A DNA stretch of 36,759 bases, taken from positions 1-36,759 of IMG/VR virus record IMGVR_UViG_3300000228_000556; one strand, given 5' to 3'. Made by a program: the position numbers and the translations under genes. The notes beneath the pieces were generated by a model. It made no database searches and was not told the origin of the DNA. It saw only the letters and a program-made list of their open reading frames with translations. Of the stretch, positions 1 to 36,759 are shown one piece after another. This DNA is from a virus. Every line of letters starts with the position of its first letter. Positions within the stretch are counted from its first letter, which is position 1.

Positions 1-1251
1 TTACGCCACCTCTCCTTTCTTAAGATTTGTTCTTTTTTTGGCTTGTGCCAAATTTGTGCCAAACGCTGTGTCAAAGCTATAAGTTTTTAGAAACTTGGCT
101 CTTTCTAGTTTTGGAGCGTTTATGTACGCCGCGTAATGTTTTAGAGTCGTCTTTATGTCTTTATGCCTCAGCATTATCTTAGATACCCAGCCAATATCCT
201 CACCGTTTGAAAACATTATAGTCGCAAACGTGTGGCGCGTGTTATAAAAATCAATATAGTGAAGCCCACATCTTTTTATTAGCGGTTTCCAATACACATC
301 TGTGATGTTCTTAGATTGTTTCCATGCCTCGTTTGTTTTTGGCGACACAAAGACACTTTTGCCGCGCAAACCTGTAAGCCTGTATTGACTTCTCAACGCC
401 TCCTCAACTGGCGGAAGCATATCAATAAATCCGGTCACACCTGTCTTTGTAGTGCCGACGACTCCGTGTGTGAGAGACTTAGAGACTCTTATTGTCTTGC
501 TCTCAAAGTTTATATCAGTCCACTCAAGAGCCATCATTTCCCCGGTTCTCATGCCGCTAAAACACTGCATTTTGACCATATTGTGCAACCAACCGTCGCA
601 ATTTGCTAGGATACTTTGCACCTCTTCGATCGAATACACTTCTATCACAGGCTCAGGCACAACCGGCGCTTTTAATCCGTCAAATGGATTTTTGCTTATC
701 ATGCCGTCTCTCTCTGCATCGGCAAGTATCGTGTGAAACGTCGCTCTTATGTTTCGCACTCTGCTTGCCGACAAGCCTTTATCTAGTAGCTTCTTTTGCC
801 AAATTCCAAGGTCGGACGCTTTTATCTCGTCAACTCTTTTTTTACCAAAGAACGGAACGATATAGTTTTTGAAGGCTCCGGCATAGTCTTTGATAGTCTT
901 CTCTTTACGAAAAGCGCTACCGATTTCTAGGCTTTTGATACCATATACCGCTACGCTAAACTCGTCGTTGTCTTCACAGACGGCGCATGAGAGTATGCTT
1001 TTGAGAACTGCGTAGGCGTTTTCATTTACCCATTTCAGCCCCGCCGCTGTAGCGTTCTTATCTGTGGCGAGCCTATATCTTCTTGGCTCGGCAAAGATAC
1101 CCGCTGCGGCAAGTTCTTTTGCCTGAGCTACTGATAGCGTATAGTCAACATAGACTTTCACGCCGCGAATGTATGCGTTTTCTAATCTTTTTTTCATAGC
1201 TCCTCCGGATGTAGTGGAGGTGTTTAACGGGCGCATTGATATTTTAGTCAT
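1..1251 (-). CDS. int: Tyrosine-type site-specific integrase
   Basis: This 416-aa protein should catalyse recombination between phage and host attachment sites. The C-terminal half has the tyrosine recombinase layout: an Arg in SGMRTGEMMALEW (about residue 234), a Lys in TTKTG (about 267), an Arg in FYNTRHTFATI (about 337; the usual first His of HxxR is Tyr here) and the likely nucleophile Tyr in LKHYAAY (about 371). The middle (about 105-180) looks like a SAM-like core-binding domain, and the N-terminus like an arm-binding region. It is the last gene of the leftward early operon and overlaps the upstream small HTH gene by 8 bp, so integration and replication genes are probably co-transcribed. 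The stop codon is the first triplet of the window, so any attP downstream is outside it. Confidence 0.93.
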   Translation of the reverse strand: MTKISMRPLNTSTTSGGAMKKRLENAYIRGVKVYVDYTLSVAQAKELAAAGIFAEPRRYRLATDKNATAAGLKWVNENAYAVLKSILSCAVCEDNDEFSVAVYGIKSLEIGSAFRKEKTIKDYAGAFKNYIVPFFGKKRVDEIKASDLGIWQKKLLDKGLSASRVRNIRATFHTILADAERDGMISKNPFDGLKAPVVPEPVIEVYSIEEVQSILANCDGWLHNMVKMQCFSGMRTGEMMALEWTDINFESKTIRVSKSLTHGVVGTTKTGVTGFIDMLPPVEEALRSQYRLTGLRGKSVFVSPKTNEAWKQSKNITDVYWKPLIKRCGLHYIDFYNTRHTFATIMFSNGEDIGWVSKIMLRHKDIKTTLKHYAAYINAPKLERAKFLKTYSFDTAFGTNLAQAKKRTNLKKGEVA

Positions 1252-1501
1252 TTTTTGCCCATACTTTCTTTATTTTATTCGCTGCCGAAAGCGTGATGAG
1301 GTATTTATTACCTCGCTTGAAAAAGTCTTTATCGGGTTCTAGCTCAGGATTATGATTCAATTGATAGTGGACGTTTTGAACTTTTACCCCACACTCGCGA
1401 GCTATATCACTCACTTTTACATATTGCGGTTGCATAGTAGCCATTAGATCTTCTATCTTCTTATCTAGCGCTTTTATCGCGTCCAATATCTCTTTGCTCA
1501 C
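1244..1501 (-). CDS. Small HTH protein, possible excisionase or integrase regulator
   Basis: This is an 85-aa basic protein. Residues 1-25 form a short amphipathic helix, and residues about 26-50 (VKVSDIARECGVKVQNVHYQL) read as a winged-helix or MerR-like helix-turn-helix, followed by a strand-rich basic tail. Its position directly upstream of and overlapping the integrase gene suits an excisionase or directionality factor, but that role is inferred from position only. The start codon is GTG, forming a GTGA overlap with the stop of the upstream gene. Confidence 0.7.
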   Translation of the reverse strand: MSKEILDAIKALDKKIEDLMATMQPQYVKVSDIARECGVKVQNVHYQLNHNPELEPDKDFFKRGNKYLITLSAANKIKKVWAKND

Positions 1502-1686
1502 TTCTCCATCTCCTCGTCGCTCATCGGCGGGTCAAACCGCTCGTCGTATTGCTCCATCGCCCATTCAAGAGCCGCTTTGTATCCAAGCGCGTGTTGTTTT
1601 TTTGCCTCGGTTGCCGGCATTCTATTTAGGCAGTCTATCCACGCACAAGCTTCATAGTATTTTTCTTTTAGTTTTTCTTCAAACAT
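1498..1686 (-). CDS. Hypothetical 62-aa early protein
   Basis: This is an acidic, mostly helical protein of 62 residues (starts MFEEKLKEKYYEACAW, ends MSDEEMEK). I do not recognise its family. It lies between the primase-helicase gene and the small HTH gene, overlaps the latter by 4 bp, and starts 9 bp after the primase stop. That tight packing supports a real gene of the early operon. Confidence 0.6.
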   Translation of the reverse strand: MFEEKLKEKYYEACAWIDCLNRMPATEAKKQHALGYKAALEWAMEQYDERFDPPMSDEEMEK

Positions 1687-1695
1687 CTGTATTCC

Positions 1696-4248
1696 CTACA
1701 ACTTTATATGGGCTGGCGGGTCAAACAAGCCGCCGTAATCTTCCATTATCTCATTAGCATTTTCAATCTCCGGGGAGATAGTAAAACCCATAAAATACCT
1801 CTCTTTTGCGGAGAGCTGCTTGACTTTTTGGTCTAAGTGCGTCGGCATACCGATAGCGGTTGAGAAGTTCTTTTGCGCCAATACTTTCACACCCTCTTTA
1901 TCCGCCCATGCTTTATAGGCGATATATAGTTTTGACGTGGATATTTTGGTTCTTGCTCCTTTTGTCGGCTTGCCGTCTTCGCCAAGCACGAAATAATCTT
2001 CGATGAACGCCCAAACATGATCTGTTCTACGGCGATAATCTCTTTTCGCCTCCTCAGATTTCGCGGAAACTGTAAACTTGTAGTTGTTTTTCACAAAACG
2101 AGCTAGCCCCTCAAGCGCCCAGTTTAGTATCCCCGGAAGCTCGTTTTCTATTATTTTTCCAGCTAGATTGTCTACTCGGTCTTTAGCGGCTATTTGCTTG
2201 TCAAAGACTATTTGTATCAGCCTACGGCGCAAGCCGTCATCCGTGCCGCCGCCTTTTATCTCTTCGTTGCCCGCCATCATCATCTTTGGCGGTTTGCGTA
2301 GCGTATACGGGTCTCTGTTTTTTGGGTTTATCACTATCGGTTCGCCGACGACCATTTGCTTTAGGTTTGCCACCTGCTCGGTTAGGAATGCTCCGGCGGG
2401 TATCTCACTGCCTATGTTTACCAGCTTGCCGGACAGCGCGTCGAGCTGATGGTCTTTCATGCTCACGAGATTTAGCCTTGAGACGGTGGAGGAGTCAAAG
2501 AGAGCCTCCACTACCGCTAGAAATACAGACTTACCATTTGCTCCAAGCCCATACAGATAAATGAAATAATCCACATATCGAGGCAAAAAACAATAAGCGA
2601 CGTACTCTTGCAGTATGTGTATAGTCTCAATATCCGGCGTCTCGTCGCCGTTTTCGTGTTTGACGGTGAGCGAAGTGCTCAAAAACTTTAGCCACATATC
2701 GCACCTAGCGGTAGGCTCGTATGCAAAAGGTAGACAATACGTTATCCCGTGCTCGTGGCTGTGCTCTGTGTGCGTCAATTCGCCGTTGGCGGCTACAAAG
2801 ATAGTTCCGCCCTGATGATTTATTATGCCCCGTTCGTCGTTTTGCGCGACGGTGTGTCTGATTCTTTCCATTACTCCGGCTCCTACTTCTTTGATGAATT
2901 TGCCTTGATACGCTTGCTTTGGGTTCACCTTTGCCGCGTCGATAAAGTCAAGAACAAAGTTTTGATACTGCTCTACCTCTACCGCCTGGAAGTGCGTCCC
3001 CGTGTAAAAATGAAATAGCTTGTACTTACGAAACAAAAACACGCCGTTATCTTCAAAAAGCTCCAGCATCTCTTTGACGGCGTCCGCTTCTGAATGCTTG
3101 ATGAAGCCGACCATAGCGGAGCGACCGAAAAAGTCGTATACAAGCTTCATCTGTAACTGTTTTTGATACTTTTTTTCTAGTTTATCCCTCGTCGCCGTCT
3201 TATCATCGGCGCTCATCTCGTCATACCCCTCAAAAGCCGCTAGCTCTTCGGAGGATAGACGAGCAAAGAGAGCCGCCGCTTCGATTTGGAAGTTGGCGTA
3301 TTTGGTGTCGCCTATCTTTGTCGCATAGTTGTCTAGCGCTATTGCGACTTCGTCAAAGTTTTTTGATTTTAGCGGTCGTACTTTTGGCAGTAGTTCCGCT
3401 GTTACCTCTTTCCAGTCTTTGGTTTTTGGCACAAAGCCGCAAGCCTTTATTAGTCTGCTTAGTAGCCCGTCGCTTCCGGACTTCGCTATGTAGTCGCTTG
3501 CGTCCTCTTTGTTTTTTGCCTTAGCGTCTAGTATCTCCCACTTGACGACTAGACAATACATCCCGCGTTTTTCAAAAATCTCTTTTACTTTTGCCGCCGC
3601 CTTAAGCCCTGAGTCGTCATTGTCAAACAGCAGTATCGGTGTCACGCCTTGTGGTAGCTTCTCTACGTATTTGTCCCACTTTGTCGCGTCGCTCGTGGAG
3701 CCAAGAGTGATAGCCGCCACGCCGCATAGATTGAGATTTAGCGCGTCTTTCTCACCCTCACAGACGACAAAGTATTTATCAAATCCATACACCGCCCAAA
3801 ACAGAGGAAGCGCAAAAGGATAAGCCGGAGCTCCCCACGTCTTTAGCCATTTGCTCCCGTCAACTCTCTCGCTCAAAAACTTCTTTTGCTCTTTGTCCCA
3901 GATATACTTTTCGCGGATTTTTGTATATCTGCCTACTCCGTTTTCATCTTTGCAGACTACCGCGATAGAGTCGTGCTCTTCGCTCCAAAATATATATTTG
4001 CGAGCCTCAACGGCAAATGGGCTAGTAGCCAAGAGAGGGAAAGCCTCTAGTACTCTCTCTTCATTTTTCTTTTCGTGAGCGGCGGCTTTTTTTAGTTCTT
4101 TTTCTACGTCGGCGGCGATCTCTTCTAGTTTCCTATCAGAGACTTTTTCTTTTGCATTCTCGGCCGCTTTTTTTTCGACCGCCGCTCTTTTTTTTGCAAG
4201 CTCGTCGGCTGTCGCTCTCAGATCTTGTATTTCGCTCACTCCGCTCAC
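1696..4248 (-). CDS. Toprim primase / superfamily 3 (D5-like) helicase
   Basis: This 850-aa replication protein should prime and unwind phage DNA. Residues 1-70 are a charged coiled coil. A Toprim domain follows, with EGEKDAL (about 164) supplying the catalytic Glu and DNDDSG (about 211) the DxD pair. The C-terminal half is a phage/plasmid P4/D5-type helicase with a Walker A motif, GANGKS (about 569), preceded by a D5-N-like region. The primase zinc finger is encoded separately by the gene just upstream, joined by a GTGA overlap (GTG start), so the usual one-chain primase-helicase is split here. No DNA polymerase is visible in the window, so host polymerase is presumably used. Confidence 0.9.
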   Translation of the reverse strand: MSGVSEIQDLRATADELAKKRAAVEKKAAENAKEKVSDRKLEEIAADVEKELKKAAAHEKKNEERVLEAFPLLATSPFAVEARKYIFWSEEHDSIAVVCKDENGVGRYTKIREKYIWDKEQKKFLSERVDGSKWLKTWGAPAYPFALPLFWAVYGFDKYFVVCEGEKDALNLNLCGVAAITLGSTSDATKWDKYVEKLPQGVTPILLFDNDDSGLKAAAKVKEIFEKRGMYCLVVKWEILDAKAKNKEDASDYIAKSGSDGLLSRLIKACGFVPKTKDWKEVTAELLPKVRPLKSKNFDEVAIALDNYATKIGDTKYANFQIEAAALFARLSSEELAAFEGYDEMSADDKTATRDKLEKKYQKQLQMKLVYDFFGRSAMVGFIKHSEADAVKEMLELFEDNGVFLFRKYKLFHFYTGTHFQAVEVEQYQNFVLDFIDAAKVNPKQAYQGKFIKEVGAGVMERIRHTVAQNDERGIINHQGGTIFVAANGELTHTEHSHEHGITYCLPFAYEPTARCDMWLKFLSTSLTVKHENGDETPDIETIHILQEYVAYCFLPRYVDYFIYLYGLGANGKSVFLAVVEALFDSSTVSRLNLVSMKDHQLDALSGKLVNIGSEIPAGAFLTEQVANLKQMVVGEPIVINPKNRDPYTLRKPPKMMMAGNEEIKGGGTDDGLRRRLIQIVFDKQIAAKDRVDNLAGKIIENELPGILNWALEGLARFVKNNYKFTVSAKSEEAKRDYRRRTDHVWAFIEDYFVLGEDGKPTKGARTKISTSKLYIAYKAWADKEGVKVLAQKNFSTAIGMPTHLDQKVKQLSAKERYFMGFTISPEIENANEIMEDYGGLFDPPAHIKL

Positions 4249-4556
4249 GCTAGATGCCCTTGTTTTTGATTTTCTTCGTATTGCAAGCCCATGTCTTCAC
4301 AAATCAGTTTTGCCGCCTTAGAGGGCTCAATACGCATATAAGCGGCGATAAAATCAACGAGGCTGTGCGCTCCTGCGTCGCAAGAGAAGCATTTGCCTTT
4401 GTTTGTGCTTTTTTTGAGGACGTAGCTAGGTTTGCCATCGGAGTGAAAAGGACAAACACATTTTAGGTTTGCCCCCTCCTTCGTCCAATGAAAACCATGG
4501 AACACCTCAGTGTATGCCGCAAAGTCCACAGAGTTTGCCGCGTCAAACAATCTCAC
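4245..4556 (-). CDS. CHC2-type primase zinc-finger protein
   Basis: This 103-aa protein matches the zinc-binding domain of DnaG-type primases: CPFH, then a basic Lys-rich segment, then CFSC gives the Cys-His-Cys-Cys ligand set. A short helical tail follows. Such domains recognise the template for primer start. The partner catalytic domain is the next gene, overlapping by 4 bp. I chose the GTG at 4556 because an AGGGG ribosome binding site lies 6 nt upstream; an in-frame TTG at 4562 would abut that site. Confidence 0.85.
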   Translation of the reverse strand: MRLFDAANSVDFAAYTEVFHGFHWTKEGANLKCVCPFHSDGKPSYVLKKSTNKGKCFSCDAGAHSLVDFIAAYMRIEPSKAAKLICEDMGLQYEENQKQGHLA

Positions 4557-4562
4557 AGACAA

Positions 4563-4954
4563 CCCCTTTTAGAGAGAGCTCTCTCTCTTTCTCTTTCTTT
4601 TCTCTGATTACTATCAGTTACTCTTCTTTTTGTTATTTCTTTGTTTGTTACGCAGAAGAAAAAAGACATCGTAACAGTACGAAACGCCGATAAAATAGGG
4701 GCGCAAATAGGGTGATAAGGTGAGCTGTTACGCAAGTTACGCAGGGTTAACAGGTTTTTAATCCGCCCGCCTAGAGAGAGAGCGTATACGCGTGTATATA
4801 TACACACGCTGCGCTCTAGGCGTGTAAGGAAATATGAAATCTCTGCGTAACTTGCATAACAACACCCCGCCAACCCCGATAAACACGGTGTCCGTAGCGT
4901 TTTGCCCTCTGCGTAACTCCTGCAAACTCTGCGTAATCCTGCGTAACAGCTCAC
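4563..4954. other. Origin-like non-coding segment with iterons and nested inverted repeats
   Basis: This gap of about 390 bp lies directly upstream of the primase genes. It holds seven copies of the element CTGCGTAA(C/T) or its complement: complement at 4647-4655, 4727-4734 and 4736-4744; direct at 4843-4851, 4909-4917, 4929-4937 and 4939-4947. The outer copies form a perfect 15-bp inverted repeat (4720-4734 with 4940-4954). The centre has a 9-bp inverted repeat (4768-4776 with 4814-4822) enclosing the palindromes GCGTATACGC and TGTATATATACA. Iterons, an AT-rich palindromic core and an adjacent primase-helicase suggest a replication origin; that is inference. A 133-codon open frame crosses it but looks like chance. 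Confidence 0.6.
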
Positions 4955-5196
4955 ATCACACCCTTTGTTTTATAATCGCCGCTTATCACAACGCCGCTCT
5001 CTCTGCATTTGGTAAAAAGCCCTTTTCGCCCGCCCGGCAAGAACTCCCGACCCCTACAGAAAGCCTTATACTCGTCAAAAAGCTCCTGCCCAAAAAACAC
5101 GTCTTTTTTGTCCAAAGAACCGACAAAAACCCGATATGTAAAATCAACAGAAGCGCGCCTAGCCTCAGATACTTCATCCCAGCTGTTTATCGCCAT
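4951..5196 (-). CDS. Hypothetical 81-aa early protein
   Basis: This is a mixed alpha/beta protein of 81 residues with a basic C-terminal half (GREFLPGGRKGLFTKCRES). I do not recognise it. Its ATG overlaps the stop of the upstream gene (TGATG), which implies translational coupling; no separate ribosome binding site is visible. It is the last gene before the origin-like segment, so an origin-related role is possible but unsupported. Confidence 0.55.
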   Translation of the reverse strand: MAINSWDEVSEARRASVDFTYRVFVGSLDKKDVFFGQELFDEYKAFCRGREFLPGGRKGLFTKCRESGVVISGDYKTKGVM

Positions 5197-5588
5197 CACG
5201 ACGCAAACCCCATCAAAGAAGCGACTTTGATATGCCTCATCGCAATGATGATATTCTCCGCTTGAGCCAATCTACTGAATTTGAAATACTTAAGATAGTT
5301 ATAGTATTTCTCAATAGTCTCATGACGTTCGTTGCGCTCAAATCTTGCTATCTCTTTGGCTATTCGCCAATCAGTCCCGTATAGCTCCAACACCTCAAAA
5401 TACAGCGTTTCAGCCTCTGCGGCAAGGGGCGCCTTGTAGTTGAGCGGCACCATCATTTGCCCGTTTACTCTCAAAAATCTATTTGGATTTGAGGCTATAG
5501 CGTTCTGCAAAGTTTTCTTTGAAATGTTGAAATACTCAGCCGCCGCCGTGAGGCTTAGGCATTCGTTTTTATTATATTTTTCTCTCAT
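5196..5588 (-). CDS. Putative HTH DNA-binding early protein
   Basis: This 130-aa protein has an N-terminal segment (about residues 10-45, LTAAAEYFNISKKTLQNAI) that reads as a helix-turn-helix of the kind that selects DNA sites, followed by a short strand pair and a long helical C-terminus. It overlaps the BRO antirepressor gene by 4 bp (ATGA) and the next gene by 1 bp. A regulator or replication initiator acting on the nearby iterons would fit the context, but I cannot assign a family. Confidence 0.6.
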   Translation of the reverse strand: MREKYNKNECLSLTAAAEYFNISKKTLQNAIASNPNRFLRVNGQMMVPLNYKAPLAAEAETLYFEVLELYGTDWRIAKEIARFERNERHETIEKYYNYLKYFKFSRLAQAENIIIAMRHIKVASLMGFAS

Positions 5589-6235
5589 AGGCGCTCGCCC
5601 TTTACGACGATTCCGACATACCAGCCGGCGTCAAGTCCCTTTGATACATTGATAAGTCTATAATGCAACTTATCAGGGTTTGGTGTGAGCCTATGAATCG
5701 AGCAAAAAGCCATATAATCGTTGAGTACAAATCTGTTGGAGCATGAATACCCCGGTTTTTGGATTATCTTTTGGGTGATGTAGCGCTCTACGGAGTCTAG
5801 CTTTGGTTTTTTGGCTATTTTTTTCGCTTTTGCCAGCTCTTTTTCCATCTTTGCCACTCTCTCAGATAGCTCTTTAGCCTCGGCGGTTACGCCGTAGCCG
5901 CCTGTTTTGCGGATGGTTGGGAGGACTTCTTCCATTATCCAATCTTCTATTTTTTGCGCCTCCGGCATATTTGAACGGATGATTAGGCGCCATACGTCGG
6001 ATTCGGGGATTAGTTTGGTTTGAGGTTGAAGCTTTAGGGGTAACGATTCGTTCCCCCTGATGAAGTCCTCAACAGCTACTGGTTTCTTACAGTGATCGTC
6101 AACCGCTTTTCTTGTGTTTTCATACCCCAACATTCCAGCTATATCCTTAGCGACAAAGAAAATCTCACCGTTTTTGCCCTCTACCGTCCGTATCATATTG
6201 TCTGCGTAAGCGAATACTTGCAAAGCGTTTGTCAT
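5585..6235 (-). CDS. BRO-family phage antirepressor
   Basis: This 216-aa protein has an N-terminal BRO-N domain (residues about 5-100: VFAYADNMIRTVEG, IFFVAKDIAGMLGYEN, VWRLIIRSNMPEAQ, WIMEEVLPTIRKTGGYG), a coiled-coil linker (about 108-135) and a different C-terminal domain. BRO-N proteins commonly act as phage antirepressors. The open frame continues 45 codons upstream, but the ATG at 6235 has a clear AAGGAG site 8 nt upstream and begins at the conserved domain, so I use it. It lies in the leftward operon facing the repressor gene, and may relieve repression because the repressor appears unable to cleave itself. Confidence 0.87.
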   Translation of the reverse strand: MTNALQVFAYADNMIRTVEGKNGEIFFVAKDIAGMLGYENTRKAVDDHCKKPVAVEDFIRGNESLPLKLQPQTKLIPESDVWRLIIRSNMPEAQKIEDWIMEEVLPTIRKTGGYGVTAEAKELSERVAKMEKELAKAKKIAKKPKLDSVERYITQKIIQKPGYSCSNRFVLNDYMAFCSIHRLTPNPDKLHYRLINVSKGLDAGWYVGIVVKGERL

Positions 6236-6251
6236 CTTGAATACTCCTTGT

Positions 6252-6506
6252 TTAGTTTTGAAGGTGTCTTGGGATATTGCAACCCTCGTAATGCCCTTTG
6301 ACGAGTTTGCGAGAACTTTCAGGAAGAAGGTTAAAAAGATTAGGGTCATGTTTAGCAATATGTACTGCAACTTTCCAGACCGGACGAAAACCCTTAATCG
6401 TGTTTCGAAGTGAGTGCGTGTTTAATTCATGTTGTTTTGCATACATTGGGATAGTCATATCCCGCTCTAACATTAGCATTTGAGCTACTACGCCTCTCTT
6501 ATACAT
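6252..6506 (-). CDS. Small putative DNA-binding protein at the head of the early operon
   Basis: This 84-aa basic protein is the first gene of the leftward operon, in the position of a Cro-like regulator. Residues 14-50 (RDMTIPMYAKQHELNTHSLR) look like a helix-turn-helix or a phage regulatory fold. The upstream ribosome binding site is weak. I cannot name its family; the Cro-like role is inferred from position opposite the repressor gene. Confidence 0.6.
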   Translation of the reverse strand: MYKRGVVAQMLMLERDMTIPMYAKQHELNTHSLRNTIKGFRPVWKVAVHIAKHDPNLFNLLPESSRKLVKGHYEGCNIPRHLQN

Positions 6507-6608
6507 TTTTCTAAAAACTCCGATATAATTAGTAATCCACAGATAACCAAAGCGTAATCTAGGATTTGAATCGTATTTTACGATTTATAAACTTAAATAA
6601 GGATTTTT
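6507..6608. promoter_or_regulatory. Divergent early/lysogeny control region with candidate operator
   Basis: This 102-bp gap separates the leftward early operon from the rightward repressor gene. A perfect 17-bp palindrome, AATCGTA-TTT-TACGATT (6569-6585), is a good candidate repressor operator, and a related shorter half-palindrome (AATC-TAG-GATT, 6556-6566) precedes it. A TATAAT at 6524-6529 on the plus strand could be the repressor promoter; TTATAAATCG on the minus strand, overlapping the palindrome, could be the -10 of the leftward promoter. Binding and promoter use are inferred. Confidence 0.55.
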
Positions 6609-7181
6609 TTGGACGCGATAGAGAAGATTAGGAAGATTATGTTTGAGAACAATCTCAATCAAACACAATTTGCGAAGTCTTTAGGTCTTGACCAGACAAC
6701 AATATCAGCTTGGCTCAAAAATAAAAATAAGCCACAATATAGTGCTAGAGATAAGATATTAGAGATATATAATATTGATATTTTTTCGCAAAACCAAATA
6801 CCACACATAGACCTAGAGCACATGTGGGTAGAAATAAAGTTTCATGAGGACGCAAAAGCTTTCGCCGCCGGAGAGTACGAAATTTTAAAAGTGGATAGAA
6901 AAATGCTAAATGCGCGAGTAGACCCGACAAAACATCAAGCTCTCAGAGTACACGGCGACGCGATGGAGCCGACATTCAAAGACGGAGACGTCATCTTCGC
7001 AGAGCCGTTTTCCGGAGATTTCGCCAACAACCGCGCCTACATCATCAAGCGCGAACACGACGTTTCCATCCGCCGCCTGAGGAGGGAAAGCGACCTTTTA
7101 GAAATAATTAGCGACAATCCAGACTACGAAAACTACAAGCTCGAAAGCGGCAAAGTAGAAATTATTGGGAGGGTGGTGTAG
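6609..7181 (+). CDS. C1/LexA-like phage repressor with apparently lost self-cleavage dyad
   Basis: This 190-aa protein has an N-terminal XRE-type helix-turn-helix (about 13-50: NNLNQTQFAKSLGLDQTTIS) and a C-terminal S24/LexA-like domain. The start is a TTG preceded by AAGGA. In S24 domains the nucleophile sits in a G-D-S-M-x-P motif; here the sequence reads GDAMEPT, with GCG (Ala) for Ser. The general-base Lys, usually in a V-K-R-L context, is Arg (SIRRLRR). Both changes are seen in the DNA; loss of cleavage is inferred. The BRO protein across the control region is a candidate inducer. Confidence 0.9.
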   Translation: MDAIEKIRKIMFENNLNQTQFAKSLGLDQTTISAWLKNKNKPQYSARDKILEIYNIDIFSQNQIPHIDLEHMWVEIKFHEDAKAFAAGEYEILKVDRKMLNARVDPTKHQALRVHGDAMEPTFKDGDVIFAEPFSGDFANNRAYIIKREHDVSIRRLRRESDLLEIISDNPDYENYKLESGKVEIIGRVV

Positions 7182-7182
7182 C

Positions 7183-7707
7183 TTGACAAGAACGTATTTT
7201 ACATTAGCTTGCGCTATTTGGCTTGCGGGAACATGGTTTAGTTGGATGATAATGGAGGCGTTTTTAAAAGGAATGGGGCAAGACGATGTGATGATATACC
7301 CACTCTTGTTCAATATCATACCGACAGTAATTTTTTATTTCATCTTAAAAGAAAGATACAAATACATCCAAGACAACATAACAAACGTAGAGAAAATCAT
7401 TTTGGCTGTGATGCCTATTTTTCCATTTTTATTTATCGCACCTTTTGCTCATGCGGTTTGGCACGATAGAACATCAGATAAGCCCGAACGCGTAGAGGAA
7501 TCAAAAAATATGGAGGCGGCAAAAGAAATCTTAATGACTATTGCATATTGGTTAGTTGTGATTGCTGGTATGGCAGGATATATAATGAATATCGTTGAGA
7601 TGATTAAATACGGTTCTGTAATGGCGACATCATCGATTGTATTCGGTGTAGTTGGCGTGATATTCCCACCTCTTGGCTCTATAATGGGGCTTCTATATAT
7701 GTTCTAA
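7183..7707 (+). CDS. Five-helix integral membrane protein expressed with the repressor
   Basis: This protein of about 174 aa has five likely membrane helices (ACAIWLAGTWFSWMIM; YPLLFNIIPTVIFYFIL; ILAVMPIFPFLFIAPFAHAV; IAYWLVVIAGMAGYIMNIV; IVFGVVGVIFPPLGSIMGLL). The likely start is TTG at 7183, two bases after the repressor stop, with a GGGAGG site near 7168-7173, so the two genes are co-transcribed in the lysogen. A lysogeny-expressed membrane protein could act in superinfection exclusion or host conversion; nothing in the sequence proves either. Confidence 0.7.
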   Translation: MTRTYFTLACAIWLAGTWFSWMIMEAFLKGMGQDDVMIYPLLFNIIPTVIFYFILKERYKYIQDNITNVEKIILAVMPIFPFLFIAPFAHAVWHDRTSDKPERVEESKNMEAAKEILMTIAYWLVVIAGMAGYIMNIVEMIKYGSVMATSSIVFGVVGVIFPPLGSIMGLLYMF

Positions 7708-7727
7708 GCCCCAACACAAGGAGTGAA

Positions 7728-7931
7728 ACACGCCGCCAACTTCACTTCCAACAAGAAGCAAAAAAGCTTATAGAAAAAGAGTTTTTCCCCAAAATCAATT
7801 TCAAAAATATTGTACGGAGGTATTAGCAACGTTATGGAGGTGTGAGCGGCGGCGGGGTACACGGGCTATTGACATCTGAAAAATACGACCTTTTTTTTGG
7901 AAGCCGTCTCAAAAAAAGCCCTTTTATGTAG
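7728..7931 (+). pseudogene. Possible decayed gene fragment
   Basis: One frame reads protein-like across this stretch with a single internal TAG (7824-7826). The first part reads QEAKKLIEKEFFPKINFKNI, the second YGGVSGGGVHGLLTSEKYDL, ending at a TAG at 7929-7931. There is no start codon in frame. It may be a remnant of a gene lost between the membrane protein and the cassette at 8493; chance is a real alternative. Confidence 0.2.
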
Positions 7932-8000
7932 CGAAAAGCTCCGGCAATGTATGTGCGAAGTATGCAAACTTGCGATATTTGAAGACGACACACAGCCAAA

Positions 8001-8109
8001 AAGTTAAAATAAAAACACTGAGTTTTTCTTTAATCTCCGAAAGTTAAAATATAATTCACAAACCCCCTTTTTATTTTAACTTTTCGCCCATACCTTTATA
8101 TTTTAACTT
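8001..8109. repeat. Four copies of AAGTTAAAATA, two direct and two inverted
   Basis: The 11-bp element AAGTTAAAATA is at 8001-8011 and 8041-8051, and its complement at 8072-8082 and 8099-8109. The second copy overlaps a TATAAT (8050-8055). Such symmetric clusters are typical of operators or small iterons. It lies between the lysogeny genes and the small membrane-protein cassette, so it could control the latter. Confidence 0.5.
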
Positions 8110-8422
8110 CCGCCCGTGAACAACTCCCGCCATATCCCAAAAACTACCACACTTATTCACACGCCCCACCAAGAAGCAGAAGCGGGGCAGTTTTTGAGCC
8201 TCGCCCCACCCCTGACCCCACTAAGACACTGAGCGGTCAAGTGTTGATTTCGGAGCCGACAAAGAGCCGTCGTACAATGCCAGCTCAAAACTCCATTTGC
8301 CTAAAAGCTGGTTCGGAGCTTTGCTCTGTTGTGTTGGCGCTTAGCGCTTTGGCTTTGGAAAGCCCTCGTACGTACGGTCACCCTGCGGCGTTCGCGCTTG
8401 ATGTGTAGTAAGTAGATAGGTG

Positions 8423-8480
8423 GGATTGGCTTTGTGGCGTAGGAAGCGTGGAAGGCGACCGCAAACGCGCCAATCCTTTT
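8423..8480 (+). terminator. Inverted repeat followed by a short T run, weak terminator or RNA stem
   Basis: GGATTGGC (8423-8430) pairs perfectly with GCCAATCC (8469-8476) and is followed by TTTT. The 38-nt interval contains smaller GC-rich pairings. It could end rightward transcription or be part of a structured RNA; the long interval makes a simple terminator uncertain. Confidence 0.35.
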
Positions 8481-8492
8481 AGATGAAATCTG

Positions 8493-8558
8493 TTTTTAGA
8501 GTACTTGATGTAAAATTGTTTCAGGTCAGCAGATATAGATTCGGCATTGGCTTTAAGG
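8493..8558 (+). repeat. Direct repeat, copy 1 (leader of the small membrane-protein genes)
   Basis: This 66-bp segment recurs at 8822-8887 with two mismatches (offset 329 bp). It contains an extended -10-like GATGTAAAAT (8507-8516) and ends in the AAGGA that serves as ribosome binding site for the 52-aa gene. It is therefore probably a promoter plus 5' leader. Confidence 0.8.
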
Positions 8559-8564
8559 AATCAG

Positions 8565-8723
8565 ATGTATGAGCTAATAAAAAACATAGGATTAGGGTTG
8601 TTTGTTAACGGTAGTTACGCAATAATGAGCGGAGACGTAAATATCCACACGATAGCCATATCGATAGGCTCCATATTTGTTATGTGGATGAGCATAAATA
8701 TAGAGAAAAGGAGAAAAGAATAA
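8565..8723 (+). CDS. 52-aa small membrane protein
   Basis: This short gene starts with ATG behind a good AAGGA site 5 nt upstream, at the edge of the direct repeat. The protein has two hydrophobic segments (IGLGLFVNGSYAIMSG and IAISIGSIFVMWMSI) and a basic tail ending KRRKE, so it should sit in the inner membrane with the tail in the cytoplasm. Its stop codon overlaps the ATG of the next gene (TAATG). Family unknown; a holin-like, toxin-like or exclusion role is possible. Confidence 0.6.
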   Translation: MYELIKNIGLGLFVNGSYAIMSGDVNIHTIAISIGSIFVMWMSINIEKRRKE

Positions 8724-8821
8724 TGGACGGGCAAACGATAATATCGCTAGCGACTCTGATATTAGTAGCGATAACAAGCTTTATCTACCTAAAAGACAAA
8801 CGCAAAACGCATACACACTAA
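8723..8821 (+). CDS. 32-aa single-helix membrane peptide
   Basis: This gene overlaps the upstream gene in a TAATG junction and has its own strong AAGGAG site (8708-8713, 9 nt upstream), so translation is well supported despite its size. The peptide has one hydrophobic helix (ISLATLILVAITSFIYL) and a basic, His-containing tail. The second repeat copy begins immediately after its stop. The topology resembles small toxins and holin partners; no function can be assigned. Confidence 0.55.
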   Translation: MDGQTIISLATLILVAITSFIYLKDKRKTHTH

Positions 8822-8887
8822 TTTTTAGACTACTTGATGTAAAATTGTTTCAGGTCAGCAGATATAGATTCGGCATTGGCTTTGAGG
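8822..8887 (+). repeat. Direct repeat, copy 2 (leader leading into a terminator)
   Basis: This is the second copy of the 66-bp leader, differing from copy 1 at two positions (8830 and 8884). Instead of a gene it is followed within 8 bp by a rho-independent terminator, so if its promoter is active it would make a short RNA of roughly 90-110 nt sharing its sequence with the mRNA leader of the small genes. Confidence 0.8.
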
Positions 8888-8894
8888 TATTGTT

Positions 8895-8936
8895 GGTTCG
8901 TTATGCGGCTTAGTCACCGCGCAACGAACCTTTTTT
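8895..8936 (+). terminator. Strong rho-independent terminator
   Basis: GGTTCGTT (8895-8902) pairs with AACGAACC (8923-8930), an inner GCGG (8905-8908) pairs with CCGC (8917-8920), and TTTTTT follows (8931-8936). It ends rightward transcription just before the convergent stop of the leftward late operon at 8951. Confidence 0.9.
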
Positions 8937-8950
8937 GCTTTGTAAGCCGT

Positions 8951-11900
8951 TTAGTCTTTAAAAATATTAATATGCGGACGAATATTTATCCCCATACCAC
9001 CCTCCCGCTCTTTTTTTGTAGGCTGAATGCCGCCCTTGAGCAATATATACGCCTCTTTTTTCCTATCCTCTTCCGGCAATGCGTCAATGTATATTCTCGC
9101 GAGCTGCTTTTGCTCCTCCGGCGCATCGGCTTCGCTCACTTTTTTGATTAGCTCTTCTCTTGCTTTCTCTTTTTTGTTCTTCTCAAATCTATCCGGCGTA
9201 GTTTCTTTATAATGCCGCCTTACAATCGGTATCTCTTTTACGTCAACAGGCTTGTCGCTCATCGCCTTAAAAGGCAATAGCAACGTATCTGTAGCTACGG
9301 AAGGAGCGCCGCCGCCGTATTGCCCCATAACATACATTATATCATCCGGACGAACGTGTATGTTTACCTTGTGAAGACCGTTAGACACTGTTATCGCCAT
9401 TTCCCCTTTTGTGGTGTTGCCAGTGCTAGGGAAGTGTTGCTGTTTTTTTGGCAATTTCTCTTTATTATCGGGGTGTATCTTGCTACCGTTCCAGCTTTCA
9501 TTTATTCTCACGTCTACGAACGGACGAAAGATTGTCGGAAATACGGTACCTATGTCAGAGCCGCCGACTGGATTGTAGGAGCCCCAAGCCGACCCAACAA
9601 CATTGGCAAAAGCAGCCAGCGCGCCGTCTCCTTTTCCGGTAAACGAATCATATATATTGTCAATGAGGGTCTTAATAGGTCTAAGGGAGTGCGTCAGGGT
9701 AAAGTTTGTATAGTGAAGGCTTCCATCTTCGTTGTGCCCCAGCACGATAACAAGGTTTGCTTTCCTGTCATACTCATTTGTTTTTTCGCGCCAATCTGGG
9801 TCTACCATGTCATTGTACGCATTGTTGCCTATGGTTATAGCCGTAAGAGTCGCTATAGATGCAATAGCTACTTTTGGGCTGTCTTTGGCGATTCGAAAAG
9901 TCTTATAGTTGCCTTGAATGCTTGGATTTGCAAACATATAAACAGCTGATATTGCAGAAGTAGCATTACCTTTTTTATTGAAATTTATTGTAACTTCTTT
10001 TGCATGTTGCGCCGCTCTCTCTATGCTCATCCCTTTATCTTTCGCCGCGATATACGCCGCCAAACGGGTAGAGTCTTCGAAGATTTTGTTTGCTTTGTCA
10101 ATAAAATTAACGACCTTCTCTAACGCCTGTCGAGGCTTTGAGTTTGCTATCTTCTCCAAATCTCCTAATGAGGCGAATATATCCTCTCTTGTTGAGAGTG
10201 AAAGCCCGCCAGTCGTTCCCCCTGCGTCAACCATCTCTTTGTATATCCTAGCGCCCTCTGAGCCTTTTTTATTAGCCATAGCGTCGTATACATACTTGAC
10301 GGATAACGGCTGGTTCCCTAATGCTTTAGCGGCGCCTTTGAAGCCCATACGAGACAGGTTATATAAAATTGCCTCCTGTATATCTCTTTTGATATTATCT
10401 ATCCAAAACTCTACGTTATTTCGAGTCAGCATCGAAGACCATAGTCTTGTTATTGCGCCTAGCGTCTTGATGAATATGTGCATATCATTTATGCCCATCC
10501 CATTCATAGCCCCCGCCAGCGTCTTGTCATTTATCTGTATCCACACGGGCTTCCCATTCACCCGAGCTACTATCACATTCTCCGGCTTCGTCGGCATGAT
10601 AGGCGTTTTGCCATCATGCGCCATCCCAATCGCCTTTGGCGCCCCAAGGTTCGTAAATAGCGGAGTACCGTCTTTTGCCTCGTCTATATATTTGATGAGC
10701 GACAAAGTCACGCGGTTCTTTTCCGCTCTCAACGTCGCCTGTGAGACATTGGCCTGTATATTTCCGAGTATGTCGTGTACCTCAAGCGACGAGCCTTTCG
10801 CCGTCTTTATCCCTGTTGTCGGCGCTCCGATACCACTACCGGCTAGCGCCTGTACCGTATTGTCGCCCTCGTCTTCCATGATTCTGTTCAGCGGCACATG
10901 CTCTTTGTACTTTGCGCGTAACTGCTCATAAAGCTTTGGCTCTATCACCTGCCCATCTTTGAGTATATCAAGCGTCATTTCGTTGAGCTTGGCGGCATTG
11001 GCGGCTACGGCTTTGATTTCCTCTGCAAAAGGTAGATTTTCGATGATAGCGTGGATTTGTTTTGCGCCCTCGCTACTCATGCCTGCAGCTCCCTCAAACA
11101 TAGCGGCGTTTCGCTCAGGCGCGTGTTTTGCATGCAGATAGCTATTCACAAGCGCTTTTGTTTTTGCAAAGTCATTGCCGTATTTGTCGGAAATTTCCTT
11201 GATACCGTCCACGATGCCCACCATGATTTCCTTGACACTGTCCATCTTTGCCTGCACGCGCCCATCGTAGAGCGTTCGCGCTAGATACGGGTCTGCTTCG
11301 TCGCTCAATTTTTCTCCATTTTTCTCTCTGGCGGCTATCTCGCTTTCGACTTTCGCCCAATTATCCTGCACCGCCTCTCGCAAAGACATGAGCGACTCTT
11401 TGATTTTTGCCGACATACCCGGTTCATTCTCCAGCTTCTCTATCTGCTTGTACCCATGCCACTCTTCCGGCGGTCGCGTCTCCCTCGTCTCCACCGCCTC
11501 CCGTATATCCTGCCGCGACCCCGCTTTTGCAAGCCCCGGAAGATTCTCTTGCGTCAGCGTCATATCTTTGCCCGCCGCCTCCTGTGTAGCTAGCCCCTCG
11601 AGCTGTGGTTGCTCTTTTTGATACAACACATCCCGCTCTTTCGCCGCGACTTCCATCTCCCCATATATCTTCTTCGCCGCCTCCGTATCGCCAAATAGCG
11701 CCGAAAAAAACTCTCTTTGCCTATCATCCAGCTTCGCCATAGCTTCATGCGATTTTGGATTTTTCGTGAATATATCCACCAAAAAGCTCTTCATCTTCGC
11801 AAACACGCCCTCAAGCAGTGTGGTAGGCTCTCTTCCCTCGCCAAGCCACTTGACAAAAGCATGCGCAAACTCCTCTTCTTTTGCTACGCTCCACTCGCCT

Positions 11901-14671
11901 TTCTCTACACCAAAAGCCGCTTCGGCGGCGGCTCGCTCCTCAGGGCTTAGAGTACGGCGGAAATAGTGCCCGTATTCGTGCATCACGGTTGCAAAGTTTG
12001 CGCTTTTGAATGTGGTGATGACGTGTGAGGTTGAGAGTTTTTCGTATACTCCGTGCACTATTTCATCTTGACTTATTTTTGAAGATTGAGGTATACTATC
12101 TCCCACAGCAGATGAATGCGCTTTTGCGCCAGCCACAGTCTCGCTAGTCGAGAGTGAGGGAGTGGGCGACCCCTCCGTCTGCCGCTTGAACTCTCTAGCC
12201 GTATCTCTTGGGCTATTCCTGTCCGTCGCGTGCACGACAATATTATAAAAACCACCATCTTTTTGAATCCCAATCGCTTTTAGCGCGCCATCATCTTTTG
12301 TTTTTGCAAGAATTGTATTATCTGGGTTTGTAGCCCGCAAAAAATGGGTAGGATTATCTTTTACCTCTTTTATTAGCCTGAAAACATCAGCTTCATTTTC
12401 AAACATTTTTGGGTGTTTTTGCAATAGCGTAGTCAGATTTGTAGAGATAGTTTTGTCCGAAATGCCGGCTGTATCACGAACCCATTTTTCAACATTCAAA
12501 AAAACTTGATGATTTTTTGGGTCTTTAAGATCTACAGGGTCGCCAACAAGTTCAAAGTTTGGCTTATTCTCTTCTTTGGAAAATAACATATCAGCCTCGC
12601 GCATCAGCGCCGCATGCTCATCTTTCGGCACATACTCCTGCCGCCCCATATCGTACACAAACTCAGGCTTTGCCGTAGTATCCGCCGCTTTTGCCGCAAT
12701 GTATCTATCAAACGCCCCGGTATCTTTTGCGAAGCTAGCTATGTCGGACATAGCCGCGCTCTCCGCCGGGCTAAGCGGCTCCATATTCGCCGTCTTCTTG
12801 TCTAGCCTCTCTATAACATCCCGATTGATACCAAGCGTATTCTTTTGATACTGCCCCGCTTTGAAGTCGTTGAGCTCCATATACACAGAATCAAATATAT
12901 CTCTATTCGCGCTAGCCGCGTCCACCTCCGGCTTTGACATATTCGGATAGTCTACGACCTTTAGCCCATTTGCCGCGTCCCACTCTTGCCTACTCACTCC
13001 CGCGGTTGCGGCTCTTGCGTTCATCAGCTCGTCTGTGGCGGCTCTTGCGCTAGACATCTCGTCTATTCGCTCAAAGGCGCGGTTGTTTAGGAGCGCGTCT
13101 AGCTCAGGTTGTTTTTTTGCGGCTATCTTTGTAGTGAGGTACTCCGTGAACGGGGCGATGTCTTTTTGCTCATAGGCGTGAAGAGCCGCGGTTTTGACAT
13201 CTTCAGCGAGCGGGTATTTATTTAGGACGTTTGCGAAGTCTTCTGCGCTGTGCAGAGAGCTATCTATTGTTTTTTGTAGTGAGCTTATAATACCAAACCC
13301 TTGCAGGTTGGCGGGTAGTCCAGTCTGTCCGTCATTCCACACCGAAGACATATGCAGTTCGTTTTCGGTAGGCGGCACAATCTCAGCGGCTTTGGCGACG
13401 GCGGTATCTATATCCGCGCCGGCTCGAAGCTGATCGTCTATTGCGGCTTGACGTTTTGTGTAGTTAGCCTGTGCGTCCATCTCCGCCGCATGCGTGACGC
13501 TATGTATCTGCTCTAGCGCCGCGTCTGCGATATTTGCGTCTACTATAGGATTGTCGTCAAAACGGGCTGTGACGCGCGCTACCGCGGCTGGAGCCGCCGA
13601 GTCGTTGGTGGTAGGCTTCAGCTCAGGCGCTATAGTATCCACTTTTGGAGCTATCACTTTTGCGCTCATTCCACCGATTGGCGCGCCAATAGCGGCGCCC
13701 ATAAGAACACCTGGTACAGCGTTCGCGATAGAAGCTTTAAGCGCATCGTCGTGCGACATACCTTGTCTTCTTTGATTGGAATACGTTTGCGCCGCGCCGA
13801 CCGCGCCGTTGAAAAGCCCGTCTGCTAGCGCCCCGGCAGATACGGCGGCGACTTTTCCAGTGAACATCCCCCCTACTTTTGCGGCAAAAGCCGGAAGAGC
13901 GAGATTCGAGACATCCCCCAGAGTCCCACCGACAAAACCGGCTATGTTTGCATCGCTAGGGTGCGTGACAGAGTCATACATCCCGGCAAGCGAGGCTTTC
14001 ACGGTTTGCATTGGAGTCTTAGCATCCGCCATCTGCTTCTTGACCGCTTCATACTCTGCAACCCGCACAGGGTCGGTCATCTGCCCGATTTTGTACTCTT
14101 CGTCCCTTCTTGCTATATCTTGTAGAATAAATTTGTTTTTTTCGGCATCACCAAGGTGTAGCGCATTCCCCAAAGAAACAACGGCTGCGGTTGCCCCCCT
14201 ACCTGCGCGATTAAAAGCGGTTTGTCCGTCAAACGGACGCTCAGTCTCAAGAAGAGCTGGTGCGTATGTGTCCTTCAACTCTTGTGTAGTCATTTTTGAT
14301 ATAGGTTTTTGCGTATACGCCGGAAGCGCGGCGGCTTTGATGTTTGCTTTTCCAGTATCGGCAAGCTGATTTGTGCTCTTGAGAACTACGGCGTTACGTT
14401 TTGCGGTCAACAGCTCTTTTCTAGCGTCTATTGATTCTTGCGACGGAAGCAGGAGTTGTGCTACGGGCTGCACTGGCGCCGCACGGACGACTTGCTCTCC
14501 AACGCTGATAAGCCCGCGAAGCAAACTAGGACCGACACCGTCGCTTGCGGCGTAATTTGTATATTTCTCTCGCAAGCTAGGCTCTTCGTTTGGTATATCT
14601 AGCGGGATAGTAGCGGCAGGCTTGGCGGTTTTGGCGCCAATATTATCTAGGTTTAAATCTATGTAAGCCAT
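8951..14671 (-). CDS. Giant polyvalent, probably ejected, virion protein with metalloprotease motif
   Basis: This 1906-aa protein ends the late operon. Residues about 230-330 are Gly/Ala-rich and amphipathic, as in internal or ejection proteins. Around 790-820 a segment (LRATNPDNTILAKTKDDGAL ... GGFYNIVVHATD) resembles the barnase/EndoU/colicin-E5-like nuclease domains of phage polyvalent proteins. Around 895, VMHEYGHYFRR is a zincin HExxH motif with a downstream EEFAHAF. Residues about 1410-1600 (EFWIDNIKRDIQEAILYNL ... INFNKKGNATSAISAVYMF) resemble a large polyvalent protein-associated domain (LPD38-like). Such proteins enter the cell with phage DNA. A candidate late promoter motif lies 40 bp upstream and AAGGA precedes the ATG. 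Domain names are from memory of the families. Confidence 0.8.
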   Translation of the reverse strand: MAYIDLNLDNIGAKTAKPAATIPLDIPNEEPSLREKYTNYAASDGVGPSLLRGLISVGEQVVRAAPVQPVAQLLLPSQESIDARKELLTAKRNAVVLKSTNQLADTGKANIKAAALPAYTQKPISKMTTQELKDTYAPALLETERPFDGQTAFNRAGRGATAAVVSLGNALHLGDAEKNKFILQDIARRDEEYKIGQMTDPVRVAEYEAVKKQMADAKTPMQTVKASLAGMYDSVTHPSDANIAGFVGGTLGDVSNLALPAFAAKVGGMFTGKVAAVSAGALADGLFNGAVGAAQTYSNQRRQGMSHDDALKASIANAVPGVLMGAAIGAPIGGMSAKVIAPKVDTIAPELKPTTNDSAAPAAVARVTARFDDNPIVDANIADAALEQIHSVTHAAEMDAQANYTKRQAAIDDQLRAGADIDTAVAKAAEIVPPTENELHMSSVWNDGQTGLPANLQGFGIISSLQKTIDSSLHSAEDFANVLNKYPLAEDVKTAALHAYEQKDIAPFTEYLTTKIAAKKQPELDALLNNRAFERIDEMSSARAATDELMNARAATAGVSRQEWDAANGLKVVDYPNMSKPEVDAASANRDIFDSVYMELNDFKAGQYQKNTLGINRDVIERLDKKTANMEPLSPAESAAMSDIASFAKDTGAFDRYIAAKAADTTAKPEFVYDMGRQEYVPKDEHAALMREADMLFSKEENKPNFELVGDPVDLKDPKNHQVFLNVEKWVRDTAGISDKTISTNLTTLLQKHPKMFENEADVFRLIKEVKDNPTHFLRATNPDNTILAKTKDDGALKAIGIQKDGGFYNIVVHATDRNSPRDTAREFKRQTEGSPTPSLSTSETVAGAKAHSSAVGDSIPQSSKISQDEIVHGVYEKLSTSHVITTFKSANFATVMHEYGHYFRRTLSPEERAAAEAAFGVEKGEWSVAKEEEFAHAFVKWLGEGREPTTLLEGVFAKMKSFLVDIFTKNPKSHEAMAKLDDRQREFFSALFGDTEAAKKIYGEMEVAAKERDVLYQKEQPQLEGLATQEAAGKDMTLTQENLPGLAKAGSRQDIREAVETRETRPPEEWHGYKQIEKLENEPGMSAKIKESLMSLREAVQDNWAKVESEIAAREKNGEKLSDEADPYLARTLYDGRVQAKMDSVKEIMVGIVDGIKEISDKYGNDFAKTKALVNSYLHAKHAPERNAAMFEGAAGMSSEGAKQIHAIIENLPFAEEIKAVAANAAKLNEMTLDILKDGQVIEPKLYEQLRAKYKEHVPLNRIMEDEGDNTVQALAGSGIGAPTTGIKTAKGSSLEVHDILGNIQANVSQATLRAEKNRVTLSLIKYIDEAKDGTPLFTNLGAPKAIGMAHDGKTPIMPTKPENVIVARVNGKPVWIQINDKTLAGAMNGMGINDMHIFIKTLGAITRLWSSMLTRNNVEFWIDNIKRDIQEAILYNLSRMGFKGAAKALGNQPLSVKYVYDAMANKKGSEGARIYKEMVDAGGTTGGLSLSTREDIFASLGDLEKIANSKPRQALEKVVNFIDKANKIFEDSTRLAAYIAAKDKGMSIERAAQHAKEVTINFNKKGNATSAISAVYMFANPSIQGNYKTFRIAKDSPKVAIASIATLTAITIGNNAYNDMVDPDWREKTNEYDRKANLVIVLGHNEDGSLHYTNFTLTHSLRPIKTLIDNIYDSFTGKGDGALAAFANVVGSAWGSYNPVGGSDIGTVFPTIFRPFVDVRINESWNGSKIHPDNKEKLPKKQQHFPSTGNTTKGEMAITVSNGLHKVNIHVRPDDIMYVMGQYGGGAPSVATDTLLLPFKAMSDKPVDVKEIPIVRRHYKETTPDRFEKNKKEKAREELIKKVSEADAPEEQKQLARIYIDALPEEDRKKEAYILLKGGIQPTKKEREGGMGINIRPHINIFKD

Positions 14672-14710
14672 AAAAATCCTTTTTTTTTGGAGATATTATG
14701 GTGTTATGTT

Positions 14711-14731
14711 TTCCTTTATTTTTTCAGTTAA
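14711..14731 (-). promoter_or_regulatory. Candidate phage late promoter motif, copy 3
   Basis: On the minus strand this reads TTAACTGAAAAAATAAAGGAA, matching the portal-upstream copy at 19 of 21 positions. A CATAAT follows about 10 nt later, and the ATG of the 1906-aa gene is 40 nt downstream. It lies within the 3' end of the upstream gene. Confidence 0.5.
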
Positions 14732-15555
14732 TCACTCAAAGCTATCCAATCTCCTACGCCTCTTTTGTGGTATCTTTTTCCTTCATGAAAAACATTTACC
14801 CCAACAGGCTGCTTAATTATCGCCGCAATCTTTTCTCCTCTAGTTTCTCCCGAAACTTCAGAAAACGATTTAGGCTTCCTAGCATCATCTGCGTCTTTTA
14901 TTGCATTATGTCTAGCGACAGCCCTCTCAATAGACCCCATACCATCGCCGCCACCATCGCCCTTAAGCGGCGTGACAGTACCCACAACCTCCTCTTTTCC
15001 GGTAGCGGGATTAAACCGATAAGTATGTTTGCCCGCCGTAAAGTGGGCATAATTGCCGGCAGACATCGCACCCTCCGGCACACTCCCTATGTCTATATAC
15101 GCGCGTCGCAACCTCTCTTCGCTAGGTCCTACTCCGGGCGTTGCGTTTGCTATGTTTGAGAATAGGCTAGGGATTTCAGGAGCGGTTACATTGCCTTTTT
15201 CGTCTTGCTTCTCAACAACATTGAGAAATTTATTTGGGTATGTATTCTCATACACCCTGCCTATCGCATACTTCTTATTAGCCTCTTCGCTTGCTTTCGC
15301 GGCTCGCTCACCGGCGGCGGCTTCAAGAGCGTTTTGTTTTTGGGTTAGCTCTTTCTCTTTTATGCCTATCTCGGCGGTTCGATATGTGTCAAGACTGTTT
15401 TGCTCGTCTGTTTTGAGCTTGATTTGCGCTTTTTTGTACGCCTCGGCTAGCGAGTCGTCCGCGTATTTGATAGCCGCGCCGCCAAGTGCGCCCATGGCTC
15501 CGCCGTTTGCGCCAAGATAGCTTATTAGGGATGGATTTATGTTTAGTTGCGGCAT
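14728..15555 (-). CDS. Putative internal virion / structural protein
   Basis: This 275-aa protein has a Gly/Ala-rich N-terminus (about 14-30), a long coiled coil (about 30-95, rich in Ala, Glu, Lys) and a C-terminal half ending in FHEGKRYHKRGVGDWIALSD. It lies between a small gene and the giant polyvalent protein, where short-tailed phages encode internal core or ejection proteins. I do not recognise a specific family. It is coupled to the upstream gene through a TAATG junction. Confidence 0.65.
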   Translation of the reverse strand: MPQLNINPSLISYLGANGGAMGALGGAAIKYADDSLAEAYKKAQIKLKTDEQNSLDTYRTAEIGIKEKELTQKQNALEAAAGERAAKASEEANKKYAIGRVYENTYPNKFLNVVEKQDEKGNVTAPEIPSLFSNIANATPGVGPSEERLRRAYIDIGSVPEGAMSAGNYAHFTAGKHTYRFNPATGKEEVVGTVTPLKGDGGGDGMGSIERAVARHNAIKDADDARKPKSFSEVSGETRGEKIAAIIKQPVGVNVFHEGKRYHKRGVGDWIALSD

Positions 15556-15872
15556 TACATACCTCCGCCAAGAGGGATTTTTGGGGAAACTGAAGCGGAT
15601 GGAGAGAGCGGGATATATGCGTTGCCGTAGACGTTTGACATTGCGTCGTCCCAGCTTTTTTGTTTCTTCTTTTCTTTGTCTAGTTCATAGTTGTAGTTTG
15701 CGCTTTGCAGGTCTAGCGTCTGCTTTGCAACTTTGCCTTGCTGTTGCGCGGCGTTGTACTGCCCTAGCCCCATAGCCGCTGTTCCCACGCCTTTGAGGAG
15801 ATTTATCCCGTTATTTTTTGTGCCTAGCCATTTTATCGCGTCTCCGCCAAGAGCCGCTAGATTTTCCCACAT
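15555..15872 (-). CDS. Small internal-core-like structural protein
   Basis: This 105-aa protein has a hydrophobic Gly/Ala segment (LLKGVGTAAMGLGQYNAAQQ, about 26-45), a charged helix (about 46-75) and a Pro/Ser/Gly-rich tail. Size, composition and position recall the smallest internal core proteins of podoviruses (T7 gp14-like), but there is no clear motif. It is translationally coupled to the next gene. Confidence 0.55.
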   Translation of the reverse strand: MWENLAALGGDAIKWLGTKNNGINLLKGVGTAAMGLGQYNAAQQQGKVAKQTLDLQSANYNYELDKEKKKQKSWDDAMSNVYGNAYIPLSPSASVSPKIPLGGGM

Positions 15873-15890
15873 AGTCTTCTCCTCAAAAAA

Positions 15891-16952
15891 TTAATCTAAA
15901 TTTATACTTCGCGCGAAATTCACAAACTCCGCTTCAACCGGATGCATCTCATACTCGCTCATAATCACCGGACCGCCAAGCTTCTGCACATTCCGCTCCG
16001 GCGTAATGACAAAAGACGAGACCCCCGAGGTCATCATGGATTGGATATTTTCTAGTCCGGTGATGGTCGAATATGCGCTATAAGCATACGACGCGGCGCC
16101 GACCACTTGCAAAAGAGCCGTGCCGCCGATGTCATACGCGATAGCCGCAAGAGTACCGCCAAGCGTAGCCGCACCCTCCGCCGCAAGAGTCGTACCGATA
16201 GATGACGAGGAGCCAAAAGCAGACGCTCCGGCGCCGACGGTAAATATGGAAACGACGATAATAACTATAATGATGATAGCCGGCAATACGAACTCCAACC
16301 AAGACCGCTTCGCCGTATCGACATTGTAATATATCCGCCCCTGCGTAGAGACAAAATCATAAAACTTTTTGTTTGGCAGCTTAAACAGCCACTCCAACGA
16401 CACCGCATAAAAAGTATACTTGTCCGCCGTATGCACCATAACGGTCGTAGATACGATGTTGCCGTCTTCGCCCACAGACGTAACCGTCCGCTCTTCAAAG
16501 ATAGCGATAACTTCGTAATACATATCTTGCGCGTAGTACGTCCCCTCTTCTTCGACTGGGCTTGTAAATAGCGGAGCATACGCAAAAGCGTTCCAAGAAA
16601 TAAGAGCGCTTTCGTATAGGCTCTTCTCAGCCGCGCTCCTGATGTAAAGCGATAGATACGGATATATATCCTCCACAGCGTCAGCCCAATGCTTTTGACC
16701 AAATCTATAGCCTGGAAAGAATAGATCCGCAACGGGCTTGTTTTCGTTTAACCAGCCGTCGTGGACGGGCGAGGCAAACGCCACGCCAACTACGCCGCTT
16801 TCTCCGCCAAGGCTTCCCGCTGTAGTTTGGTATACGGAGAAGTCATCGACGAGTTTGAGAAGCCTGCGTTTGTAACGCGCATATCCCCACGCTATGGACA
16901 GGTTATTGCTTATGACCGCGCCTTTTACATCGCCGTTGACTACTCTTAGCAT
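15891..16952 (-). CDS. Structural protein with central membrane-active segment
   Basis: This is a 353-aa protein. Residues about 1-220 are globular and rich in aromatic residues; residues 220-310 are strongly hydrophobic (VLPAIIIIVIIVVSIFTVGA, then Gly/Ala-rich helices). A buried membrane-inserting segment in a late virion gene fits a protein that helps form the channel for DNA entry or a tail component. No family recognised. It starts with a TAATG overlap with the upstream gene. Confidence 0.6.
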   Translation of the reverse strand: MLRVVNGDVKGAVISNNLSIAWGYARYKRRLLKLVDDFSVYQTTAGSLGGESGVVGVAFASPVHDGWLNENKPVADLFFPGYRFGQKHWADAVEDIYPYLSLYIRSAAEKSLYESALISWNAFAYAPLFTSPVEEEGTYYAQDMYYEVIAIFEERTVTSVGEDGNIVSTTVMVHTADKYTFYAVSLEWLFKLPNKKFYDFVSTQGRIYYNVDTAKRSWLEFVLPAIIIIVIIVVSIFTVGAGASAFGSSSSIGTTLAAEGAATLGGTLAAIAYDIGGTALLQVVGAASYAYSAYSTITGLENIQSMMTSGVSSFVITPERNVQKLGGPVIMSEYEMHPVEAEFVNFARSINLD

Positions 16953-17713
16953 TAGGCTAGCGCTTCTATTTTTGATATTGCGCTAGTGATTGCAGAGGCT
17001 CCGGGGTCTACGCCGCCGGAGAGTCCGCCGAGCGCGACATTCCCCAAAAACTCCGCTTGTTTTACTTTCGGATATAGGTCGTATTGAGCTTTTTGAGAAT
17101 TGATAAGCGCGATTTGAGCGTCTTTTGTTGATAAATCTTTATTACTCTGCGCTTCTTTGATAGCTATTTCGCTTGTGATTGCCTCTATTTGTTTTTTTGC
17201 CGTGTTGATTTGCTCTTGTTTGACAAGTAGCTCTTTGTCCTTTAGGAGCAGATCTTTAGCACTTTGAGCTTCTTTGATGCCTTTTTCGCTTATCGTAGCG
17301 TCCGTTTGCGCCGAAAGCAAGGAAGATTGAGCGGAGTTCTTAGATATTTCAGAGTCTTTGAGGAGCAAATCTTTTGCACTTTGGGTTTCTTTTATCTCTT
17401 TTTCGCTGATAATTGCGTCCGTTTGCGCCTCTTTGAGGAGCAAATCTTTTGCACTTTGGGCTTCTTTTATTGTAGTGCCGCTGATGATGTCCGCTGTTTG
17501 GGCTTCTATCTGCAATTTCTGAGCGCTTTTGATTTCGTTATCTTTGTCTATACTTGAAATCAAAAACGCTTTGTCTAGCGCCGATTGCGTAGCCACGGTG
17601 AGCGTCTGACCTAGTACAGCCTCTGTGATTTTAGAGGTAGAATATAGATCCGAAAGAGTACCGGATATAGAGGCAAAAAGCTCGTTAAAAAGCGTGACTT
17701 CAGGTCTAGCCAT
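16952..17713 (-). CDS. Repetitive coiled-coil structural protein
   Basis: This 253-aa protein is almost entirely a long coiled coil built from four repeats of the core IKEAQSAKDLLLK (the last one is IKEAQSNKDLSTK), spaced about 25-40 residues apart. The C-terminus is Gly/Ala-rich (GNVALGGLSGGVDPGASA). I start it at ATG 17713, which overlaps the upstream stop; the open frame runs 25 codons further, but that part reads as out-of-frame overlap. It may be a fibre stalk, head-tail spacer or internal rod. Part of the gene is a DNA-level tandem repeat. Confidence 0.65.
   Translation of the reverse strand: MARPEVTLFNELFASISGTLSDLYSTSKITEAVLGQTLTVATQSALDKAFLISSIDKDNEIKSAQKLQIEAQTADIISGTTIKEAQSAKDLLLKEAQTDAIISEKEIKETQSAKDLLLKDSEISKNSAQSSLLSAQTDATISEKGIKEAQSAKDLLLKDKELLVKQEQINTAKKQIEAITSEIAIKEAQSNKDLSTKDAQIALINSQKAQYDLYPKVKQAEFLGNVALGGLSGGVDPGASAITSAISKIEALA
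17356..17470. repeat. 75-bp tandem repeat within the coiled-coil gene
   Basis: The 40 bp at 17356-17395 recur at 17431-17470 with one mismatch, an offset of exactly 25 codons. A more diverged copy lies around 17236-17290. The near-identity implies recent duplication or ongoing length change. Confidence 0.8.
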
Positions 17714-18300
17714 TACGCCGCTCCTAGCGTAAAGATAAGAGCCGTAGGCGTATAGGCAGGAAGACAAGAAGCCAAAGCAACATTCCAAAAACTAGGAAAA
17801 GTCGCGCTATATGCGGCGTTGTACCTATATATATAGTTTGTCGTAGTGATGTTCTCTCCGGGCAATACGCCCCTGAGACCGATGGCGCCGAAGCTAGTTG
17901 TATTTAGCGGATTGGCGACCGTATGAGTACCAGAGCCAATCATGACCATCCAGTATAGCCCAGCCTCCAGCTTGACGTCCGAAAAGCTACAGCTTTTGTA
18001 TCCAGTAGTAGCTGTGCTGTGCTCCCCGGACTCAAACACAAGTTCGCCCGCAAACCCGTTGTAGTCTTTGTACAACGCAAAAGCGATATTTCCCGCAGCC
18101 GCCGAGCGAATATGTATAGACGCGCCCCTGATTGGCAAGTCTTTTGGAAGCAAAATAGGGCAAATCCAATATTGATTTGCAACTACTACAGAGCCGCCGG
18201 ATGCGATATTGAAGCCGCCGAACGCAAACATAGCGTCGGGTATAATAGGAAAAGGCGGAGCTACGACGTTCTCCGCAAGTTCGTGTAGCCCGCCTCCCAT
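17713..18300 (-). CDS. Beta-rich putative tail protein
   Basis: This 195-aa protein has alternating strands and glycine turns (for example VANQYWICPILLPKDLPIRG, NIAFALYKDYNGFAGELVFE, LEAGLYWMVMIGSGTHTV), which looks like a jelly-roll or carbohydrate-binding module as found in tail fibres. It lies in a run of 1-bp-overlapping small structural genes. No specific family recognised. Confidence 0.6.
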   Translation of the reverse strand: MGGGLHELAENVVAPPFPIIPDAMFAFGGFNIASGGSVVVANQYWICPILLPKDLPIRGASIHIRSAAAGNIAFALYKDYNGFAGELVFESGEHSTATTGYKSCSFSDVKLEAGLYWMVMIGSGTHTVANPLNTTSFGAIGLRGVLPGENITTTNYIYRYNAAYSATFPSFWNVALASCLPAYTPTALIFTLGAA

Positions 18301-18512
18301 TAGGCTACCTCTGTTGTTTTCAGCACGCCGTTTACGGTGCTGAGAGTATATGTTTTGCCGTCAGTTTCGTCTGTTACTACGCCTAGCGGGACGATTGCAG
18401 GGTCAAGCTTTCCAGTAGCTAGAACTACTGCGACCTGCCCCTCCGCCGTTCCGCCGGGGATTTTGTTTAGTGGTACCTTGCCGGTTACGGCGTCTTCTAT
18501 GAGATGTAACAT
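18300..18512 (-). CDS. Small tail-fibre-like protein
   Basis: This 70-aa protein contains KVPLNKIPGGTAEGQVAVVL and LDPAIVPLG, the style of linkers seen at the base of phage tail fibres. Its stop overlaps the start of the next gene (TAATG), so it may form a complex with that beta-rich protein. Function inferred from composition and position. Confidence 0.55.
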   Translation of the reverse strand: MLHLIEDAVTGKVPLNKIPGGTAEGQVAVVLATGKLDPAIVPLGVVTDETDGKTYTLSTVNGVLKTTEVA

Positions 18513-18528
18513 TTAGTAGCCTTTTTTA

Positions 18529-18756
18529 TTAATTTTGCGTGTTTATCACGCCGGAGTTCGTTACTCCGACGCTCCAGGGAGTGTTGTTTTCGGACTTGAT
18601 AATCGGAGTATTGCCCCTCTCAAAAATCAAATCACCGTTCATGGTTCCGCCCGTTTTTTGTAAAAATTTTTGATCAATTTGCTCTGCCGTGTACCCCCCG
18701 CTAAGATTTATCTGCTGCGCGTACAAATCACGCAATCTTTTTTCACGCACATTCAT
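18529..18756 (-). CDS. Short tail-fibre N-terminal-like protein
   Basis: This 75-aa protein has YTAEQIDQKFLQKTGGTMNGDL, the linker-plus-GGTMNGDL motif common in phage tail fibre repeats. It ends soon afterwards (VGVTNSGVINTQN), so it is either a miniature fibre piece or a truncated fibre. I choose ATG 18756, which overlaps the upstream stop (ATGA), over a start ten codons earlier. Confidence 0.6.
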   Translation of the reverse strand: MNVREKRLRDLYAQQINLSGGYTAEQIDQKFLQKTGGTMNGDLIFERGNTPIIKSENNTPWSVGVTNSGVINTQN

Positions 18757-19124
18757 GTCGTCGCCTTTCGCTGAGGCAACGCACACCCTACGCCGTCGCG
18801 GAGCTGCACAACAATATCGTGTATCTCACCAATAGCGTCCGTGGTCTCGCTATGGTGTTCGGCAAGCCGATGCGCAAGCTCCTCTTGGCATTTGTCACGC
18901 TGATGATATACATCTTCAACAGTCTTGAGCAGTAGGTCATCCCGCGCCTCTATACGAACCACAAGCGTGCTGATAAGCTTAGAAAGCTCTTGCGTGTTTT
19001 TGCCCTGGTCAAGGACAAGCTTTTTGACGATGTATGTAAGAGCAAGCAACGCGGCAAGGAGCAATACGCCGACGATACCGTACTCAAAAAATGTCATAGC
19101 CCCTTTTTGCGTTACCGCTTCCAC
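18753..19124 (-). CDS. Single-helix membrane protein with coiled coil, putative holin or inner-membrane spanin
   Basis: This 123-aa protein has one N-terminal membrane helix (YGIVGVLLLAALLALTYIV, about 15-33) followed by a long charged coiled coil. That form fits an inner-membrane spanin or a holin-like protein. It starts with GTG (GAGGAG site upstream), overlapping the endolysin stop codon. With the endolysin and the lipoprotein upstream it makes a compact lysis cassette; which lysis role it plays is inferred. Confidence 0.6.
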   Translation of the reverse strand: MEAVTQKGAMTFFEYGIVGVLLLAALLALTYIVKKLVLDQGKNTQELSKLISTLVVRIEARDDLLLKTVEDVYHQRDKCQEELAHRLAEHHSETTDAIGEIHDIVVQLRDGVGCALPQRKATT

Positions 19125-19495
19125 TACCTGCTCCTCTCCGGCTTCTCAAGCCCCATCGAAAAATGCGGATAATCAAAAAAGCCTTTGAAAAATCCACCCC
19201 AAGAGTTGAACGGGTGCAAATCCTCCCACATCTCCCCGACCTCCCTAAGTTCTTCCATAGTCTCTAACAACTTCCCGTTTTTGAATACAAAAATATCATG
19301 CGCAAGCTTCTTACAGTGCAAGCTGTTGCGCCCACTCTGCGACTTCCCCTCTTTTTTGTATATATCCGCCACAAACTCAGGTCTATGCCCCTCGCCAAAC
19401 GTGACCGCATACCCCTCTTTGTCCAGCATTAGGACAAAAACAGAAAAAAGCTGCGCAAAAAGCGATTGTTGCGCCCTAAGATTTTGCATTTTCAA
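19124..19495 (-). CDS. M15-family peptidase endolysin
   Basis: This 123-aa protein matches small M15 (VanY/L-alanyl-D-glutamate peptidase type) phage endolysins that cut peptidoglycan cross-links. The motif SGRNSLHCKKLAHDIFVF (about 51-68) gives the first zinc His and the Asp, WEDLHPFNSWGG fits the family's Trp-rich segment, and DYPHFSM (about 108-114) gives the last His. It has no signal peptide, so it should need a holin. It overlaps the lipoprotein gene by 20 bp and the downstream membrane gene by 1 bp. Confidence 0.87.
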   Translation of the reverse strand: MKMQNLRAQQSLFAQLFSVFVLMLDKEGYAVTFGEGHRPEFVADIYKKEGKSQSGRNSLHCKKLAHDIFVFKNGKLLETMEELREVGEMWEDLHPFNSWGGFFKGFFDYPHFSMGLEKPERSR

Positions 19496-19712
19496 CCTTT
19501 TTTGTAGTTACGTTTTGCTCATCCTCGCACGGAAGCGGCGCTTTACCCCCGCTCCTAATCTCCTTTGTCTCTTCGACAATCTCAACCACATCTTTAATAT
19601 TCGCCGCCACAGTGACCGCCCCGGCGGTATATGCGACAATAGTAGCCCCAGTAACGGCGCAACCGCTAAAAAAAACGACAACCATAACCGCAAAAATAGA
19701 TGTTTTTCTCAT
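19476..19712 (-). CDS. Small lipoprotein, putative outer-membrane spanin
   Basis: This 78-aa protein has a lipoprotein signal (basic MRK, hydrophobic IFAVMVVVFFSG, lipobox FSGC at about 15-18), then a Gly/Ala stretch and a helical charged tail. A small lipoprotein beside an endolysin and a membrane/coiled-coil protein fits the outer-membrane half of a two-component spanin, which would imply a Gram-negative host. Its start overlaps the upstream stop. Confidence 0.65.
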   Translation of the reverse strand: MRKTSIFAVMVVVFFSGCAVTGATIVAYTAGAVTVAANIKDVVEIVEETKEIRSGGKAPLPCEDEQNVTTKKVENAKS

Positions 19713-20056
19713 TATTTGTCTATTTCCTTTTTTTTATTATGCGCCTCAAAATACGGCGCGCCAAACTCTCTAACCGCCTGATAATACGTCATAGCGCGAT
19801 ACCTAGCCAATCTAGTCGGATACCACCACTCTTTTTTCTCCTCTATCAGGAATAAGATGTTGTTGAGCAATATCATGTCCGCAAAGAGCCTATCGCTATC
19901 GCTACCGCCCTGCATATACATATAGTCATGCACATAACAAGCTGTGCGAATATCTAGCGTAAAGATAGAGTCAGGAACTATCTTTTCGTTCCACCCACTC
20001 CCGCACCCGTCGCACTCTTTTTCGCTATACACCTCGGGGATATAAAATCTTCTCAT
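19712..20056 (-). CDS. Phospholipase A2-like protein
   Basis: This 114-aa protein contains CDGCGSGW and RTACYVHDYMYMQGG (His-Asp about residue 43). The C-x-x-H-D-x-x-Y core matches the catalytic His-Asp helix of phospholipase A2-like folds found in some phages and in parvovirus capsids, where it breaks membrane lipids. A later DRLFADMILLNNILF helix fits the third helix. It starts with ATGA overlap to the upstream gene and sits just upstream of the lysis genes, so it may act in membrane disruption at lysis or at entry. Confidence 0.65.
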   Translation of the reverse strand: MRRFYIPEVYSEKECDGCGSGWNEKIVPDSIFTLDIRTACYVHDYMYMQGGSDSDRLFADMILLNNILFLIEEKKEWWYPTRLARYRAMTYYQAVREFGAPYFEAHNKKKEIDK

Positions 20057-20586
20057 TGTGTTGCGCCAAAAATAAATAGCTCATCAAGAGCCGCATCGTC
20101 AAGCTCTAGCAACGGAGCAAGCGAGATAACAAGAGGATGATCTCTTTGCAAAGAAGTAGCAAGTTCAAATATCTCTTTCGCCTCTTCATTTGCCGCTAAA
20201 ATAGCCTTAAAAGCGTCCCATTTTCCAGCATTCACAAGCGCCGCCCGCACCTGCACCTTTGTAATCTCTCTCTGTACAATCGCCTTTCTCTGCCGCGCCA
20301 AATACTCCTCTTCCTGCTCCGCTTTCGTATGCAAAACACCGCTATCGTCTGTATAATCGGCAAACATATCGCGAACGCCCCATTTCATTACGAGATTGCC
20401 TTTTGCGCCCCGCTCTACACCGTCACTAAGGACGGTTTGTAGTCCGTTCACAGCGGGGATTGGTGTAGGAAATACGACTTCGTAACCCAAAGAAGCAGGG
20501 TTAAACGGCGTGGGGAAGCTCGCGCTTGGATGCTTTGCTCGTACTTGAGACTCCGTGTATAGTTTGTCTTCGTCTTTGTGTACCAC
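20053..20586 (-). CDS. Putative tail-fibre assembly or tail-associated protein
   Basis: This 177-aa protein has a Pro-rich N-terminal half (FPTPFNPASLGYEVVFPTPI) and a helical C-terminal half with QREITKVQVRAALVNAGKWD, a pattern common to small proteins encoded after phage tail fibres, some acting as assembly chaperones. It starts with GTG. Position between the DGR-linked genes and the lysis cassette supports a tail role, but no family is certain. Confidence 0.55.
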   Translation of the reverse strand: MVHKDEDKLYTESQVRAKHPSASFPTPFNPASLGYEVVFPTPIPAVNGLQTVLSDGVERGAKGNLVMKWGVRDMFADYTDDSGVLHTKAEQEEEYLARQRKAIVQREITKVQVRAALVNAGKWDAFKAILAANEEAKEIFELATSLQRDHPLVISLAPLLELDDAALDELFIFGATQ

Positions 20587-20587
20587 A

Positions 20588-20773
20588 TTATCTCAGTCCA
20601 ACCTCTTGCATTTCTAAGATATATTGCTCTTTAACGATAGTATTAATCTGACTAATCCGCCCAAACATCTTAGTCATAACCATATCCATATCATCGAAGT
20701 TGCTTCTTAAGACTATCTGCCCAGCGTCTACCGCGTCCAAAAACATTTTGTTTCTGCTCTTGTATTGCTCCAA
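20588..20773 (-). CDS. Hypothetical 61-aa protein
   Basis: This short helical protein (MEQYKSRNKMFLDAVDAGQI ... EMQEVGLR) lies four bases downstream of the preceding gene and abuts the next one. I do not recognise it; spacing is the main support. Confidence 0.5.
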   Translation of the reverse strand: MEQYKSRNKMFLDAVDAGQIVLRSNFDDMDMVMTKMFGRISQINTIVKEQYILEMQEVGLR

Positions 20774-20777
20774 TATT

Positions 20778-21143
20778 TCAGGAGCTATTGGGTTTGTCTC
20801 GTAGATTTGCCCCCGCTAGCCTAGATGAAAGCATTAGGTTAAACTCCAAAATCTTCATCACGTCCGCCATAAGGTCGTATATGTCGCCAACATCTCGCTC
20901 TATAAGATGTCTAGCTCCGTATTTGCGGACATCCGCAAATCTTTGCTTTGCAAGCTCATCTCTTTCAATAGGCGTAAGCTCAACTATCGTCGCTTGTATC
21001 CTTGCGTCCTGCTCAACTTCTTGTGGCAAAAATGCAAAATCCCATTCGCCAACCTTACCTATATACTTAACGCCATCGCCTTTTATGTCGAGGCTAGTCC
21101 CGTTATGCGAATATTCGATATACCTTTTGTACTTGTAAATCAT
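20778..21143 (-). CDS. Hypothetical 121-aa protein overlapping the reverse transcriptase gene
   Basis: This protein has a strand-rich N-terminus (YIEYSHNGTSLDIKGDG) and a helical C-terminus. It starts inside the last 41 bp of the reverse transcriptase gene behind a good AAGGAG site. The overlap ties it to DGR expression, but it does not resemble known DGR accessory proteins (Avd, HRDC or MutS-like) and may be a tail-fibre partner. Confidence 0.6.
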   Translation of the reverse strand: MIYKYKRYIEYSHNGTSLDIKGDGVKYIGKVGEWDFAFLPQEVEQDARIQATIVELTPIERDELAKQRFADVRKYGARHLIERDVGDIYDLMADVMKILEFNLMLSSRLAGANLRDKPNSS

Positions 21144-22305
21144 TGATTGCTTCTCCTTTTATACGATTTAAAAAATAGCTAAACGTAGCCGTCCTCTTTG
21201 CATTGCCGATGATGGATACTAGACTATCATTAGCCCTGTTTTTCAAAGCTTTGGCAAAATTATGTAAGCTTCTTTTTCTTACAAACCTAGTGCTTCTCCA
21301 AGTCCTAAACCCCACAAAGTTAACACCTTTTTTAATTTTTGCTATCTTCCACCTTGATAGTTCTAGTTTTAAGCTACTTCTCATCCACTCAACGATTTTG
21401 TGTAGTACAATCTTTGCGTCTTCTTTCGTCGCAAATCCACACATTACGCTATCATCTACATACCTGTTATAGTGTTTAATTTTTAGGTGTCTTTTTACCC
21501 AGTGGTCAAATTTGTTGAGATAGACAAGACCGTAAAACTGACTGAGCAAATTGCCTATATGAAGCCCTTTGGAGCCACTACCAACAAAAGACATCATCAA
21601 ATCCAAAACTCTGACGTCGCTAATCTTTTTGCTTAATAACTCTCTTAGCTCTGCATGGTCAATACTATAGTAGTATTTGCGCACATCTATCTGCAAAAAG
21701 TATTCTTCGCCGGTGCATTGTCTTAGCTGCCATTGCAACTTATCCGCTGCTTTGTGGGTTCCTTTGCCAATTCTGCAACCGTAGCTATCAAAGATGAAGC
21801 TTCTATCAAATACGAGATATACGAGTCTGTAAACAGCGTGTTGCACTACGCTATCTCTGAAAGATGGCGCCGCTATCTCCCGTGGTTTTGGTTCATACAC
21901 CATAAACTTCTTTGGTTCGCTTGGCGTATATGAGCCGCTGAGTATCTCTTTTTGTAGTTGTAGTAGTTCTGCCCCAATATTATTTTCAAAATCATAAATA
22001 CCTTTTTTAAATCTTTTTGATTTTCTAGCGCTTATGAAAGCGGCATATAAATTATCTAGATCAGCTATTTTCTCTAATGTAATATGACTTTGAGAATATA
22101 AAGTAGTCTCATCGTCAGCATATTTTGCCGAAGCGGGAGAAGTAATCCCTATGTCTCCAGTATCTACCATTGTAGTATCAGGTAAAGAGAAATAGTCCGA
22201 GGAGCGAAAGCCAACATTGTTGTTGTCATTCGAGCGATTGTTGTTCAAGTTACGATAAAAAAGCCCCGCATCGGACGTGTTGTCCCAGTTGCCACACGAT
22301 AACAT
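21103..22305 (-). CDS. DGR reverse transcriptase, with the template repeat in its N-terminus
   Basis: This 400-aa frame encodes a reverse transcriptase of the diversity-generating type. The catalytic motif is YVDD in YNRYVDDSVMCGF (about 285). IGNLLSQFYG (about 250) carries the Ser-Gln pair that marks DGR enzymes where others have Gln-Gly. FVGFRTWRS near the C-terminus fits the thumb. Residues 3-38 are the translated template repeat. ATG 22305 has GGGGGGAG 8 nt upstream; the next in-frame ATG (22170, after the TR) has no site. The enzyme copies TR RNA with adenine errors for transfer to the VR of the fibre gene. Translation from 22305 is inferred. Confidence 0.93.
   Translation of the reverse strand: MLSCGNWDNTSDAGLFYRNLNNNRSNDNNNVGFRSSDYFSLPDTTMVDTGDIGITSPASAKYADDETTLYSQSHITLEKIADLDNLYAAFISARKSKRFKKGIYDFENNIGAELLQLQKEILSGSYTPSEPKKFMVYEPKPREIAAPSFRDSVVQHAVYRLVYLVFDRSFIFDSYGCRIGKGTHKAADKLQWQLRQCTGEEYFLQIDVRKYYYSIDHAELRELLSKKISDVRVLDLMMSFVGSGSKGLHIGNLLSQFYGLVYLNKFDHWVKRHLKIKHYNRYVDDSVMCGFATKEDAKIVLHKIVEWMRSSLKLELSRWKIAKIKKGVNFVGFRTWRSTRFVRKRSLHNFAKALKNRANDSLVSIIGNAKRTATFSYFLNRIKGEAINDLQVQKVYRIFA
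22192..22300 (-). repeat. DGR template repeat (TR)
   Basis: This 109-bp segment is the invariant template. Aligned to the VR (offset 559 bp, no gaps) it differs at 15 positions, 14 of them template adenines on the minus strand (14 of 28 adenines) and one a template G. Its reading frame carries repeated Asn/Asp codons (for example RNLNNNRSNDNNN), the typical AAC-rich design that yields many residues by adenine change without stop codons. It lies between the avd-like gene and the reverse transcriptase core. Confidence 0.95.
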
Positions 22306-22327
22306 TGTAATTACTCCCCCCTAAAAT

Positions 22328-22720
22328 TTATTTAGCTAATTCAGACTTTATCCAGCCGCCTATCATTGCGCCCACTTCATTTATCAAGAGATTTAGAGCT
22401 AGGTATCTTCGCTCTGCTTCAAAATCGCTTCTGCCGGACTTCCCGTCGTGATATTGGAAATAACCGAGTTCAAAAGCGAGCTTCGCCATCATTCTTAGTT
22501 GCTGATGTTTTACGTCAAGCTCTGTCAAGCTTGTTTTTTTGTGGTATCTTTTTTCACCCTCGACGATAAGGTTGTAAACCTCATACATTGTGTTGCGAAT
22601 CTGTTGACTTAAACCATATTTCTCGTGTCTTGGAAAATGGTTTAAGTTGATATTCGCCAGCTTGATAAGCGATGTCATCTTGAGTACCAACACCGCTTCT
22701 TTATCTTTTGTGACCTTCAT
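22328..22720 (-). CDS. avd: Avd-like DGR accessory protein
   Basis: This 130-aa basic, all-helical protein should form the four-helix-bundle pentamer that binds the reverse transcriptase and TR RNA during mutagenic homing. Family-typical segments are FPRHEKYGLSQQIRNTMYEV (about 29-48) and RRYLALNLLINEVGAMIGGW (about 104-123). It lies between the variable fibre gene and the TR in the BPP-1 order. No catalytic residues are expected. Confidence 0.88.
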   Translation of the reverse strand: MKVTKDKEAVLVLKMTSLIKLANINLNHFPRHEKYGLSQQIRNTMYEVYNLIVEGEKRYHKKTSLTELDVKHQQLRMMAKLAFELGYFQYHDGKSGRSDFEAERRYLALNLLINEVGAMIGGWIKSELAK

Positions 22721-22744
22721 CGTTCGCTACCGCTCACTAAGACA

Positions 22745-25297
22745 CTATACATAGGCCGAGGAGCGAAAGCCAACAGAGTAGTTGTTATTCGAGCGAGAGT
22801 AGTTCAAGTAACGATAAAAAAGCCCCGCAGCGGACGCGTAGCCCCAGTAGCCACACGAGCCCACAAACATATTGGCTATGTGATATTTATAAAAGTAGTC
22901 ATTGCCGAATAGATTGCTTCCACCGCTAGATTGAACAGAATTTGAATCTTTAAAAAAGAAGCCGCAAAGGTCTCTTGCGACTCCGCTTGTGGCGTTACTT
23001 AAGACAGCGTTTGCTCCATTGCCCCAATATACTGTTCCTATAGATGAGCCTATCGCAATTGGAGAAGTCACCGCGTCATATCTATCGCTCAGATTGCCGC
23101 TTGTCCCCCAAGCGTCCGTAGCCCCGCCAAATCCGCCTGTTAAATCTTTTAGATATGCAGATTGTTTGAGCACATATATTAAATCTGATGTTATTAGCGC
23201 TGTATCGGCTGCATTTGCTCCGGGCGATGTTAGCCCCAAATCAACTTGGAGCATAGACCCGTTCACGTCGGCTACGCCGTTATTTGCGCCGTTATGCGTA
23301 GTCTTTGCAAAAGATGAACCTGAGCCTGCTTTTGGCTTAGCGCTAGCGCCTGCGTCGCCTGCAGATGTAAAAGTTACACTACTATCATTTACATCTGCAA
23401 GTGAGCCATTGTTACACCCTTTTGGAAAGTTATTTACTCCCGTAGCGTCGTACCAAGCGCAATTTGTTATATTCGTAGCCGCCTGAGCTTGCGCCAAAGA
23501 GCAAAGAGCTAGCCAACCTCTCATAAATACGCTTGTCACATTCCACCCAGCTCCTCTAGCCCTAGCTAGATATACAGCGTCGGCTAGTATTCCCGTACAT
23601 CCGCTTATCATACCGTTTGAATTGGTGAAAGATGTGCCCGTTGTTAAAGATATAGGGACACCATTTTTGACCGATACAGCCGCTGAGCCGGATTTGCTAT
23701 TTATATACTTGTCGATGAAGAAGCCTGATTTTATAGCTCCACCATCGATGAATGCTCTATGAAGTACATATCCATCAGTATTTGCCGCCGCTTCATTTGC
23801 GTATGAGCTAGCAGGTAGCATATCAATAGCATTTGTGCCATAAGTCGCATATCGAGGGCTTGAGGCGTGTCCTATCCGATACCACATACGAGGCATCCAG
23901 CATACGATAGAGCCGTTGGTATGTTGATAGTTTCCGTAGTTATCGTGTCCTACCGTAGTCGTTCCCGTCATTTCAGCTAGGCTTAGTACTGCAAAAGCTT
24001 CTGTTGTCGGAGCTACTGAAAAGCCAAGCTCGCCTTGGTTTGAATACGTTACAAACGCGCTTTTTGTGGTAGCGACAACCTCTGTCCAAGCAGACGGACC
24101 ATAAGTCGTTCCGTTGTGTCTCGCTCTAAATTTATAAGAGGTAGAGACCTGAAGATTACCGGATGGGACGGACGTGCTAAGTCCTGTGTGTGTAGTTGAC
24201 CATACAAGGCTGTTATCGCTTGTTTTTCGAACTTCAAAATCAGTTGAAACGTATGTATCGCTTCCGCCGGACACGCTAAACGTCCCAGCCGTAAGCGTAG
24301 GAGTCTCCGTCATATCAGACGGAGTTCCTGTGACGCTCAGGGCTGGAGCTTGAATGTAGATATTTGGCGTAGTGTAATTTATCGCGGAGCTCCATTCGCT
24401 TCTATGGTTGTCAGAGCCTTGCATCACTCTTACATATACGCTAGTATTTGCGGGAGCGGACGGAGTCCAGCTTGTAAGATTTAGAGCGCCATCATAGCTG
24501 TCAACGATAGTAGCAAAAGAAAAACTATCGCTAAGTTGCCAGTGCACAAAGTCTTGCGCCCCCACGAAAGCGTCTGTTGTCGCATATGAAGCGGTTATCG
24601 CGCCAGCAAAGCTTGTCGCTCCGTTTGTGGGGGTAAAAATCGTAGGTTTGAGGATTTGAGACACGCCTCCTGCAGAGACGGCTCCCACATCCGCTTTTTC
24701 GTCCAATAGCGCTTGCATCTCTGTTTTTGTATGATACCTATCGTCATGCGTATGCCCAGTTGCCGCATAGTCGCTATGAGTATGCGCTGCAGGAGCTTTG
24801 CCGTCAAGAGCGGTTGACAACGTCGCAAGACCTTCCGCCATATCCGCAAGCTGTGCGAGCAGTTGCCCCACAGTATCAGCGTCGTTTTCCAATCTAGCCG
24901 CAAGCTCTTCAAACGTATCAAGAGCCGCCGGAGCAAGCCCAGTGATTTGAGCTTTGATATTTGTGATGACCTGCTCTAGCGTCTTGCCTTCTAGCTTTGC
25001 GGAGTCTACCGCCTGAGCGTCTGCATGCAGATACTCTATCGACGTAAACGCCGTGAGCGCTGCTGTGAGGTCTTCGCGGACTTTTGCGAAGTTTGGCAAT
25101 ATATATCCGTCCGGAAATGTCACGTTTCCGGGTGTAAGGTCGAAGAGTTCGCCGACTTTTCCGGTTTGAAACTCCATTATGATTTTGATTTTGTTGAGCG
25201 CCGTTATGGCGTTTGTAACAGAAGCGGTTAGCCCAGTTACGGCGGGGGTTAAAGCTGTGTTTAGCGCTGCTAATATCTCTTCCGGTGTCATTGCCAT
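22745..25297 (-). CDS. DGR-diversified tail fibre / receptor-binding protein
   Basis: This protein of about 850 aa is the DGR target. The N-terminus (1-175) is helical and likely binds the virion. ATGHTHDDRYHTKTE (about 180-205) is a tail-fibre linker motif. Two fibronectin-III-like domains follow (about 215-410), then a C-type-lectin/formylglycine-enzyme-like domain (about 420-850) that ends in the variable repeat. Relative to the template the last residues change N to Y or S, D to G, A or N, and T to A at 12 positions, altering the predicted binding surface. I chose ATG 25297 (AGGAAAG site) over a start ten codons earlier. It probably sets host receptor range. Confidence 0.92.
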   Translation of the reverse strand: MAMTPEEILAALNTALTPAVTGLTASVTNAITALNKIKIIMEFQTGKVGELFDLTPGNVTFPDGYILPNFAKVREDLTAALTAFTSIEYLHADAQAVDSAKLEGKTLEQVITNIKAQITGLAPAALDTFEELAARLENDADTVGQLLAQLADMAEGLATLSTALDGKAPAAHTHSDYAATGHTHDDRYHTKTEMQALLDEKADVGAVSAGGVSQILKPTIFTPTNGATSFAGAITASYATTDAFVGAQDFVHWQLSDSFSFATIVDSYDGALNLTSWTPSAPANTSVYVRVMQGSDNHRSEWSSAINYTTPNIYIQAPALSVTGTPSDMTETPTLTAGTFSVSGGSDTYVSTDFEVRKTSDNSLVWSTTHTGLSTSVPSGNLQVSTSYKFRARHNGTTYGPSAWTEVVATTKSAFVTYSNQGELGFSVAPTTEAFAVLSLAEMTGTTTVGHDNYGNYQHTNGSIVCWMPRMWYRIGHASSPRYATYGTNAIDMLPASSYANEAAANTDGYVLHRAFIDGGAIKSGFFIDKYINSKSGSAAVSVKNGVPISLTTGTSFTNSNGMISGCTGILADAVYLARARGAGWNVTSVFMRGWLALCSLAQAQAATNITNCAWYDATGVNNFPKGCNNGSLADVNDSSVTFTSAGDAGASAKPKAGSGSSFAKTTHNGANNGVADVNGSMLQVDLGLTSPGANAADTALITSDLIYVLKQSAYLKDLTGGFGGATDAWGTSGNLSDRYDAVTSPIAIGSSIGTVYWGNGANAVLSNATSGVARDLCGFFFKDSNSVQSSGGSNLFGNDYFYKYHIANMFVGSCGYWGYASAAGLFYRYLNYSRSNNNYSVGFRSSAYV
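22751..22859 (-). repeat. DGR variable repeat (VR)
   Basis: This is the 3' end of the fibre gene, finishing 3 bp before its TAG stop. All but one difference from the TR are at template adenines. The 3' end GGCTTTCGCTCCTCGG is shared exactly with the TR and is the likely initiation-of-mutagenic-homing site, followed by one further adenine change and CTAT. I found no second VR in the window. Confidence 0.95.
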
Positions 25298-25307
25298 TTT
25301 TACTTTC

Positions 25308-25580
25308 CTAATCGTTCGCGCCGACAAAAGCGGCGATATATTTTATTTTTCCGGCGACGACAAGATTTGACACCGTGTCGGCGGAGAGCTGCGGCACGTC
25401 TACCAAAAATTCGCACACAGCGCCGCTATTGAGAAGCGAAAACTTCTCGTCTTTGTACCCGTGCACTACCGCCGCTTTGTCTGCCACGCTTGGAGCGTGA
25501 GGCACAGCGTCGCGGCTGAGAACTCCCGGTTCCATCGGCGCCCGAAGTTTTCCGGTAGTCCAATCGTAAAAACCTGCCAT
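25308..25580 (-). CDS. Small tail/virion protein
   Basis: This 90-aa protein (starts MAGFYDWTTGKLRAPMEPGV) ends 10 bp before the fibre gene start. It has a Trp/Gly-rich N-terminus and a strand-rich C-terminus. Position suggests a fibre connector; no family recognised. Confidence 0.6.
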   Translation of the reverse strand: MAGFYDWTTGKLRAPMEPGVLSRDAVPHAPSVADKAAVVHGYKDEKFSLLNSGAVCEFLVDVPQLSADTVSNLVVAGKIKYIAAFVGAND

Positions 25581-25583
25581 CTT

Positions 25584-26111
25584 CTATGCCTCCGTCTTCC
25601 AAAGTTCTATCAATATTTCCGCGCCGTTGTACGGGGGAAATGGAAAAATCAAAGTGTCGTTTGCGGCGTTTAGCGTAAGCTCATTTGGATGTACGCGAAA
25701 CCCGTCAATATGACAAAACACCTCGCCAATCCAATTTGCCGGAGCGTTTGCCGGCAATAAAAATTGCGTCAAAACACCGTCTCCGGCGTGGGTAATATCA
25801 GCCCTTGATAAAGAGCCGGAAGCTAATGTTGTCTCTTGCAGTAAAGAGAGAGTTGTCGTAATGTTTGGAGAAGCTGTAACAATAACCGACTCACCAATGT
25901 TTACATTTACGCTATCTAGCGTAAGGCAGTCGCTATCTGGCGCGATAATGCCTTTTGAGTATGGAGCAAGAACGCCGGAAGTTGATTTGATTTTGACGGT
26001 ATAGTTTTCCGCCGTGGCTCCCGTATTGCAAAGATTTATTTTGACCGCGCTATAAAGCGGTATGACAAAGGTCTGATTTCCATCCCCCCATCGCCTTACG
26101 AGTCTTCCCAT
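25584..26111 (-). CDS. Putative structural protein upstream of the fibre gene
   Basis: This 175-aa beta-rich protein (VIPLYSAVKINLCNTGATAE, ESVIVTASPNITTTLSLLQ, FPPYNGAEILIELWKTEA) looks like a small virion or decoration/tail module. It lies 2-3 bp from both neighbours in a contiguous structural run. Family not recognised. Confidence 0.6.
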   Translation of the reverse strand: MGRLVRRWGDGNQTFVIPLYSAVKINLCNTGATAENYTVKIKSTSGVLAPYSKGIIAPDSDCLTLDSVNVNIGESVIVTASPNITTTLSLLQETTLASGSLSRADITHAGDGVLTQFLLPANAPANWIGEVFCHIDGFRVHPNELTLNAANDTLIFPFPPYNGAEILIELWKTEA

Positions 26112-26113
26112 TG

Positions 26114-27421
26114 TTACATCACCTCCATGAATGAGTTAAATTCGGCATTCTGTGCTGCATACTCCGCTCTCGCGACTAGATCTATGATGTCCACTTTCAT
26201 CACCTCAACATCTGTTTTATATCCGGCGACGGCTACTCTATCCGCCTCACTCTCAGCCGCAAACACAGAAGCGACGTATGTATGCGTCTGCGTCACAGCC
26301 GTTTGAATGACGCAAGAGACGTATTCGGACGCGCAAGCCGCTGTGAATAGAGCCGCCTCGGCATTTGTCTGGTCATTGAGCATATCTATTGCGTAGTTGG
26401 TCGCCGTGACAGACGTATACAGAGCCAAGGCATTTTTGACAAGCGTCTCGGCGTATACAGCCTGAGACGCGACTACATACAGAGCCGAAAAAGCGTCTAC
26501 ATATAAAAGATTGAGAAACGTATTTGGGTCGTTTAGCCTATCGTAGGCGATGTTTGCCTCTTCGATAGTCGCATCCAAGACGTGTTTTTGAGCCTGCACT
26601 GTAGAGACGGCGGTATTTGCCGCCTCGGTAGCGTCTCCTAATTCTTCGATAGTATCTTGAGCCGCCGCTTGCACACCGCTAAGCGCCGTTGTAAAAGCTG
26701 AGGCTATAGCGTCTGTAGCGTCTTCTCTATCGGCGGCGATGTTTTGCCTAGCGCTTAACGCGTCGGAGGCTATAGTTTGCCTAGTCGCCGACTTTGCGTT
26801 TTCTATTGCGGCGAGAGCTGTGATTTTGTAGGTATTGACGACGCTAGCGATAGACGCTTGACGCCCGTCTATGACCGCTATAACCTCAGACTCTTTTGTC
26901 TCTAGCTCGCCGAGTGAGGCGGTTTTGGCTATTTCTATCGCCTCGATGCCGGAGTCTTTCGCGGCGGAGATAAAAGCCGAAGCCCCATTTTTTGCGGCGA
27001 GAATACTATTTTCGGCGTCCGTAGCGGTCGCTTCGATAGACGCTTGCGTCTCTTGCAATTCCACCCTCACAGCCGCCAATTGCTCTTCGGCGGTCTGCGA
27101 GAGTTGCTCTATGCGCGAAGCCGTATCAAACACCTCAAGCCGCGCCGCCTTCACAAACTCCATAGCGACGCTAGACGTAACCGCGCCGCTAAGAGCAAGC
27201 CTAGCGGAAGCGGCGGCGGATATAGAAGAAGCTTCGGCGCGCTGTTTTGCGAGCGTTACGAGATCGACAAAAGCGGCGGCGGAGACGAAAATCTCCGTAG
27301 CATTGCCTAGCATTTCGTCTATCTCGTCACGTTTTGCAAGAACATCCGGGTATATACCCGTGACAATCTCTCTTACGAGCGCAATGAAGCTTCCGTCCGC
27401 TGGTGGTGGTGTTCCCGGCAT
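26114..27421 (-). CDS. Long Ala-rich coiled-coil tail protein
   Basis: This protein of 435 aa is rich in Ala, Ser, Thr and Val with heptad-like patterning from about 60 to 430 (for example ATDAENSILAAKNGASAFIS), as in long trimeric fibre shafts or tail needle-like proteins. It should form part of the tail or fibre stalk to which the DGR fibre attaches. I start it at ATG 27421 (AAGGA 7 nt upstream); a GTG two codons earlier is the alternative. Its start lies within the 3' end of the upstream gene. Confidence 0.65.
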   Translation of the reverse strand: MPGTPPPADGSFIALVREIVTGIYPDVLAKRDEIDEMLGNATEIFVSAAAFVDLVTLAKQRAEASSISAAASARLALSGAVTSSVAMEFVKAARLEVFDTASRIEQLSQTAEEQLAAVRVELQETQASIEATATDAENSILAAKNGASAFISAAKDSGIEAIEIAKTASLGELETKESEVIAVIDGRQASIASVVNTYKITALAAIENAKSATRQTIASDALSARQNIAADREDATDAIASAFTTALSGVQAAAQDTIEELGDATEAANTAVSTVQAQKHVLDATIEEANIAYDRLNDPNTFLNLLYVDAFSALYVVASQAVYAETLVKNALALYTSVTATNYAIDMLNDQTNAEAALFTAACASEYVSCVIQTAVTQTHTYVASVFAAESEADRVAVAGYKTDVEVMKVDIIDLVARAEYAAQNAEFNSFMEVM

Positions 27422-27744
27422 CCGCACATCCTTTCTTTTGGTATATAATAGACTAAATCATAAAGCTGTTGGTCAAGAGCCTCGTACTCTTCAAGGGCAT
27501 TTTTGCCATCAGCAAAATCAGAAAACCCATCAAAGTCTTTTCTAGCCGCCTTTTTGTATCGGCACAACACGCCAATCCAAAAAGAGTCAATCGCTCGGAT
27601 AAAGTCCGGACAAAAAAGTATTTTGTCGCCGTCTCGTCCAAAAAAGCGTTTGTAGTGGCGGTTGTTGCCGACTACTTCGGTTAGCGTTTTTAGCTCTTTT
27701 AATCGCATTCGTCGTCTCTGTTTAGATATCGGTAGCTTCGCCAC
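27373..27744 (-). CDS. Hypothetical head-tail region protein
   Basis: This 123-aa basic protein has a Lys/Arg-rich N-terminus, an aromatic middle (DFIRAIDSFWIGVLCRYK) and ends in a Cys/His-rich stretch, CGCREHHH. It overlaps both neighbours by 46-49 bp. Position between the adaptor-like gene and the coiled-coil tail gene suggests a connector or completion protein. No family recognised. Confidence 0.55.
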   Translation of the reverse strand: MAKLPISKQRRRMRLKELKTLTEVVGNNRHYKRFFGRDGDKILFCPDFIRAIDSFWIGVLCRYKKAARKDFDGFSDFADGKNALEEYEALDQQLYDLVYYIPKERMCGCREHHHQRTEASLRS

Positions 27745-28118
27745 AAGTGCGCGGCGATTATCGGCTTTGCTCTTGCCTCAAGCTGAGCTTTTTTATTTAG
27801 CTCAATCGTATTTCTCACAAACTTTGTAGCCACGAGATATACAGCGGCTACGCATAGGTCGTCATCTAGGTCTATCTCATCGTCATCGCTAAGTGGAACG
27901 ACGGGATAGCGAACAAAATAACTATCATTAAGCGGCACGCCAAAAATAGCGTCCGCCTTTTGAGGGTCAGTCTCAAGGAGCCGGATAGGCAAAGCCTGCT
28001 CGGCGATGTCGGCGACGATTGCGGAGTGCAGAAGTAGCTTTAGCGTCTCATCATCGGCAAGCTTTATCTCACCGACAGTTTCAACCTCCAAAAGTTTCTT
28101 AAATTCCGCAAACGTCAT
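27699..28118 (-). CDS. Putative head-tail adaptor
   Basis: This 139-aa, mainly helical acidic protein (AVYLVATKFVRNTIELNKKA, LSDDDEIDLDDDL) lies three bases after the capsid gene. Size, helix content and position fit a head-tail connector. Assignment rests on position. Confidence 0.6.
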   Translation of the reverse strand: MTFAEFKKLLEVETVGEIKLADDETLKLLLHSAIVADIAEQALPIRLLETDPQKADAIFGVPLNDSYFVRYPVVPLSDDDEIDLDDDLCVAAVYLVATKFVRNTIELNKKAQLEARAKPIIAAHLWRSYRYLNRDDECD

Positions 28119-28121
28119 CTT

Positions 28122-29048
28122 TTACAACTTCTTAATATTTTTGACCCAAAGAGCCGCATTTGGATCCAACATCTGAAGCGTAATCTCCATGATGTCTTCC
28201 CATGCTTCCGCGTCATATTCAGGGTCGCTACACGGTTTGTCTTTGATAGCGCGAAGCAGTACAGGGTTGATTAGCGATGGCGCATAAATAAGCATTTCGT
28301 CAGCCGACAAGTGCGGATTAGCGATGATAGGAATATTTTTATCCCAGCCTGCGTCCTCTATTGTAGATACATTTGCGACGATTCCAGTGTCGCCTTTGCC
28401 GTATCTTTTGCCGACATCAAGCAACGTATTTATGTCGCTTTTGACGTCAACACCACACATAACGATTTTTTTCTCTGTTACACCGGCGCTCCACATGATT
28501 TTCAACATCTCTTCGATGTGAGCCTTGTATGAGAGAGTAGTTGTGCCGCCGCAATCGACTACGTTTGTTCCGATTATATAGTGCTTTATTCCAGCCATTT
28601 GCCCAGTTTTGGCGTTTAGCGTAGTTCTAGCGACAGGAGTCGTATTTGCAAGAAACGCTTTTTCGATGTCAAACTGGAGCTGTATTCTGTTGAGCATTTT
28701 TTGGTCTGAAATCTTGCTTTTTTGCTTTTCGATAGTCATCGCTTCTTTTTGCGAGCCGGTGATACCGCTAGTTTTTTTGAAGATTTGCAGCTCGTTTGCT
28801 AGCTCTACGACAGACCAGCTCGTCACCTCAGCGCGTTTTGAGCCTTCCCCATGAGCGTTTGCCGCTCCGCCTGTAGGTCCTGGTCTATAGTCCCACTTAT
28901 GCCCTTTTGCCGGGTCGCCCTCAAAAGCCTTAGAGTTGCCAAGCGATTCAAAAAAAGGACATCTATTTTGTCCTGTCTTACGAATTACATTGTAAAAGCT
29001 CTGTTGATTTTCAATAGCGCCGAGCGAGTTTAAAAAATTATCAGCCAA
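28122..29048 (-). CDS. Major capsid protein, SU10/DUF5309-like
   Basis: This 308-aa protein resembles the SU10-type major capsid family of HK97 fold: an N-terminal arm, GSQKEAMTIEKQKSKISDQK as the long helix region, QLQFDIEKAFLAN, TLNAKTGQMAGIKHYI, and a C-terminal MLDPNAALWVKNIKKL. Length fits that family. It follows the scaffold gene and the portal operon, as expected. Family name is from memory of these sequence patterns; capsid identity is well supported by context. Confidence 0.82.
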   Translation of the reverse strand: MADNFLNSLGAIENQQSFYNVIRKTGQNRCPFFESLGNSKAFEGDPAKGHKWDYRPGPTGGAANAHGEGSKRAEVTSWSVVELANELQIFKKTSGITGSQKEAMTIEKQKSKISDQKMLNRIQLQFDIEKAFLANTTPVARTTLNAKTGQMAGIKHYIIGTNVVDCGGTTTLSYKAHIEEMLKIMWSAGVTEKKIVMCGVDVKSDINTLLDVGKRYGKGDTGIVANVSTIEDAGWDKNIPIIANPHLSADEMLIYAPSLINPVLLRAIKDKPCSDPEYDAEAWEDIMEITLQMLDPNAALWVKNIKKL

Positions 29049-29058
29049 CTAATCCCCC

Positions 29059-29631
29059 TTATTTTTTGTAGTTTGTAGATACGCTGTTGTCAAACAGCTT
29101 GTTAAACGCTTTCGAATCACCGTCGTTTGCCGCGGCAAGAGTCTTGTCAAAGTCAAACTCCTCTTTGCCCTCGTTTCTATGCCTCCCGACATAGTCGTTT
29201 TGCGGCTCACTCTTTCGTATCTCCGCTTTGAAGATAGCGGGCCATGCTTCCGGCGCATTTGCCAATCTTTGCGCTTTTAGCGGATTTGTTTTTGCGATAT
29301 TTTGTAGATATTCAGTCACGGCGGCGATAGAGAAGTCGGGAATCTCTTTTTTGATTTCACTCTCTATATTGTTGAGAGCTTTTTCGTTTTCGATAGCGGA
29401 GAGGCTTTGTTGCATAGCCTCAAACTGCTCTTTTGGCACGGCGACATGCCCAGGCTCTTCTTTTGTTGGGCGCTCTTGGGTTTTTGCGTCTTCTGCGCTC
29501 TTTGTCTCTTTTGCCTCAGTTGCCGCGGCTGTCTCTTCTGTTGCGCTTGCGTCAGCTCCGCCGCCCTCGTCGCCGTCTACGGCAGATAGATAGAGCGACA
29601 TAAAAAGATATTTAAATAGATTTTTAAACAT
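29059..29631 (-). CDS. Capsid scaffolding protein
   Basis: This 190-aa acidic protein has a long Ala/Glu/Thr-rich disordered N-terminal region (about 15-65), a helical middle (FEAMQQSLSAIENEKALNNI) and a charged C-terminus. Composition and position just before the capsid gene fit a scaffold. Its ATG overlaps the upstream stop (TGATG). The first ten residues (MFKNLFKYLF) are hydrophobic, which is unusual for a scaffold, so a later Met may be the true start. Confidence 0.72.
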   Translation of the reverse strand: MFKNLFKYLFMSLYLSAVDGDEGGGADASATEETAAATEAKETKSAEDAKTQERPTKEEPGHVAVPKEQFEAMQQSLSAIENEKALNNIESEIKKEIPDFSIAAVTEYLQNIAKTNPLKAQRLANAPEAWPAIFKAEIRKSEPQNDYVGRHRNEGKEEFDFDKTLAAANDGDSKAFNKLFDNSVSTNYKK

Positions 29632-29885
29632 CACTTATCCTTTTTCGCGACTTGGTTGTTTTCAAGGATTAGGGTGTCGCCTATCTTAAAATTTCCGGTA
29701 TTTGGAAATTTCATACCTTTATTTGTAAGTACAAGTTTTGAAGGAAGTATCTCAGTTATCTTCCCAAGATTACTATTAGTCTTTTCAGACGCTTTTACCT
29801 CAATGTCCACTTTTGTATCGGGCTTCTCTTGTTCTTGCTTCGCCGCTATTTGCTCATCATCTGTTATGAGATTTGTATCCGCCAT
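29631..29885 (-). CDS. Small virion-module protein with SH3-like beta core
   Basis: This 84-aa protein has a disordered charged N-terminal half and a compact beta segment (ILPSKLVLTNKGMKFPNTGN then FKIGDTLILE). It has an AAGGAG site and a candidate late promoter 49 bp upstream, making it the first gene of the scaffold-capsid block. Function unknown; head decoration or assembly is possible. Confidence 0.6.
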   Translation of the reverse strand: MADTNLITDDEQIAAKQEQEKPDTKVDIEVKASEKTNSNLGKITEILPSKLVLTNKGMKFPNTGNFKIGDTLILENNQVAKKDK

Positions 29886-29933
29886 TTTATGTATCTCCTT
29901 TTCGAAAATAGATTTTTATTTTATTACAAGGGT

Positions 29934-29954
29934 TTCCCGTATTTTCTCAGTGTT
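29934..29954 (-). promoter_or_regulatory. Candidate phage late promoter motif, copy 2
   Basis: On the minus strand it reads AACACTGAGAAAATACGGGAA, followed after 7 nt by an AT-rich TAATAAAAT and, 49 nt from the motif, by the ATG of the 84-aa gene. It lies in the portal-to-scaffold gap. Confidence 0.55.
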
Positions 29955-29961
29955 TTTCGCG

Positions 29962-31620
29962 TCACACTAGCCCGCCCTCCTTTTTCAGAGTTTCTAGCGC
30001 TTTTTGCTGTGCCGATAAGGCTACTAGTTGCTCAGGCGACGGCTCCATCTGCTCTTCAGCGCTGTTATCTATTTGCTCAACTTCATCGGCGGGTTGTTGC
30101 ATCGGCGGGGTCGCAAACAGCTTGGCTAGGTTTGTGTTGTCGCCTAGAAGCATTGTGAGTATTTCTTTCAGGAGATTCATCAAAAACGCAGGGTCGATAT
30201 TTTGGTTTTGGAGAAGCATCTGAAAGACGGTTGTTAAGTCTTGTATCTTTGCATTTTTGTTTACGGTAGATCCAAAGTTTATTTGCACGTCATAGTCTTT
30301 TATTGTGCGAAGAGGGTTTTCGGCGCCGTCTTCAAGTTCAAGCAGTTTTTTTACTCGCGCCTCATCGTGTTTTTTGAGCACAAGCCGGACAAACCGCTTT
30401 GCAAACGGCTTAAACAGCGTGTCGCAGATAAGCATAATCATCTGTTCCACTCTCATGCTAGAGTTCGCGTTCACGGTAGAGAGCGCTACAGAGCTACGGC
30501 GGTCTGATGCGGAGGTGTTGCCCTTTAGGATACTGTTCACACCCGTAGCGTCGTCTATATCCTCTTTTAGCATTGCAAGGTCATTCATGAGATCATATTC
30601 TGCCGGTTGTGTCTTTGGCATGAGCCCGTTTATATTGTCGCATTTGGTATGCTTATTCGTCTCGCCGTCTAGCATTGCGGGATTTACGCCGGCTGTCGCC
30701 GCGATAAAGTATTTCGGAACTATTTTATTTTCGATGATGTCCGCTTTTTGATTGCGCTTTGTATTGATTTCGTCTTGCAGATTTTTGAAAAGCTCTATGA
30801 AGCTAAGACCGTGAGATAGATTTTGTTCGCTTCGCACAGCCTTATCCACAGACGGAAGTTGATTTATCGCATATCCGTAAGAAAAAGGCGAGCCGTCGAT
30901 TAGCTCCTCTTTATCTCTTAATTTTACGCCGTTACAAATTGTAGTTACGCGGCAAATCTCTTTTTTTTGCTCAAAGCATTTTTCAAATAGCTCTTTTATA
31001 TCAAGTCTATCAGTTTTTATGTCATCAAAATTCTTATTGCTCCAGAGCTTGTGCTCTTCGCCGTCTTTGATTTTGTATATTCCTTTATCGATATTGTTTT
31101 TTATCGTGTTTGCCGACTCTTTGCGCTCACAGGCGACATATTCAATATCCTTGTGATTTAGAGCCTCAGGGTCGGTAGCGAAGTCCGTAAGCGGCATATT
31201 GTCCACGCGCACAGTATCGTTTTCCCAGTAAGATTTGCAACACGCAAGCGGAAAAATAAGAGCGCTTCGGAACACTTTTGCAAGCTCGCCATACGGAGAA
31301 GAACGATCCCAATAGTCTTTTATTACGACGTTTGTTTTTGCGACATTCTCTTTGTCGCTACCCCCAACCGCAAGTACTTCTATTGGACATCCGGAGCCAA
31401 AAAATGATGAAGAAAATATTGACTCTACGATACTGACTACGTTTTGGGTGATAGGCACAAAGAGCTTTGAGCGTTTGAATTTTCTTTTTTTATTCCACTG
31501 TGCGGGGGTAAACTTTGAGTTGGCGTAGCATTCGTATTTGAGCCATTTTTGAAGTGATTTTGAGTTGAAGTCAAAAGCTTTTTGGATTAGCTTTTCTTCT
31601 TTACAAGTCGTATCGCCCAT
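29962..31620 (-). CDS. Portal protein
   Basis: This 552-aa protein should form the dodecameric portal at the capsid vertex. The N-terminus (KRSKLFVPITQNVVSIVESI), the central block (FIELFKNLQDEINTKRNQKA) and DDATGVNSILKGNTSASDRR (about 355-375) are typical of short-tailed phage portals that tether through a DATG segment; the C-terminus is helical and acidic. It lies between the terminase and the scaffold/capsid genes. Start ATG 31620 has AAAGG 7 nt upstream, but that site is inside a hairpin. Confidence 0.85.
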   Translation of the reverse strand: MGDTTCKEEKLIQKAFDFNSKSLQKWLKYECYANSKFTPAQWNKKRKFKRSKLFVPITQNVVSIVESIFSSSFFGSGCPIEVLAVGGSDKENVAKTNVVIKDYWDRSSPYGELAKVFRSALIFPLACCKSYWENDTVRVDNMPLTDFATDPEALNHKDIEYVACERKESANTIKNNIDKGIYKIKDGEEHKLWSNKNFDDIKTDRLDIKELFEKCFEQKKEICRVTTICNGVKLRDKEELIDGSPFSYGYAINQLPSVDKAVRSEQNLSHGLSFIELFKNLQDEINTKRNQKADIIENKIVPKYFIAATAGVNPAMLDGETNKHTKCDNINGLMPKTQPAEYDLMNDLAMLKEDIDDATGVNSILKGNTSASDRRSSVALSTVNANSSMRVEQMIMLICDTLFKPFAKRFVRLVLKKHDEARVKKLLELEDGAENPLRTIKDYDVQINFGSTVNKNAKIQDLTTVFQMLLQNQNIDPAFLMNLLKEILTMLLGDNTNLAKLFATPPMQQPADEVEQIDNSAEEQMEPSPEQLVALSAQQKALETLKKEGGLV

Positions 31621-31651
31621 AAAATAGCCTTTATTTTTTCGGCTATTTTAT
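31619..31651 (-). promoter_or_regulatory. Hairpin over the portal ribosome binding site and start
   Basis: ATAAAATAGCC and GGCTATTTTAT form a perfect 11-bp inverted repeat with an 11-nt loop. On the minus strand the 5' arm overlaps the putative -10 (TATAAA, 31652-31647), while the 3' arm contains the GG of the portal ribosome binding site and the AT of its ATG. In read-through mRNA the start would be sequestered; mRNA from the local promoter would lack the 5' arm. Confidence 0.7.
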
Positions 31652-31660
31652 AGTGTGATG

Positions 31661-31681
31661 TTCCCGTATTTTTTCAGTTAA
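31661..31681 (-). promoter_or_regulatory. Candidate phage late promoter motif, copy 1
   Basis: On the minus strand it reads TTAACTGAAAAAATACGGGAA, followed after 8 nt by TATAAAAT and, 41 nt from the motif, by the portal ATG. It overlaps the last codons of the small RHH gene. Two close relatives occur at 29934-29954 and 14711-14731. Confidence 0.55.
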
Positions 31682-31851
31682 ATGGCGTTTGCCTGTTTTA
31701 GCATATACCTTATCGCGCCGCTTTGAGACATCCCGATATTTGTGCAATACACCTGAAACGCCGCAAGCTCTTCGCTTGTAAGGAGAAAGACAACACGCTC
31801 GGTTGCTTTTGCTTTTTTGTTTGGTCGCCCGCTTTTGTTTATTTTTTCCAT
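31678..31851 (-). CDS. Ribbon-helix-helix (CopG/Arc-like) DNA-binding protein
   Basis: This 57-aa protein starts at ATG 31851 and stops at 31678-31680. After a basic N-terminus (GRPNKKAKATERVV) come a short strand and two helices (TSEELAAFQVYCTNIG; SQSGAIRYMLKQANA), the ribbon-helix-helix pattern. It starts 6 bp after the serine recombinase stop, so the two probably form one unit, with this protein as a repressor of the unit or an accessory site-binding factor. Confidence 0.7.
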   Translation of the reverse strand: MEKINKSGRPNKKAKATERVVFLLTSEELAAFQVYCTNIGMSQSGAIRYMLKQANAI

Positions 31852-31857
31852 TTTCTT

Positions 31858-32526
31858 TTACGCCGCGAGATATTTTTGCAATGTAGGAAAAGATATTTCA
31901 AGAGAGGTGCAGATATGTTTTTTCTTATATCCATCAGCAAGCAACTTTTTTGCTTTTGCCGCTTTTTCAGGCTCATGTAATCCAGTTGAGCCCTCAGGCC
32001 GCCCTATCTTAAAGGCTTGTTTCTCCTCATCAGCGGTTAGCTCCCTGCCAATCTCTCTTCTCTTCTTCGCCACGGCGATTTCTTTTTTACTTTTCAGAGC
32101 CTGAATGGTTCTTTCGCGTATCATATCTCTTTCAAATTCAGCGAACATTCCGAGCATATTTACCATCATTTTTTGCATTGGGTCGGCAAGTTCATACCCG
32201 TTTTTTGTCTTTTGCGGAGCCAAATCCATATTGTGTTTTATGAGTATTAGCCTCACGCCCCTCTTTATTATGTCGTCAAAGATGGTTCTAAGGTCGAGTA
32301 GCGACCGTCCAATACGGCTAAGCTCCGTGCAAACAAGCACATCGCCAGCCTTTAGACTTTTTACAAGCCCATATATCTCTCGCTTATCGCTACGAGAGCT
32401 AACAGATTCGCTTACAACTTTTTCACACGCTCCAAGCTCAAGCGCTTTTAAATACCTGTAGATTTCTTGCTCTTGATTTCTTGCATCTTGCTCGTCCGTA
32501 GAGACTCTTGCATATCCTATTATCAT
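31858..32526 (-). CDS. Serine recombinase (resolvase/invertase type)
   Basis: This 222-aa protein has the N-terminal resolvase catalytic domain: YARVSTDEQ with the nucleophile Ser (about residue 9), TELSRIGRSLLDLR (about 70-83) and an ARF-like EFERDMIRERT (about 130-141). The C-terminal HTH reads KKHICTSLEISFPTLQKYLA (about 202-221). It lies between the terminase and portal genes, an unusual place. It might resolve phage dimers, invert a segment, or be a leftover mobile element. Catalytic residues look intact. Confidence 0.9.
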   Translation of the reverse strand: MIIGYARVSTDEQDARNQEQEIYRYLKALELGACEKVVSESVSSRSDKREIYGLVKSLKAGDVLVCTELSRIGRSLLDLRTIFDDIIKRGVRLILIKHNMDLAPQKTKNGYELADPMQKMMVNMLGMFAEFERDMIRERTIQALKSKKEIAVAKKRREIGRELTADEEKQAFKIGRPEGSTGLHEPEKAAKAKKLLADGYKKKHICTSLEISFPTLQKYLAA

Positions 32527-32578
32527 CGCCCATCCTTTTCAAAAAAGTATCATAATTATATCGGCTCTATCTTAAATT

Positions 32579-32608
32579 ATTGTAATAAAATTGGTTTTTT
32601 ATTACAAT
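32579..32608. repeat. Perfect 12-bp inverted repeat at the terminase stop
   Basis: ATTGTAATAAAA (32579-32590) and TTTTATTACAAT (32597-32608) flank the 6-nt loop TTGGTT, adjoining the terminase stop codon. It is AT-rich with no long T run afterwards on the minus strand, so it is a weak terminator or an mRNA processing/recombination site. With the hairpin at 31619-31651 it brackets the recombinase-RHH unit. Confidence 0.6.
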
Positions 32609-34168
32609 TTAGTCGTTTTCAGCATCCCACATGCTATCCATATGCTCTTCTTCATATTCCAAAAAGCTTTTTCCAGTAGAAAAACGAACCTGATACGCAA
32701 GCGCGTCCATGATGTCGTCTTCGTCAGAGTCAATGTCTATATCAAAAGCGGCAAGTTGAGCCTCCAGCATGGCGGTCATCACATCGCTCATATTGTGATA
32801 GTTATGCCCGGTACGATAGCTAGGCTCTAAGTTTGCTATTCGTATATTTTTCGCGATACCGCCGGTTGTGTGCGGTACGATATTGATACGAACACCGGTA
32901 GCTTTTTGCGCCTCGTCAAGCGAATCGAAAAGGTCATTTAGTCCTCCGGCTTTCTCCACGCCAAAACCAAGCGGTTCAAACTCTTTTTGCGCCGCTACAC
33001 ATTTCACAGATTTATCAAACGGTCCCCATCGTCCGACTCTAATCTCAAGTATATATCGATTTCCAGCGCTGTCATAGGCGCACGTCACAATCGCCGTCCT
33101 ATTTTTTCCATCGCTTGCGGGGTCTGTGGTCGTATAACGCACGGTATTTTCAATCGGTATTTTTGTACCGTCTGTTAGGATGATGTTCAGAGGTTTTCGC
33201 ACAAGCTCCCGCAGATCGCCGCGAGCAAGCTTGTAAGTCACATACTTAGTCTCCGCCGCCCACTCTACGCCGCTAAAATATCTAAAATCCTCAGCTTTGA
33301 AAAACTGCCGCTCACGGTTTTGAGCAACGCACAAATACTCTTGCCAAAATACATCAGAATACCCGCTATCGGTCAGGTCTTTACGAATTTTCGCAATAGA
33401 TAGTACCTCAGGGTCTTTTGATGCGAGCGGAAAGCGAGACGGCCATGCGCTTTTTCCATCTTCCGTGATTATGGGAATAGTGATAGAGTCCCAATTCAGC
33501 TTCTCAAGCAGCGCGTCTTTGTGTAGCGGCGTACCCAAAAACAAAATGTTAGCTTTCGGGTCAAGAGAAGGGATGAGGTCGGCAAAAAACCATCTCTCAA
33601 GCCGCTCTCTAGTCTCTTTACTAAGCACACAATATCGTCCGGGTACTTTTGTCTCCAAGTCGTCACACAGCAAAAAAGTAGGACGGTTATTGTCTACGAT
33701 TAGCCCCCTCGGGTCAGTGCCGGGACCAATAGCGCTAACTCTGCACACATGCTTACCATCAATCAAGAAATCAACTTGCGCGTCATTGTCTTTGCCCGCT
33801 TCAAGACCTTTTGCCTTATCGGCTTTGTATCCATAGCGAATATCGTAGCCTTTTGCTCTAGCTTTATTCGCCATATTTTTTAGCTCGGCAAGAAAAGCTT
33901 TTGCTTTATCCGACGTGCTAGAGGCTATCAATGTATGCGGCTCATGGTAGAAGTACACCCTGGAGCAAATATGCACTTTGTTCAAAAGCGTACTCTTGCC
34001 GGCTCCACGGAAAATCTTGACTTTTTTCCGCTTGCTCGGACGATTGATAAAATCAAGCATACGAATATGGATTTGAGGCGTTTTGTCTTTGAATATTGAC
34101 GGGTCCACCGATTTTGCAAATTTGAGTTGCGCTATCGGCGGAATATTAAACCGTTGAAAACTACTCAT
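32609..34168 (-). CDS. terL: Terminase large subunit
   Basis: This 519-aa packaging motor has an ATPase domain with Walker A FRGAGKST (about 50-58), Walker B TFLLCDDLETK (about 165-175) and a coupling SKETRERLERWF region, then a nuclease domain starting at YTTTDPASDGKNRTAIV (about 345-362), whose Asp should bind metal. It moves DNA into the capsid and cuts concatemers. It overlaps the small subunit gene by 8 bp. Confidence 0.93.
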   Translation of the reverse strand: MSSFQRFNIPPIAQLKFAKSVDPSIFKDKTPQIHIRMLDFINRPSKRKKVKIFRGAGKSTLLNKVHICSRVYFYHEPHTLIASSTSDKAKAFLAELKNMANKARAKGYDIRYGYKADKAKGLEAGKDNDAQVDFLIDGKHVCRVSAIGPGTDPRGLIVDNNRPTFLLCDDLETKVPGRYCVLSKETRERLERWFFADLIPSLDPKANILFLGTPLHKDALLEKLNWDSITIPIITEDGKSAWPSRFPLASKDPEVLSIAKIRKDLTDSGYSDVFWQEYLCVAQNRERQFFKAEDFRYFSGVEWAAETKYVTYKLARGDLRELVRKPLNIILTDGTKIPIENTVRYTTTDPASDGKNRTAIVTCAYDSAGNRYILEIRVGRWGPFDKSVKCVAAQKEFEPLGFGVEKAGGLNDLFDSLDEAQKATGVRINIVPHTTGGIAKNIRIANLEPSYRTGHNYHNMSDVMTAMLEAQLAAFDIDIDSDEDDIMDALAYQVRFSTGKSFLEYEEEHMDSMWDAEND

Positions 34169-34754
34169 CTATCTCAATATCTATATCATCGTTGTCGATA
34201 GGCTCTATATCTATCTCAGAGCCGATAAGCGCCTGCAGCGCGTCTTGTGAACTCAGCATTTTTGCCGTAGCCATAGCAGCCTCCCTATCAAGAGCCTTAT
34301 CCTTGCGTCCGGAGGTAAGTAACGCTATTTGAACGGCTATCTTTGCCTCATCATTTGTGATCGCACCGCCGTGCTCATGCTTGTTTTGCAGAGTGAGAAG
34401 TTTGGCTTTGAGAATCCCATACGCCAAATCTTCAAGCTCTTCGTTTTTTCGCATATCGTCTATAGTTTTTTGGACAACGGCGCTATTTGAAGACTTAGTG
34501 ACAAGGTCGCGAATATCTTTGTCGGTGGAGAGAGCTTGCGCCGTCAGGCTGTTTAGCTTGTCGGCGAAGTTATATTTTTTCCTCCATCTCTCTATAGTCG
34601 TCTTTTTGGCTACTACGCCCTTTTTCTCAAGCTCATCGACGAGTTTTCTATCGCTGAGGGGCGTATAGTTGTTGTGTATCGTCGCGCTTGTTAGCCATAT
34701 TTCAAGCGCGATTTCTACGTTTTTCGGCAAAACTAGGCTTGCTATATATTTCAT
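34161..34754 (-). CDS. terS: Terminase small subunit
   Basis: This 197-aa protein has an N-terminal helix-turn-helix (LVDELEKKGVVAKKTTIERW, about 38-57, followed by RKKYNFA), a helical middle and an acidic C-terminus (DIEPIDNDDIDIEIDE), as expected for a DNA-recognising small terminase whose tail contacts the large subunit. It directly precedes and overlaps the large subunit gene. Confidence 0.82.
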   Translation of the reverse strand: MKYIASLVLPKNVEIALEIWLTSATIHNNYTPLSDRKLVDELEKKGVVAKKTTIERWRKKYNFADKLNSLTAQALSTDKDIRDLVTKSSNSAVVQKTIDDMRKNEELEDLAYGILKAKLLTLQNKHEHGGAITNDEAKIAVQIALLTSGRKDKALDREAAMATAKMLSSQDALQALIGSEIDIEPIDNDDIDIEIDE

Positions 34755-34755
34755 T

Positions 34756-35724
34756 TCACCTCTCTTTAATTACTCCCGCCCAAAACTCCGCCATACGCGG
34801 AACTATAGCGTTTCCAAGCCCTCTAAGTCTGTCCACCCTGTCGGGTACCCCATTAGCCACTCTACCCACGTCGGGTTCAGGCTCCCACTCTCTGCTGATA
34901 CTACTTGCGAAAGATTGAGCTGTTTGCCTATATCCGCTCGCCTCTGTACGCAAGCTTGCCCAATATGCCCCCGGTCTCTCACATCCGACGCTTGCGGTGT
35001 CTGGTAGAATGCTACTCTCTCCTCTAGCCGGCGGCGATATTTGCCCCTGTTCCGGATTGTCTCCATGCTCTCCGCCATCGCCGATGAGCTTCTCGGTGTC
35101 GGCCACATCCGCACCGTATCCGCAAGATTGAGCGAATGACTCGACCCGCTCTTTGCCAGCCGCCGCCCCGTCGGCGTCAGCTCTGCATTTGGGTGTTCGC
35201 TCTCTTGCGTCGTTGGGGTAGGCAAGTATCCAAACCCTGTCCCTGATATGCGGCGCGCCAAAGTCGGCAGCTGATATGCAGTGCCATTCACAGTCATACC
35301 CGATCGCGGCCAGCTCTGCGAGTACTTGACACATGCTCGCTCCTCTATCTCTAGAAAGCAAGTTTGCGACGTTCTCCAATAACGCAAATCGTGGTCGTAC
35401 CTCGCCAATAATACGGGCGGCTTCATAGAAAAGTCCGCTTCTCTCCCCGTCAAGCCCTTTACCCGACGGGTTCGCGCAACTGATGTCCTGGCACGGGAAC
35501 CCCGCCGTGATGATGTCGATGGCTCCAAGTCTACAAACAAGCTCATCGCCTTTCACCTCCTTTATATCCGGATAGACCGGAGTCCCCGGAAAATTCTTTG
35601 CCAGCACCTTTTGAGCATACGGCTCTATCTCGCAAAACGCCACGGTCTTAATTCCACCGGCATTACGAAACCCAAGGGCAAAACCTCCAATGCCGCTGAA
35701 TAAATCTAAATGCTTAAGCTTCAT
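34756..35724 (-). CDS. dcm: DNA (cytosine-5) methyltransferase
   Basis: This 322-aa enzyme transfers methyl from SAM to cytosine. Motifs run in order: DLFSGIGGFALGF (I), CEIEPYAQKVL (II), GFPCQDIS with catalytic Cys (about 78), FALLENVANLL (VI), CISAADFGAPHIRDRVWILA (VIII) and DRLRGLGNAIVPRMAEFW (IX-X). The target recognition region lies between about 170 and 285. It probably protects phage DNA from host restriction. It lies just before TerS. The same DNA also carries a second long frame (34803-35546). Confidence 0.93.
   Translation of the reverse strand: MKLKHLDLFSGIGGFALGFRNAGGIKTVAFCEIEPYAQKVLAKNFPGTPVYPDIKEVKGDELVCRLGAIDIITAGFPCQDISCANPSGKGLDGERSGLFYEAARIIGEVRPRFALLENVANLLSRDRGASMCQVLAELAAIGYDCEWHCISAADFGAPHIRDRVWILAYPNDARERTPKCRADADGAAAGKERVESFAQSCGYGADVADTEKLIGDGGEHGDNPEQGQISPPARGESSILPDTASVGCERPGAYWASLRTEASGYRQTAQSFASSISREWEPEPDVGRVANGVPDRVDRLRGLGNAIVPRMAEFWAGVIKER
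34803..35546 (-). CDS. Second reading frame inside the methyltransferase gene, possibly a dual-coded protein
   Basis: This 247-codon frame on the same strand, shifted relative to the methyltransferase, reads unexpectedly like a phage protein: ARYDHDLRYWRTSQTCF, SQSWPRSGMTVNGTAYQLP, GTGFGYLPTPT and a C-terminal LNPTWVEWLMGYPTGWTDLE. I recall these phrases from proteins annotated near phage methyltransferases. If real, the start is probably ATG 35426 (residue 41 of the open frame), though no good ribosome binding site precedes it. The alternative is that the phrases are only out-of-frame echoes of the conserved methylase motifs. Confidence 0.4.
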   Translation of the reverse strand: MSLFVDLEPSTSSRRGSRARTSVARTRRVKGLTGREADFSMKPPVLLARYDHDLRYWRTSQTCFLEIEERACVKYSQSWPRSGMTVNGTAYQLPTLARRISGTGFGYLPTPTTQESEHPNAELTPTGRRLAKSGSSHSLNLADTVRMWPTPRSSSAMAESMETIRNRGKYRRRLEERVAFYQTPQASDVRDRGHIGQACVQRRADIGKQLNLSQVVSAESGSLNPTWVEWLMGYPTGWTDLEGLETL

Positions 35725-35938
35725 CTAGTTTCACCCGTTCTTCATACATCGCTATTAGCGTGTTTGAGCCTTCAAGCAATGCTAATGCGTCTTGCTTACA
35801 ACGATATTTAAGGATCTCAGAAATTTTGTCATGACCATTATATTTTTTGCTACAAATGAATGCCTCCAACGACCGCTCACGCAAAAATGCTATAGTGTCT
35901 AGAATGTCAGCTCTTTTTTGTTCGCTCATGGCATACAC
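35714..35938 (-). CDS. Hypothetical 74-aa protein
   Basis: This helical protein (SEQKRADILDTIAFLRERSL ... CKQDALALLEGSNTLIAMYE) overlaps the upstream gene by 13 bp and the methyltransferase by 11 bp. Family not recognised; the overlaps suggest it is co-expressed with DNA modification genes. Confidence 0.6.
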   Translation of the reverse strand: MYAMSEQKRADILDTIAFLRERSLEAFICSKKYNGHDKISEILKYRCKQDALALLEGSNTLIAMYEERVKLDEA

Positions 35939-36759
35939 CTACACTCTACGCCGTCAATCATGCCATCAAATAGTCTTACGTTTGTCATCTCTTGCCCATT
36001 GCAATATGCGGTCTTACCCCATTTTTTAAAAAAGAACGGTACTTTTGCCGCTTTGCATTGCCCTTGTATGTCTTTGACCCATTCATATCGTAGAGGTCTA
36101 GCCCCTGTGCCTGTTTCGCCGCCGACTATTACCCAATCTAGTTTATTAGATTGGGTTTTGTATTGACCGTTGTCGTTAGTAACATGAGATACTTCGCCTT
36201 TTAGCGCGTCAATAATAAGTTTCTCCCCTCTAGCGCTAGATTTAATCCATTGAAGATTTATTTTTTCATGCATCGGCTCAATACTCACAAACCTCAAAGC
36301 CGCCAGAGTGTCTAGCAGTATCGGAATGCGCTTGTCTGCTTGCTCTTGGTTTTCGGCTGTTACTCCTAGCCAAACGTTAGGCAATTTATATGGATATTTT
36401 TTTAAGAACTGTTGCATTCTTTCGGGTCGCTTTGTAAGGATTTGAAATGTATGTTGCGGGCAAATTGACATAATTTGAAAAACGGCATCTATAAATTCAA
36501 AAGATACAGCTGAATGAAACAAATCTCCCATTGAACATACAAAGTATATAGTTGGTTTCTTGCGTTTTTGAGGCTCGTATAGTCTTAATAAATGTGTTGT
36601 TACCTCAAAGCCGTTTTCATACCCTTTTGTACCCATCGCCTTTAGCCTATTTGCCATCGTCTCAGCATAGCAGTTGTCGCACCCTACGGACACTTTCGTG
36701 CATCCGCTAACAGGGTTCCATGTGGCTTCCGTCCATTCTATTTTTGTTTTTTGGCTCAT
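35926..36759 (-). CDS. Phage Gp37/Gp68-family (DUF5131) radical-SAM-like protein
   Basis: This 277-aa protein matches the phage Gp37/Gp68 family: IEWTEATWNPVSGCTKVSVG at the start, Cys20, Cys27 and Cys30 (in GCDNCYAE) as a possible Fe-S cluster site, FQILTKRPERM (about 105-115), VWLGVTAENQEQADKRI, FVSIEPMHEKI and DWVIVGGETGTGARPL. The Cys triad recalls radical SAM enzymes, but the reaction is unknown. It is complete, starting at the last base of the window, and heads the visible late-strand run. Confidence 0.87.
   Translation of the reverse strand: MSQKTKIEWTEATWNPVSGCTKVSVGCDNCYAETMANRLKAMGTKGYENGFEVTTHLLRLYEPQKRKKPTIYFVCSMGDLFHSAVSFEFIDAVFQIMSICPQHTFQILTKRPERMQQFLKKYPYKLPNVWLGVTAENQEQADKRIPILLDTLAALRFVSIEPMHEKINLQWIKSSARGEKLIIDALKGEVSHVTNDNGQYKTQSNKLDWVIVGGETGTGARPLRYEWVKDIQGQCKAAKVPFFFKKWGKTAYCNGQEMTNVRLFDGMIDGVECRCMP

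Follow-up and report, generated by a model that had tools for sequence, protein, structure and literature searches.

Does the fibre gene of this phage serve as the target of a working diversity-generating retroelement (DGR), and which RNA and DNA parts would such an element use? We analysed a 36,759-nucleotide stretch of viral DNA (record IMGVR_UViG_3300000228_000556; hereafter, the window), in which the initial annotation had placed a complete DGR within a short-tailed temperate phage. A complete DGR does occupy positions 21103–25297 on the minus strand, with its parts together on that one strand, as had been claimed, in the order fibre–VR–avd–TR–RT (Table 1). It combines a template repeat (TR) and variable repeat (VR) that differ with an adenine bias, a reverse transcriptase (RT) that carries SQ and YxDD motifs and is nearest to DGR RTs, an Avd protein, and a VR situated in a target of C-type-lectin fold. 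On these grounds we consider it very probable that the locus is a DGR of functional appearance whose role is to diversify the receptor-binding fibre of the phage at its lectin-fold tip. As a DGR the locus is ordinary. It deserves attention for cis-elements that it shares with its RT clade and for the way in which template, spacer RNA and RT start are packed into a single stretch; the novelty of the clade's cis-elements, judged against the open-access literature, is provisional.

Table 1 Features of the DGR locus (positions in the window)
Feature	Position	Strand	Basis or remark
RT ORF, 400 aa	21103–22305	-	PHROG RT match 5.1e-96; folded core from residue ~73 (22089)
YVDD catalytic motif	21451–21462	-	Motif match
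IGNLLSQ, DGR-type SQ motif	21538–21558	-	Motif match
Spacer (Sp) RNA and TR 3′ end (IMH*)	22087–22206	-	Covariation; inside RT ORF
TR (template repeat)	22192–22299	-	In frame within RT ORF, codons 3–38
Shine–Dalgarno-like AGGGGGGAG	22314–22322	-	Precedes ATG 22305; anti-SD duplex -9.9 kcal/mol
avd, accessory variability determinant, 130 aa	22328–22720	-	Pfam and PHROG
Short target hairpin GAGC-GGTA-GCGA (putative)	22724–22735	-	GRNA-type loop, tandem G.A; begins about 16–20 nt past VR
Target: tail fibre / receptor-binding protein, 850 aa	22745–25297	-	ORF; tail-fibre PHROG matches; ATG 25297
C-type-lectin-fold variable domain, residues 426–860	22748–24052	-	AlphaFold2, Foldseek and HMM
VR (variable repeat)	22751–22858	-	Gapless repeat of TR; the fibre's final 36 codons
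VR side of the fixed mark	22755	-	C in GCCT; TR counterpart A at 22196
FN3 / Ig-like stretch, residues about 195–432	24032–24745	-	Profile evidence, weak

Adenine-biased repeats beside a DGR-type RT and Avd

A repeat search over positions 20500–26000, run without prior knowledge of repeat positions, returned a single long direct repeat pair, the TR and VR of Table 1, whose copies lie 559 bp apart. On the coding (minus) strand the two align without gaps over 108 bp with 14 differences, 13 of which fall on TR adenines (27 adenines in 108 positions; hypergeometric P = 1.2e-8), and VR equals TR at 80 of the 81 non-adenine positions. All TR adenines occupy codon positions 1 and 2. The adenine pattern of the initial annotation thus stood, as did its reading as a trace of past mutagenic homing (P about 1e-8), but its repeat length did not: 109 bp, with 14 of 15 differences on 28 adenines, became 108 bp with 13 of 14 on 27. 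The 109th base (22300) is an edge effect: it adjoins non-matching bases and does not clearly belong to the repeat. Because one of these adenine differences (A at 22196 in TR, C at 22755 in VR) is a mark fixed across the clade, about 12 of the 13 reflect mutagenic homing. The sole non-adenine difference is a G in TR (22227) that faces an A in VR (22786). Conversion of G to A is outside what DGR homing is known to do, so the simplest reading is that the TR itself changed from A to G after the last homing. Across a comparison set of 83 TR/VR pairs, 1236 of 1270 differences lay at TR adenines, a figure that is not independent because the pairs were chosen by an adenine-tolerant score.

The best solved relative of the RT is the BPP-1 RT (8ub7, E = 1.8e-47); the next matches, group II intron RTs, reach no better than 2.5e-14. 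The DGR-type RT motif is defined as (I/V/L)GxxxSQ (PMC3521204); the RT carries IGNLLSQ together with YVDD, which bears out an earlier reading of YVDD and a DGR-type GNxxSQ motif. The Avd-like gene was likewise confirmed by matches to Pfam bAvd (PF22296, 4.2e-15, above the cut-off) and to the PHROG 'Avd protein of DGR' (1.2e-20). NCBIfam DivGenRetAVD also matched at 1.1e-19, but its 70.7 bits are below the 80-bit cut-off.

An active lineage of related DGRs

A profile scan of IMG/VR yielded 80 DGR-type RTs, and a detectable TR/VR pair accompanied 71 of these 80 relatives. A rapid maximum-likelihood tree for 87 RTs, built without group II outgroups, places the window RT in a clade apart from that of BPP-1: 58 sequences fall on the window side and 29 on the other (SH-aLRT 100). 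The nearest RT is that of contig L014 (53% identity over the RT, branch support 88). Two relatives, L015 and L022, have an in-frame TAG or TGA within the RT reading, for which broken genes, sequencing error or recoding are possible explanations.

Within the clade, near-identical loci show VR differences that are nearly all at template adenines, beside a TR that is unchanged or nearly so, which indicates that the lineage is active. The VR differences fell on template adenines in 10 of 10 cases for L055/L058 and in 21 of 23 for L052/L054, both pairs with identical TRs, and in 11 of 11 for L030/L031, which have one TR difference; on the BPP-1 side, the pair L078/L091 gave 14 of 15. For the window phage, single-sequence scans of IMG/VR with the RT, major head protein and terminase returned no close relative, nor did a genome-contig scan or a search for the exact IMH pattern. 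With one genome and no close relative found, VR change over time was not seen in the window phage, and we infer the activity of its own DGR from a single snapshot.

The template lies inside the RT gene

TR and spacer are contained in the open RT frame rather than upstream of the RT gene, a feature absent from the initial annotation. The ORF begins at ATG 22305, six bases ahead of TR, and the frame of TR is that of the target. A check of anti-SD duplexes found no ribosome-binding site for the in-frame internal ATG 22170. Because the only strong Shine–Dalgarno sequence precedes ATG 22305, the RT is probably translated from there with about 72 extra residues, and would then carry an N-terminal tail of that length coded by TR and spacer. 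Residues 1–72 are predicted to be disordered (pLDDT < 50), and the PHROG RT profile alignment begins at residue 3. At the nearest relative, L014 (5010–5055), there is no start codon ahead of TR; the RT begins within the spacer RNA, at ATG 5037 with GGAG upstream, and the window has ATT at the matching place.

This layout is already known. TR overlapping the RT ORF constitutes DiGReF group 3 (PMC3521204), and a TR within the RT has been reported for phage ACA1 (PMC10612066). In our comparison set, TR lies within an open RT frame in 22 of 83 DGRs, and the overlap state changes 11 times along the RT tree. A third-position excess in the translated spacer at first looked like codon-level selection, but we dropped it as evidence because DGRs that do not translate the spacer share the same phase pattern; the codon-phase comparison among DGRs thus found no selection at the codon level on the RT extension.

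A clade-specific spacer RNA

Downstream of TR, the DGRs of the window clade have in common GACT...CCTCAAA-hairpin-ATAGTGGA..A.AGGGA...TTTCC.GC-hairpin-GCGAAATC. An alignment of 43 spacers gave 15 base pairs in four helices, with 92.7% of cells paired, whereas slid versions of the pairing reached at most 50%. Compensatory, both-side changes occur in 11 pairs. None of 500 shuffles did as well. A search model built without the window and without L014 had a single match in the window, at the spacer itself (E = 2.7e-6), and recovered 18 held-out clade members. It matched neither BPP-1, even with filters off, nor the BPP-1-side DGRs, and a search of Rfam with the spacer RNA returned nothing. Single-sequence folds of the spacer were no better than those of shuffles, and the structure is visible by alignment only.

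Spacers of DGRs that do not translate them show equal conservation and the same phase pattern, so the alignments point to conservation at the RNA level rather than the codon level. The BPP-1 spacer folds, recruits RT–Avd and primes cDNA (PMC12875486), and by analogy the window's spacer RNA is presumed to be the element that binds RT–Avd and primes cDNA synthesis.

A fixed one-base mark and a putative short hairpin at the target

The TR of the clade ends in GACT where the VR has GCCT in 47 of 50 DGRs, with GCTT in one more; among DGRs whose RTs group with BPP-1, the GACT/GCCT mark occurs in 0 of 27. The nearest adenine upstream of the mark, usually 15–18 nt away, is mixed in VR (A 21, G 11, C 10, T 6), whereas the mark is fixed as C, so the mark is not a product of mutagenesis. 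In the simplest reading, copying would end before the mark, as with BPP-1, whose 21-bp IMH has 5 mismatches that bound the copied sequence (PMC3240598). Protein-level selection for alanine in VR is the alternative; the mark base lies within an alanine codon in 46 of 48 VRs.

Phage DGRs have been described with 7–10-bp GC-rich stems and GRNA loops past VR (PMC3240598). Such a hairpin or cruciform occurs in the majority of described phage DGRs but is not a strict requirement. The window has no such stem past its VR, and plain DNA folding of this region gave no stable hairpin. Comparison with relatives revealed a short form, GA-RY-GRTA-RY-GA, in which two pairs covary and G.A mismatches stand in tandem; it occurs in 29 of 50 clade DGRs compared with 0.0 in shuffles. 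The window's example (22735–22724) has no second copy in the 36.8 kb and is a putative target hairpin. A long GRNA-loop stem is found in 16 of the 50, and one form or the other in 45; because only those 16 have the long stem, it is not a defining DGR feature.

The target fibre and its phage

The target had been described as a protein of about 850 aa with fibronectin-like and lectin-like domains, and this description proved apt for the ORF from ATG 25297, although an alternative in-frame start at TTG 25327 is possible. The C-terminal 435 residues found no match in Pfam, but their AlphaFold2 model (pLDDT 88, pTM 0.91) has as its nearest PDB fold TaqVP (5vf4), a DGR variable protein of Thermus aquaticus (Foldseek E = 2.6e-14), with BPP-1 Mtd variants next. 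TaqVP was also found from sequence, by HMM profile (E = 1.6e-8). Homologous targets that share this lectin domain occur in about 45 related DGRs, in a set that includes the window. For the FN3/Ig-like stretch, the window fibre itself matched no Pfam family; a profile of five relatives matches FN3 of the netrin receptor DCC (E = 2.3e-5), and the relative L014 matches Pfam Ig_Rha78A_N (5.4e-7). Targets of this large modular build, Ig-like in one part and ending in a lectin VR domain, are common among phages. Campylobacter CP220-type phages have a tail protein with the same lectin-fold domain (BFVD D5GV96, TM 0.67).

The window encodes an integrase (phrog_1, 2e-54), an S24-type repressor, an SU10-type portal (SU10_portal) and a head–tail adaptor (phrog_332), and none of its genes matched tape-measure, sheath or tube genes. 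Judged from these genes, the phage is temperate and probably short-tailed, in agreement with the initial annotation. A BRO-type protein, a primase, a head protein and a terminase are also encoded, as is a 1906-aa protein with LPD38 (8951–14671), the C-terminal part of which resembles DarB-like antirestriction or ejected proteins of Burkholderia phages BcepIL02 and DC1. The lectin domain of the window also occurs in proteins of Helicobacter and Campylobacter phages, which hints at a host among the Campylobacterota. A serine-recombinase or DNA-invertase-like gene (31858–32526; phrog_125, 1.5e-42) adjoins the terminase and is possibly a second variation system or a terminase-linked gene. The right end of the record (34756–36759) holds DNA methyltransferase and DUF5131 genes.

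Model and alternatives

We propose that the template RNA would arise from a transcript that runs through avd, TR, spacer and RT. RT and Avd would bind the folded spacer, and cDNA would be primed at the 3′ end of TR, which would be copied with errors opposite adenines. The cDNA would then replace VR, guided by an IMH whose last bases differ from those of TR (GACT/GCCT) and assisted by the hairpin past VR; because TR stays constant, the cycle could repeat. TR and spacer would also be coding: translation of the RT most likely starts at ATG 22305, and the resulting disordered tail of about 72 residues would be tolerated and not selected.

Two near copies 559 bp apart might also come from plain duplication of the fibre's 3′ end without adenine-specific copying, but 13 of the 14 differences sit on the 27 template adenines (P 1e-8), beside a DGR-type RT and Avd, which leaves that explanation with next to no probability. 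Decay deserves more weight, if still very little: the RT would be inactive and the VR a relic of earlier homing, as the one G-to-A difference outside the adenine pattern and the lack of a canonical long-stem target hairpin might suggest. Decay, however, would add non-adenine differences, whereas VR matches TR at 80 of 81 such sites; moreover, all the ORFs are intact, and the catalytic motifs, the spacer RNA and the mark are retained. We therefore favour a DGR that is functional-looking over a decayed one.

The TR-encoded N-terminus of the RT could instead be a real, selected part of the protein, for example a mimic of the target tip or a regulator of the enzyme. The strong Shine–Dalgarno sequence at ATG 22305, with none at the internal ATG, speaks for this, as do the PHROG RT profile aligned from residue 3 and the recurrence of the overlap among relatives as well as in phages VP58.5 and ACA1. 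Against it, the codon-phase pattern of the spacer is alike in translating and non-translating DGRs, the overlap state has switched 11 times across the tree, and residues 1–72 are predicted to be disordered, so a selected N-terminus seems improbable to us, though less so than decay. Somewhat less doubtful, yet still unlikely, is a wider proposal. The clade would prime from an RNA of its own, a one-base mark would set how far transfer extends at the 3′ end, and the target would carry a tandem-G.A minihairpin; at this locus, where the RT frame holds TR and spacer and has its sole ribosome-binding site ahead of them, spacer-bound RT–Avd would block new RT translation, such that template use and enzyme synthesis compete for one RNA and limit each other.

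To our knowledge, the mechanism of DGRs is known almost solely from BPP-1. The present lineage offers independent, alignment-based evidence on which RNA and DNA parts of a DGR matter: a searchable spacer RNA, one fixed base that marks the end of copying and a short hairpin that is missed by stem-length rules. Priming site, transfer boundary and hairpin recognition can thereby be put to the test beyond BPP-1, and searches with the spacer model could aid the finding of DGR RNAs in unannotated DNA.

Comparison with known systems

The initial annotation had likened the gene order to that of BPP-1 (mtd–VR–avd–TR–brt). The order does agree, but in the window the RT gene overlaps TR and spacer, and its product falls in another clade of RTs. 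Both systems have their genes in this order on one strand, a phage tail target with a C-terminal VR, adenine-specific differences, Avd, a spacer downstream of TR and a GRNA-type loop past VR, and their RTs are 31% identical. By contrast, the BPP-1 RT falls in a different well-supported clade, and the spacer RNA model of the window clade does not match the BPP-1 spacer. Where BPP-1 has a 21-bp IMH with 5 mismatches (PMC3240598), the window clade has a one-base TR/VR mark; an 8-bp hairpin stem in BPP-1 stands against a short tandem-G.A hairpin in the window, and Mtd has 381 aa compared with 850 aa for the window target. The window also differs from BPP-1 in that its RT ORF encloses TR and spacer, in the frame of the target. 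The fold of TaqVP (5vf4) is shared with the variable domain of the window target at 16% identity, although TaqVP belongs to a Thermus DGR and is not a phage tail fibre.

Pseudoalteromonas phages ACA1 and ACA2 and Vibrio phage VP58.5 resemble the window in that a TR in the target's frame forms an N-terminal extension of the RT. In the RT tree, however, these phages group with BPP-1, in the part where the GACT/GCCT mark is absent, and ACA1 and ACA2 are myoviruses. Closest in kind are the IMG/VR contigs L014, L022, L027 and L067 and Pseudomonas phage Bise, which share the window's RT clade, spacer RNA and GACT/GCCT mark; the targets of the four contigs carry the window's lectin domain at 44–51% identity. 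Even these differ in arrangement: unlike in the window, the RT ORF does not include TR in L022 or Bise, the RT has its own start after the spacer in L027 and L067, and a longer GRNA-loop stem occurs in L014, L027 and Bise.

Follow-up and report, generated by a model that had tools for sequence, protein, structure and literature searches.

The window analysed here is a 36,759-nucleotide stretch of DNA, the IMG/VR virus record IMGVR_UViG_3300000228_000556, and it carries integrase, terminase, portal-like, and methylase genes. In the phage collection, the closest matches to the portal-like protein come from Campylobacter and Helicobacter phages, at about 25% identity. An open reading frame of 1906 amino acids at 8951-14671 is by far the longest in the window. 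A DNA-invertase-like recombinase (31858-32526) and a separate integrase (1-1251) are found in this one phage, so there may be a second variation device beside the diversity-generating retroelement (DGR). The DGR, whose RNA template serves to randomise the tip of the tail fibre, lies on the minus strand in the order fibre gene with the variable repeat (VR) at its C terminus, avd, template repeat (TR), spacer, and reverse transcriptase (RT) core, with the following parts.

22745..25327, minus strand: fibre-like target gene, with VR at its C terminus
22751..22858, minus strand: VR, which pairs with TR
22328..22720, minus strand: avd, encoding the accessory protein; matches Pfam bAvd (PF22296) at 4e-15
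22314..22321, minus strand: GGGGGGAG, ribosome-binding-site-like, within the 5' arm of the closing helix
22309..22321, minus strand: 5' arm of the 13-bp helix across TR, ending 3 bases before the ATG
22303..22305, minus strand: proposed start codon ATG, with a counterpart in relative L004 and out of frame in relative L009
21103..22305, minus strand: fused TR-spacer-RT frame, 400 amino acids, with an ATG start and a YVDD motif
22192..22299, minus strand: TR, whose mismatches to VR are at TR adenines
22078..22191, minus strand: spacer (Sp) from TR to the RT core, disordered in the predicted protein model
22135..22147, minus strand: 3' arm of the helix, inside the spacer, in the window fold

The window thus has a DGR-type RT, an adenine-biased TR/VR pair (13 of the 14 mismatches face a TR adenine), and an Avd. 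Residues 140-334 of the fused frame match Pfam RVT_1 (6e-15), and residues 77-354 match PDB 8ub7_A in a phmmer search (1.8e-47), the best match being the 328-residue RT of 8ub7. By tblastn, the window RT matches annotated DGR RTs.

An earlier note on this DNA had placed the TR inside the RT reading frame. That observation is confirmed: the minus-strand frame beginning at ATG 22305 is open through the whole TR and the spacer and continues into the RT, to 21103. GGGGGGAG occupies 22321-22314, eight bases before this ATG, as the note had it. Its anti-Shine-Dalgarno energy is -9.8, a value reached by only 12 of the 1014 ATGs counted over the two strands and by 4 of the 40 window genes, including the fused RT. 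The start codon follows the avd stop codon by 22 bases, which, with a TR frame that reaches the RT, is the layout of a translationally coupled avd, TR frame, and RT. The TR is read in the frame of the fibre, and the TR peptide CGNWDNTSDAGLFYRNLNNNRSNDNNNVGFRSSDY copies the fibre tip CGYWGYASAAGLFYRYLNYSRSNNNYSVGFRSSAYV; with initiation at 22305, the best reading here, the RT would carry the Asn-rich N-terminal copy of the fibre's variable peptide that the note had proposed. The next in-frame ATG, at 22170, sits in a spacer motif common to relatives and, again as claimed, has no binding site (0.0 kcal/mol). TTG 22248, inside the TR, has a weak site (-4.7). Downstream of 22170 the RT frame has no further ATG, GTG, or TTG before the RT core is reached; a start at an ATT codon is conceivable. 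As in the fused subclass typified by ACA1, the TR is in frame with the RT, free of stops, and preceded by a start codon, and no usable start lies between the TR and the RT core, where the only ATG is the site-less one at 22170.

In the RT tree, the window groups with L004, L009, and L067. The earlier note had looked to frame conservation among related DGRs, and on this point L004 and L009 differ. L004, the nearest relative, retains the binding site, the ATG, and the frame. L009 has the binding site, the helix, and the ATG, but an insertion puts the ATG in the wrong frame for the RT, and there is no in-frame start just before its TR; the fusion is therefore not fixed even within the small clade to which the window belongs. 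The note held that its proposal would be refuted if close relatives had stop codons interrupting the TR frame; neither L004 nor L009 bears out such a refutation, but about one-third of the wider family has stops in the spacer. Both L004 and L009 have a spacer ATG behind TGGAGACATAGGG, at a position where the window codon is ATT, and from its sequence the L009 RT may start at that ATG. At 5447-5605 of L009, the frame of the upstream ATG crosses the TR and ends at a TAA shortly before the TGGAGACATAGGG-preceded ATG, which is in the RT frame. Judged by this arrangement, L009 is possibly a stop-restart variant.

Relatives were gathered by protein scans with Avd and RT, to which fifteen annotated phage and prophage stretches were added, giving 259 loci. 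An RT was present in 250 of these, and 221 had a usable TR with adenine-biased mismatches; 21 had no TR and 8 were too short. There were 159 distinct loci, of which 117 were left after clustering at 85% RT identity. The RT protein alone found no close relatives in viral_contigs, a scan with the L014 RT matched only L014 itself, and the genome collection yielded one distant locus that was left out of the sample. Loci were called coupled when the TR is read in a frame other than that of the RT and the first stop of this TR frame falls no more than about 9 bases from an RT start codon. The 117 loci comprise 52 coupled, 25 fused (21 without and 4 with their own ATG near the RT), 5 overlapping, and 35 uncoupled; the corresponding numbers for all 159 distinct loci are 68, 34 (29 and 5), 6, and 51. 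On the RT tree the fused form requires 6 changes on the best tree, and at least 4 are forced on strongly supported branches. In L079, L081, and L082 the TR frame passes the RT start and overlaps the RT by ~100 to 157 bases in another frame. The antisense hypothetical gene annotated over the TR and spacer of Pseudomonas phage Bise (L097:2201-2491) is probably spurious.

That the TR is open in the VR frame is expected, because the VR must be open. The spacer is under no such coding constraint, yet it is open far more often than chance would give. In 80 of 115 loci (two of the 117 had spacers that were too short), the VR frame meets no stop within the spacer, compared to 24.5 expected from dinucleotide shuffles and to 30 and 15 in the other two frames. 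With clustering at 60%, the count is 17 of 34, compared to 5.2 expected and to 6 and 7 in the other frames. An ATG in the VR frame at the 5' end of the TR, scored independently of the downstream class, is found in 50 of 52 coupled loci (12 and 7 in the other frames), in all 21 of the fused loci lacking their own RT start (8 and 9), and in 12 of 35 uncoupled loci (11 and 16), the relatedness of the loci being a caveat on these counts as on those for openness. A tree-controlled test on independent pairs gave differences in one direction only (mean, 4.1 versus 0.0), but with a median p of 0.125. Among 50 coupled loci, 37 place this ATG exactly 1 base beyond the stop of avd, and in most loci the strong binding site at the TR is missing from the equivalent place of the VR. 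The frame, its in-frame start codon, and its openness are thus shown by comparison among the loci, which also lends good support to translation of the TR frame; for the window phage itself, we regard passage of ribosomes through the TR as likely.

Several other comparisons carry less weight. In 44 of 52 coupled loci the TR-frame stop meets the RT start at offset -1, but the RT's own MK or MPK start supplies the junction stop, so the exact overlap is partly automatic; because an MK start makes TGA by itself, the ATGA overlap was dropped as a main argument for coupling. Indel lengths in multiples of three within classes are partly circular, as the coupled class fixes the net phase, and are not proof; the motif-phase table has the same circularity, GTAG in phase 1 being a stop. 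An unconditional phase test (phase retained by 23 of 37 pairs; p = 3e-4) is weak and relies on noisy TR ends. Coupled and uncoupled loci show no significant difference in how strong the binding site at the RT start is (medians, -4.0 and -5.9; p = 0.13).

The comparison also shows a helix joining the flanks of the TR. In the window fold, 22321-22309 pairs with 22135-22147, forming thirteen contiguous pairs that span the TR. Because the overall fold of the window is unremarkable in stability (z = -1.5), support for the helix has to come from comparison. It is 12-13 bp long and covaries across relatives, including those without an ATG after the G-rich arm. When partners were swapped between loci, the native combination of 5' flank and spacer still gave the better helix for 50 of the 52 coupled loci, all 21 fused-only loci, and 34 of the 35 uncoupled loci; among fused loci that have a start of their own it did so in just 2 of 4, and among overlapping loci in 1 of 3. 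In a fixed register, applied to 43 of the 52 coupled loci (seven without the motif and two without the AUG were left out), 97.0% of cells are paired, pairing extends to at least 12 of the 13 places in 42 of 43 loci, and 50 cells are changed on both sides, a number that averaged 11.0 over 1000 swaps and never exceeded 20. Sliding the register by -3, -2, -1, or +1 lowers pairing to 57-66%. The swap and fixed-register tests are unbiased; the anchored-arm table, which takes each locus's own best helix, is biased. In fused lineages, including VP58.5 and ACA1, the letters differ and the pairing is the same. On this covariation, the helix is a feature of the template RNA, with or without translation.

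A Shine-Dalgarno-like arm with a VR-frame AUG directly after it, most commonly at a gap of 3 bases, is found in 47 of 52 coupled, 17 of 21 fused-only, and 2 of 35 uncoupled loci. This combination is what sets coupled and fused loci apart; because uncoupled loci have the G-rich arm as well, the presence of a “binding site” is not proof of anything by itself. What the earlier note called a strong ribosome binding site is indeed Shine-Dalgarno-like, but it is not solely that, since it is also an arm of a covarying long-range helix. In the window, the Shine-Dalgarno segment has an unpaired probability of 0.00 when the spacer is included in the fold, 0.13 when the spacer is omitted, and 0.54 with half of the TR.

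The G-rich arms of uncoupled loci fit an alternative in which GGGGGGAG is only a helix arm, the RT starts downstream of the TR as in BPP-1, and the open frame is a by-product of the fibre-tip coding of the TR. Further points lean the same way: the TGGAGACATAGGG-preceded spacer ATGs of L004 and L009, the lack of peptide-level constraint in coupled spacers, and the cultured BPP-1, BalMu-1, ZX4290, and other systems annotated with an RT starting after the TR. The four of 25 fused representatives with their own ATG near the RT are a point against the reading favoured below. A by-product of the TR, however, leaves unexplained why the spacer is open in a single frame and why a VR-frame ATG is tied to that openness, and the window, with ATT at the position in question, a site-less ATG 22170, and no other ATG, GTG, or TTG ahead of the RT core, offers such a start little room. 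We consider this alternative unlikely.

The peptide encoded by the TR and spacer probably is a passenger that is hardly selected. Substitutions in the spacers of coupled pairs are spread evenly over the three codon positions (200/203/220; p = 0.57), which means that the frame stays open while the amino acids drift; the RT in coupled pairs shows a strong bias (222/181/608). A modest third-position excess in the spacers of fused pairs (68/67/101; p = 0.009), together with residues that resemble each other around TTMVDTG..G..PA in a number of fused lineages, would suit an extension that is a working part of the RT, e.g., a flexible tail binding RNA or Avd. The N-terminal extension is predicted to be disordered, however: in an AlphaFold model from 49 sequences, residues 1-71 have pLDDT values below 50 and no secondary structure, with most of the core above 90. 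Coupled and uncoupled relatives manage without the extension, and in coupled loci the same stretch carries a conserved RNA motif, so the residue conservation may be RNA conservation. A working extension thus appears quite improbable. The motif, TGGA..AGGGA..TTCC..GCGAAAT..TGGTAG (window 22078-22191; alignment A6), is present in coupled loci and more loosely in fused ones, and the spacer nucleotides look constrained as RNA. Rfam gave nothing relevant in window 21000-23200, where the motif has no family match, and we regard it as a candidate RNA family. In Cruim01 (L106), a misc_RNA, “RT-15,” is annotated at 2229-2421. Finally, the difference of the fusion from most studied DGRs and the differing frame of L009 might suggest that the frame is a chance event in a single phage or a product of misassembly; either is highly improbable given the repeated changes to the fused form forced on the tree and the annotated fusions of cultured VP58.5 and ACA1.

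The best reading of the window element, and one that we find reasonably probable as a whole, is a BPP-1-like phage DGR with a coding template repeat, in which, to judge from the sequences compared, ribosomes would reach the RT through the TR and the fold of the template would hide their entry site. A ribosome ending avd at 22328 would restart at ATG 22305, read the TR and spacer, and continue into the RT; in terminating at the avd stop it would keep the helix arm open, letting the next ribosome start at the TR frame. The resulting RT would have a disordered N-terminal tail of ~71 residues, the first half copying the fibre variable peptide. In fused elements the ribosome would go on into the RT, and in coupled ones the TR frame would end at the RT start codon (translational coupling). 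With the arm paired to the spacer, the more so if RT-Avd holds the spacer, the start site would be shut and the RNA would serve as template. The RNA would thus be either messenger or template, and RT-Avd closing the helix on the spacer would make RT synthesis self-limiting. We infer this use of the frame by ribosomes, the hiding of the binding site, and the choice between messenger and template, and we put the switch forward tentatively. For the built-in control suggested in the earlier note, the helix provides a physical basis, and the control itself would follow from it by inference. Possibly, too, though short of an even chance in our view, a large branch of phage DGRs has a TR that is a translated leader with its binding site held in the closing helix, an RNA that toggles, and an RT-Avd that limits itself.

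Most depictions of the TR show a non-coding RNA. If RT can be made only by ribosomes that cross the TR, DGR activity would have an internal brake, translation against templating; the RT level would be tied to avd translation, and the balance between expression and template supply would become directly testable. A translated TR would also change the annotation of RT starts in DGRs. The TR-in-RT arrangement has already been published and so is not new. The wider pattern, translated TRs with the entry site as a helix arm, is new within the literature searched, most of it outside subscription journals, where we found no published reading of the TR frame as coupling or control.

Several known systems invite comparison. 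In the autoregulation of the group II intron protein LtrA, the RT is said to bind the RNA carrying its own ribosome binding site. The window RNA would differ in being a mutagenesis template with the site in a helix across it, and RT binding there is putative. Pseudoalteromonas phages ACA1/ACA2 have a TR that forms an N-terminal extension of the RT, in an arrangement published in 2023 that is there called uncommon, with no control proposed (PMC10612066, section 3.13). The annotations of these phages and of Vibrio phage VP58.5 (gp20; Vhmlvirus-type DGR) read the TR in this way, as in the window, but their start codon overlaps the avd stop, compared to 22 bases after it in the window, and on the RT tree their RT lineage is separate from that of the window. 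A 2012 survey includes a DGR group with a TR overlapping the end of the RT open reading frame (PMC3521204, section 13); this DiGReF structural group 3 is defined by overlap alone, and its section is silent on frame, start site, coupling, and helix.

Bordetella phage BPP-1 shares with the window a related RT and the order of fibre-like target, avd, TR, spacer, and RT. It differs in that its TR frame meets a stop codon 31 bases ahead of where brt is annotated to begin and in having no VR-frame start codon near the 5' end of the TR. The TR frame likewise stops before the annotated RT start in BalMu-1, ZX4290, YPCBV-1, 1F273_PE002, Bise, and the H. ganmani prophage. According to one report, native BPP-1 brt has no clear ribosome binding site and adding one raised activity 100-fold, moving the TR out of the operon increased activity another 35-fold and raised the amounts of TR-RNA and bRT, and RT-Avd holds the spacer (PMC12875486). 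The proposed switch may bear on the missing brt site and on these activity gains in E. coli, which fit the switch, though other causes are possible.
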